Positions 1-64,000 of a stretch of DNA of 64,000 nt are shown here, one piece after another; positions within the stretch are counted from its first letter, which is position 1; every line of letters starts with the position of its first letter. The position numbers were made by a program, and so were the translations under genes. Origin of the DNA: Chrysoperla carnea (lineage: Eukaryota; Arthropoda; Insecta; Neuroptera; Chrysopidae); NCBI RefSeq assembly GCF_905475395.1, contig NC_058342.1:19440640-19504639 (forward strand), written 5' to 3'. The notes below the pieces were generated by a model, which ran no database searches, was not told where the DNA came from, and saw nothing but the letters and a program-made list of their open reading frames with translations.

Positions 1-120
1 TATTGCGAATTCTTACATAAGCAACTGTGTAAATTAAACAAAAAACATAATTCTTCTTTATTTGTAAGATATTTTGTACAACCATGAGTATGAGTTTAGC
101 CGTTTAAAAAATATGAACTA

Positions 121-498
121 GTGAACGGGAATAAAATGACATTCCACGAAAACGTTTGCATCCAAAGAATGTTGTTTACAGCACATCACGTTCTAACTTT
201 CGGCCTTTTCGTTACGAAATATACACACAATCGACGGAATCATTTACAACTGCAAATCGTTTTTTTTTTCAACCTTTATCAACTGAACGTAAGAACCGTA
301 AATGTAATATTTGAAAGGTATGTAGGCTATATGTCGGTACCCTTGTACATCAATGCTTTATATATCGATAGAGATATGTGTGTTGATGACAGGGTAATGA
401 TACTTGTATCGGCACACAATAACTTATTGATTGAAGTAGATTTTACATACTGCTTAAGGAAGTACGAACAGGGTAGCAACTTTCAGAAAAAGGTTTGA
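121..498 (+). other. Unassigned 125-codon open frame
   Basis: An open frame of 125 codons starting from a GTG codon, with internal ATGs. It is long for chance in such AT-rich DNA, but no domain, signal peptide or repeat family is recognisable. No neighbour supports it as an exon. Possibly an old transposon remnant or chance. Confidence 0.12.
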
Positions 499-599
499 TT
501 TTTTTATATGTAGTTTAAATACCTTTAAAAGTAGACATACTAAATATTGGTCTTATAAGGTAAGCAGTTGATATGGAATTATATTTGGAAAAGTCAATG

Positions 600-690
600 C
601 TGTAAATTGAACTGCGCCAATTTACTAGAGGAACAAAATTTTTATACAAAATTTTACCTAAATTTCAAACAGGTGTATCTCCGTGAAAAA
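600..690. repeat. Dispersed repeat family C fragment
   Basis: The stretch containing ACAAAATTTTACC..AATTTCAAACA..TGTATCTC is found again near 4,466-4,545. Both copies are degenerate. The terminal phrase TGCTGTAAATT recurs in the hairpin at 5,323-5,375. Confidence 0.4.
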
Positions 691-1004
691 TAATCAATCC
701 TTTCTTTAAATTAATATTGAAAGAGATTATAGCCTATGTTCCATTTTCTGATTTATAAGCTATAATACTGTGAATAACCTAAGCATAACTTGATAAATGA
801 TTGGTTTCCTTACAAAATTTAATACCCTATTTCACACCCTTCAAGTTTTTTTTTCAGATCGAAAACTATCCTATGCCCATTTACAAGGTCCCATCTATCT
901 CTAAACTGGAGGTCATTAAAATAGGTTCAGTTGTTAAGCCGTAAAAACGTAACGTTAATTAAAAATTTTTTAATATGGCTGTTATGTACAAATTTTACAC
1001 ATTC

Positions 1005-1275
1005 TGTCATTGGCTTGAAACTTTATAATTTTTTTGAGTCCTCTTAAATATTCATTAGTGGAAAAAAAAAATTTATAAAGAAAAGCGGTTTTCCAGATGA
1101 GAATTATTAAAGTTACAATTGAATTTCAAGAACTGCGATTATACCCTTTACCCTATCGATTTGAAATTTGGATAAGCCGTAGGTATTCTCATATTTTACC
1201 TGTCCTGGGTACTTTTCTTTTTCGAAAATTATGTTAATTTTCCCCATTTTCATTTTTTACAGCCAGGTACAGTGA
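1005..1275 (+). repeat. Dispersed repeat family D, copy 1
   Basis: About 270 bp here is repeated in inverted orientation at 54,526-54,815. Both copies contain AAAGCGGTTTTCC, then TGCGATTATA, CTATCGATTTGAA and a TTTTTCGAAAA..TGTTAATTTTCCC tail. It is an old mobile-element remnant with no coding capacity seen. Confidence 0.55.
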
Positions 1276-1974
1276 AAAAACAAAAATTTATATATTAACA
1301 GGTTTTTGCAATTTTTATGTTCGCCATTTTAATGGAAGGGTATTTATTATATATAATTTAGAAATTTGAGGAAACAAACAAGCCATTGAAATAATATTTC
1401 ATAGGTAAAGGGAACGTATTAATTTCGGGACGTGTGTAAAAAGATCATAAAAGGTCTGCTAGTTATTAAGTCCGGACATCATTAGCAAAATAAATACATA
1501 TTTATCGTGATAAATGTGATTTCATTGCCCATACATCCTTAAGGGAGTGTAGGGTTTTTGTAAGATTTCCGAAATGAATTTAAACAAAACCTTACTCTAA
1601 CCTTAAATTTTAAATTTATATTATAAAATAAAAATTATGTTTTCGAAACTACTCATACATGTTGTTAAAATTTATAAAGGATTTTTATGTTGTCTGAAAC
1701 TCGTTATACAATGCTTGGACAAAAGTGGTATCTATTAAACGTTAAATTGTTGTAAAATTGATGAATATATGTTGGATTGAATCACAAGGGTTTGGTTTAC
1801 ATCATGCCTAACGAAATTTACCGATATTCACTCAGGCCATTTGATACCGGAAAGTATAAATAATCTCACTGAAAATACGTAAATAATGTAGAAAAGAAGT
1901 GAAAACAAACAACTGAATAGGTTAATTGTTGAAGTACTATGTATTGAAAGTTTTGAATGTCAGTGCTTGCATGA

Positions 1975-2360
1975 TCCCTATATATTATAAAAGTGAAAGT
2001 AAGCATGTTTTTTGTTTGTTACGCTTTCACGCTAAAACTAGCGAATGGTTTTAAATGAAACTGTACAGCAATAATTTAATTTGACATTTACCATTTTTAA
2101 ATTTTTGCAGAAATCTTTAATTGAAGCATAGATCTGATCCATCTACAATCATCATTTTGAACCATCAATTAAAGAATACTGTAAAAATTAAAAATAGTAA
2201 ATTTCAAACAAATCAGGGCCAACTATTCTGATACACTCAATGAATTAAGACTATTTTACATTTAACAAAATTTAAAACTGTGTATATCAAGAGAGAGTGG
2301 CGGCTATAAAGCGGTGGTTTTTCCTATTAAGCCCAGTGAAGCGAGCGGGTATCAATCTAG
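1975..2360 (+). mobile_element. Non-autonomous Helitron 1
   Basis: 386 bp starting with TC (TCCCTATATATTATAAAAG) and ending in CTAG, inserted between A (1,974) and T (2,361) with no target duplication, as Helitrons do. Just inside the 5' end is AAGTGAAAGTAAGCATG followed by a GTTACGCTTTCAC stretch, a common Helitron 5' theme. The 3' end has a short CCC...GGG hairpin before CTAG. It shares both ends with the element at 22,936-23,338. Confidence 0.8.
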
Positions 2361-2376
2361 TTTTTAATAAATAAGA

Positions 2377-2510
2377 AAAGTTGAAAAAGCCAACACACTT
2401 ATGGCGGCCTTTTGGTCGACATTTGATTTGATTTGAAAAATTTTCGAAAGTATTTTCTAACATATTATTAGTTTTTCGAGAATATTTCACCAATAGTTGA
2501 AGCTTTCTGC
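2377..2510 (-). pseudogene. Coding-like segment retained in family A (copy a)
   Basis: On the minus strand this reads LLVKYSRKTNN...KCRPKGRHKCVGFFNF. A homologous translation occurs at 24,260-24,400 (IIVKHSRKTKK...WRPKGRD..NCIGFLNS) and, decayed, at 46,480-46,620. The shared K(H/Y)SRKT and RPKGR motifs suggest descent from a protein-coding part of an ancestral element. The function is unknown. Confidence 0.4.
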
Positions 2511-3588
2511 AAATTTTCAACTCCCTATCTATTACAGTTTTAGAGAAATAAGACACCAAAGTTTTGTTCTAATTTGTCCCCTCACAGATAAACGATTTAG
2601 ACGACAGCCCGATGTTGGAAATGGACTAATGTGATTTTAGGAACACCTTTACCAGAATTTTATTCGTACCATCAATATTTCTAAGCGTTACAAACTTGGG
2701 ACTAAAGTTAGTATACCTTGATTTATATTAAATACATACAGGGTATAAAAAGAGAGTCACTGTGAAAATTCATTCACATACATTTTATGTTTGTATTTGT
2801 TTGAAAAACTTTTTCCATACATATGAAGAAAAATAAATATTTGCCCTATTAAATTCACATTAACTATGTCTTTAACATGGCTGGATATTGGTATATACGT
2901 TGGTTGGTATCCCAAAGTCCTGTTTTTTCCTGCTTTTTTTTCGTTTATTAGAAATTTTCCATCGATTTTTTTCCCATACATTTTTTAAGGATATATTTGC
3001 ATTGTTTAAATTTTCCTATTTAAATAAATATATATATTTTTTTTGAATATTTTCACAAACTTTTTCGTATTGCAATGTGATTTATTTGCTTTACAGAAAA
3101 ACGACATGAATTCGTTATGTTATTGAACACATATATGATAATGACATTCGAAAATAAATAAATTGATTATACTATTGTGCATAAACAAATAAAAATTAGT
3201 GTATTTTACGATAATCGAAAAATTATACTATTGAAAACGATATACATATTACAGAGACCAAGGGCGGTTCGATTCATATTTGTTCAGGGCTGTCATAGAT
3301 ACTTTGAAAATGTATCTAGATAAAGATACAGATACTGATTATTCAGATACATTTAAAGATACATTTTTAATATAGAAAATTAAAAACTGTTAAATAATTA
3401 TTTTTATTCTTTACATTTATTTAATTCATTCAAGAATGTGTGTATTCTTTATAATTAAAAAAAAAAAATGTACAATTCATTCAAAGATTCAGAATGTAAT
3501 TGCTATATTCAATAATTATTATTGAGATAGGAAACGTACCTGAGAATTTTCGTAATAGATCGTGACACAAGTATTTATTTTAACCTCC

Positions 3589-3842
3589 TGATAACTTTTG
3601 TCCCATATATGGGATAAAATATTTTACAATCGTTGAGTACAATTTACAGATGGAAAAAATTGTGTTTTTCTTAAATTTTTAGTTGAATATGATAATAACC
3701 TGATAATTTGAAGTTTAAAAATAAAGGTAATTCAACACTTTTTCAAAATTTCCCGTACATGGCACATAAAATATCATGGTTTGTGATTTCTCGCCATTAA
3801 AAATGATAAATGAATGTTCCATATTTGGGACAAAAGTTATCA
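3589..3842. mobile_element. MITE nested in the hAT element
   Basis: 254 bp with 17-bp inverted termini TGATAACTTTTGTCCCA / TGGGACAAAAGTTATCA. It has no coding capacity. The superfamily is unknown because no clear target duplication is visible. It interrupts the hAT element, so it is the younger insertion. Confidence 0.65.
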
Positions 3843-3892
3843 AGTGATGTAAAAGTGGCTGGTTAACATGAGGCTAACCAACTTTTATGCTG

Positions 3893-3982
3893 TAAATATA
3901 GCAAAGTTTCCAAGATTTCATCTGATAAGGAATTTCTTCACGGGATTAATATTTGCCCTGCAGTGCTAAGTAGTCGCTCCAC
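3893..3982 (-). pseudogene. hAT transposase C-terminal dimerisation domain, relic
   Basis: The minus strand reads VERLLSTAGQILIP, then a stop codon, then RNSLSDEILETLLYL. This matches the hallmark VERLFSTAG...RRNRLS..E.LE.LLFL block of the hAT C-terminal dimerisation domain. One in-frame stop and the absence of the catalytic core show that it is dead. The context inside hAT-type inverted repeats agrees. Confidence 0.8.
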
Positions 3983-4465
3983 TAGAACTAGAAGGTAAGA
4001 TTGTGTTGTATTTTAGAAAAATTGATTGTATTATTGGAAAATCGTGTAAACATTAAATTGAAGTAAAATTATCCTGCAAGAACCTGAATTATCTCGTTCT
4101 AGGACATATTTGGTAAAATCGTCAATGATTGTCAAATTGATATTCATTATTAATTTGAAAGTGAAACATAAATTATTTTAATAATAATTCTGAAATTGTA
4201 TCTGTATCGGAAGTTCATTTATAGATACAAGATACATTTAAAATATATCTAGATACAGAGGCAGAAAAATAATAGTATCTAGATATGGATACAAGATACA
4301 AAAAATGTATCTAGATACTGTATCTAGATACTTGTATCTAGATACGTTACAGCACTGTTAATTTTTTGTACCCTTTTCGGTCTTCGACGTTTTCGTAGCA
4401 TCTTCTGATTCCGAATTGGGAATGTAATTCTTTCAAAAATCGCAGCATCATATACAGAACCAATG

Positions 4466-4760
4466 TATTAAAGGAAAATTTTTTTAACACAAAATTTTAC
4501 CAAAATTTCAAACATGTATCTCTGCAAAAATCATCGAATTTCGAACAACTACAACTCGTTTAAAAACTCTTCGAATCTATCGCTCAAAAGTTTCATTCGC
4601 TGCCGCTTTGGAGGGCGTGAGAAAAGGGTGAGAAATGTAATCACTAATTTTATAAGTTTGGAAGCGTACCAAAATTTTAAAAATTATTTTACAACAAATT
4701 TTTTGAACCACTCGAAAGCTTGTTTATTTTTCTTGAGCTATAAAAAGTTTCCATACGAGC
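4466..4760 (+). repeat. Imperfect direct repeat, unit 1
   Basis: Shares an ordered series of phrases with 4,990-5,290, including CTATYGCTCAAAA, TTAATTTTATA, AAGCGTA and CCACTCGAAAGC. A frame of about 104 codons lies here, but the second unit does not conserve it, so it is not taken as a gene. Confidence 0.45.
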
Positions 4761-4989
4761 TTTTTGGACCAAAATTCACTTTCCAAACAAAATTGACAGT
4801 TATGGATTTAAAATCCTGTATCGTTTGAAATAACCATGACAGTGAAATTTTGCTGATATCATTCGATAACTGAAACTGTTATCTAGTAAGCCCTTGCAAT
4901 TCTCCTTTCTCTCTTACAATTTTCGTTTTTGAAACAGATTTTTGCCATACATTAGGCGTTTTTTCACCTAGCCCCATTTTATAAAAAAA

Positions 4990-5290
4990 GGCATTATCTA
5001 AAATCTTGTCGTGTTTATTATAAAACTTGTACCTTCTAGTTTTGAAATCTATTGCTCAAAAATTTTTATCGCCTCTTGCTCCTTTGTACGAAGGTATGAA
5101 AATGTTATTACTTAATTTTATATAAATGATTAGAAGCGTAACAAAATTTTATAAATTGTTTTACATCAAGTTTTTTAAGCCACTCGAAAGCTTTTTTATT
5201 TTTTGAAAATGAGCTGAAAAAAGCTTCTGCTAAAACATTCCAAAGCTAGAAAATACAAGTTCTCAAACGAGCTATAGTTGTTTCAATTTC
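4990..5290 (+). repeat. Imperfect direct repeat, unit 2
   Basis: Diverged copy of 4,466-4,760 at about 490 bp spacing. Probably an old tandem duplication within a mobile element. Confidence 0.4.
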
Positions 5291-5322
5291 AATGATATTT
5301 ATGTTTTCGACTCATCAAAAAG

Positions 5323-5375
5323 TGTCATTTTAAAAAGTGCTGTAAATTAAATTGTTTTACAGCACTAAAATGACA
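5323..5375. repeat. Strong hairpin
   Basis: Arms TGTCATTTT(AAA)AGTGCTGTAAA and TTTACAGCACTAAAATGACA pair except for a 3-base bulge, around a 9-base loop. Likely the fused termini of a small inverted-repeat element. Confidence 0.55.
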
Positions 5376-5697
5376 AAATGAAAATTCAGAATTATCTCCT
5401 TGTGTTGCATTACTTAATATATTTACATAGTTTAAAAAGTATGATACGAAATATTATAATTAGAAAATAGGTAATTAATAATTAATAATTCTATACAGAT
5501 TGAATTCAATAACTACTATCAGAAACTTCTATAAACCCAGGTGTTCAATACACAATACCATTTTAGAAGTTCTATAAATGTTGTTCGATATTTCGATATC
5601 GCGCTTAATTACAATGTCATTAAAAAGTTGTTTTTATTTAAAGAATATTTGAAAAAATTTCACATATTTGTATACTCTGTAAATATATATATATCAG

Positions 5698-5765
5698 AGT
5701 ATACCATTTTTAATCCCAAGTCTGTAACGCTTAAAAGTTTTGCTTCTAAGAACAAAAGTTTGCTA
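5698..5765 (-). repeat. Family A fragment
   Basis: Contains TATACCATTTTTAATCCCAAG followed by TCTGTAACGCTTAAAA and a CTAAGAACAAAA tail, a minus-strand end of family A with an internal deletion. Confidence 0.4.
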
Positions 5766-5769
5766 TAGA

Positions 5770-6430
5770 AAATTTATCACAGATAAACAAAACATAAAAA
5801 ACGTTTAAACGTCAAAAACTAGTCAAATTGACGTATAAATTTTGTCTTTTACGATATTTTTAAAGCATTTAAAAGCATTTACGTGATACAAATATTATTT
5901 TTATTCATAATTTATTATGTGACGGCCGACCTACTTTGAGATGTAGTAATATACATTTGGTTTGTTCTCAGAGTTTCTCTTAAAATATAAAAAATTTGTA
6001 CCTCTCCATTCTATTGCATTGTATAAACAATTTTTTCGACTTTATTTCTAGAAACAAAATCTAGTAAAACTTGTACTTTTGAGACAAAAAACAAACATTA
6101 GACATTCAGTATCCAATCCATCCACTTTATTCAAAATCCCCATATGAGTTAACCAAATGCTTCTTCATTTGAATATGTAACATTTTCTTGTAGTAGCAAT
6201 ACAACATACACACATTTGTTGAAAATAACTTTCTAGTATAACTTCTAGAATATTCTAGCTATTTGATATAAAGGAAATATAAGGATATGTATTCATATTG
6301 TGATGATAAATTGTGGTATATAATAATATGGATGTCACAATAAAGATGCGAGAGGATATGCGGGGAGTCGAATATACAGCGTGTTTCATTTTAGGGACCA
6401 TAAACAAAAATTGTTGTTATCGACTTTCGA
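5770..6430. other. No gene seen
   Basis: AT-rich sequence with scattered stops in all frames. No repeat family recognised except a mariner-like TATACAGCGTGTTTC phrase near 6,375. Confidence 0.5.
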
Positions 6431-6436
6431 AGTATA

Positions 6437-6760
6437 GGGGAAAGTGGTGTATCATGATCCTTCAGGATAAATTTTAAGACCAGTTTTTATGACGAAATTC
6501 AAATATGTCGTAAAGGGTAAAATGATCCCCTTTATATAGGCTAAAATGATCCCTATTTTGTGTGTAAAATTATAAATGATAAAATAATCTCCCATAATGT
6601 AACGAGTCTTGAACGGGTCTCTTCATATTAATCGTTGATGCAATGTAAAAGAGCAGTTAATATTTTATGTGAACTGTTTATGGAACCATGGTTTATAATA
6701 TTTTATGTCTATTTAACCTACTATCCTCACAAGGCCGGTCAAATGATACCTTTTGAAAAA
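6437..6760. mobile_element. Element with reiterated AAATGATCCC motif
   Basis: Starts GGGGAAAGTGGTGTATCATG. The phrase (T)AAAATGATCCC recurs at least twice more, and a CCGGTCAAATGATACC variant lies near its right side. It resembles the reiterated-motif elements at 16,951 and 27,893. The right boundary is not resolved. Confidence 0.35.
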
Positions 6761-7258
6761 TATTGAATAGTTCTAGAAATTTAAATCGATTAAAAGAAAT
6801 TTACATATCAATATTGTAACAGTCGAATAAATACGCGCCAAAACTAATGTTGTTAATATATTTTCCCCTTCAACTTTTGCATGGGATATTGTTTCAAAAG
6901 TGCAATCATGAAAAGATAGATTTATTTAAAATTACTACAAAATTTGTTTCGTTTTACTGTCAGTTTTTAGTCTTAAAAAATCAGGTATTAAAATCAGGTG
7001 TCGAAAATTTAGGCCTAGGAAAACATTTTTGGCCTGGCAAAAATAGGTAATTCCATTTAAAAAAGTTTAATCAGAATATCAGAACAGAATCCACATTTTA
7101 CCGTTTTAATGTTCGAATCAATTTGGAATTGAATTCTACTGATTCAAAATGTTTGAATTACATTTTTTCGTTCCTATGGTCAGCCCTCTTTTTACCATTG
7201 GGCAATGTGTGAAAATTCACGGGGCTTTCGCAAATGATCAGACCAAAGCACAAGATTG

Positions 7259-7384
7259 CACGTAAAAGGCAAAAAAGGTCCCCTTGGATGGAAGATTGAC
7301 TCGGTCCCCGCAGGTTTAAGATTGGGAGCACCAAAAACAGATGATTGTGGTTGTTCTACACACAAGCCTCATAAGCATGGTTAA
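7259..7384 (+). pseudogene. Relic coding segment, left arm copy
   Basis: Reads HVKGKKGPLGWKIDSVPAG, then LRLGAPKTDDCGCST and a stop. Nearly every residue matches the minus-strand frame at 8,574-8,756, including the DDCGCST cysteine motif. The protein family is not recognised. Confidence 0.4.
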
Positions 7385-8573
7385 TAACTAGGATACGGTT
7401 GGAAAGCACAAAATATTATGATTTTAAGAATCAACTGAACGTATAGCTGAATTCGATTCTTAAAACCATTTCGAATTGAATACACGAATAACACTTATAA
7501 TAAGTTTTTCCGTTCCATATTTAAACCTATTTTTTCTGATATATTACAACCCTTGCAAGTTTTTTTCTGTCCTGCACTTATCTTCCATATTCTTTTATCA
7601 AATTCCATGATTTACCCCTCATTTTCAAGCTCATTATGTCTAGGTTTGACGAAAATATATACTCACGGTCTAAGAATGTACCGCTTAGGAAAAAACACGC
7701 TAGACAAATAATTCGAACGAAAAAAATGTATTAGGAAAAAAGTTTATTAGTTAGAAACTTTTTTAAAAATCACCCTGTATAGAAAGATAGGATGAAAGAG
7801 TGTTAGGGTACATAAATTCTAAATATCATCATTGTAATTACATTAGAGTAATAGAATTGTAGAAATTGTCCTAACAATATCTTCAGGTGCCACCAATTAC
7901 ATCCTTATCATAACATAATACAATTGTAGTACGGCTCATTTACGTCTGAATACGTCAAATATGTGAGTATTGTACATAGTTGACATTTTATGTATAGATT
8001 ATGTATTCATCTGTGTCGTAACACGTCACTATTTTACTTATAAAGGATTAATATTCGTCAGTAGTGACAATATAATATTTATAAGGAATAATTAGAAAAT
8101 TATTAATTGTATTTAATTCAATAATTTTCGACGAACTGTTGTTAGTTCGTTAAATGACAATGATTTAAAACTAGCTCGAATCGTATGGAATTCCGCTCTC
8201 GTACTACCAGTACCCGTGGCCAAAAACAACAACTTAATTGTTAAAAGGAGGAGAACAGGTTTAAAAAATATTTAATATATAAAAAGCTTAAAAAACTAAC
8301 ATGTTTGCCGGATAAACGTGTTTATTCCTAAGAGGTACATTTTTAGACTGTGAGTATATTTTGCGTCAAACCAAGACATGATAAGCTTGAAAATGAGGGT
8401 CGAATCCTGGAATTTGATAAAGGAATAAGGAAGATAAGTGTAGGACAGAAACAAACTTGCTAGAGTAATAATATATAAGAATAAATAGGTTTAAATATTG
8501 AACGGGAAACTTATTATAAGTGTTATTCGTGTATTCAATTCGAAATGGTTTTAAGAATTAAATTTCTCTACAT

Positions 8574-8756
8574 TCAGTTGATTCTTAAAATCATATTATT
8601 TTTTGCTTTCTTAACCGTATCGCAGTTATAACCATGCTTCTGGAGCCTCTGTGTAGAACAACCACAATCGTCTGCTTTTGGTGCTCCAAATCTTGAACCT
8701 GCGGGAACCGAGTCAATCTTCCATTTAAGGGGACCGTTTTTGCCTTTAACGTGCAA
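8574..8756 (-). pseudogene. Relic coding segment, right arm copy
   Basis: A 60-residue minus-strand frame containing VKGKNGPLKWKIDSVPAG, FGAPKADDCGCSTQ and a later HGYNC. It is homologous to 7,259-7,384, and codon-preserving differences between the copies suggest a once-coding sequence. The upstream frame has stops, so it is a fragment. No domain is recognised. Confidence 0.4.
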
Positions 8757-8865
8757 TCTTGTGATTTGGTTTAATCATTCGCGAGAGCCCCATGAATTTT
8801 CACACATTGCCCAATGGTAAAAAGAAGGCTTAATACATATGTAATTAAAAAATTTTGATTATTAG

Positions 8866-8912
8866 TGTCCTAAGTCTACAGCTTAACCAACTGCGCTATC
8901 GCTGCTTGTTAC
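8866..8912 (-). repeat. tRNA-like head fragment (SINE relic)
   Basis: The minus strand reads GCAGCGATAGCGCAGTTGG TTAAGC..., a good Pol III A box with D-arm. No B box follows, so it is a truncated tRNA-derived fragment and not a working tRNA. Confidence 0.4.
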
Positions 8913-9483
8913 ACATATACCAAAAAATGTGGTAAATCTTATAAAAATGATCAATATCTTTATTTCAAACTCTCTGTTAACTGGTAAAAATAATTATAAT
9001 TTAAATTTAAACTAAAATAATAAATTTAATAACTTTCGAATGAAATGTGGTAAATACATGTGAATTATAAGCTTATGTTGAGAGCATTACTCCCAGTACA
9101 CTCTGTAACATGTTTCTAAAATACTATATACGAGAATCTTCACAATGTGACTTTTTGGGTGATTTCAACGTTTATATTACAGATAACGAAATAAAATTCT
9201 ATAAATTTGATTACTGCTGTCTAAGAAAAATTGAAATTTTTATGATAAAAATCAATTTTTTACTGTTATGTATTTTCTATGAAAGATACTACAATTGTTT
9301 AACTGCATCGTTTGATGTTAAAAGAAACCATTGCAAATATTTCTTACAATTCAATGGCTTCTAATAAAAAATCCTCTTTAGAGAAAAATTATGGTATTCG
9401 TAAATGAGTGTTTTCTCTCATTTGCCGTACATAAACATAAAACAATATGAATTGTACGACGTCACAGTTAAACATTTAATTAA

Positions 9484-10000
9484 ACAAGAGTTAATTGTTG
9501 AAATACCATGTAAAGACAATTTGATCACTCTGTCACATTGCAAATACATACATATGTCACGCATATAGAACTGCTATTCCCATATTTACGAAAAAATAAA
9601 TTTTCCCATGTTTACGAAGAAATGTTTCAAACAAAAGTTGTTTATTTCTTTTATAAGGAACACTTTTTACGTTTAAACTCTCTCTAACGGTTTACAAAAA
9701 GGGTCCTACGGACCCAAGACCTAATTGACCTATATTGCTCATTTACCTAACTTTTTACGTCCTAAACACGCTATAAAAATTTCAGCTTGATATATATTTT
9801 CTTTTGTGAGTAATCATGATGACAGACGGACAGACAGACAAATAGACAGAAAGACAGACAGGCAACCGGAAATGGGCTAATTAGGTGATTTTATGAACAC
9901 CTATACCAAAATTTTGTTCGTAGCATCAATATTTTTAAGCTTTACAAACTTGGGATTAAACTTAGTATAACTTGGTATATTTCATATAAATGGTATAGAA
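9484..10000 (+). mobile_element. Family A repeat
   Basis: Nearly full length. It contains AGTTAATTGTTGAAATACCATG, the TTTACGAA..AATGTTTCAAACAAAAG block, GGTCCTACGGACCCAAGACC, an expanded GACAGACGGACAGACAG tract and GGGCTAATTAGGTGATTTTA, then ends in ATGGTATAG. The starting few bases are lost. Confidence 0.75.
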
Positions 10001-10129
10001 ATTCATTCAATGTATTTTTTAAGGGGATTTTTCAAGTATCAACCTTTTAAACGCTACTTCAAATTTGCTAAGACTTGCAATATTCGGATCAACATATGTT
10101 ACTATTTTGACCAACTCAGATATCAGAAT

Positions 10130-10919
10130 TCATTGTTTTAAAAAGTTAACCGTCAAACTCATTTTCCAAAGGAATGTACGAGGTTCTTTTAAAATTTTCT
10201 TACTAGGAAGTGACAATAAGGAAAATTGAATATATTTACAGTGTAACGTGACGATCTGAACACAAATTGAAATCATAACAATACTGCATAAAGGTTCGCT
10301 GAAACACTTTAAAATGCCAGGATAAAGGGATAATGTAAAGTTATAGTCAATGAGGTTGACGAGTGGTGGTAATTGGTTCACAGTAATCATAGATAAATGC
10401 TTGAAACATTATATTTTGTACCAAATATATAAATACAAGGAGTATCACTAGTACGACTCCAATTTTAGGAGCATCATCATCAAATAGCATACAGCATAAC
10501 AATAATAAAGTTTCAATAAATAAGCTCACTGTATGGCAAAGGCCTTCCAAAAATATCTCTACTTGTCACTGCCCGTGGCGAGTCTTTTCCTCAGTCCTGA
10601 TATAAAGTTATCAAGATGGCCTCTCCATCGCTAAATATGGAGAGGCCATATAAATCCATATACAATCTAGTTGGTATTGGGGACTGTCTCGATCATAAAC
10701 CATTCCTACCACATAGCCAACACATTTACATTTTAGTCTGTCAACAGTAACCGTGATATTATTTAATTTGGTCTGTTTGCGGATACTCGAAGATCTTATT
10801 TTATCTATTAATTTAATTTGTACATATTGCTTTTCATACTTCGTTGGCAGATTCTGAGCTTTGAAGGCCCAAGTTGTTGAATGTTGAATTGAAAGAATGG
10901 AACTTCCAATTACAATCAA
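10130..10919 (-). other. Cluster of unassigned minus-strand frames, possible relic gene
   Basis: Three minus-strand frames lie close together. The first, 10,919-10,611, has 102 codons, starts MIVIGSSILS and contains KCKCVGYVVGMVYDRD. The second, 10,550-10,347, has 67 codons with hydrophobic stretches (LFIETLLLLCCMLF, VVLVILLVFIYLV). The third, 10,390-10,130, has 86 codons and is hydrophobic around CSIVMISICVQIVTL. The second and third overlap, as if a frameshift split one multi-membrane protein. I do not recognise the family; a decayed receptor or transporter is possible. No splice structure could be fixed. Confidence 0.2.
10616..10649. repeat. Perfect 13-bp hairpin
   Basis: ATGGCCTCTCCAT and ATGGAGAGGCCAT form a perfect GC-rich stem around an 8-base loop. 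It lies at the 3' end of the 102-codon minus-strand frame. Confidence 0.6.
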
Positions 10920-11423
10920 ACACTTTACACTTCAGAGATAAAATAAATTTCGTCAGTTAAAAAGTTACGTTTATCGTTTATAAAATTAAATGTTGTAGGT
11001 CAGATATCTGGTAAATTAAGCAATCTCAGAGGAAAGGATCTGTGAAAATTTTTGTATGAAGATGAGAATACTTTTGTTTAATCTCAGTCAGATGAAATAA
11101 TGAAGTATTGCTACGAAATATCATTATCCCACCAAAGACAAAACATGATACTGTATTTTTGGACATATAAGGTCCCAATTAAAGAATTATTCCAAAAAGG
11201 ATTAATCGAAATTACTAAAAGATTGCCCAGGGATTTTGGATTCTTATAAATTAAAATGTCCTTAGCCACATGAAAAAAAATACTACTAATGCAAATAACC
11301 AATTGTCACTGCAAATTATATTCCTTAATAAAAAATTATCCATTAAATAAAATTTATTTATTTAACCCAGAATGCACAACTATTAGACTACAAGACCATA
11401 CTAAATTTTCGAAAGAAGTGACC

Positions 11424-11724
11424 CACCAGAAATCATGTTGGAAAAGATGCTCCTATATGTAAAAGTAAGTTTAAGCACCATGGCACATCCTTTGGTGTTT
11501 TTGTGTTTCACCCCTGTACCAGCTATATAACGACGTTGCTGGAAACTAGCTTATGCAGAGTTAGTATCTAGTCACGCTGTACATATTTGCTGGTGCAGGG
11601 GTGAGACAAGCAGTGTGACAATCAGATTCTCATATGTACTCACCTATACCGCGCAAAACTGACGCCATGGCGATTAAAATTATTTTTACATAGAGGAACT
11701 TCTTTTTCAACATGATACCTGGTG
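11424..11724. mobile_element. Fold-back element
   Basis: The termini CACCAGAAATCATGTTG and CAACATGATACCTGGTG are complementary with few mismatches. Pairing continues inward through CTCCTATATGTAAAA / TTTTACATAGAGGAAC and TTTCACCCCTGTACCAGC / GCTGGTGCAGGGGTGAG. No coding capacity. A related half-copy lies at 28,938-29,045. Confidence 0.6.
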
Positions 11725-12060
11725 TAAATTTCACCGAAAAAAATTGGCATGGTCTTTGCAGGCTGTTATATTTTTTGAAGTATTTCACATACTCCTTCGT
11801 ACATTAAATTTTGAACATGCAGTATAAAATATATATATAAAGTTGTAGAGAGTTTTATGCCTCGTTCCAAACTCTTAACTACTTGACCATGTAGTAAAAC
11901 TCTTCTGGTTGCTATTTTATAAGCAAACATTATATCGCCATGGCATCGCATCGCGTTCAATCCATATTCAAAGGTAAAGAAAGTTAAGAGTTGAACAACA
12001 CCATCTATCGATATACATATACCGTTACGGATGGATAGACTTTACCAATTATATTCTATA

Positions 12061-13620
12061 ATATGAAGTTTTAGTGATGATTATTGTTCCACGTTCAATA
12101 CAGTCAAAATTGGTTATAATGATATGGTTATTTTACGTAGAATGGGATACTACGACGTACGGAGTCTTGAATGATTCAGGAACCAATAAATTATATGAAT
12201 ATCTTTACAACAGCGCATATACAACACAACAATTATGACCAAAGTCTTACTTACGACTCCGTTTATAGGCAAAACCTTTATCCCTTATAAAGTTTAATGA
12301 ACTGCCAACATTTGAGCCAGGATTGGGTGCTAGGCATACTAGCCAGGCACATTTATGGCAACCAGGACTTGTCGTTCAATGGTTTATTCCTGGAGCCTAA
12401 CTTGTTTCGGTGAAATATAATGAAAAAAAAAAGTTAATTTTGCATTTACATCGAGTTACATTGAGTTATACTAACGGGTTCCAAAATAGATCCGATTAGG
12501 ATAGCTATACATGGTATGTTCTCTTGATTCCATACCGGGTTCGAATATATGTGTAGGGGTAATTAATATTTGGGATCATCGGCCAAGCATTGTCAAATAG
12601 AATGACCCAGTTTAGGCAAACTATGATCGAGCAAGCATTGTCCACTAGAGTGGATCCAATTTTATCCAAAAAAAGTTACTGTTGCAATGTATACATAGGC
12701 CACTAATCTAACATTAGTGGTTCCTTAATGTAATTCCATCATAGGCCCAGCATTGCTCTTAATTGATCAACCAACTATCTTCTAAATGACTGGGCGATTG
12801 TATAGCTGATGGATTCGATATGAGATCCATAGTCCGTTCACCAAACGTTTGAGCCCAGTTATGGTATTTCAATCATTGGCCTGGTGGTTCCTGAACGGGA
12901 TGATGCGTTGGAATAGTTCAAAACACCGACAAAGCTAATAAGAGCGTCAAAAATGACGATTATTGAAACCAATGGCACAATCTAGGTCGATAACTGAATT
13001 TTCAAAGATTTTAAGTTAAATAAAGGTCAAATACTTTATTTTTTTAACGTTTTTAGAAGTTGTAATTAGAATGATCAAATAAATGTCAAAGAGAGTTTAT
13101 ATGTTCATGCTAATGAATGCCTACCTTATGTGGACTTATGTGGAAGAAACTTGAAGAGGCAGTAAATTCCAAATGCTTGAAGGTTAACTGAACAGACTTC
13201 TAAGTATATGCTACTAAGATCAATGAACAGCTTGTCAGAATCAATTATAGTATCAAATTACGAACGATGGAACAGTTTAGAATTTTATAAGTTCGCGAAA
13301 ATTTAAGGGTTTGTTGTTAACATTAGTATGAATTTCCTGCCGCTAACTATTATGTTATCAAGGGTTCATAAGGTTGCTATTTCACTAAAACCATCTTTCT
13401 TAGAGGAAAAGTGAAAGCTTGGCCCTCAAAAGACATCTGCAACATCAAACGATCCGATTGGGACTTTCATTTTTCTTTCGAGTAAGATGGCTTCAGTGAT
13501 AGAGTCAGCAAATTGGCTTCTCGTAAAACGATTCTTATAATGTCGTTATAGCTGATTTTGACTATATGATATTAAGCTTTAGTGATGATTATTGCACCAC
13601 GTTTGGTCGACTGCTGTTTG
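12061..13620. repeat. Region of reiterated phrases between short direct repeats
   Basis: TTTAGTGATGATTATTG..CCACGTT occurs at both 12,070 and 13,578. Between them the phrase ATCGGCCAAGCATTGTC and relatives (ATCGAGCAAGCATTGTCC, ATAGGCCCAGCATTG) recur. A perfect small hairpin CCACTAAT/ATTAGTGG lies near 12,700. No gene seen. Probably a degenerate mobile element. Confidence 0.35.
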
Positions 13621-14043
13621 TTGAATGTACTACTATCTATACTCAGAGAACACAATGAGAACAATTGCTATCTATTGGTCTGGAACGTTACTGAAAGTAA
13701 TTTATTATACAAATTTTTCAACTAATTTCTAAATTTAATTATATATATTATTTCCTATTCTTGTTTTTTGTATGATTTTGTATACGCTTTTGATAAAATT
13801 TTAATTAAAATATTTTGTTTTTTCATAATATTCGACAAAACCATGATTAGGTGAGGTTTTTATCCTCATTTTGTGTGACTCTTTATTTTAGGAAGATAAT
13901 TTATTTTTTTTTTTGTATAAACAAAGAACATAAATAATCATAGTAACCAGAAAAAATTGAAGAAACGTTGTCAATCAAGAGTATGAAGACTGTTGGAATC
14001 CTGGAAAGAATGGAGGAACAATAGTATTTTACCTACTATTATC

Positions 14044-14500
14044 CATTAATCTACCTATATTTTCGAATTTTCCAACTTCTCCATACTGGGAATTTTCCGA
14101 TTTTTATTCGTAAATTATTCGAGAAATTTTTAATTTTTTTCCTCAATTACTTTTTGAAAATATAGGGGCGGTCCGTTAACTAAATCGGTTCTTTAATAGG
14201 ATTTTCATTTTAATGTATTTAAAAGTCAATTCTGAAAACTTCAAATCATTTTACACAAAAATTGTTTATCATTATTTATATTTCTGAGAAAAAAAATTAC
14301 AGTTAAAACACGACTCTTTTCAACAATTAAATTTTGAAGCAAATACATCGCAACTTAATATTAAGTTAGCGGATCAACCTCATTTAAAAAAAAATAATTG
14401 AGCGAAAAAATTAAAATTTCACGAATAAAAAGACAAATTCCCAGTATGAAAAATGAAAATTCGAAAAGTGGTCCGCCAACTTAATATAGGTCATTAATCT
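14044..14500. mobile_element. Fold-back element
   Basis: ATTTTCGAATTTTC, ATACTGGGAATTT and TTTTTATTCGT on the left return as complements near 14,400-14,475. The outer ends CATTAATC../..GATTAATG also pair. Non-coding. Confidence 0.5.
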
Positions 14501-14705
14501 CTATACAAATCGGTCCTAAAAAATTTTTTAATTCTGGTTATTCATTAAATATTAAAGGGAAGTTTAAAAAACATATAAGAAAGTGGTAACATGATATACA
14601 GAGTGGACCTGTTTAATCTATGCATCTGAATATCACGCCCAAGAACAAAAACGCTGAACAAAAATTGTAGAGTTTAATGGGGACACCATGAAACAGAATA
14701 ACATC

Positions 14706-15102
14706 AGAGATAGAATAAAACTTAAATAAGAAAGATGATCCCTATAAAAAAGCAAATAGTTTTTGTTTTCAACATTTTTTCTAAAAATGTTAACTTTCGG
14801 AGGAAATGTGACTTAAAAATATCTTATTATTTCATTTAATCGAAAGAAAATACGCTTATAGCTTATCGATAATCGTAGATAAAAGTCGTGGGCACAGGCG
14901 AATGTCGGCCATTGCCCTTGTCAACTTTTGGATAAAACATTTTTCCGTAGTTAGCGTGTTCTTTCCAATAAATGCAACAATAACATATTTCTAAGTCACA
15001 TTTCCTCCGAACTGATGATTTTCGAAAAAATGGTTTAATGGATGAAAAATGTTATTTTTTTATGAAGATCGACTTACTTATTAAAAGTGTTATTCTATCT
15101 CT
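14706..15102. mobile_element. Fold-back MITE
   Basis: The outer termini AGAGATAGAATAA / complement pair, as does the inner block CGGAGGAAATGTGACTTA / TAAGTCACATTTCCTCCG. Size about 397 bp, non-coding. No target duplication recognised. Confidence 0.6.
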
Positions 15103-15650
15103 TACCGCTTAGGATCTAAATTGGCTATTAAAGAAACCCGAATAACTAGATCCAATCTGATGTCAGAACATAATGCCCCCCATCAAACTTTACAATTTTC
15201 GTCCAGGTCATTTTTTAATAGGTTGCGCTTCTGGCAAGATATTCAGATGCATATATTTCAATGCCCATCCTGTTTATCAAGAAATTCCTTTCCACAGAGA
15301 TTCTGAAAATATATACTTTTGTGTACATTGCATATACGGCAAGCGAAAATATGAGGAAAATGGAAATATGAGGAATATTTCCATTTTTGCTGTTTCTCTG
15401 TGAGGGGCAACCCCCTCAACTAATTTCTACAAATGAGGTACCGTTAGAAAGATGGCAATGATTAATTTAGCATATCATAATTTATTCTCCAAAATAACGA
15501 TTTTTGCAGACGTGAGGTCTCTTAATGCTTATCAAGTTGTAAGGCTGTTACCCTAATATTAGTTAGATTGTAGGTCTCTGTCTATACGGCTTGTTGAACA
15601 CCGAAGTAGGTAAGTTAATTAAAATTTGTGTAATAGAAGTAAAAACTACT
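15103..15650. other. No gene seen
   Basis: Two short overlapping open frames (15,121-15,403, up to 76 codons) have no recognisable content. Confidence 0.4.
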
Positions 15651-15654
15651 TTTT

Positions 15655-16093
15655 TTTATACCATGTATAATATATGTAATATATAGCAAGGTATACTAAG
15701 TTTAGTCCAAGTTTGAAACTTTTAAAAATATTGATGCTACGAACAAAATTTTGGTATGGTTGTTCATAAAATCAACTAATGAGTCCATTTCCGATTGTTC
15801 GTCCGTTTGTGAACACGATAACTCAAAAACATAAATTTTATATAAAGCTGAAATTTTTACATCGTACTCAGGACGCTAAAAATGAGGTAGAGTTCGTTAA
15901 TGAGCAACATAGGTCTCTCACGGGTAAACACTTGACAGACCCAATCAGTACAGAACCAAGTATGTTATATATGGGAAAATCAGTTATATATGTGTGACAT
16001 GTATGTATGTGTAATGTCATATAGTAATCAACACTGTCTATACATGGTATTTCAACAATTAACTCAAGTAAATTGTTTTTTTTTTTCACTTGT
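15655..16093 (-). mobile_element. Family A repeat with internal deletion
   Basis: The minus-strand copy begins TTTATACCATG and ends TTTCACTTG. The block between AATGAGCAACATAGGTC and TATATGTGTGACATG is shortened and replaced by a short unrelated stretch. Confidence 0.7.
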
Positions 16094-16950
16094 TATGACC
16101 TAATTTCTGAAATATTTTCATTATCTTAAGTCTATTGAATGAGTAAGTAGTCTTATTTTCCACTTTCACAAGCGCTTTTAAAACATAATCATTTTTGCAC
16201 TTTTGCACTTAAAATAAACGTCTTTTTTTAGTACCTGTTATTCTGCACTCTTCAGTATCTCACAAAGAAACAAAGCTATAAAATCATTATTAAAGACATA
16301 TATAACATACATATTTTTCAAAGAGAATATTTTCAAATAAAAAGAAATGGAAATCATTTTTTCTTATCAGAAAATGTAAACACTGCCAAATAGTGGTTAT
16401 GTATTAAATTATATATGCGGCAAAATAGTAGTGTTAGGAATGGAGGAGAGAAATGATGAGAAGGAACAAAGTGAACATAGAGTGAGTGAAAAGTGTCTTT
16501 GAAACAAAAAAGAAGAAAAAAAGAAAGATACTCCACTTTCATTTTTCAATCGTTCAATTGAAATGTTGTGAATTGGTTTTTTTTATATTCGAATCCGTTG
16601 TACAAGCTTGCGACAATTCACTTTGTGAATATGTCGAGGGCTCCATGCACCAAGGACGTATTCGCCAAGGCATTACTTTTCAGCACAGCCGATTGAAGGT
16701 TTACCAATTTATAAACTGTGCTTGTTTAAACACTAAAAAGATTTTCAATAAGTATTTATTGCTTTTGAAGTAAAAAGTATTAATATTATCTACATAATTC
16801 CTGTCTCATTATTTTATTTTTTGTTTAAGTAATATGGCTCGTACACCATTTTGGAATTAGCCAAAATCAGCGGAACACGGAGGCCACGTTTTCTTGTTTT
16901 CTCGTACAGTAAAGCGATTCACAACATGTATTAATAATTTGAACAGCTTA
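16094..16950. other. No gene seen
   Basis: Open frames up to 95 codons (16,486-16,773) on both strands overlap each other. They lack recognisable domains. Confidence 0.4.
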
Positions 16951-17470
16951 GGGGAGACCGGGTACCAGAGTAACGGCGGGTCGAAAGTAACAAATGCTCT
17001 GTAGATTTATCTAACAATCGAAAAACCTCCTCCCTGCCGTCAAATGATAGCCGGTACCGCTCTCTTTATTTGCAATCCGTTGCCGCGCGCGCCCGGCGCT
17101 GTCAGGTTTTGTAAAAGAACAATAATTGATTTTACAAGTTAAAAGTAGGATTGTTAAAGTTTACTTGTTTGATATTTACGTCGTATTAATAGCCTGGTAT
17201 TAATCTGAGTGTCCTGTTATTTTTGTGTTACTTTCGACCCGCCAAAGTGTTACTTTCGACTTGCTAAGGTGGTCGAAAGTAACAACTTACGAATTTTTTT
17301 AAAGTCAATTTAATTAATACAAAATATACAATTATAAGGAAAATGAAGATATTAATGTAAAGAGAATACACGAAATTTATATATGGATATAATAATTTGA
17401 TTAAAATACTAAAACCTAACCTGTAACCAAGGTGACAGTACAAAGTGTTACTTTCGTCCCCGGTCTCCCC
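16951..17470. mobile_element. MITE with GGGGAGACCGGG ends and reiterated motif
   Basis: 520 bp with inverted ends GGGGAGACCGGG / CCCCGGTCTCCCC. Inside, GTTACTTTCGACC or its complement GGTCGAAAGTAAC recurs about five times, including back-to-back near 17,225-17,290. It is GC-richer than its surroundings in places (CCGCGCGCGCCCGGCG near 17,083). Non-coding. Confidence 0.65.
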
Positions 17471-18074
17471 TGCTAGATTGTTATTATTTCAAAAGTGAAT
17501 GCAAGTCAGCTCTTCTGGATCGCTACTTTTTCTACACGTAAATGTATAATTTAGTTCCAAAAGAACGTATTTGCCATAATTTCGCTGCATATTTAATAAC
17601 ATACGGCTTTTTCCCACGGAAAATCTATTTCATACAGTATAATAATATATTGTTAATTTTTTAACAAATAGAATGCACCCGCAAAATATGTCAAATTCGT
17701 TAAGGTGTCGGATACGCGCTTATAGCATTAAGCCCTTGATAAGGTAGAGAGTATAAAAAATAGTTATACTTCGTTGAGGTACTCGAATATGTACTAGGGT
17801 TGTCAACTAAAAACTTCAATAAATAAGAATCCTGTATAATATTTAACGAATTTTCAAAAATATTGGATTTTATCTTATCGATGATGAGATAATACAGAAG
17901 GAAATAATTTCCAATAAATTGTGTATATTGTAGGTGAAAATGCTAAAAATCCCCACATTGCAATTTTTTTTGTCTATTTTTGAAATAACCTGATCTTTTT
18001 TGAGCACGCTTACCATTGTATATGTAATTTTCACCTCAGAAGAGAATTTTTTTAAATCCAAATACAAAAAAAAA
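17471..18074. other. No gene seen
   Basis: AT-rich sequence; only a 65-codon minus frame (17,870-18,067) with no recognisable content. Confidence 0.4.
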
Positions 18075-18640
18075 CAAGTAAAAACAAATAATTGACTGAG
18101 TTAATTGAAATACCATGTATAGACAGTGGTGATGATGTTTGTTTTTTGACGTCACCTAAGTATAAAAAGATATCCACTCTTAGATAGCCACACATTCATA
18201 ACTGATATTCCCATACATACTATAAAATGTGAACCTAATTTGCGCCCTTGTGGGTAAACAGAGATGTTTACAAAAAAACGTTTCAAAAAAAGTTGTTTAT
18301 TTTTTTATAAGGAAAAATTTTTACATTTGTTCTTTTGTTCTATCTCTAACGGCTTACAAGATGATATCAAGACTCAATTGATCTATGTTGCTAATTTACG
18401 AACTTGACATCACTTTTTTACGTCCTAAGCACGCTATAGGAATTTCAGCTTGATATCTCTTTTCGTTTTTGAGTTCTTGTGTACACAGGTGGAGAGACGG
18501 ACGAACAGACAACCGGAAATGGGATTAGGTGATTTTATGAATACAAAAATTTTGTTCGTAGCATGAATATTTTTAAGCGTTACAAACTTGGGACTAATCT
18601 GAATATACTAAGATATATTTCATACATTCATGGTATAAAA
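18075..18640 (+). mobile_element. Family A repeat, near full length
   Basis: Starts ACAAGTAAAAACAAATAATTG and ends CATTCATGGTATAAAA. It has the ACCATGTATAGACAGTG, ATAACTGATATTCCCATA and ACCGGAAATGGGATTAGG blocks in the family order. Confidence 0.8.
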
Positions 18641-18659
18641 ATTGCGAATATAAACTAAG

Positions 18660-19140
18660 AAACGAATTAGGGTCACCTACACCCATCTGTTTACCGATTG
18701 AAAGTTATTATTTATGAAATGTTAAATATCTACAATATCCCCGCGTTACCTAAGAAAATGTGGTCAAGACTACTTTTAGTGAAAATACCAAGTGCCAAAT
18801 TTTTTGGAATTTATCACTGACTTGCATCTCCAACGAGTTTTGGTCTACTCGAAAGAAAAAATCATAAGGAATATGCTGTAGCTACGAAATTTCTTTGGTT
18901 CACTATTATTAATTCATTAACTCGCATATCTAAAGACAATTTCATTGCAAATTCGATGGTATATGATTATCCACGAAATAGCAATAAAAAAACTACGTTT
19001 ACAAGTTTCGAAGTTTTAATATTTTTATCATATTTTTTAAAGCAACTCATTACCAAGACATTTATTATCATTTTACATTTCATAAAAAATAACTACCATT
19101 CTATAAACAGTTGAGTGAAGGTCGGCCCTAATTCAGTTTT
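18660..19140. mobile_element. Fold-back element
   Basis: GAATTAGGG..ATCTGTTTA and AGTTATTATTTATGAAATGT on the left pair with the complement at 19,070-19,140. Non-coding. It directly follows a family A copy. Confidence 0.5.
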
Positions 19141-20387
19141 TGTACTAATCAAAAAAAATTTCACTAGAATTCAGCTTGATAACCTCGAAATTTCAATTTA
19201 ACAACCCAAACAATATAAGAAAGCCCAAAATTATCACATGAACCTCGAATTATACATTCTACTTTCATCAGTTCTCAGGGTGTTTCTATTCGTCTACACT
19301 AGAAGACGTTTCAAAAACAGTATTGATTGGCAATTCTACTTTCAAAACACAATCAGAAGTTGCAATGATACATATCAGTTTTGTGTCATTTCGTTTGTAA
19401 TATACTTACAGCTTCCATTATGCATCACAAGAACACTATTTTCTATATGAGGGGTACACAGAAAGAACATACTAAGTCACATTGAACATTGAAATTACAT
19501 GTGTAATACAAGCGATTTCAATAAAACTTTATAAATACATTTTTTGATTAACAAAGTTTCAAAAATCACAAAAAATTCCTAGGTCATCGGGCTTTTTATT
19601 TAGATATATCTTTATTAAAAAATCTAGAGTGTGATAAAAAACTATCTAAAATATTTAGACAATCTTTTAGTTTATAATAATACCATAAAAATATAAGGTT
19701 GTCGATGATATAAAAACAAAATTTTATTTAATTATGATTTCATCGAAGATTCATCATTTGATGAACAGAGACGACTATAGTTAGAGTATTGATGATTGAA
19801 GAGCGATATCTATATTATCAAATTTAAAAGCAGCACTTGCACACAATATATAATATGTTTTTGTAGTTATTGTAAAGCCAAAAATAACTCATTACTTAAC
19901 TACAAAGCATGTATTTGGTTTATATGTATGTACCGTGCAATAAACCAAAACTTTTTTTTACAATACTATAGGTTTACAATCACCTCAATGGTTTTAAACT
20001 TCCTAAAAATGTACTTTTGATCATAAATTAAGTAAAACAATGTCATTTCTTTCAATTAATATTGGTTTCATACAAATTACACGTAATTCCTTCAAATCAT
20101 TTTGTTTTTTCAATGGATATCATTTAGTTTTCTCAAACATTTAGGTTAAGCGGGCGTTCGATTTAATCATATAGAGCGTTTGTCTATATCCAAACGCATG
20201 AAGTACTTGAATCAAACGATTTATATTTGGTATGAAGAACTTTGTTTTACAGTGTATCTAATAGTCCATGTTGAATAAAACGCTGTTCTTGAACTTTATA
20301 TTAAAAAATTTTAAAGCTCGATTTCTGCGTGACTAAGCTTCTTAGCGACAAAAAGATTTTGCCATGACATTCTACTTATAATTAAAA
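19141..20387. other. No gene seen
   Basis: AT-rich. Open frames of 70-74 codons at 19,238 and 19,796 have no recognisable content. Confidence 0.4.
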
Positions 20388-20882
20388 CAAGTGAAAACAA
20401 ACCATTGATTAAGTTTATTGTTGAAATACCATGTATAGACAGTGTTGATTACTCTTTCACTTTACACAGACATACATGTGAGTAAACAATGATGTTTACG
20501 AAAAAATGTTTCGAACAAAAGTTGTTTATTTTTTTATAAGGAACATTTTTTACTTTTAAACTTTTGTTTTGTTCTATCTTTTAACGATTTACAAGATGAG
20601 TTCTACGGACTCAAAATCCAATTGACTTATGTTGCTCATTTACAAACTCTACCTCACTTTTTACGCCCTCGGCACGCCTTAAAAATTTCAGCTTGACATG
20701 TCTTCATTTTTGAGTAATCGTGATGACAGACGGACAGACGACAGACAACCGGAAATGGACTAATTAGGTGATTTTATGAACACCTATATCAAAATTTTGT
20801 TCATAGTATCAATATTTTTAAGCGTTACAAACTTGGGACTAAACTTAGTATACCTTGGTATATTTCATACACATGGTATAAA
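20388..20882 (+). mobile_element. Family A repeat
   Basis: Starts CAAGTGAAAACAAACC and ends CACATGGTATAAA. The TATTCCCATA block is deleted, but the core GACAGACGGACAGACGACAG and the 3' half are well kept. Confidence 0.8.
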
Positions 20883-21347
20883 ACTGTGTCTTAGTATGTT
20901 CTTCTCCTATGCCCTTCATCGTTTCTCATCGCGTTGTATAGGTGTAGATCTATTCTATACTATGCCAACTCTTTCAATACTGTACAAACAATCCACCTGC
21001 TCCTGATATTCAATATTATAATTTAACAATTGTGTTAAAGGATGTTTGCATAAAATGTTTCATAAGTGAAAAAAAAATTACAGAAAGCATTAAACGTGAT
21101 GTCCATCTTTTGTGTGCTTCAATTGAGATGTGGGAGCACAACGTGAAATAAAATTTTCTTACATATTTGACAAAATTTATTTTTCCTAGAAAAGTCTTTT
21201 TATAGATCTTAAAAAATGTGCAGTTTTCTCGTTTCTTTCTATTTCGTATGAAAATGCGTAATGTGCGTCAATCTATCGAAGTATAGAGTCTTCTCTCATC
21301 TGTTAAATAAGGAACTGTGTTGAGATATAAAAACTATTAAGACTGTC

Positions 21348-22765
21348 ATGTGTAACGGGATTTTATTTATATTATGTCAAACTATTCTTAGCCGGTCAAA
21401 ACTACTTTTAACTGGTAAAATCAATCAAAATTACTTTTAACCAGCTTCATTGGGCAAAAGTACTGTTGACTGTTATGTCAAAAGTGGTTTTGACTCACTG
21501 ATTCGGCCGAAAATAGTTTTGGCTGCTAATATCAGTCAAAACTCTGAAAAAGTTAAAGAGATCTATCAAAGGAACGCATACATAACTTATTTGATAAATT
21601 GAGTGATCAAGAAAAGAAAAGAAAGAACCTAAAGAATTTTAACGAATTCTCAAGTCATTTAAATTTGTTGACAAAAGAACAAATTTTAAAATTCGCGATG
21701 GACGTGGAAGATGCAAAATTAGGAGAAAATGAACTTTTACAGTACAGTCAACTTAAACGTCATTATTGATGCTGCTCATGTTTCGATTGCACATGATAGG
21801 AGCGATTGGCTCAAAAATGAAACGGCAAAAAAGTATGCTAATATAACAAAATAAATGATTAGGTTACATATATTAGTGCAGATAAATTTATATTCGAAGT
21901 GTGTCAAAGGAAGAAGAGCAAGAAAATGAGAGGTTTAGTATCGAAATTTCCAAGCAGTTATACAAGATTGGGACAAAGAATGGCATTTTTGATAAATTTT
22001 TGGGTTAGTTGCAGTAAAATTCTGGGTTATTTGGGTCATGGTTATTTGGGTCATGGCCGACCCTCAAAGAATTGTAAAATAGGAACACTCTTAGCCGGTC
22101 AAAACTATTTTTTCATTATTTTAGGTACTGTTAATTTTTTAAGTTCTTATTACTTTTTCTTTGTATCAGTTAATACCAAACCTTTGTAATAAACAATTTT
22201 GCAATATTAAATATGTACATAGTTTTATTTCCATTTCAAATAATTTGGAATAAGAGCTAGCAATGCCACGAAATAGTTGATTCAAAGACGGCTGGATTTT
22301 GGATATTTAATTTTTGAAATTAAAAAGGATTGAAATATTACCGTAGAAAGTTGCTACCTTAAAATCATTTTGAGTAAGACAATTTTTAAATAATTATTTT
22401 GCTAATTTAGCAATATAAATTATAATTGTCAGGCAAAATTAAGTAACGCAACTGCTCGCAGGTACAAGACGTAAATTTCATTAAGAAAGAGATATCCGTA
22501 ATTCGGCCATCTTAAAATAAACTTTCGTAAATTTTGTCAGATTTCGTACAAATTAAAAATAAATTTGACTGACTCTTTATCCATTAAATCTAGTTTTTTC
22601 TAGAATCGTCAGTCAACACCACTTTTGACCGCAAATTTACAGTCAAAGGCACTTCAATCAAACTTCTATAGACTGAAAAGTAATTTTGCCTGCTATTTTC
22701 AGATAAAAGTACTTTTTACTAGGAGTATTTCGACTTTACAAATCTTTACGAGCTGGCCATAACAG
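21348..22765 (+). mobile_element. Integrase-type DNA transposon relic with reiterated motif
   Basis: Both flanks are built from repeated variants of GCCGGTCAAAACTACTTTT and its complement (for example TTAACTGG, GTCAAAAGTGGTTTTGACT, AAAGTACTTTTTACTAGG). The middle holds a broken integrase zinc-finger region (21,765-21,970). Exact termini and target duplication could not be fixed. Confidence 0.55.
21765..21970 (+). pseudogene. Integrase H2C2 zinc-finger relic (KRBA2-like transposase)
   Basis: One frame reads IDAAHVSIAHDRSDWLK, then KKYANITK and a stop. A shifted frame then reads FEVCQRKKSKKMRGLVSK. This matches the HHCC arrangement (AHVSIGHGG..., YANITREM, CEVCQRK...RGLV) seen in KRBA2-like integrase transposases. 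The first Cys of the pair is Phe here, and a stop plus a frameshift separate the halves. The DDE core is not found. Confidence 0.6.
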
Positions 22766-22935
22766 GCGAAAGGTTATTTTTCGTAAGGTTAATTGACTCA
22801 AGTCATTTATTTATTTAAATAATCGGGCAATCCCTCCTAAAATTTTCAGAATTGATTTAGACGTTTAGTCCAACTTTATATTAAAAAAAATCGATCTTTT
22901 TATCCAAAATTGTCTTGGTGCTCGTACGTCCTTAA

Positions 22936-23338
22936 TCCCTTAATAAAATTAAAAATGCGAAAGTAAGCATGTTTGTTTGTTTGTTGCGCTTTCACTCTAA
23001 AACAAGCGAATGGATTTTAATGAAACTGTACAACAATATAGTTTATTTAGTTTAATTTGACAAGTCCATAAATTACACATTTCTGTAAAAGTAGTCATTT
23101 AACACTACCACAAATTACAGATTTCTGTAAAAATAGTCAATATAAAATATTTCACAGCCATCTTTTCTGATATACCCAATGACTACTTACTACTATTATG
23201 CATTTAAAAAAAATAGAAAACCATACATATATTTTACCTGTGTAAAACAATCCTTACCATTATTTCGAGTGTTATAGAAAGGGGTTAAGCGAAAGCAATC
23301 TTTACTTTTAAACCCAGCGAAGAGGGTGGGTACTCTAG
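22936..23338 (+). mobile_element. Non-autonomous Helitron 2
   Basis: 403 bp starting TCCCTTAATAAAATTAAAAA and ending CTAG, placed between A and T. The subterminal GAAAGTAAGCATGTTTG and TGCGCTTTCACTC match Helitron 1. The 3' ACCCAGCGAAG..GGGTGGGT hairpin precedes CTAG. Confidence 0.8.
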
Positions 23339-23847
23339 TCCTTAATATTTTTGAAGTTTGCGTTGAATTTCAAAGTTTATTATTAAGATTTACCCTGTAT
23401 ATAAGGTATTTTCATCAATGATAAACATCACAAAGAACAAATATTCATGAGTCATCATGTATCAAATAAAACAAAAAAGCAGTTGAACATTGATTGGATG
23501 ATACGGTACGTATATCTACGAGAAGAATTTCAAGCTATAGGACAGATGTATGGAAGTTTTCTTATAAATGTTCAATTTACTTCAAGCTGTAATAGAGTAG
23601 GTAATATAAAATATATTTAATTTAATCTATTTTAAATAATTGTAAATATTTTGCGAAAAAACACTGCGAACTTGTAAAACAAATAACAATCGGGCCAATA
23701 TTAGTTCATGTCCAGGAAGACATTCGAGTCATTTGTTGCCAAAATGACTACAGACCTGATTTTGAAACATAAACGCGATTAATATATTGAGCTAAATTTG
23801 TCGCGATTAATATATTGAGTTAATGCCAAATATTACTTTATTTTTTT

Positions 23848-24400
23848 ATATTATACCCTGTAACGCCTAAAAATATTGATGTTACGAACAAATATGTTCA
23901 TAAAATCTCCTAATTAGTCCATTTCCGGCTTTCCGTCCGTCTGTGGACACGGTAACTCCAGAAAGAAATGAGATATGAAGCTGAAATTTTTATAGCGTGC
24001 TTAAGGCGTAAAAAGTGAAGTTAAGTTCGTTAATGAGCAACATGGGTCATTAGGTCTTGGGTTCGTAGGACCCATCTTAAAGTAAATTGTTAGAGGGAGA
24101 ACAAAAGTTTAAATGTTAAAAAAATTTACTTATAAAAAAATAAACAACTTATGTCTGAAATATTCTTTCGTAAACGTCACTGTTTACCCGTGAGGGAGCA
24201 GATTAGGAAAAAAATTTGGTGTCCATTTAGCCAAAACTAAAAGAAAAATAATTGAAAATTTGCAAGTAGCTTCAACTATTATTGTGAAACATTCTCGAAA
24301 AACGAAAAAAAGTTATAGAAAATACTTTCGAAAAGTTAAATGGCGCCCGAAAGGCCGAGATATATTGAATTGTATTGGTTTTTTAAACTCTTATAAAAAG
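23848..24400 (-). mobile_element. Family A repeat, long form, truncated
   Basis: The minus-strand copy starts TTATACCCTGTAACGCC. It carries TGGACACGGTAACTCC, CAACATGGGTCATTAGG and TTTACCCGTGAGGGAGCAG, and continues into the coding-like segment. The final AAGTGAAAAC end is missing. Confidence 0.7.
24260..24400 (+). pseudogene. Coding-like segment retained in family A (copy b)
   Basis: Open frame reading STIIVKHSRKTKK, KWRPKGRDILN and CIGFLNSYKK. It is the best preserved of three homologous segments (the others are near 2,377-2,510 and 46,480-46,620). Upstream, the frame also continues leftward as AKTKRKIIENLQVA. No known domain. Confidence 0.4.
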
Positions 24401-24435
24401 GTAATGCAAGCACTGATAATCATTTATCAGATCCA

Positions 24436-24597
24436 CAATTTCAGAGGCAGAGTGCAGCACCTTCATGTATAAACCATGCATTACACCAGCCCATTAATTA
24501 AATAAATTTTGCTGCGACGGCGGGAATCGAACCCGCAACCCTTAACATACCACGGGCGGAATTGGTTACGCCTTAACCAACTGAGCTAATAGGGCGA
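24436..24597 (-). repeat. tRNA-derived SINE, truncated copy
   Basis: The minus strand has A box TTAGCTCAGTTGG and B box GGTTCGATTCC (24,523-24,533) at tRNA-like spacing. An AT-rich tail and GGGCTGGTGTAATGCATGG body follow. The acceptor stem does not pair, so it is a SINE. The TTAGG tail seen in the 32-kb copy is lost. Confidence 0.8.
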
Positions 24598-24929
24598 TTA
24601 ATAGGCGAGTTAATAGGTAGAGCGGATGAAAATAAAAAAATTTTAGCAAGACCTTATGCAGTTTTAAGTTCTTACTAATGTTTAAGCTCATTCGGAGTGG
24701 AAAGTTAAAAAAATGCCACAGATATGAGCAAATTTCTTATAAACAAATTAGTTAATTTGTTGAAACAATTGTAAAATACGTGAGAAATAGTTTTAAAAAA
24801 AATGTGTACCTATTCTATGATCAAAAAACATTTTGACAGAAATAAAATATCTATAAACCTTTTATTGAGCAGAAAACAAATTAGAAAGAAATTGTTAACT
24901 TTAGCCTTACTTTGTTTATAACAAAAGGT

Positions 24930-25412
24930 ATTCTACTATATTTGAAAAAGTACTACAAAATGTTGATTTAGTTAATAAAAAGCCACCAAAAATTTATTTC
25001 GGAAAAATACTCACGCTTTCTTGCCAAAAACTTAAATTAAATTTTGTGACGTAATATCGGTATCATTATACGAAATAACACAGATAAGTTTGACAGATAT
25101 ATTTATAGACAACTGATTATAATAGATATAAATACTTATTATCTATGGATATATTATACCCAGCTGTCCACACTGAACTAATTGATGGTCTATGGTTCAT
25201 ACCGATATGACATCACATCAGGGCTTGCCCGCGTTTTAGGTCACGTGATGTACAGTTTAAAAATTACGATTTCTAATTTTAATATTATAAAAAAGAAATG
25301 AAACTTTTATGACTTGAAATCACAATATTTAAATATTGTGATATTTCAATTTTTATATAAATGTTAACTTTTTTAAAATATCATAATTTATTTTTCACTA
25401 CCGAAAGTACTC
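24930..25412. repeat. 480-bp repeat, copy 1
   Basis: Matches 26,796-27,312 along its length. Shared blocks include GTATTCTACTAT.TTTGAAA, AAGTTTGACAGATATATT and TTATCTATGGATATATTATA, then CATACCGATATGACATCACA. Poorly kept short inverted ends suggest a MITE family. Confidence 0.65.
25319..25342. repeat. Perfect 24-base palindrome
   Basis: ATCACAATATTT followed directly by its exact complement, within repeat copy 1. It is not conserved in copy 2. Confidence 0.5.
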
Positions 25413-26795
25413 TATTGAACAAAGATAAAAGGTCAAAGATAAAAGGTCGCAACTAGTCCCCAAACGATGTATTTTGTTAAAATCTATTTTGAACAGTTGG
25501 AGGGATACTCCGTCTGCACTAGGTATCTTCAACAATTTATAACAATAATTAAAGATCAATTATAGAAGAATATATTTTCGTTAATAAATTAGTGAAAATA
25601 AAGTTATTTTCGTCTATGAAAAGGAAACAAAAAAGAAATTCAAGTTTAACAAAAATATAAGCTTATCGTAAATCAATCAACATAAATGATGGAAAATACT
25701 GCCGTGTATCAAGAACATGCATCTATCTCTATTGTTAATCTCCGGCCAATGCACGCTAAATAATTGTTCGACAAAAAAAAAGTGGCATAGAAAAGTGTTT
25801 TAGAAAACTGTTTATTTGTGCTTTATAAAGAATGGTCCACCAAAGATTTTTTATGCAAACAAGTGTTACTTGATACTTTTCTAAAATTAACTCTATGATA
25901 AAAAGTTTTATCTACGAAAATCAAAATAAATATTTGTTAATCTTTATTACTCTAATGGACAAATGTATTTGATTTACATTTTTGCATCCAAATGTAATTT
26001 TAAACGAAAGGATGATCGAATTCGATCAAAAACTGACCGAATTTTACCGACGGTATTTTCAGCATGGTATTTGCAGTTTCTACGCTAAAGCGATGGTAGT
26101 TTTTCAGAAATTTTGACCAATTTACGTCAAAATTAATTTCTCGAAAATTCATATCTAAACTTTTTAAATTAATTTTATTCTAAAAACATTCCTTTTAACT
26201 CTCCTACTTTTTTTCTTTTTCAATTCTGTCAAGATAATTGTTTAATATCGTAAAAATTAGCTAGGATGGCAATGAGCTTTACATGCTTTGAATGGGGAAA
26301 TTGCGAACTTTGCAGATGATTATTTCTTTAAACTTTTGCAATTTCTTAAAATGAATATCAACTTTCTAATTTGAAGTGTTCATCTATCGATTACCAGTTA
26401 TGTTATATACCAGTTAGGTCAAGTAGAATGTCTGCGTAAGATGTGCGCCTACACACCCAATCGAGTTTCAAGCATATGCCAACTAAAAAAGACACCCGGT
26501 ATTATATATTCAGTTTTGTTTAAATACAAAGATTCCAATGGTATTTTTTTCTGTGTTTTATTTTATTTATAAAATATGATGAATTTTTCCGTACAATTCA
26601 GGTTTTCGGAATAGTCCTAGTCTTAGTGAGTCCCGATTATCGAGATTACTGAAAATAATATTTTAAGGATTTGCCGCCACCACAGTTTTGAGGGCTCGAG
26701 CTGTTGCCCGACTTTCTTTTCCCTGTGTCGCGCACTAGCTACACCTTGTAAAATAGTAAAATGAAGATCATTTAATGGTATGAATTACTGATAAT
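25413..26795. other. No gene seen
   Basis: AT-rich with stops in all frames. No repeat family recognised. Confidence 0.4.
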
Positions 26796-27312
26796 AGAGT
26801 ATTCTACTATTTTTGAAAAAGTACTTCAAAATGTTGATTTTGCTACTAAAAAGCCATTTATTTCTGAAAAGTACACACGTTTCTTGCCAAAAAGTTACAT
26901 TAAAATTTAAATCTTTTTTTTCTTAACTGTCAAAAAAACGGGTATCCAATTTGATGACGTAATATTGGTATCATTACACGAAATAAAACAAATAAGTTTG
27001 ACAGATATATTCATAGACATCTGATTATAATAAATATAAATACTTATTATCTATGGATATATTATACCCAGCTGTCTACCCTGAACTAATTGATGGTCTA
27101 TGGCTCATACCGATATGACATCACAGCAAGGCTTGCTCGCGTTTTGGATTACGTGATATACAGTTTAAGAATTACAATTTTTAATTTTAATATTTGAAAA
27201 GAAAAATGTGCTTTTATGACTCAAAATCAGAATATTTAAGTATATTTTTACATAATTTTTACTTTTTTCAAATTTCATTCTTCATTTTCACTAACGATAA
27301 TACCCTATTTTG
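26796..27312. repeat. 480-bp repeat, copy 2
   Basis: Direct-orientation partner of 24,930-25,412, about 1.87 kb downstream. It carries a small extra stretch near 26,905-26,945 absent from copy 1. The ends AATAGAGTATT / AATACCCTATT are weakly inverted. Confidence 0.65.
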
Positions 27313-27850
27313 ATTGATTTTGTTATAGGAATTGATGTAATTTCCTTGTATTTCTTAACAAAGAACCCCTGCATACATATTTATGTTTATAAGAAAAAAT
27401 TAACGTGCATCGATTGTATTTGAAGTGAGCCAATAAACATAGAAGGTACTTAGAAAAATAAAAATAGTCAGTGATTTGTTGTAAATTAATATTCTTATAA
27501 GCAATACACGGAAGCAGAAAAAAGTGCTTTATCTTCTTATTGTTAACAGATAAACATTTGAAAACTTAATGATTTTCTTTAGAATTTATCGTCTAATGAT
27601 ATTAAAAAGGAAAGCCGTTTTTATGACACAATTGTAGCCGTGTATTGATTTTATTCAAAGAAATTTCCTAGAACTTAACCTATTAATTATTACACAAATA
27701 ACTTATTTTATAAATATTTTTCTTTAGATAAGCTTTTTATATAATTAATTTTCAAACGTAGCTACACTGTTAAAAATAATTGTAATTTAACCAACTATTA
27801 GTAATAAAAGTTTAGGAAATTAGTAATTGAGAATGATTTAACTAAGTCTA

Positions 27851-28916
27851 CATAAGTATTCGAAGCGAATTACACAAATGCCCTAGTGTTGATCGGGGCT
27901 AGTTGTGCAATAGGGCAAGTTGGACAATTGAAATACCGGCTAAGCTACGCATTGTACGACAATACCTCAAATGAACGAAAGAGAGGTACTGTTATGCTTA
28001 GTTCATCACACCACCATAGAATGACAAGGCAGTGAACCAGTAAACAACAAGAACTGTTTGTTGATTTTAACGGTCAAAAGTAAAAAAAATATTTTTTAGA
28101 ATTTTTGAATTAAAACAATTTCAAATAATAGTTGAACAAGCCGGTAAATTGCGATGATCAGTAAATTTAATTGGCTATTTAGCTACGTTGCTCTAAGAAT
28201 AACGATTTTTTTAAATCTTAATTTTTGCAAAAAAAATCGCAGTGGGGTTAGTTGTGCAATTAGCTACTGGGGCTAGTTCAGCAATTTATTTTGTCATTTT
28301 ACTTTCTATTTGTTAAAATAATATTTGATTTTAGGATGAGAGAATATTATCGGAAAACAACAATAACTATTGAAACTCCTAAACCGCTTAAAAATACTGC
28401 CAAAGCTTTAAAATTAAAAAAATGACGGAGAACAAGAAATTTATTTAAATGATTATATCTACTATGAATGGTGGGGATATTTTATTAATATTTACCAGAT
28501 GTTCGCCGTCGTTAAATAATTCAAATATACGAATACATTTATGATTGATTTATAATAGGGTACATTTTTAAAGTTAATTTATTTACTTCGAACCCTGCTC
28601 AACTTGCCTCATACACTAGTTCTACTTACCCCAATAGTGGGGTAAGTTGTGCAGCTACGACTATCGTCACTTAACGATAGTTTTCTCGAAAATAGTAAGA
28701 GATATTGAAAATTTTTCGTCGGGTGTTTTCTAAATAAAGGAATGAGCTATCTATTGATACTCTGAAAGAAAAAACCTGCTCAACTAGCCCCGGTCTACCC
28801 TACAGAAATAAATGCCGTAAGGTCTCGGAAATTCAAGGGAGATCAAAAATTTCCGATACCGAATTTGCCGAATTCTTTTCTTACAGCATTTATGTAATTG
28901 GCTTCGAATACTTATG
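27851..28916. mobile_element. Outer inverted-repeat element, interrupted
   Basis: Termini CATAAGTATTCGAAGCGAAT (27,851) and the complement at 28,886-28,916 pair over about 30 bp. A second element is inserted inside at 27,893-28,802. Confidence 0.55.
27893..28802. mobile_element. Nested element with reiterated CTAGTTGTGCAA motif
   Basis: Left end CGGGGCTAGTTGTGCAAT, right end complementary to TAGGGTAGACCGGGGCTAG. The phrase GGGG(C/T)TAGTTGTGCAAT or GGGGTAAGTTGTGCAG recurs at about 28,236, 28,265 and 28,637. Its ends resemble the GGGGAGACCGGG ends of 16,951-17,470. Non-coding. Confidence 0.6.
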
Positions 28917-28937
28917 CAGAATTCTCACCTGTAGTAA

Positions 28938-29045
28938 CCTGTACCGCGCAAAACTGATGCCAAGATGCTTAAACTTACATTACATATAGGAATATATTTT
29001 TCAACATATCATTTCACCCGATAGATTTTAGCATGGGCTTGTCAA
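28938..29045. repeat. Half-copy of the 11.4-kb fold-back element
   Basis: ACCGCGCAAAACTGATGCCA then TTTTTCAACAT and CATGGGCTTG correspond to 11,640-11,760. Confidence 0.45.
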
Positions 29046-30137
29046 TATTAATCTAAGAATTTTTTGGAAAATTCTTCTAAAGTGTACAAAATAATGTTCG
29101 TCGCGCTCACAATATGGTAGAAGTTTTTACTGTAAGTACTCAAGTATATAGGTACGTAATTGAATTTTACTTAATCTCCTACGTTCCTTAAAAGACAAGC
29201 CGGTTGATTTTGGGAAAAAACTGACTAACGAAGCTAACTTAATTTTATTTTGTGACCCCTTAAGTATGCTGTAAGTTTAATCAATGTTTAATCAAATGCT
29301 TTTTCGGCCAATTATAAATTTTTATTAGAAAATTAACTAATATTTAAAAATTTTTCAGTGACCCTTTCTCGTTGCAATACGTAGATTTGTTCTTACTTTG
29401 AACATTTTCTATTTTGATGAAACAAATAATTTTCGAAGAATTGCAATTCTTTTAAAGTACTTTGTACATCAACTAACTTTGAGTTTTAAAAAGTTTTGTT
29501 TTGCAGAAAATGTTGATAAAATCTAAAGCCACAATTGCATTTCTATCAGTTATGCGATATAGCTTTCAGTATTTTATAGGAAATCTACTATAAATGTCAC
29601 GAGATAGGTAAAGTAAGAAAAATTACAATATTTTTATAGTTATATTTTTATAGATTTTATATCACATATTGAGTCTTGTAATTTTACCAACAAAGTTGTG
29701 TAATATTATAACTTTTTAACAATTGTACGTAACAACTCCCAGTACTTCTTGATAAAATTACCGTATATTTTGTTTACAGTGTAAATATTTCTATTTGATT
29801 TATATTTCAAGGTTTTGTATAATAGTTTGTATAAAACTAAACAATCATATGACCTCTATACACAATGTTCACAAAAGAATTGATATTTTGAATAATAAAA
29901 ATACTACAAAAAATTATAGTGTAATCAATATAGTTTTTGAGTTGGAACTAGAAAAAAATTGCATATTTGTAGTTATAAAATGTAAAATAACTTGTTGCTG
30001 TCACGTAGAGCTTTCGAAAATTTGGGCAAGAGATACAAAGAATTATTTTATGGTGGTATATGTTAAAAAAGTTGTAAAACAGGTAACGATTATTATTATG
30101 TAAATATTAACAAAAATAATTAGATATTTGACCGAAG
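29046..30137. other. No gene seen
   Basis: AT-rich. A 102-codon frame at 29,795-30,103 has no recognisable motif and is rich in codons expected from AT bias. Confidence 0.4.
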
Positions 30138-30440
30138 AATATCTACTTGACTAAGAGATGGAAGTAAAGTTTGTCTTTAGCGGGGGACCTAAAAGGGGCC
30201 AAGCATACTGTAGCTTTTAATGAATTTGAATGGAAAGTCACACCAAAAGACGTCCAATTGAGCAAGAGATAGAAGTAAAGTTTTTGGTTAGCAGGCAGCC
30301 TAGGGGGAACCCAGTGCAGTATAACTATTGAAGGCCCAAGCCAGGTAGAGGACGACTACTTGTCCAAGAGATAGGAGTAAAGTTATCATCTATCATCGGG
30401 CGGGCTTTGCGGGATCAACCATAGTATAGATATTAATGAA
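30138..30440 (+). repeat. Three-unit degenerate tandem repeat, period about 105 bp
   Basis: CAAGAGAT.G.AGTAAAGTT recurs three times at similar spacing. Each is followed by a G-rich stretch and a GTATA..TATTGAA/TATTAATGAA phrase. Units differ substantially. Confidence 0.5.
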
Positions 30441-30989
30441 CTGGAGCTGTAGATTAATTTAAATTAAAACAAAGTTCACCAAGTCGGATTGTTGAGTACA
30501 AGATAAATTATTTTATGTTGATGTTGATAAATCAAAATAAGAACATCAGTTGTTTTAGTAAGTCAATTGTCAAACCAATGAATATAGCTCATTACATGGT
30601 CATCACTAATTAAGAAATTAAGAAGTTTAATTAAACTTAATAGACCTCATCTTAGGCTAACAACATTAGCACAGAAATATTTTTGAAAATTATGGAAGGT
30701 GTTAAAGCATAGTTTGGTATCGCATAATCGAGGCAATATTTTAAAAGGTTAGGTTCATGTAGGTATTAAGTATACCTACCGAATACTAATACTCATATTT
30801 ATGTGTAAATATTTGGAGCTATTACAATAAATGACCGAAATACTAAATACAGATAGTAGTGACTTTAATCAATACCCAACTCGAGCAAACATATTTACTG
30901 AGATATAGAATGTTTATCTTGGCATGTATGGCTCTTATGAAAAAATTTAATTTGAATATTCTTTAATTTACTGAGTACGCACTTGAAAG

Positions 30990-31590
30990 TGAATAATTTT
31001 AGGACAAAAATCAAATTATTCATATTCATATTCATTAATTATATCGTAAATATTTACTAACTTAACTCTTTATATATTAAAAATGACGATTTCATACAGA
31101 AATTAAATAAAAAACATAACGACCGAACTAGAGAGGAACTAACGAAAGTGCACGAAAAGACCCGAAAATTTCCGAAGATAATACTTTCTTTGCTTACATC
31201 TTATGTATACTTATAGGTTATGTACCTATAACGAATGCTTTCAATAAAAATTATAATAGAAACAAATCATAAAAAAAAGTTTCTTCCAACAACGTCATCT
31301 GCATTAAACTTATTAAAATTAATAATTAATTATTCATTATTATCACTTATCATTATTATTACACAATTAAATAATATGACATGCAATATTTTTGACATAT
31401 AAATTTCAACGATTTATACCATAAAGAGACGAACAAACGAAAGTACACGACCAGACCCAAAAATAAAAAAGAAACTCTCACTTTTCTGAACAGAATGAAA
31501 AAAATTTGCATAATTCAACCACATATATCATTTTAAAAATAAAATTTATTTACATTTTAAATCGAGCGTGAGCAAAATGCTTACTACAAG
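30990..31590 (+). repeat. 600-bp repeat family F, copy 1
   Basis: Shares AATGCTTTCAATAAAAAT, ACACAATTAAATAA, TTTTTGACA and AACGAAAGTACACGA..AG with 57,575-58,175. The ACGAAAGT.CACGA phrase is duplicated inside this copy only. Confidence 0.55.
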
Positions 31591-32341
31591 ACAGCTGAAG
31601 GACTGACATTCTGAGAAATTTTATTTTTTAATAGCTCCTAAAAGTCCAATTTCTATGCACCGCTCTTGGCCGTCTTTTCAGCACATCTTGAAGTTATCGA
31701 TTGGCGCCAATCCGAGATCGACTTTCGACCTTTCATTCAGGAGAAATTGCTAATGAAAAAATGTTCTCGAACACACACCTGTGTACAAGCAGACATCAGT
31801 TTAAAAGTGTTGTTAATACATTTTTCCGATTATGAAACATTAACGTATGACTAAAATTTTGATTAATATTTTCGGACTTATTACAAGAATTTCGCTGTAC
31901 TCGGAGTATCATATTAATAGCGCACATGTATTTTGGAACTGACTAATATGTTTTTATGTAGAAAAGTATTTGTACACACTCTACCGTTACAATTTGGCAG
32001 CGTACGGTTAAATGTGTTGGAATGAAAGTCTCCTATACATGAGGTAATGTTTGACCAGTGACGTAAGACATAACTAAAAGCGGTGTTGGGTTGCACTACA
32101 TACTCTTTGCTTGTATGATAGATTTGTAATCTTTTAGGACAATGAATGTTTCGAGGAAAACAACGTGTTTATTCACAGCAAACAACAGTGAGAATAAGTT
32201 CAACCAATTTCGATACTATTTTATTCTTGTGAATAGATCGGGGTACAGTGGCATGAACCATTACATATTAAACGTTAGTTTAAAAGAATATTTTTGTCAA
32301 TGGGCATACATTTTGGCCGTTTTCTCAAACAAGATAAAAAA
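31591..32341. other. Unassigned sequence
   Basis: Short frames of 60-70 codons (31,666, 31,914 minus, 32,142) in relatively balanced-composition DNA. None is recognisable. The segment may belong to the element that ends at the SINE. Confidence 0.3.
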
Positions 32342-32573
32342 CGGTTTAGGTTAGGTTAGGTTAGGTTGTATTGGCTGTCCACGAAGGACACATTTAGGCT
32401 ATAGAGCCCATTGTGCTACCATACTCCTTCATACATATACCATGCCCTACACCAGCCCATCACAACTATTAATTAAATTAACTTTGTCGCGACGGCGGGA
32501 ATCGAACCCGCTACCCAGTGCATACCTCGGACGGAATTGATTACGCCTTAACCAACTGATCTAATCGGGCGAC
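32342..32573 (-). repeat. tRNA-derived SINE with TTAGG tail
   Basis: Minus-strand head GTCGCCCGATTAGATCAG, B box GGTTCGATTCC at 32,498-32,508, AT-rich linker, GGGCTGGTGTAGGGCATGG body, GTGTCCTTCGTGGACAGCC region. It ends in four tandem CCTAA units (TTAGG on the plus strand, from about 32,346). It is the most complete of three copies. Confidence 0.8.
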
Positions 32574-35500
32574 TTCATCACTTACACATATAAAAAAAAT
32601 TCAAATAAAATTCAATAAAAATTCAAGTTTTAAGTTGGCGAAAGATAATAACAATTTTAAAAGAGTGGAGTGTTATTCCTGGATTCCCATAAAATTTTAT
32701 AATCATAATTTAAATTATTTATATGATTGTATATTAAAATAAAAAGCATGTTAATCAAAATTTGGCGGAAGCGATAAAAATAAGATCGATTTATTTTTGC
32801 AAAGCTTCCATATCCCTGCCAAACTAACCAACAGAAAGAGAAGAGAAGCAATAATAGCAATACAGTTGAAAGATGAATATGCCACATGTAACAAAGTCAG
32901 CATTTTTGAATTACCTATTCCCCCCACCCTCTATAATTTTCATAATTGATTTGTATTTTAAATGCACGGTTACGGAAGATATAACCCAAAGCGATTTTCG
33001 TTAAAATAGAAGCACTTCCCATCTCTTTTTTTGTAAGGATTTTGTGTATTTACATTCAGTACGTGATACTGATAACTCCTGTAATTTTGTGCATTATGGT
33101 CAAGAGTAGCTATATTGTATTCGACTCTACATACGGTTTTTACAAAAAAAAAGTTTTGTGACGGTAAAAGTTTCTTTTTTTCAGTTTACCCCAGATTTAT
33201 GCATCAGATGTGTAACGTGCGATAAGGAACTTCCTTGACAAATCTAATATATACGATTTATAATCTAATTTATACAAATTTTTCACATTAGCTCATCATC
33301 TTTTCACAGTGTTTAATAATTTCATAAGCAACTACTTGATGGCAAGGGAAATGTTTCAAATTAATATAAATGTTTCTTTAAGTATATAATGGGAATATAG
33401 GGTTGTATAGATGCCAATACGATCTACTCTAACGTTCTGAAATGTTGTTATTACCCAACTTTTGAATGTATGGGCTTAATAATAGCACAGATCTGTGTGC
33501 TATACAGCACCAGTTACAAACTAGCTAGGTAATGTATATGAATAGTTTGAGTAACGCATCCAGGATGAACCAAAAATTGTTGTTATATTCTGTAAAAATA
33601 TTGAAAAAATTAATTTAAAGATAAAAAAGCTTATATAGAAGAACACCTGGAGTTAATGATGGAAATTTTTTTTCAATTTCGACCCTAAATCTAAAATGCC
33701 TTGGGGCTCGTACTACCTTGAGACCAAAATGATAATAAAATCTTTATTGTATATGATTAAGTTTCCTCACTTTCCAAAAAGCTCCAAGACTAGGACGACT
33801 TCTTGTTCCATAATGTTTATAAATGTTAATGACTGTTCGAGAAAAGATGATCTGTTTCTGAATTGTGAAATGTTTTAGGATGATCCTAAATATTTCTGAA
33901 ATGTTCCATTCAAAAATATTCTACAACATCCTAGGATGACCTGAAATTTTCAGGTATAATCTACAATGTTTAATGGAACATCTATCTGCGTAAGTCTTAG
34001 TAAATAGGTATTGATTACATCACGTATAACACATTCTTGCTGGTGTAACGCCAGGCATTGCACCTCCGATAACAATTCTACTAATATTATACATGAGAGA
34101 GATATATGTTTGAATGTTTCATCAAACTTAATCAAACACGAAAAAAGGGTTGCATAGGTTCGAAAATTTGAGACACTGATTAATTAATACCTGGATTAAT
34201 ACATACGGTACATTTTATCCGGGAATAATTTTTGGTTAATATGAAATGATCAAAAAACCAACTAGACGCATCTACTTAAAATTTGGTATAGATGTGCCTC
34301 ATGAAACATTATTCCGAGATAATAGGGAATAACTAAAGTTTCAAATCCTATTACTTACCTACATAACTTCTGATGTTAAGTTTATCGAATGTTAAACCTG
34401 TTTTGTGGTTTTGGCTCATCCTGTGAACTGTGAATTATATGTTTAGTATACGGGCGATGTTTTCGTTCGTTGTGTATGTGTGTTATGATTTAGGCGATGT
34501 ATATATATATAGGGATATTTGCCTCTAACAGCAATTAACAGCAAAAGTGTCTTCAATGTGGATACCCTATGTTTAGTGTTTGCATATTAGGTATATGTTT
34601 AAATAACACAGACGTGATTCGCTATATTAATATATATCATGTCGAAAATTATTTTGCCTTTATTAAAACTCTTGAATATATTATTAAATATTACATATCA
34701 TTGAATCTTAATATCTTCCATTAAATATCATTCTTCTAAATTTTGTATACTAAAAAGTGAAGTTTTTACAATAATAAAAAATAGTTTAATAGTCCCTTAA
34801 GCATGTACATGCACCAGGGTAGTTTTGGAGAAAATAATTGATTTTTAAGGTAGTATGGGTCGTCAACAGACCATCTTTTTTTCAAAATTTTAAATAGCGT
34901 ACAAAATTTAATACACACATTACCATAATTTATCATAATAATTAAACGGATTTTATAACAATTAATAATACATAAAATTCTATTACAAAAAATAAAATAA
35001 ATAGTACTTTTAACCATTCATTTGATCAGTTAGTGTAGTTCGTATTCCTATATATATTATATTAATTATATATTATATATATATTATATATAATTCCTAT
35101 ATTATCGACGTATTATACTCTAGAAATTTTCTGTATCTTAATGAAAATAATAGATTTGGCAACGTTACAACGGCTTCAAGCGCCGAGTTATGGTTCTTTA
35201 AAATTTTGGGTCAATTGTTTATTTATAAAAACAATTATTTGTGACACATTCATTAAACTTGTCAACCGATGTCAAAGACATCTGTAAATGATTTTTAAAG
35301 TTATCATACTCATGTGAACACAGTTTTTTGGGTATATGATAGTTTTGGTCTTCTATAAAGAATAACGCACGGGATCTCATTGAGTCAATGTAAAAACTAC
35401 GATTTTTAATTTTCAATATTTCATTAAAAAAGTCGATAAGACATCCTCAAACTTGAATAAAACATTATTTAGATGCTTATCTTTAATATAATAAAAGGCT

Positions 35501-38423
35501 AACTGTTCTAAGCTTATTTTTATATTTTACCCATACTATCTTAAAAAATATGAAGTGATGGACTTAGTCTAAGGTAATTCTCAAAATGTTGTCCGATTAT
35601 TGAAATAAATAAATGACTTAAAAGTAGGCATCTTTAACATTGGTCTTAAGAGAAAACTGTAAATGGATGATAAGTTTTCATATTAAAGTTAAAACATTAA
35701 TAAATTATTGAAAAAAAAAAAAAAAAAAAACGTTGATTCCGTTTATCAAGGATATATGAGTAAGGTTGTGGGGACACAAAACTAACAAATGTATATTTAC
35801 AATTTTGATGGTGAATTTTAATGAATGAAAATTTATAACATGACAATATAAAACGAAAAGTAAGTATAAAATTTTTCGATATCTGGAGTATTTTTCAAAA
35901 TATCAAAAATTGAAAATTTTGTTTAATTATTTAGCATTCAATATTGTTATGAATTTTAATATTAATTATATTTTACATGAAAAGTTGCATAAGTTATAAG
36001 AGGCCAAAATAAATGTTTAGCTGATGTTACATGAATGAAGAGAATCTAAGACAGAATATAAAAAATCATTACGTTGCGGTTTTACCTACACGAAAATAAG
36101 TAAATTCATTTTATTTATTTTATGCTTCTTACCATCAAAGTCGTTTGGGAACTTTTTAAAAAAATACCTGTAAATAACTTGTTTCATATTTAAATAGGAT
36201 AGCATGTCACAAAAACGAAATTATGTATCAAATAAAATAATCTAAAAAAAAATCAAAAATTTGAATTCACTTAGCTCTTTTAAGGGATTCCGTCACTAAA
36301 GGATTCCAATTATCATTATACTCCCTTAATAACCCCCAAAAGGATGCATTTTTTTAAACGACATAGAATGGCGTTTAAATGTTTAGAGAATATGTGATAT
36401 TACAGCGAATATCCTAACGAATTAAAAGAGAACAAAAAGACAGAAAATTTAAGGAGCTCCAATAAAAGTTGCTTTTGCTCTGTCGTAAGACGGTAATAAT
36501 ATAGGCATTGAACTTGCTGTAATTTTAAGTATGAGGCAGTCATTCACTAAGAGAAATATATGCGCCCGAATCCAAGACCAAAATTTGTTTTGCCTTTTGT
36601 GAATATGATGTTTAGAATCTACATACTTTGAAACGATTTTTTCTGCGAATATTATTTTTGCTTTCTGTCTGTTTTTATTTCTTGAAAACTAAGTCATATT
36701 AAAATTAAAACTAAAGAGTAGGTGAGAATTGGGGTGGTTCATTTTGTAGTAAAAAAAAGCAAGATGGTTAGGTTAGGCGACTGCAGCTGTTTGGCACTTT
36801 GGTCGCAAGGCCTTAAATTGTGATACGAGAAAAGAGAATCAACTCGCAAGGAGTACCTACTTCTAGTGGGTACCCCTAGAGATGTACCTACTTAAGTAAG
36901 TACTTCTTAAACCATTTGGAAGCGATCACGAACTACAGAAAAGACTTGGCGTTAACAGATTTTTTACTCCCTGAGGTCGTCAAGCAAAGGGTAATACTTC
37001 TTCTGATTTGCTCTTTCTGTTTAAGTAATATCGACTGCCAGCCATGTTTAGAGGCCTTTTGTAAGGAAGATTATATATTTTCGAATGCCTTCGATTATTT
37101 CTTGAACATATTTGAGTTGTAGCACCAATATTACGTTTTTCATTCCACATAATTTGGCTTCATTATAGTTTCTTTCAGGTTAAGCTTGCAAATAGCACAC
37201 CTAAATGGTTAGTAATGCTTATAACCAATTACTCTGTGCCCTTTCGTCATTTCCTAAAATAGCCCTAGAAATAGACACTCATAACAGGTTCACTGTTTGA
37301 CAGCTCATCTTTAGAAGAATAGGTAGGGCGAGATCAGAATTTTATCTTCGCTTAGTTGTTAAAGAACATAGAACTTTGAAGTGTTTAATATTACCTATTC
37401 AGATACTTTGTTGCTGTCTTCTTCTTGATTCGCACTGAAGTGATCTGGAAATCTAATTGATTCGAATGCAGAGCCTACTTTATTTTCAAGGTTAGATTTC
37501 AAAAAAAGTAATGGTAATCTTGTGTATTATCATTGACAAGATTTTTTCTTTTCCTTCTTTTTTCAAGCTCATGACTTAAGCACTCAGGGTGAAAGCGGAG
37601 TGCCTTAGCAGAAAAACGTGGAGGCGGAAAGAATCTTATCGATGAAATTACCAAGATTGAGATCATTGTGTTATTGTACGAAACTTGCTCATTACACGAA
37701 GATTGATGGCAGTAGACGAAGAAAAAACGGTAGAGCCTCTGGCGTATCAATGTCCAGCAATGCTAAATCTTGGAATCAAGTCTTCTCTATGGTCTGGAAG
37801 AGACGGTGTAGATGAACATCAATAAAATCAGCTTCATTAAAAGCTGGAAATACTTCAACAGAGATGTTATTAGATTTTTAGTATAAGGCGACACAGTGAG
37901 CCTCAGTCGATCAAGTCCCTTAACTTTGTCTAAACCCAAATGTGTCATTCATTATCATACGGAATCCTAGAAATTGTAAAAAATAATATTTATAAGTCTA
38001 TAAAATGCCATTAAACAAAACACTATTGTTCGAGCAAACATAAACCTAACAACATTAATAGATGTTATCATTACACGAACCTAATAAAATTAAGAAAGTA
38101 AAAGTCGGTGTTGTATTTTGTGTTTATATATAGATTTAGTATATACAGTATTATACACTAAAGATATTTATATGTGTTTGTAATTAAATGGTAAACTGAA
38201 ACACACTGATTTCAATATATAAATAAATCAACAACTCAAGTATAATATAGTTTAGCTGTTTAGTGTTCTTATACTATGTTCTCGTACAGAGTGTTCTCAT
38301 AATTCAGGAAAAAATGCTTTTCACATAAAAATTTGTAGTCAGGAGCATATTTTCTTTACCACTTACGCGAATACGATCGCCTTGCCAAGCTTAATAAACT
38401 CTACTTGTTGGATAAATAAAGAA
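32574..38423. other. Long gene-free stretch
   Basis: Nearly 6 kb with only short chance-like frames (up to 83 codons). It contains AT-dinucleotide tracts near 34,500 and 35,042-35,105, a 20-base poly-A near 35,711, a TTAGGTTAGG fragment at 36,769 and a few self-complementary phrases. No gene or known repeat family recognised. Confidence 0.4.
35042..35105. repeat. AT-dinucleotide-rich microsatellite
   Basis: A run of TATATATTA variants, almost purely A/T for about 60 bases. Confidence 0.7.
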
Positions 38424-39100
38424 TCTATTAATATATAGCGATTTACCACTGACTGACTCATCACGAAATCTCCGAAACTATCGGTCCGATTAACTTCAAA
38501 TTTCGCATACTTATCTCTTTCGTGACATAGACGGCCACTAAGAACGGATTTTACGGAATTCCTATCCCAACGGATTTTCTGTAGTTTATAAGTCTGTAGA
38601 TACAGTCATAGAGGTAGAAGATACTGTTCACTATCCTGCCGAGTTTCTACACACACTCAACCCACCGGGAATACCACCTCATATTCTTCATCTAAAAATT
38701 GATGCACTAATAATGTTGTTGCGTAATTTAAATCCCCAAAAATTGTGCAATGGAACCAGACTACGAGTAAAAACTGTGCAAAGAAAGGCTATCTAAGCAA
38801 CAATTTTTATAGGGTGAAAGTGTATTCATTCCGAGTATCCCTCTGATTCCATCGGACTATCATTTTTAATTAAAGCTTTTGCAGTTTAAAGTAAAATGTT
38901 GCGTTGCGATGACTATCAATAAAGCACAAGGTCAGAGTTTAAAATTAGGCGGTGTAGACTTACGAAGTGATTGCTTTTTTCAAGGTCAATTTTATGTGGC
39001 GTGTTCAAGAGTGAGTTCACCTGGGGATCTCATCGTTCTCCAAACAGATTAACGTACGAAGAATGTTGTTTACCTTATATCTATAAGTCTGAAGTAGAAA
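38424..39100 (+). mobile_element. Helitron relic with helicase fragment
   Basis: The left end starts TCTATTAATATATAGCG after A, a Helitron-like 5' end. The next bases contain ATCACGAAATCTCCGAAACT and ACGGCCACTAAGAACGG phrases, then a broken helicase frame. No 3' CTAG hairpin was found, so the right end is lost or unrecognised. Confidence 0.7.
38587..39085 (+). pseudogene. Helitron PIF1-type helicase C-terminal relic
   Basis: Translates in broken frames as YKSVDTVIEVEDTVHYPAEF, then PPHILHLKIDALIMLLRNLN, PQKLCNGTRL, CCVAMTINKAQGQSL, QFYVACSRVSSPGDLIVL and RTKNVVY. These are the ordered C-terminal motifs of the helicase half of Helitron Rep/Hel proteins, including the MLLRNL, NKAQGQS and YVA(C)SR blocks. 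Stops and frameshifts near 38,795 and beyond make it non-functional. The Rep domain is absent. Confidence 0.85.
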
Positions 39101-41056
39101 AATTTAAACGTAAACGCTTTAACTTTTTCGATAATCAGCGCGTATCCACTCAGTATCGCACTTATATACTAACTAAATGTAAATATAAATTTTTAAATAA
39201 GAGTATATTTCTTATTTTTGTGAAGAAAATTCGTTATTTTAATATTTAATTACAAAACAAAACCAACAGAGGATACACATTCTTTAATATGTAGTATGGT
39301 AGGTATCTGGTATATAGAACAAAAAAGATTTTTGTTATTTTCTTAATTTTCATCCGCGTGCCCTAATTACATATTCAAATTAAGTATTTAATATTTAGAT
39401 CGAATTTATTTTTTAAGCTGAACATATAATAGTATTTGTGTGTGTTTGTTGCTTTTAATATTTTATTAATTCTCTGTGATTTTTTTTCCTTCCCCACGAT
39501 TTTTATATACAGTGTCTGTTAGAAGTCCTTAACCATCCTTTAATGAGATTTTTCTTTTAAGGTAAGTCATAGCTGCATGCCCCCCCTTCCTTTCATTTTC
39601 CGTTTCCCTTTTTATGACACGTTCTGTACAATATTTGTATTGTATAAAAAAATTGAATTGAATTGAATACGCACCCTGGATTGGGTATTAACTTTTAAGG
39701 TCTGTTAAAGTCCGTTTCAAGTAAGAGATAGCAGACCACTTTTAATTAAACAGTTGTTCCTTATAAAAATACGAAAATTTTTTCAAGAAGTAAATAGATG
39801 CGACAGGAATTGAATGTAAATTGAATTGTGTCTTGAAATTTTGCAACTGTGTTTGATCATGAGATAAAGTTTTTAGCTTGTCCTTTCAATTTCAAAGTGA
39901 ATGTTATCTAATATTTATCCAAAGTTGGAGCCGAAATTAAATAGTTTTATTAGATTTTAACTTTCAATTTCTGGTATTGGATTTTAATGCTAAAATGTCA
40001 GCACCACGAGTAACAAATATGTAAACCATTCTCATTACAATCAGCTGATTAATGAGTAAAAAGGCAGGGGATATCTGCTTTAGTATTTTAATGTGCTGTG
40101 CTAAATTTGCTCCCCGAGTCTTTTATAATCACGATAATTTTCCTACTTTTTTATATAAATTTTGTAGTTTGTGTTGTTATATAAATTTTTTAATACAAAT
40201 TTTGGACCTAATTTAAAAATTTTTTGTTTTTGATATACATTTTGAATTTTTAAATTTGTATACTTTTTTACTTTTAATTTTATAGTTGTGTGTGTTTTCA
40301 AATGCATTTTTTTTAAATAAAAACAATTATTTTAATGTTTTATATAATTATTTTACAAAAATTGTGTTAATCAAAATTGTTGCAAAAACCTTTATTATAT
40401 GTTAATGACATATGCGTATAGTTTCAAGATTTTAAGCAAACATTTCCGTTAGATTTATGTATCTATGGGCGTTCTGAATAGTTCTTTTTTCTATCGCCAG
40501 ATAGAGTCTTTCTTAGCATTAAAATCCAATACTTCTTCATATTTTAAAAAATGTATCATACAAACGATTCTCTTATTTAAAGTGATATTATATCGCTTAT
40601 CAGTCACGAAAAGCAGTTGACATTTAAGTACCTTGAACGTCAAGATTCAATACAAAGTACCTATAAAATGCCAATTTTCGATATAAACAATTTGTTTTTA
40701 ATTACATTTTTCTGTATTTGACTGACCTTAAAGAAAGGTCTCATTGAATATCAAGGATTTTTTGACTAAAGACTTCTGAAAGATACTGTATCTTACGAAA
40801 TGTTAGAGGAGAAGTCACTAAACATCTGATTATTAAGATATAACCGACTGTCAAGATAAGGACTTAACATTTTACAATATTTACTTCCATATAAATGCTG
40901 CAAAATACAAAGGAATGTTATTAATTGTTAAAAAGTTCACATCCGACATTTAAGCCAAAAGACTCTTCAGTGAAGATATTTACACTTAACTTCTATTATA
41001 TTAAAATATTTTAAATTACAATTTTTATTTTTTGTCTATTTTATCAATTTTTGTAC
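39101..41056. other. No gene seen; possible LINE tail
   Basis: AT-rich. Near 39,635-39,668 a TTGTATTGTATAAAAAAATT stretch followed by TTGAATTGAATTGAAT resembles the short tandem tail of a non-LTR retrotransposon, but no reverse transcriptase remains. Confidence 0.3.
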
Positions 41057-41645
41057 TATATAAATATATGGTTCGACTACCATGTAGTCCTCATCAGTAT
41101 GAATAATTTTTTAAATAGTGTATATTACTTTTTGCTAATTTGGTGACGGTCTGCACACTGGTGTTTTGGTGTGTGCAAAATTTATAATTTTCATATATCT
41201 AATAAATTGTGACAGTGGCCAATCATCTGTGATCAGACGGTTAGTTAATGAGCGTGAATCACGTGATTATTTTAAACCAATATTATCTGAGTATTTGATC
41301 ACCGTATTTTGACACATAAAATAAAAATAAATTATGAAACTCAATAATTTTACAATTTCAAAATCCATCTTTATTCTAAAAATTCAATTTTAACTTTGAA
41401 ATTTTTAATAAAACCGAATTTGGAATAGCTTTTTTATCCAAGTTCATTGTTCCATTGTCTAGTTTTTTTAATTTAGATGCTTTCAGAGCCATTTATTTCG
41501 ATAGGGTTGTACACTCCTTTGTTGGGTACCGAAAAGTCACCCAATTAGCAATGATTAACATACACTATTTACAAGAGTAATTACGATTACCTTATTCATA
41601 CTGATGATGACTACATGAGAGTCAAAATGTGTATTTATATAATAA
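41057..41645. mobile_element. Fold-back element with hammerhead-like ends
   Basis: The two ends are inverted copies of a sequence holding ATTCATACTGATGA, a small GACT...AGTC stem, GAA/AAA and TATATTTATATA. The left core is 41,071-41,097 on the minus strand and the right core 41,601-41,628 on the plus strand. Such ends occur in Penelope-like and related elements. No open frame lies between. Confidence 0.5.
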
Positions 41646-43715
41646 ATGATTGTTCTTTAATTTTAAAAGTTCTCATTTAGTATCTTTGATAGAACCTACA
41701 TTATTATATAACTTGACTGCGTGTTTTACCTCGACCAAATAGTTGCTAAGTTTGTAAAGAAGGCTTTCTTTATTACCAAGTTTTCAAACTTAGGAATTAA
41801 AAAAAAAAGAGTAAATGATATTAAATAAATTTCTTTGATATCCAAATAAGTATCTAGGTAAATCTCTTTTCAGTATATTATTGTTCCCCAATGGCGGAAA
41901 TTTTACCACATTTGTCCATGTTTCGCAAATTTTTATTGATAACACTAAAGATCGTTAATAAGTTGACAAACAAAGGAGAAAAAGATTGAGAAGAACAAAG
42001 GAAGCATATAGCTGTGTCACCAAAACATTGAACTGAGATATTTTAATTAAAGGTTATACGAGTGAAAATGAACTTTTGATTATAAATTGGTAGAAACATT
42101 AAAGGTCAATTAATTAATTAACTTATTTATTTGTTAACATCGAAAAATTACAAAAAAAGAAGAGAATATTTATCCAGTAAGAAGAAAAATTCAAAAACCT
42201 AAACTAAGTCAGAAATTAGGAACATGCACGTAAAGGAGCATGCAATGTCCACAAAATACAGATAAAAAACTGCTCTTAAGTTCACCTTTTTGGTTTTTTC
42301 TAGACCTTTTCTTGAAGTTTACAGGAAAAGGCTTCTTGCTATTTTTTGTAAAACTGCCTGTTAACGAGATATTTATTCCTTAATATTCGCAAAACTTAAT
42401 GTTTTTTTTCAAGTCGATATAAAATTTAACAAAATTATTTATTTGTTTTATTTGAGATCGCTTTTTGACAACCAGATCATTAGCGACCACAGAGATTTAT
42501 ATATTATTTACATATTTAGAGCTAAAAATAAAAAATAAAAAAATTATTTTATTCTAAATAATTATTTTATAATTTTATCTATAATAGTGTATCTAATATT
42601 AAAATGTTTGTCTGGCTTGGACTTTAACAGACTGATACTATAACAGAAATTTTATAGACCGATTTTTCCGTCTCTACGCTTGTTAGTTGTAAAAGGATTT
42701 CACCGTAGGGTCAATTAATATTGCAACAGCACAAATTTTTTTCTGACTTTTTCGGAATTTGATGATTTTTGATGTTTGGAGAGATTTGATACAGACAAAG
42801 AAATAATTATATAACAATACCAATTTCTTTTCAAGTATGTCAACTGATTTACAATTTGGAATTCGAAAAATTAGCAACTGTGATTCTCCTATTTGATCTA
42901 CAGAGATAAGAAAAATAAAAGCTTCTATCGTTTTAAAGGTCTTTCCAAGATCATTTATTGATTTACATTACAATATAAGGTAAGACGGTAAATTTCATTC
43001 TTCAATTAAATTTGGATTTTAAAAAAAAAATTTTAAATTTTGAAAAAATCCAGCATAATAGTTCAGTTAAATTACCTCAAGCTGTTAAATAATGTAAAAC
43101 TTACGATCGAGAATGCTAAGCTGATTTCTGATTGATTGCATTAGCGTAGAAGGCGGTTAAAAGAAAAGGAGTATTTGGGGAACAACAACTTATTTATTTG
43201 GACAATTGTAGTTTTTCGATTTTCCCTGTCAAACTAGTCAGTTTTCAACTCGCTGTTACAAAAAAATATGGATGCCTAAAGTATCGCCATTTAAAAAATT
43301 AATCAAAAAATCTTAAGCCACACTCTATAAAATTACAACGATTTTCTACAGGGGTCAAAAGTCTCATGTTGGTGTAATTCTTTAAAAAACTTTCTGTTAG
43401 AATCATAATCGACATGTAAATTTTAAACGTAGAAAACACACAATATTCGTCACAAGCAGACTAAATAATTTATGATAACTCAATATTAAAACCTAAAATA
43501 AAGTCAATTTAAAAAGAATATTAAGTGTTGCATGTAAAAAGTTTGTTATATCAATCAACTCATATGTCAATATATACACAAAGAAAAAATACATATTTTT
43601 TTATAAAAATATTATATCGTCTACAAAATTTTTAAATAATTAATATGGAAAGAGACAATAAGAAAAACACAAATAAGGAAAAATAAAATAAATTATCGTT
43701 TAAACAGTAACATAT
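41646..43715. other. No gene seen
   Basis: AT-rich with many stops. No repeat family recognised. Confidence 0.4.
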
Positions 43716-44720
43716 ACATGGTGCTCCAAAAGTATGGAAACTCCTGGAGATCTCGCAGAGTCAGGGGGGATTAAAAATACCATATTCTATGTATTTTTTG
43801 ACGTAAAATGTAATGGTGACCTTGAATTTGACCTTGAACATAGCCTCAAAGCTACAGCGAACCAAAAATCGATTTTTATACCATGCATATATGTAATATG
43901 CAAAGTATACTTAGTTTAGTCCCAAGTTTTTAACGCTTAAAAATATTGATGCTACGAACAAAATTTTGGCATAGGTGTTCATGAAATAACATAATTTGAC
44001 TATTTCCTGTTGTCCGTTCGTCCGTCCGTCCGTCTGTGGACACGATAACTCAAAAACGAAAAAGGATATCAAGCTGAAACGTACAGCATACTCAGGGCGT
44101 AAAAAGTGAGGTCGAGTTCGTAAATGAGCAACATAAGTCAATAGGGTCTTGGGTCTGTAGGACCCATCTTGTAAATCGTTAGAGATAGAACAAACGTAAA
44201 TATAAAAAATACTCATCAAAGAATAAATAACTTTTGCTTGAAACATTTTTTCGTTAACATCACTGTTTACCTGTGAGGGCGCAAATTAGGCGTAAATTTT
44301 ATAGTATGAATTATATGGGATTATCAGTTATGTATGTGTGAAATGTATGTATGTGTAATGTGATAGAGTAATCAACACTGTCTATGCATGGTATTTCAAC
44401 AATTAACTTAGTCAATTGTTTTGTTTTCACTTGTTCAAATAGGAATCTCATCTTTTCATTTTTTTTTCTTGAAGATCATGGTCAAGGGGACAACATCCCA
44501 AGATCAAAATTATTTTTTCAATGGTAACCTCTGCATAACCACTATATCCGATAGATTCTTAGGTGGGGAATCCAAGGTCCTTGGATTTGACCTTGAAGAT
44601 AACCTTAAAGCTACAGAAAACAAAAAGTCGATTTTTCAAATGGAAACCCCTAGTTTTTATCGCAGATTTGAAAAAAGCAAAATATTTTACGTCCAAATGT
44701 GACTTTGACCATGACATGAA
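43716..44720 (+). repeat. Degenerate GACCTTGA-type repeats
   Basis: Units with GACCTTGAA.ATA.CCT, AAAGCTACAG.(G/A)AA and TCGATTTTTCAAAT..GAAACC recur at 43,800-43,872 and 44,565-44,655, with a related unit between. A family A copy (43,873-44,433) interrupts the first unit. Confidence 0.5.
43873..44433 (-). mobile_element. Family A repeat with defined insertion site
   Basis: Full-length minus-strand copy from ATACCATGCATATATG to GTTTTCACTTG. It contains TCCGTTCGTCCGTCCGTCCG and GTAGGACCCATCTTGTAAA. The flanks CGATTTTT and TTCAAATAGG rejoin to match the uninterrupted CGATTTTTCAAATGG at about 44,630. Confidence 0.85.
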
Positions 44721-46363
44721 AGATTGTATCCTTTTTGCGTCCTGTCTTTCTTTTTTTCTTTTTTTTTTTTTTTGGTCGGAGCTAAATCTTTTGTTTAAAC
44801 GTTTATAAATTTTTAATTCATTTAAAAAAAATTTTTGTTTTTCCAAACTAAAGTTGCAAACTTGAAAAAAATTTCGGTTTTCGACTAGAATAAGTATCCA
44901 AATATGCAAAAGTAATTACGCCAAATACTAATATGTCAAAATTAGTTTCAAATCATGTATATACATTTAAGAAAACAAAGATAAATTTACTTTTTTGCGG
45001 TTTTCTCCCTTAGAAAATAAATTTTAATACAAAAAATCTTTGTTTTAAAACAGAACCCTCTTTTCTGGTCGTTAAAATTTTTAGATAGAGTTGGCACGAA
45101 ATAAGGATAAATATTATTCTATTTGAAAAACCCTACAAATTAGTAACTGTCTATATTTAGAGATTCAAAGGTTTTTTAAGGTATGAAAAAATATTTGGAA
45201 ACGAATATTGGGATAATTACGATATTTGAAACGAAAACTACACAAAAATTATTGAATTTGCAATAAGATCATTCAAACTCAAATTTCCTTGGACAAGGAT
45301 AAAGGTTAAAACCGAAACCTGAATTTTAGTCTTTGCCAACGTTTGGGCAAGAGTTGGAAATCTGACTTGATTTAATCAAGACTTGTGAGAGAGTAATTGT
45401 CAACCCAAGTTTTGATTTATTAGCCATGCCCAGAGCTCGGTAAACCGAGATTTATTAGGTAAAGACATGAGTAATAAAGTAGAATTGCTGTATTATTGCT
45501 TGCTCAGTGATTTTGAAGTCTCAGGTCAAAAAAAGTACAGGGCGCTTATAAAATAAAAATAATAAAGTACAAAAAATTTTTATTGTGGTAAGTAAAACTA
45601 AATTATTATAGTTTTTTTATGGAATGTGCATGATAAAGTTAAGTGTAGCCTTGTTCCAAATTAGCTATTTTAGTTATTATTTTTCATTTTTTCGATTTGA
45701 AACAACTTTAAATTTGCTAATTATAAATTTTGATCATCCGTTGGTATTTCAAAAATGCAAATATGTCACCAGCCTGTGTTTTATGAAGGCTGATTTATGT
45801 TATACTAATAATATTAAATTATCTGTAATTTTTATTGTAATAACTTTATTTTATTTTATTGTTTGATTATGGTAAGTAACTGATTTTGTGTATCAGTAGC
45901 GTATCTAAAGTTAAAATCGCTTTCTTTGTAAAAAATTAAAAAAATAAAATTATTTTAGAAAGTTTTTTCTTATAAAAAACCGAATCAAGAGCCGGCGGAA
46001 ATTCACCTCAGCATAGAAATTTTCTAAGTAGCTGTCCAGACACATCCTTGTACCGAACTGTTTCAAACTAAATTATAAATCGCTGGATTATTGACAATTT
46101 ATACTAACCGGGTCCGTACATTCGAAAAGCAGGAAAACTTGGAAATAAAGAAGAAATTTGAGAAATAAAGAAAACCAATTCTTACAAACGAAACTCTTAC
46201 AGGCGATTAATTTGAAAATACTCTTTCACTTGTCAAATGGACCCGATTTTTGCATATTTAGGTCAAATTTTATATGGTCATTTTTTTCTAAATGTCAAAA
46301 AATTCAGAAAAGTTTTTAAAATTTATTTCTGTTAAACTCAGCATACTAATTTTAGCTCAAAAT
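44721..46363. other. No gene seen
   Basis: AT-rich. A T-rich tract lies at 44,748-44,774. Frames up to 80 codons have no recognisable content. Confidence 0.4.
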
Positions 46364-47848
46364 CAAGTAAAAACAAACAATTGACTGAGTTAATTGTTGA
46401 AATACCTTGTCTAGAAAGTGTTGAAAATCAGTGGTTGCATTTTTTTTTACAAATTAGAACAGTTTAAAAAACCAACACCATTATGGAGGCCATTCGGCCG
46501 CCATTTTTTTTCTTCGGAAATTTCAAAAATTTTTTAAAGTATTGTCTAGAATTTGGTTTTGTTTTGCGAGAATGTTTCACAAGATCACTAGTTGTAGCTA
46601 CCTGGAAATTTTAAATTCTATAACTATCATTTATACAGGGCGTTCTGTTATTAACTGCAGATCGTGGGCCTACAGAATAAGCTCATAAAGACGAAGGAAA
46701 AAGTCATTTACCAATTTTGGATCTGAGCCCTAATTTGGGCGCTACAGATATGACAAAAATTGATAAATTAGTAAATTCACTGGCTATCATTCGATAAACA
46801 GTAGCCAATGATTATAAGTAGATATTAATAAATGTCATTTGATAATATTCAACTAAAGAAGGGGTATGAACTGATTTCAATTGGGTTATATTATTTTGAA
46901 AAAAACATTTAAACAAAACTATTATGTTATCTCATTGGCTTGTTCAATTCCCACTTTTTTTATTATTATATATTTTGCAAGAAAACATTAAATTCTTAGT
47001 AAAAAAACAAATAACGTCACAAAGAAGGCGTTTTTTGTTTATTTACGCTAAATTAAAAAAACTCTTTTTGTGACGTAATTTGTTTTTTTACTAAGAATTT
47101 AATGTTTTCTTGCAAAATATATAATAATAAAAAAAGTGGGAATTGAACAAGCCAATGAGATAACATAATAGTTTTGTTTAAATGTTTTTTTCAAAATAAT
47201 ATAACCCAATTGAAATCAGTTCATACCCCTTCTTTAGTTGAATATTATCAAATGACATTTATTAATATCTACTTATAATCATTGGCTACTGTTTATCGAA
47301 TGATAGCCAGTGAATTTACTAATTTATCAATTTTTGTCATATCTGTAGCGCCCAAATTAGGGCTCAGATCCAAAATTGGTAAATGACTTTTTCCTTCGTC
47401 TTTATGAGCTTATTCTGTAGGCCCACGATCTGCAGTTAATAACAGAACGCCCTGTAGTTTAAGAGAAAATGGAAACCGAAGTTTGGTCTTAATTTGCATC
47501 CCCACGGATAAACAGTGACGTTTACAAAAAACTGTTTCAAGCAAAAGTTGTTTAATTTTTTATAAAGAATATTTTTTACATTTACATCTATCTCTAACGG
47601 TTTACAAGATAGGTCGTATGGACTCTAGACCCAATTGACCTATGTTCCTCATTTACGAACTTAGTTTCACTTTTTACGTGCACGCTATAAAAATTTCACT
47701 TTGATATCTCTCGGACAACTAAAAAAGGACAAATTAGGTGATTTCATGAACACATTTACCAAAATTTTGTTCTTAGCATCAATATTAAGCGTCAAAAACT
47801 TGGGACTAAACTTAGTACAGCTTGATATACATTACATACATTGTTGTG
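46364..47848 (+). mobile_element. Family A repeat, long form, split by a hairpin element
   Basis: Starts CAAGTAAAAACAAACAATTG. It includes the minus-strand remains of the K.SRKT segment (46,480-46,620) and is interrupted at 46,636-47,454. It resumes with AATTTGCATCCCCACGG and TTTACAAAAAACTGTTTC and ends near CTTGATATACATTACATACA. Confidence 0.75.
46636..47454. mobile_element. Near-perfect long hairpin element with TA target duplication
   Basis: An 819-bp fold-back. Left arm 46,634-47,023 and right arm 47,067-47,456 (including TA) are complementary with a single mismatch noticed by eye, around a loop of about 43 bases. Termini CAGGGCGTTCTGTTATTAAC. Flanked by TA on both sides, as for Tc1/mariner-type elements. 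No coding frame. Confidence 0.85.
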
Positions 47849-49176
47849 TACCAAAAGGTCTTTGCTGCCACCACATGGTCTTAATATTTGAAAAGGAAAG
47901 ACTTTGAGAATCCTTGAGGATGAATAAGACGTCTTAAAAAATAAACTCTGATATTCTGCGTATGATTTTTATTTTATTCGGAGCCTTTAAAAGATATTAT
48001 ATTAAATTTTATCACTTGTATTTTTTATTACAAATTAAGTTGCACTTGAATCTCTAAGTTGTAATAATTACTGTATGATTCTGATCAATTTCCAATGTCT
48101 TTAAATAGAAAACTTTTAGGTCAAAATATTAAATATTGTGACGTAAAAATTAAAATATTAAATATTAATTTTGCTGATAAGTAAATCTAATCAGAGCCAT
48201 CCATGCTGCTATCACACATTAGACCTCAATTCAATTATTATGATTGTTAACATAAGTAACTTAATAATAATAATAACCAATATAAATTCGCTGACTAGCT
48301 TAATGAACTAATAATTCAAATTAGGTTATTATAATTTTAAAATGTTATTATTTAATAATAATATGAATGATTTAGTGTGTTAGAACCACGTTTTTAAGGA
48401 TAACGCCGTCCAGGGCCTAGCAATATACAATTTATAATAAGACAAGAAAAGTTTTTTCAAATATGGCAAACTTAAATACTTATTTTTTTGGGAGGTATGC
48501 AAGATGCATCTTAACTCCCCTTAAGTCCGCCCCTGATATGTATATATCTGAAAAAATTAATAAAAATGAATCAAATTTTTTCAGTTTGTATCAAACGTGC
48601 TTTTCGGAATAAATTCTATATACAATAATATATTGAATAAACAATATAATGATAAATTTTTAGTGTTATTGAAATTTATGTTAGGGTTTACGACCAGAAA
48701 AAGGAAGAAATTATTCCATCAGTAAAAGCTTTTAATTAGAGTATTGAAAATACGTAACATATGAAACATGCTTGCGCGTATATTGACTCTATTATCTACA
48801 TTTGAGTTAAAATCAATTTCTTAGGAGTAAGTTATTTCGTCTTTAAAATTTTTAATAATTTTAAAATACTAGGTTTAAGAGGACGATTTGAAAGAAAGTA
48901 TTTTTATCATTGCTGACACGTTCACTTTATGGGATGGAGGGTCTAACCACATTTTTACGGTATATTACGGTGAGTCTGGAGTTCTAAGAAATACTGACTT
49001 TGAGTTTGTGCTATCTCTCCCCTCGAAGTATGGCTCACTTCGGTTGAACGCTGCCATTATGTCCATGGCATGTCATAATTGACCGAACTTCTTAGCAGAA
49101 TAACGAAAACATTTTATTTTCAATAAACGCCTTTTTTCCAATTATTTTTAGTAAATTTGATTGAATAAATCTTAAG
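47849..49176. other. Upstream region of the transporter cluster, no gene seen
   Basis: AT-rich. A 64-codon frame at 48,888-49,082 ends about 95 bases before the first transporter exon and has no recognisable domain. Promoter elements could not be identified with confidence. Confidence 0.35.
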
Positions 49177-50840
49177 ATGCCGAATGCTCATCAAGAATCT
49201 CTTAGATGGAAATATTCCAATGCTGGAAACTACATAACTAAAATGGAAACAATTCCAATCAAAAGGGAAGTTGAATATATTTTTGAAGAAGAAACGAATG
49301 AAGCAAGTAAAATAAATTTTCATTTTTCGAAGGAATTTTGCACACAATTTGGTATTTCGTTTGTTGGTACGTGTTTACTAATTTTTTTCACATCACTATA
49401 TCATGATCCTTTCATTCTCGCTCTGCTATTACTCCTCCCGAGACCCCACTTTACCCAGATCAATGCTAAAGAAGTTTTACTTTACAATTACTTTTTATAA
49501 TTTCAATCGATCATTTAATTTCAGTCAATTTGTTAATTTTCATCACCGGGACCCATTTAGGTTGGGTTGGACCAACGATTCTCAAATTATCATCAAATAG
49601 TTCAGAAATACCGTTAACATCATCTGAAATATCATGGTTAACTGCAATGTTACCACTTGGTGGAGGAATTGGTCCAATATTTGGAGCAATATTAGCGAAT
49701 AGAATTGGTCGAAAAAATGCAATCTTATTGACAACTATCCCTGAAATAATTACTTGGATTGCAATTGCCTATGCCAAAAACATCTATCATTTATGCATAG
49801 CACAATTTATAAAAGGGTTAATTGGAGGTTCTGCAATGGCTGCGGTACCAATGTATCTTGGTGAAATATCATCACCACTATTTCGTGGAATTATAGGAAT
49901 GTTGTTTCCATTAAATTACATTCTTGGAGCATTATTCGAAATCGTACTTGTACCATATGTTTCTGTAGCGACTAATGCATGGATTGCATCAATCATACCG
50001 TTACTTTTACTTGTAATTTTCATTTGGATGCCAGAATCCCCGTATTACTATTTGATTAAAAATCAAACAGACAACGCAAGAAAATCTTTACGAATATTAA
50101 AGCAAAGTGATAATGTTGACCGACAATTAGAACATCTACGAAAAGTTGTTAGGGAAGAACAAAATGAAGTCAAAAAGTTTTCACAAATATTCCGAGTCAG
50201 AAATAATCGAATTAGTTTCATTCTATGCCTCGGAATTATATCAACACAACATTTAACTGGACTAAATATTATAATTGCATACACTCAAGTAATACTAGAA
50301 AAATCGCATTCACCAATAGATCCTCACATCAGTGGAATTATAATTGAAATTTTTGGTTTAATTTGTGGTATTTCCAGTTTTTTTATGATTGACTCATTAG
50401 GTCGTAGACCTTTGATGTTATTTTCAACGTTTGGAACAATGATACCATGTTTTTTAATAGGTCTCTATTTTCACTTAGATTTTAATAATTTCGAAAATAT
50501 TAGCTCGATAACATTTTTACCTTTTATTGCACTAATTTTACATCAACTGACTGCGTCTCCTGGAGTTATTTCGCTCCCGTACGTGTATTTAAGTGAAATG
50601 TTATCCACAAACATTAAAGGTTTTGCTTCGCTGTTTATCTGTTGTTACGCATCAATACTTCACAGTGTTGAGAATAAGTTTTATGAAAATTTATGTGGCT
50701 ATATCGGAATGCATAATGTATTTTATTTGCTTGTATTTGGATGTTTTATAAGTGGCATTGGAACTTACTTTTTTGTACCAGAAACAAAAGGCAAAAGTTT
50801 AGACGAAATTCAAAGATATTTAAAAATTTATCACCTATGA
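49177..50840 (+). CDS. Tret1-like: Sugar transporter, facilitated trehalose transporter Tret1-like, copy 1 of 3
   Basis: A plasma-membrane MFS sugar porter, expected to move a sugar down its gradient by facilitated transport. I join exon 1 (49177-49366) to exon 2 (49525-50840, stop TGA) across a 158-bp intron with donor G|GTACGT and acceptor TTTCAG. The junction is phase 1 (g+tc = Val), giving 501 residues, close to the family's usual length. Visible motifs include a GRK loop after TM2 near residue 125, YLGEISSP...FRG near 174, PESP near 233, D..GRRP near 353-359 and PETKGKS near 482. Loop 1 has an N-S-S sequon. The TM7 motif is QHLTGLN instead of QQ.(S/T)G.N, and the TM10 GPxPW is replaced by a SLPYVYLSE segment. 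The N-terminus is about 20 residues longer than in the other copies; the Met at residue 23 is an alternative start that would match them better. The family assignment is firm. The substrate is inferred only. Confidence 0.9.
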
Positions 50841-51030
50841 AAATAATATCTCACTGAAAAACGATGGCAACGTGAAAGGCTGTGATTCTCAAGCCACAAT
50901 AATCAAAAAAATGCTTTGAAAATTTCCAGAATTTTGGCAAATTACAATGGTAGTTCACCTTCTCATACAAACTTTAAAGACTTTAAAATATGAAAGTATA
51001 AAACCTGAAAGCATCTTTGTGAGATACAAT

Positions 51031-51293
51031 CATAGACATATAAGATTGTGTAAGTAGGATTCCAGACTCGGTAAAAAGAGAACGATGTTCTGACGTACGT
51101 TTTGTCTCTTTTTTGGGCGTGACTTACTGGCGCACTTTTCCACTTACAGTAAGCACGTGTCCAAGACTGTGCATGCGCAAACGCAACTTAAAAGAAACAA
51201 AACGTACGCCACAGCATCGTTCTCTTTTTATCGCTTTTTATCGAGTTTGGTCAGATCACGCCCACTTCTTCAGTCTATGCTTATATGTCTATG
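51031..51293. mobile_element. hAT-like MITE with 8-bp target duplication
   Basis: 263 bp with inverted ends CATAGACATATAAG / CTTATATGTCTATG. Pairing extends inward through AAAAAGAGAACGATG and GACGTACGTTTTGT. It is flanked by identical GATACAAT at 51,023-51,030 and 51,294-51,301. An 8-bp duplication fits hAT transposition. Non-coding. Confidence 0.85.
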
Positions 51294-51301
51294 GATACAA
51301 T

Positions 51302-53361
51302 CGTTTGGACGGATCATAACTGACTGAGTAAAGAAAAAAATGGCATTTACATCAGTGAAAATACTATTCCAAGTTTTATATAATTTAAGTCAAATATTTT
51401 TAACCTTTCTATGGCGGGAACGTAATTGGATCGGAATTGGACTGTTACGTATCGAAAACGAACTGTATTTGGCATTATGATGACAATTGGCGTATCGCTT
51501 TTAAACTATTGACAATATAACTTTTTTAGTATAAAGACATTGTTTGATATATTTTCTATTGTTTATAACATTTAATAATATTTTATAAAATTATCAAAAA
51601 AATTTTGTTTTTTTTTTATTCTGCACATAAGTAATGTTAATTTGTAATAATAATTTTTTTTTTTCTTGAATAAAATTTGAAATAGATACTGAGCATAATA
51701 TGGATAATATAAGAATTTTGCTTTGCTTTATAAATGAAACAAATTTTCATTTTAGTAAAAATTATCAATTTTCATTAGATCTCTTTATCAAAACAATCTC
51801 TGATGCATTTCAATATTGTTCATTTTTATTTCAACTAAATTCAAATAATTTATGAACATTGACAATAAATACATGAATACATAGTAAGGTTATGGGACTT
51901 AGCCTGGGACTTAACATGTTTACAATAAATACATGAATACATCGTAAGGTTATGGGACTTAACCTAAACTTTACATAATACGTCATTTAAAATATCTTAA
52001 GATTATAGTGCTTAGCCTAAACTGTACCTGTAACACTTCATCCTCAAAAATAAGTACACCGATATTTACACATAATTGTATCCTTGAAATAATGCTAAAA
52101 GTAGATACAAAAAACCATTCATATCAAATTAAACCATCCCTAAAAACGAAAGTTTAAACGAAAATATATACAATTTTGATTACCTTGGATCAGTTGTAAT
52201 CATCTGACATGAGAGATCTTTCCCAAGAAAGATATATACGAGTGTCAGTTTGGTATCCGATTAAAATTGTTGAAAATTATTTTTTTTAATTGTTACATGG
52301 ATCACACTCGAGTAAGATGCTGTAAATAAGCGGTTATTATTCAAATTAAGATGAGCATTTCTGTGGGCTGTATTATGCATTTTGTTTAAATAACTGCCAC
52401 AATTTGGGCAGTGTTTCTTTTAGTTACCTGTTTTTTTTTTGTGTGGTCTCGATAAAATTTTTGGTAATTTAGTTTTCTTTTTAAGTTTTAATTTTTTGAT
52501 TTGTTGATTTCTGGTTGTTATTTTAATATTTACAATTTTGCTTATTATTTGAAATTAATCTTTTATTTTCAGGCTTAAACCCTTATTTTGTTTTTTATAT
52601 TTTTATTCACAACGATAATCCTTTCTTAGGATTTAAACTTAATATTTTATTGTGCTTCAGGTGAACGCAGGCAGTTAAATTGTTTTAGGAGGTGTAACAT
52701 AAATATTTATTATCATATTCTGCTAAATAATTTAATTTAAATTTTAAGGATATATTTGATTATTTGTTTCAGGGCCTTTCTGTGATTCTATGTTATTTAA
52801 TTTTTCGTATTTTGGTATTTTATTATTATTTTAAGAGGTAATGAATGCTACTGAAGAGGTTTGCCAAAGCAATCGAAACCGGCTTTGCTAATTAATAATA
52901 ATTTTATAATCTAGCTAAATATTTTTATTGTGCGTCCTGAAGAGGATATATTTTTACAAAATGCAAGCGGTTATTGGAAAAAAATAACGTAGCAGGTCAC
53001 AATCCAACCTTTATTATTAAGCAATAGAAATAATTTCTTAAATCATTGAGCAATTTCCAAATGATAATATAAATTGAAAAATTTTAAGAATGAGAAATTT
53101 TCTAATCGTGCGAAAATATTTATAAAATATATTTTTTTATATAATAAGAGGGCAATTGTGATAGTTTGTTAAATAGAAAGCACGTAATCCCTTGAATAAA
53201 AATAAAGAGATTACTAATACTAAGTGCATATTTTCATAACGTTTCTTTCAATTTTATTGTTATAATGCCAGTACATACCAAAACAGAAAAATAATAATTG
53301 GTAAAATAAAATTGGAAAAATAATTCAATAATCGCTGGTAATTACAAAAAAAGGAAAAAAA
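51302..53361. other. Intergenic between transporters 1 and 2
   Basis: AT-rich, no gene seen. Contains the tandem duplication at 51,862-51,966. Confidence 0.4.
51862..51966 (+). repeat. Two-unit tandem repeat, 60-bp period
   Basis: ACAATAAATACATGAATACA followed by T(A/C)GTAAGGTTATGGGACTTA occurs at 51,862 and again exactly 60 bases later. A third diverged unit follows (ATCTTAAGATTATAGTGCTT). Confidence 0.75.
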
Positions 53362-56300
53362 ATGAACAAAAATTCAACCAAAATGGAAGTGGAATATATT
53401 TTTGATGAAGATGGTAATGAAGCCACCAACAAGAAATATTTTCATTTTTCGAAAGAATTTCGCACACAGTTTGGTATTGCGTTTGTTGGTATGTAAACAT
53501 TAAAAATTTTATGTTACATCGTCATAATCACACAGAATTGAAAGGACCTCGCACAAATTAGATGTAATCTGCATTTCGGTCAAATTTCTTTTAAATTTTG
53601 CGGAATGATATTTTAAGTTATTCTGGAGAAAATTCCCATGGTCATGGTCAAGTCATGAAAATGATAGGATTTCAAGTTATCGTTTATATAAAAAAAATAT
53701 TGTAATTTAATTGTAAAAATCATGTACGTATATATGTAGATGAAAATATTGATCTTAACACTTCATATTATTGATCCACTGAACATTTAACACTGCTTCT
53801 TCTTTGAATTTCGTAAAATATTCTTCAAAAAAACAAGAATTAAAAAACAAAACCCTTACATTAAAAAACACACGTATGCATGTAGTTATACATAAATCTA
53901 TATGTCATTGCCTATACAAACATAGGCATATATTATACAAAGAAGTACATTTTCCAACTTTAATTTAAATATAATATGAAATCCTATCATTTCCATGACT
54001 TGTGGCCATGGGAACTTTCTTTAAAATGACTTAAACTATCATTTGCAAAAATTTGAAAAGTTTGACCGAAATGCAGATTACATTTAATTTCTGCGAGGTC
54101 CTTTCTTTATTCGTTTGCGTTACTTGTTTTCTCGAAATTCCCTCAAAAGCTTATTTAACTAAGATCTAAAATCATTTTTAACTCATATGAGAGTGACAAA
54201 AAAAACTTCATCATAGTGGCGAGGCACCCGGGTACCTGCATATTGCTCAATTCTGATTAGTAGTGAAATGAAGGCACCCGAGCACCTAACCACTCTATTA
54301 TGGGAATAAAAACTGTTTTTACTTCCTCAAAATATTGTCAATGGGTTGATGAGGGTAAAATATAGGAAACTACAAAGTCTCAGGAGTTTAAAATGCTGAC
54401 TACAGTAGCTTAAAATGCGTAAAATATTTTTCTTTTTATTGAAAATGCAAAAGAGACTGAAGTACCTTGCCACTTTATTATGAGGCTAAAAAATTTTTAA
54501 TCTTCTTCAAAATATAGCCGATGGATTAACGGGGCCAAACCACAAAAAAAAAATGGATGTGAACAATAAAAATTGGGAAAATTAACAGACTTTTCGAAAA
54601 ATATAGGTAACCAGAGCAGGTAGAACATGAGAACCTATAGCATATACAAAATTCAAATCGATAGAGTAAAGGATATAATCGCAGTGCTTGAAATTCAAAT
54701 GTAACTTTAACCATTCTTATCCGGAAAACCGCTTTTCTTTATTAAGTTTGTTTCCACTTATGAATATTTAAGAGGAGCCTTAAAAAAATTTTAAAGTTTC
54801 ACGCCAATCAAATAATGACTTCACGTCATTAAAAACTGTGTGTAGAACTGTCTTAATTGGTGCCTCCAAGGCTTTCCCAGGTGCCTCGTTACTCACATAA
54901 AGGTTAAACAAAATTGGTATGAAATAAACTTTCCAATAAAGCTAATAGCATAGCGATTGACATTGTTTTTATTTAAGTCCTGGGATTCATTTCTGGTGTT
55001 TATCATTTAACGGTAAAAAATGTTTAATAATATTAAATAATTCAAAATAATAATATTAATATAATTCAAAATAAATATTTTCTTTTTAGTGAATTTGTTA
55101 ATTTTCATCAATGGAACGCATGTAGGCTGGGTTGCACCAACAATTCTCAAATTAACATCAAATAATTCAGAAATATCGTTAACATCATCTGAAATATCAT
55201 GGCTAGCTGCGACATTACCACTTGGTGGAGGAATTGGTCCAATATTTGGAGCAATATTTGCAAATACAGTTGGTCGTAAAAACGCTATTTTACTCGCAAC
55301 TATCCCTGAAATAATTACATGGATTATTATTGCATATGCCAAAAATGTATATCATTTATGCATAGCATTATTTATAAAAGGAATTATTGGAGGTTCTGCT
55401 ATGCCTGCTGTATCAATGTATCTTGGTGAAATCTCATCACCACAGTTTCGGGGAAGAATTCTAGGAATGCTTTTTCAATTAAATTGGGTATTTGGATCTC
55501 TATTCGAAACTATACTTGTGCCATATGTTTCCGTAGCGGCTAATGCATGGATTGCTTCAATCATACCGTTGCTTTTACTTGTAATTTTCATTTGGATGCC
55601 AGAATCTCCGTATTTCTATTTGATTAAAAATCAAACAGACAAGGCAAGAAAATCTCTACGAATTTTAAAGCAAAGTAACAATGTTGACGGACAATTAGAA
55701 CACCTGAGAAAAGTTATTAAGGAAGAACAAAATGAAGTGAAAAAATTTTCTGAAATATTCAGGGTTAAAAATAATCGAATTAGTTTCTTTCTATGTTTTG
55801 GGATAGTATCAATACAACATTTAACTGGGATAAGTATTATATTTCCATATACTCAAATACTGTTAGAAAAATCGAATTTACCAATAGAACCTCACGTAAG
55901 TGGAATTATAATTTCAATAGTAGGTTTAATTTGGGGTATTTCTACGTCGTTGATAATTGATTCATGGGGCCGTAGACCTGTATTGCTCTTTGGCACGTTT
56001 GGAACGATGCTACCATGTTTTTTAATTGGCCTATATTTTCATTTAGATTACAATAATTACGACTATATAAGTTCGATAACATTTTTGCCTTTCATGGCAC
56101 TAATCTTACATCAAATGACTGCATCCCCAGGAGTTACTTCACTCCCGTACGTATATTTAGGTGAAATGCTATCTACAAATATTAAAGGTTTTGCCACACT
56201 GTTCATTTGTTGTTACGCATCAATACTCCATAGTATTATTAGTAAATTTTATGTAAATTTGTCCGACTTTATTGGAATGCACAATGTATTCTATTTGCTT

Positions 56301-56411
56301 GTATTTGGGTGTTTTATAAGCGGAATTGGATCATATTTTTTTGTACCAGAAACGAAAGGAAAAACCCTAGATGAAATACAAACAGTTTTAAAATCATACC
56401 ACTTACAGTGA
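53362..56411 (+). CDS. Tret1-like: Sugar transporter, facilitated trehalose transporter Tret1-like, copy 2 of 3
   Basis: Second tandem MFS sugar porter. Exon 1 is 53362-53488 (starts MNKNSTKMEVEYIF) and exon 2 is 55090-56411 (stop TGA). The 1,601-bp intron has donor G|GTATGT and acceptor TTTTTAG, phase 1 (g+tg = Val), giving 482 residues. The start was chosen because ATG sits in an A-rich context and the following peptide aligns with the other copies. Motifs seen are GRK 104-106, YLGEISSPQFRG 153-164, PESP 213-216, QHLTGIS 285-291, D333 and GRRP 336-339, and PETKG 462-466. The QHLTGIS motif has changed at both the second Gln and the usual Asn, positions that contact sugar in well-studied GLUT/Xyl porters. 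The spacing RGRILG is one residue longer than in copies 1 and 3, and residue 67 opens an N-x-S sequon. An AATAAA lies at 56458-56463. The large intron carries at least two repeats. Confidence 0.92.
53541..54104. mobile_element. MITE inside the intron of transporter 2
   Basis: Inverted arms AAAGGACCTCGCA..AAAT and complement. They share ATGTAATCTGCATTTCGGTC, ATTCCCATGG and TCATGAAAATGATAGGATTT with the mirror arm at 53,970-54,104. Non-coding middle. No clear target duplication. Confidence 0.65.
54215..54525. repeat. Degenerate tandem phrases in the intron of transporter 2
   Basis: GGCACCCG.G.ACCT occurs twice within 60 bp. CCACT.TATTATG.G..TAAAA followed by CTTC(C/T)TCAAAATAT also occurs twice. 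Remains of a repeat element; family not known. Confidence 0.4.
54526..54815 (-). repeat. Dispersed repeat family D, copy 2
   Basis: Inverted copy of 1,005-1,275, inside the intron of transporter 2. A 62-codon minus-strand frame here is part of the repeat and is not an exon. Confidence 0.55.
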
Positions 56412-57062
56412 ACAAACACTTCCTCGAAATGATGTATATTGAAATTTCATTTTAAGAAATAAAGCTGCAGAGGTGCGTTAGCTAAGCGAATAAGCGTCTA
56501 GAGAACTACTTTCTCACTTATAATTGGTCAAAAATACAAAAAAAATTTTATTTTGAAAAAATTCAAAATTTTCTAGCTTGCGCACCCCCCCCCCCCCTTT
56601 CCTTCGACAATTCGCTAAAATGAGTTTTTCAAATTAACAAATAACAGAAAAAAATTCCATAGCGAATATATTGTACCTAATGTAGTTACAAACTCAGAAA
56701 GCAGATTAGCAAATTTTCGAAATGACTTCTCCTGTTTTCTATTTATAATGACAAAATTATACTTCCATATGCTTTGCGGAAAAAACTGTTGTCATAAGGG
56801 AATTATTATTGATGGCTGTAGCTGTAAGTTAAATCTAAGTCTGATGTACAGATGGCACAGATATTCAACTGATGTCTTAAGCTGGATATATTAACCCGGC
56901 TGCACTCCCGCCAGATGTTCCGCGATATTTAGTCCCGTGACTTGGACTTTAGTCTCGTGACTCATGCATTATGCGTTCTGCATGTGCGTCAAATATTTCA
57001 CGCTTAAAATATTCTCTAACTTCCTCAGTACGAATTTGAATAAGTGAATGATTTATGAATAA
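56412..57062. other. 3' flank of transporter 2, no further gene
   Basis: Contains the short 3' UTR, a run of 13 C at 56,585-56,597 and AT-rich sequence. Confidence 0.4.
56458..56463 (+). promoter_or_regulatory. Polyadenylation signal AATAAA of transporter copy 2
   Basis: The hexamer AATAAA lies 47 bases after the stop codon of copy 2, a plausible distance for a short 3' UTR. In this AT-rich DNA it could also be chance. Confidence 0.45.
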
Positions 57063-57570
57063 CAAGTGAAAACAAACAATTGACGTTAATTGTTGATATA
57101 CCTATTTCACACATACTTAACAAATATTTTCTTATAATACATACTGTTCAATTTGAGCCCAATTTGACCTCACAGGCAAACAGTGATGTTTACGAAAAAA
57201 TATTTCAAACAAACGTTGTTTATTATTCTCTAAGGAAGCATTTTTTACTGTTAAAATTTTGTTCTATCTCTAACAAGACTCAATTGCCCTGTGTTGCTCA
57301 TTTACGAACTCGACCTTACTTTTTCCTCCTGAGCACGTTATATATAATTTCAGCTTGATATATTTTTTTATTTATGAGTTGTCGTGTACACAGACAGGTA
57401 GACGGACAGACAACCAATCTAAAATGGACTAATTAGGTGATTTAATAAACACCGATACCAAAATTTTGTTCGTAGCATCAATATTTTTAAGCGTTACAAA
57501 CTTGGAGCTACAAACTTGGGACTAAACTGAATATACCTTGATATTTATTACATATATACATGAAATAAAA
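57063..57570 (+). mobile_element. Family A repeat
   Basis: Starts CAAGTGAAAACAAACAATTG and ends ACATGAAATAAAA, with CAGACAGGTAGACGGACAGAC in the core. The AACTTGG phrase is duplicated near 57,505-57,525. Confidence 0.75.
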
Positions 57571-57574
57571 ATCA

Positions 57575-58175
57575 AAATCCTAATTTATTCATTAATTATA
57601 CTGTAAATATTTATTAAATTTTATAGTTGGCATATTAAAAATGAAGATTTTATATAGAAAATAAATATATAGGTTATGTATCAGTAAGAATGCTTTCAAT
57701 AAAAATATAATATAAATCAATCATTAAAAAATTACATATCAATAATCTGTATTTATTACACATGTTATTAAAATTACTTAATAATTATTAATTATTATTA
57801 CTAAGATTATTACATTATTACACAATTAAATAAAACGACATGTCTATATTTTTGACAAATACATTACATCGATTTATACTCTACAGAACCAAACAAATAT
57901 CCGTATACTAACGAAAGTACACGAGCAGGCCCGAACATTTCCGAAGGTATAATTTTTTGTTACTTACATCTTAACTTTCGATATGAGAGAAATTATCACA
58001 ATTTCTGAAGGCAATTGTTTTTTAATCGTAGATAGGTTGAATAAATTGGAAAAATTCATAATTCGAAAATAGATAAAATTATATGAAGATAGATAAAGTT
58101 TCTAACACATAGGTTTATTATTTGAAAAATAAAATTTCTTTTTGCTTTAAGTCGATCGTCAGCAAAATGCTCATA
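57575..58175 (+). repeat. 600-bp repeat family F, copy 2
   Basis: Partner of 30,990-31,590. It directly abuts the family A copy. Its right part (GAAAAATAAAATTT..TCG..CAGCAAAATGCT) also matches 31,535-31,585. Confidence 0.5.
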
Positions 58176-59724
58176 ACGGGAATGCTGATGGGTAAAATAA
58201 TCTCTTCTGGAACTGCCAAGTCCTCGCAAATTTTCTTCAGTCAAACAAAAAGTACAACATTATTTATAATACATCATCCTCAAATTGATCCGTTAGTGTT
58301 AAATATTGTAGTAACAATTAAATTGTAATAGGAATCATACTACACTCAATCAGTGCTCTTTGTAAAATACATATGTCAGCCACATGCGTTTGACGCGAAA
58401 TAGGAATAGAACCTTTGAATATAATACGTGTTCTTTGGTTTGATATATTATTATAGGAACTTTTCAGGAACTGCCTAATTTTAGTAAATGCTTTGGTAAA
58501 AGAGACAACAACCAACATCATGAAAAAGTACGGTAGGCCTGTATAAAATAAGTCTGACACATGATCGACCGGGTGCATTTATTAGTGCTATTATTATTTG
58601 GCAAAAAAAAAAAAAAAAAAACTACAAAAATTGCTAATTTTAAAATATTAGGAACATTTTTTAAATTGTTTTTTACATGCTTATATTTATTTCATTTGTA
58701 ACTAATTATGTAATAAAATCCTAGAAATCAAATTTAACCTACTTCTTATTGTCCTAATAACTTGCACATGTATCAAGATTCGACCGTAATACAATAAATT
58801 AATAAGTTTCATGGCAAATTTGAGAAAAAAGTGAAATAATCACATTACTAAGCCATGGTTAAGTTAGGTTGTATTGACTGTCCACGAGGGACACAATGAA
58901 TTCACAGAGCTCATTGTGATACCATAGATGTGTTTTACCACCTTTCCGCTGATAATTTCCTTTACCATCTCTTCAATAATTTTCAGAGGCTGCTACCCTA
59001 CTGAAGAAATTTTAGTAAATCATTGTGTAGACGTATTTCTGGGTAATTTGCATTTTAAGTGCTATATGTTGAACAAATGACGGTATTTCGCAAGAATTTT
59101 TCAAATAAGTTCCATTGAAAATCAAAGGTAGTAACACTTAGAATGTTTCATCTAAGTGTTTCTACTATAACATGAGATGTGACAAGTACACTAAGAATAT
59201 CACTAATATGCAAGTATATTAACGAGAAGCATTAGTATACCCTGCGACACAAAATCTGCACAGAGCAAGTGTTAAAAAGGTGCCATACTTCTTTTTCTAA
59301 AACATATTTGGTGATATCCATGTGATATACACATGTCATAACTATTTTCAACAAACTTTAATTTTAAACTTTAGAAATCTTTAGAATTCTTACATACGTA
59401 TTAAGTAGAAATAGGTACACTTCTAACCAAACATTTTTAAAAATCACATATTTGTATTTTAATTGACTTGATTAATTGAATATATTTTTTTATGTTTAAT
59501 ATGATTGATTTTTTTTAAATTTTTCTAGAAGAAATTCACTTAGTTGACGCAGCTCTTGCGTTATAGGAGGTTTTTGATATTATAATGCAACCTTCATATT
59601 TTTTCCATTGAAAGCACGTAATTGCTTTAATATCAAATAAAAAATAATTTCTACAGAAATTGAATTTTTAATCAGTGTTAAAATTGTAGATTGAAAATAT
59701 TCAATTAGTGATGCATATATTTAC
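58176..59724. other. Intergenic between transporters 2 and 3
   Basis: An 86-codon minus-strand frame at 58,318-58,578 has a hydrophobic stretch (YFFMMLVVVSF) but no recognisable family. A poly-A of about 20 bases lies near 58,602. A SINE fragment follows. Confidence 0.35.
58858..58935 (-). repeat. SINE 3' fragment
   Basis: AAGTTAGGTTGTATTGACTG and CCACGAGGGACACA match the tail end of the SINE at 32,342-32,400. The tRNA head is missing. Confidence 0.55.
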
Positions 59725-62034
59725 ATGAATAAAATGGAAAAGGCCGACAAAATGGAAGTTGAATATGTTTTTGAAGAAGATACAAATGAGGCAAGCAAAA
59801 TACATTTTCATTTTTCAAGAGAATTTTGCACGCAGTTTGGCATTTTGTTCGTTGGTACGTAACCTTAAGAATAATATAATAAGAAATATTGGGCTCACTG
59901 ACGATAATGAAACCTGGTGCCTAGGATTAAACCTTAGACTGCGCGTATGGAAGTTGACTATGACCATATATACTAAGTTGTATTTGTAAATTCAATCCGG
60001 TTTATATTGTATTAGCACAGTGCATTAGTTTTATTTCAGGCGTTTCTGTAGTAACGACACGCTACTTTATTAATATAATTTTATGGACGGACATGTAAGT
60101 CTATGGTTTGTTTATATAATTTACATTGAAATTAAATAAAATTTTCTAGCAAATTTTTATTATTAAAACACATTTTAAATAAAACGAATGATTTATGGCA
60201 AATTTTATAAGAGGACATCGCTGCAATCGATTCAGTTGTACTCTCCACCTACTACGAACCCAGCGAATAATTTTATTTTCTTTTTTTGAAATTGCATTAT
60301 GATCATAACGAATTTATATAAGCGCAGAGGACCAATCCTTGGCACACGGATTAATCACTATGCAACCTCACTAGGGAAAACATAGCTCCGAGTTTCATTC
60401 ATATAACCTCAAAGAGAAAGTGAAACTTCTTCAATTGTTTGTGTTATTTGTTTTCTCCATGATTTATCCACGATTATTTTTGCATAGCATAACTTTTTGT
60501 TTGTAAGTGTTAATTAAATATTCACTGTACTTTTCACCCTGTTTTAACATAAGATGTATTTATTATCTGAGTCTGCCTCTTCTATTCACGAGCTCTTGGA
60601 TTCCTCTTAAGTGAGACACACAAGTTTTAAAGAAATATGTTGCAAAAAACTTTTCACTTTAAAAATCATTTAACATAATATTTTGAAAAGAATAATTTAT
60701 TTTTAGCAAATTTATTAATTTTCATCAGTGGAACTCACATAGGATGGATTGGACCAACAATTCTCAAATTATCATCAAACAGTTCAGAAATACCGTTAAC
60801 ATCATCTGAAATATCATGGTTAACTGCAATGTTACCACTTGGTGGAGGAATTGGTCCAATATTTGGTGCAGTATTAGCGAATGGAGTTGGCCGTAAAAAC
60901 GCAATTTTATTAACAACTATCCCCGAAATCGCCTCCTGGATTGTAATCGCTAATGCCAAAAATATATATAATTTATGCATAGCACAATTTATAAAGGGAT
61001 TAATTGGAGGTTTTGCAATGGCAGCTGTACCAATGTATCTTGGTGAAGTATCTTCTCCTCAATTTCGTGGAATTAATGGAATGCTTTTTCAATTACACTA
61101 TACATTTGGGGCAATATTCGAAGTTGTACTTGTTCCATTTGTTTCTATAGCCGTCAATGCATGGATTGCTTCAATAATACCCTTTCTTTTACTAATAATA
61201 TTCATTTGGATGCCAGAGTCCCCGTATTACTTTTTGATTAAAAATCAAACAGAAAATGCAAGAAAATCTTTACAAATATTAAGACAAACTGATCATGTTG
61301 ATCAAGAATTAGAACACCTAAAACAAGTTGTTGGGGAAGAACAAAATGAAGTACAAAAATTTTCGGAAATATTTCGAGTCAGAAATAATCGGATTAGTTT
61401 CTTTCTATGCTTCGGAATAATATCAACCCAACTTTTAACGGGTATGAATGTTATATTCCTCTACTCTCAAGTTATATTAGATAAATCAAGCTCACCAATT
61501 GAGCCTCACATTTGTGGAATTATAATTTCAGTTGTGGGTTTTATTTGTGTTATTTCCAGTTTTCTTACAATTGATTCATTGGGTCGAAGACCTTTATTGT
61601 TATTTGGCACATTTGGAACAATGATTCCATGTTTCTTAATAGGCTTGTATTTTCATTTAGATTCTATTAATTACGAACATATTAGTTCGATAAAATTTGT
61701 ACCATTCCTTGCATTAATCGTACATCATATAACTGTTGTTCCAGGAATTACTACAGTTCCATATTTATATTTAAGTGAAATGCTATCCACAAGCATTAAA
61801 GGATTTGCTTCGTTGATCATTTGCTGCTACGCATCTATTGGTCATAGCATTTTCAGTAAATTTTATGTAAATTTATGTGACTTTATTGGAATGCATAATG
61901 TATTTTATTTGCTGGTATTTGGATGTTTTATAAGCGGAATTGGAACATACTTTTTTGTGCCAGAAACAAAAGGAAAAAGTTTAGACGAAATTCAAAAATA
62001 TTTAAAATCTTATAACCTTAAACAGCATTGCTAA
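59725..62034 (+). CDS. Tret1-like: Sugar transporter, facilitated trehalose transporter Tret1-like, copy 3 of 3
   Basis: Third tandem MFS sugar porter. Exon 1 is 59725-59854 (MNKMEKADKMEVEYVF...) and exon 2 is 60707-62034 (stop TAA). The 852-bp intron has donor G|GTACGT and acceptor TTTTTAG, phase 1 (g+ca = Ala), giving 485 residues. The exon joint falls at exactly the same codon as in the other two copies. Motifs are GRK near 105, YLGEVSSPQFRG near 154, PESP at 213-216, DSLGRRP near 333-339 and PETKGKS near 462. The TM7 motif is QLLTGMN, so the second Gln is Leu. The C-terminus (NLKQHC) is three residues longer than in copy 2. An AATAAA lies at 62160-62165. The sequence is closest to copy 1 across TM1-TM4, including the LSSNSSEIP loop with its N-glycosylation sequon. 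Nothing suggests a pseudogene. Confidence 0.91.
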
Positions 62035-62159
62035 AACATTCTGTGTAGTAGTGACTCCTACTATTTTGTAAACTCACTATACTCCCTGAAAGCATCAATT
62101 ATGGCTTTTTCCCATTTCTCTCGATGATAATATTTTTAATATTTCTGTTTAACAAATGT

Positions 62160-62165
62160 AATAAA
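62160..62165 (+). promoter_or_regulatory. Polyadenylation signal AATAAA of transporter copy 3
   Basis: The first AATAAA downstream of the copy 3 stop codon, about 125 bases away. It is consistent with a short 3' UTR. No comparable close signal follows copy 1. Confidence 0.35.
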
Positions 62166-62528
62166 TACAGATACATTGTTAAAACAAGATATTTTTAACT
62201 ATTAAAAATTAAGATTTTATAATGAAATAATGTAATAACTCTTTTACTCTTGGGGCTTTTGTAAGGAGATATTCAACTATTTCTTCGAGCTTCTGTCAGG
62301 AGATATTCAACTATTTGAAACTATTTTAAAACATAAAACAGTTTATAACTAGCAAACCGTGACTTCTACGAAAGAATTACACGTGAATTTTGTGTTAAAT
62401 GAAAAAGTCTACAAAAAAATTTAGACACCCAAAATTTGCTTTTTAAAAGTTATTTATAACAATTTTTGGTATAACTTTAGAGGCAAGTTTCTTCAAAAAT
62501 GGAATTCAGGGCATAAAAATAGATTAAA

Positions 62529-62755
62529 CAAATAAAAACAAACAATTTGCTGAGTTAATTGTTGAAATACCATGTATAGCCAGTGTTGATTGTATGTATA
62601 GACACTGTCCCATTACACACGTCACACACATATAACTGATATACCCATATAATACCATACAATTTGCGCATAATTTGCGATCTCACGGGTAAACAGTTTG
62701 TTTACGAAAAAATGTTTCAAACAAAAGTTGTTTAATTTTTTAAAAGGAACATTTT
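62529..62755 (+). mobile_element. Family A repeat, 5' part only
   Basis: Starts ACAAATAAAAACAAACAATT, keeps ACCATGTATAGCCAGTG and AAATGTTTCAAACAAAAG, and breaks off after AAAAGGAACATTTT. Confidence 0.7.
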
Positions 62756-62922
62756 CGCCATATCATAGTTTACATTTTAAACATTCATGAAGAGGTCGAT
62801 AAAACTGATTCTCGTGGGATTTTTCAAACAGTTTTACGAGAAACACTTGACCAAAACAGTGCCAAAAGAAAAAAAAAATTTAGTAAGTGGTTATTGAGGT
62901 AAGTTACCAATCTTACAATATC

Positions 62923-63464
62923 TATGGCACGCCATTTAACTATTGAATAGGCTAATTTTTATCGAGAAAAAAATTAATTAATTTTTTTTTTTCAATCAGA
63001 AATTTTATATTTTATATTTTATAATTTGTAAAATAAATCTTAGTAAAAGAGAGATTGATATAAGATAAGATGAGAAAAGAGAGATGAGAATTAAAATTAT
63101 GATGATAACATAATAAAAATGTATTTTTATTATGTTATCATCATAATAAAAATGTATTATTATTATGATGATACATAATAATAAATCAGTTAATTTTATT
63201 TGAATTAGATTTTTAAAAAAATGATTGAATTAAAATTATGTACATAATGGAAATATATGGCATGCCGTTTTACTATTTAATATGAATTAAAATTATGTAC
63301 ATATTAAAAGTGATTGAATTAAAATTATGTACATAATAAAAATGATTGAATTAAAATTATGTACATAATGAAAATGATTATTATTATGATGATAACATAA
63401 TAATAATGTATTATTATTACGATCATTTTTTTTCGGACATTAAATAGTAAAATGGCGTGCCATA
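62923..63464. mobile_element. MITE with TGGCACGCCA ends and internal tandem array
   Basis: Ends TATGGCACGCCATTTAACT and the complement of TATGGCACGCCATTTTACT, with a third inverted-sense copy in the middle near 63,258. Flanked by TA (and by AATATC on both sides). Inside, GAATTAAAATTATGTACATA is repeated about four times, and ATTATTATGATGATAACAT forms palindromes. Confidence 0.65.
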
Positions 63465-63635
63465 AATATCTTTAACCTAAAACTTTTATGTTGTTTAGAT
63501 TTTAAAACAAGGCAAGCATTTAATTACAAAATTTCATTCGAAAGAGTAATCTTTATTACTATAACTATTTTCTGATTTTGTACGTATACAAAATATAATA
63601 AAGTGCATTTACTTATATTCGTTGTGTGCGTAGTC

Positions 63636-63776
63636 ATGGTAGGGACAATAAAATCGATGCCAGCGCTTCCAGTGAAAGCGTTTTTGGCGTTAAAGGAAGC
63701 TGTTATGACTAATATGGAATTCTTTACATATAAACGTTATAGTGAATGTCAAATTAAAATTAATGAAAAACACTAA
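63636..63776 (+). other. Small open frame, 46 codons
   Basis: Starts ATG in a GTCATGG context and reads MVGTIKSMPALPVKAFLALK, then EAVMTNMEFF... to TAA. It is locally richer in G/C than its surroundings, which is suggestive of coding. It matches no family I recognise and could be a first exon, a small peptide or chance. Confidence 0.2.
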
Positions 63777-64000
63777 TTAATTAAACTTAATGCATTAAAA
63801 ATTGTGAAAATTAGAAATCAAATTGCACAAATATTATTTTTCAAATGTAAATTATCATAATTATTTATTTAAATTTGTGAGGCAATAATATTAAATTTTC
63901 AATATAAGTCATAAATGCAATCCATACAATTATATATACATCCATACAATTCAATAATTAAAGTAGTGTATCGTTACCATGGAAACGCCTCCAATAAAAC

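Follow-up and report, generated by a model that had tools for sequence, protein, structure and literature searches.

A near-perfect 390-bp hairpin in Chrysoperla carnea is very probably a recently inserted palindromic transposon with concerted arms

Introduction

How does an animal genome come to hold two arms of 390 bp, in inverted orientation and closely adjacent, that differ from each other at a single position? The question is raised by a locus of the neuropteran insect Chrysoperla carnea, within a stretch of 64,000 nucleotides (contig NC_058342.1; C6:19440640-19504639) that was analyzed whole and is here called the window. The source genome comprises 559 Mb in 337 contigs. On the evidence given below, we consider it very probable that the focal hairpin is a fold-back MITE of ~819 bp: a palindromic DNA transposon, non-autonomous and recently inserted, the arms of which evolve in concert.

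Results

Structure of the hairpin

The focal hairpin consists of arms at 46634-47023 and 47067-47456, each of 390 bp and with one mismatch between them, around a loop of 43 nt. Identity is perfect over 379 bp (46634-47012 against 47456-47078); the mismatch lies at 47013/47077 and is followed by 10 further matches. A reading of the letters without database searches (hereafter, the sequence-only reading) had described near-perfect arms of about 390 bp with one difference and a loop of about 43 bases, and self-comparison of the arms confirms this. The inverted-repeat alignment is extensible to 408 bp at 98% identity, the gain being an inner stretch that matches poorly: all eight mismatches of the extended alignment fall at arm positions 380-404. 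Perfect inverted repeats within a distance of 3 kb reach at most 379 bp in the window, compared with 16-22 bp across 10 windows simulated under a first-order Markov model, and the predicted RNA fold of the hairpin has an energy of -654.9 kcal/mol versus a mean of -150.1 for 20 shuffles. There is no stop-to-stop frame of at least 100 codons within 46634-47456 and no direct repeat of at least 10 bp inside the focal arm. The element has precise CAGGG...CCCTG ends (CAGGGYGTTCTG) and a size of ~819 bp. The features of the locus are as follows.

46342..46633, plus strand: host repeat left of the insertion; outer limit approximate, several diverged copies matched in the window
46634..46635, no strand: TA, target-site duplication, left copy; TA stands on either side of 31/33 full-length copies, and the paralogous empty site L051:2900-2658 has one TA
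46636..47023, plus strand: left arm, 388 bp, first letters CAGGGCGTTCTG; 377 bp equal to the right arm, mismatch at 47013, then 10 matches
46636..46743, plus strand: left terminal ~108 bp; 85-90% similar to the ends of other element families in the same genome
47024..47066, no strand: loop of 43 nt, the palindrome centre, from the arm comparison
47067..47454, minus strand: right arm, the reverse complement of the left arm, from the inverted-repeat match
47347..47454, minus strand: terminal ~108 bp of the right end, from similarity to the ends of other families
47455..47456, no strand: TA, right copy of the target-site duplication, on the same evidence as the left TA
47457..47856, plus strand: host repeat right of the insertion; outer limit approximate, several diverged copies matched in the window

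Insertion site and target duplication

The hairpin splits an interspersed, diverged repeat that has several other copies within the window. Insertion at TA within another repeat, as the sequence-only reading had it, is borne out by the TA...TA ends and by the continuation of both flanks into one host repeat. Paralogues run across the unoccupied site at window positions 2361-2593 and 24422-23970, and the best of them, L051:2900-2658, shows one TA at the point where the focal element is bordered by two, one per side. At a second locus, L037, the empty site is present as a 95% tandem copy within the locus, and a 2-bp duplication fits when this is read by eye.

The two exceptions among the 33 full-length copies to TA flanking both sides are L014, where the first four bases are unaligned, and L037, where one T is missing. 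The two bases outside the flanking TA are again TA on the left in 30/33 copies and on the right in 29/33, and the usual target is therefore TATATA. Four identical bases stand on either side in 26/33 copies, so that a 4-bp TATA duplication is allowed in these. For the focal copy, the 4-bp duplication is disfavored: on a window paralogue it scores 46 and the 2-bp model 50; joins with no TA and with one TA tie on that paralogue. For the focal copy and L037, the paralogous empty sites fit a 2-bp TA duplication better than one of 4 bp.

The hairpin lies ~2 kb ahead of the first of three plus-strand open frames of 448-456 codons matching the Pfam family Sugar_tr (49470-50840, 55065-56411 and 60679-62034). 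A much older long inverted repeat is found at 7144-7699/8317-8858, with ~617 bp between its arms (481 identities, 60 mismatches and 16 gap columns; score 391 versus a shuffled maximum of 17). Four further diverged inverted repeats of ~0.4-0.75 kb, at 53540-54105, 40968-41719, 18657-19141 and 14708-15100, each exceed the best of 20 shuffles, and inverted-repeat elements are therefore common in the window. The window contains no Rfam match at the gathering threshold and no tRNA according to ARAGORN.

Copies across the genome

The sequence-only reading had proposed a search of the genome for further copies and had held that their absence would speak against it; the search was run and dozens were found. 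The arm query gave at least 81 matches in the genome (40 of 1822 candidates scored). A 22-mer from the inner arm has 122 genome-wide occurrences, 59 on the forward and 63 on the reverse strand, against 0/0 for the control. Among the first 100 of these 122 places, 78 form 39 plus/minus pairs, spaced at 330-350 bp in 37 cases, 212 bp in one and 421 bp in one, and the other 22 are unpaired. The 22-bp terminus has 275 exact genome copies (control, 0), a total that spans several families with the same end.

We retrieved 36 loci holding 37 copies, along with a fragment in L040, and a further four loci with a single arm. The analysis rests on 33 full-length copies, L021, L033, L035 and L039 being left out as incomplete; the set comprises the copies nearest to the focal arm and hence leans toward young ones. 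Seven of the 33 lie in the opposite orientation and were re-oriented for the arm labels. All 33 align along the whole element, centre included, and three other copies are 99.6-99.8% identical to the focal element over all or nearly all of its length. The family shows the hallmarks of a MITE, namely many dispersed copies with precise inverted ends and a constant short target duplication. The single-arm loci were considered as possible long elements and rejected: L048-L050 have no partner end within 8 kb, and in L051 the partner end is 432 bp away, making it a deleted copy. At L016:401-2050 (C4:69348962-69350611), two complete palindromes that belong to different clades of the arm tree stand adjacent, with a few TA units between them.

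Against public viral contigs, the patterns for the terminal inverted repeat (TIR) gave 0 and 3 matches, the three being 20-21 bp in otherwise unrelated DNA, and two further viral-contig scans gave none. Public genome contigs gave 0 matches for the TIR and 0 for the host-repeat motif.

Related elements and a second palindrome

Twenty extra loci, the first places of the end search and all on C1, reveal the relatives of the focal palindrome. Seven of them (L068-L071, L080, L082 and L086) carry an asymmetric element, 862-865 bp long, whose resemblance to the focal palindrome is confined to the terminal ~108 bp. L085 is a near-complete eighth copy of this asymmetric family, L067 and L081 are shortened and L084 is a piece. 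L072, L073, L075 and L078 hold relatives of the focal palindrome that are older or deleted; L079 combines one focal-palindrome end with a more distant relative, and L083 has kept only 108 bp of one end. The arms of L072 differ from the focal arms by 13.8-18.1% (arm positions 109-379); L072 was considered as a clue to which arm was copied and was dropped, its arms differing mutually by 11.2%.

L076 is a second palindrome, of 840 bp, to which L074 and L077 are related. Its arms have 2 mismatches over the outer 388 bp and its centre is unmatched. Each arm aligns over ~400 bp with the left half of the asymmetric family, at 78-81%, and the right TIR of L076 has 9/108 differences against the left TIR of L068 and 21/108 against the right TIR of L068. 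The simplest reading of the alignments is that a copy of one half of an asymmetric element replaced its other half; this would be a second and separate palindrome origin. The order may also have been the reverse, with the asymmetric element derived from a palindrome via replacement of one half. A 22-mer of L076 occurs 12 times in the genome (7+5), with three plus/minus pairs, of which one lies in the shortened L074, and the second palindrome family is therefore small by exact count.

Concerted evolution of the arms

Over 377 positions in the 33 copies, divergence between the two arms of one copy has a mean of 1.50% and a median of 1.06%, ranging from 0 in the focal copy to 5.05%. Between copies, divergence is 3.41% for left against left arms, 3.68% for right against right and 3.56% for left against right. 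When right arms were permuted among copies, none of 2000 permutations reached 1.50% (mean 3.5%, minimum 2.88%). A tree of the 66 arms has 25 changes between left and right labels, no fewer than with shuffled labels (mean 22.4). Forcing all left arms into one group costs the tree 304 log units, with a p-AU of 4.2e-5 from a bootstrap that had not settled fully; at that value, separate left-arm and right-arm lineages are rejected.

Among the 24 variants present in three or more copies, six are found exclusively as both-arm variants, 15 are mixed and three are confined to one arm; by cells, 122/178 of the shared variants are in both arms and 56 in one. Private variants number 27 in both arms and 106 in one arm, and chance double hits predict ~0.24 both-arm cells in all. 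From these counts it follows that the arms were equalized at some stage and that later mutations arose one arm at a time. Changes restricted to the right arm at positions 356 and 360, near the loop, are both common to the same six copies; arm differences near the loop are therefore heritable and homogenization is not obligate. Because divergence is lower within than between copies, variants recur in both arms and the lineage split is rejected, we infer that the arms have been homogenized, less so near the loop. The sequence-only reading had offered recent insertion or arm correction as the source of arm identity, and both apply: the focal copy has 0/379 differences and the family carries both-arm variants.

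A CpG in the TIR at arm position 6 (window 46641 and 47449) carries a C-to-T change in 11 single arms; no copy has it in both. From its pattern among the copies, this looks like recurrent CpG decay following insertion.

Discussion

Origin and maintenance of the palindrome

Our preferred reading is a non-autonomous palindromic transposon with concerted arms. A transposase made elsewhere would bind the terminal ~108 bp, excise the element and insert it at TA. A change in one arm would be transferred to its partner arm, either ahead of spread or in its course, by arm-to-arm gene conversion or by hairpin-templated repair, and mutations arising after insertion would remain in one arm. In the sister family, the palindrome would have been made via copying of one half of an asymmetric element over its other half.

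That last step could also have operated on its own. If each subfamily were a fresh palindrome formed from a single-armed or asymmetric ancestor, its arms would have been copied once and repeated conversion would not be needed, and both arms of L076 do match one half of the asymmetric element. Fresh formation of this kind sits poorly with the alignment of the 33 copies throughout, centre included, and the 27 private both-arm variants would require many independent formations; we consider it unlikely.

Youth alone is a still less probable explanation. The arms of a young insertion would be identical because the source palindrome already was, with no correction needed, and the focal copy, whose arms show no difference over 379 bp (upper 95% bound 0.8%), looks young, as do the three copies that match it at 99.6-99.8% over all or nearly all its length. 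Most shared variants are nevertheless in both arms despite the 3.4-3.7% that separates the 33 copies, which a young insertion would not produce unless each subfamily had its own founding palindrome, and the rejection of the left-arms-together tree likewise disfavors it.

The locus might instead be a candidate hpRNA locus, the long dsRNA of which would be cut by Dicer-2 to silence a target. The predicted transcript fold is nearly perfect, and in flies the arms of hp-ODox2 are homologous to a transposon, according to extracts of the published account (PMC10317233). In the same extracts, fly hpRNAs are recognized by a primary transcript together with Dcr-2-dependent siRNAs (PMC10317233); these loci and the focal hairpin have a long inverted repeat in common, and the focal one is known from DNA and a predicted fold. 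The arm and the rest of the window have no 17-mer in common, so no gene target is visible within the window, and a transposon family alone accounts for the structure. We therefore give an hpRNA function a very low probability. Long-read libraries are known to yield perfect palindromes as an artefact when a read is folded on itself. Here, however, the flanks are the left and right parts of a single host repeat and the palindrome recurs at dozens of other sites (33 full copies, each with its own flanks), so that an assembly artefact is exceedingly improbable.

Superfamily

The TA target duplication expected of a Tc1/mariner element is present, and we take the CAG ends of the focal element to fit Tc1/mariner or pogo relatives. 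Together, the duplication and the ends would suit an assignment to these groups. Genome profile searches gave 150 Transposase_1 and 97 DDE_1 matches; 15 loci from the former and 5 from the latter lack the focal ends, and the loci examined yielded no coding element bounded by them. The focal family is a candidate Tc1/mariner member at most, no transposase having been matched to its ends at these loci. Of the proposal of a Tc1/mariner-type fold-back, then, the fold-back mobile element at TA stands, and the class label is provisional; the search for an autonomous relative with the same ends, likewise put forward in that proposal, came back empty at the 15 Transposase_1 and 5 DDE_1 loci. In the genome search with PF01359 (C1-C6), more than 100 of the 150 Transposase_1 matches span only about profile positions 42-79, and these short matches point to what may be a large, decayed mariner-like family. 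The same search also gave more than 10 equal-scoring matches, most of them within open frames of 361 codons.

Comparison with known systems

The comparisons that follow draw on extracts of the published accounts. In aphids, mariner-like elements with long TIRs (LTIR) of 460-466 bp and TA duplications have given rise to MITEs from longer copies, and MITE5.1, of 790-822 bp, is related to Apismar5.1 with its 466-bp TIRs (PMC5490172). MITE5.1 and the focal element are nearly equal in size and both have a TA duplication. The printed aphid TIRs begin with TCACC and AATGT, and the focal ends differ from those of Apismar5.1/5.2 when the starts are compared by eye. Whereas the aphid MITEs are internal deletions of a coding element, the focal family has no coding relative among the loci examined, and arm-to-arm correction does not appear in the extracts of the aphid paper, in contrast to the concerted arms of the focal family.

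Galileo is a fold-back-like transposon of the P superfamily in Drosophila (PMC2775673, PMC4168063). The arms of GalileoN-1 and GalileoN-2 are >99% identical within a copy and ~7% different between copies, whereas GalileoN-4 and GalileoN-5 have a within-copy difference of ~6% that the authors ascribe to inversion (PMC2775673); one-sided sequence has also been recruited into both Galileo arms (PMC4168063). Like the focal family, Galileo has long arms and, in GalileoN-1 and GalileoN-2, greater identity within than between copies, but it has target duplications of 7-8 bp, a P-type transposase and, in the named copies, a middle of ~350 bp, in contrast to TA and a 43-nt centre. The foldback element Tetris has non-coding long inverted arms, 8-10 bp duplications and internal tandem repeats of ~220 bp in the arms (PMC4079207). 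The focal element is similarly non-coding and made up mostly of long inverted arms; it differs from Tetris in its TA duplication and in an arm with no direct repeat of at least 10 bp.

The PAL elements of Caenorhabditis elegans have a palindromic, TA-inserting anatomy. They are nematode elements, and the likeness to the focal element considered here is one of anatomy. PALTA3 and PALTTTAAA3 are listed as DNA elements expressed in embryos (PMC6873666).

Significance

The kind of element is already known; the part that is apparently new is a TA-targeting family with a data set for both arms. No description of these ends or this family was found in the literature searched, which was covered by titles and the openings of abstracts.

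A broader and tentative idea, which we consider unlikely, is that palindromy is both recurrent and maintained among these TA-inserting elements. Asymmetric MITEs would be repeatedly rebuilt into perfect palindromes by end-copying in hairpin repair at transposition, and the same step would keep the arms nearly identical except for ~25 bp beside the loop. The time since insertion could then be read from arm divergence, and dsRNA from any transcribed copies could hold the family itself in check.

The palindrome family is a natural data set on the formation of fold-back transposons and the upkeep of arm identity, in which both-arm variants are readable as corrected and one-arm variants as later mutations. 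A second palindrome and an asymmetric relative in the same genome allow comparison. Copies that are transcribed, if there are any, would be a natural source of long dsRNA.
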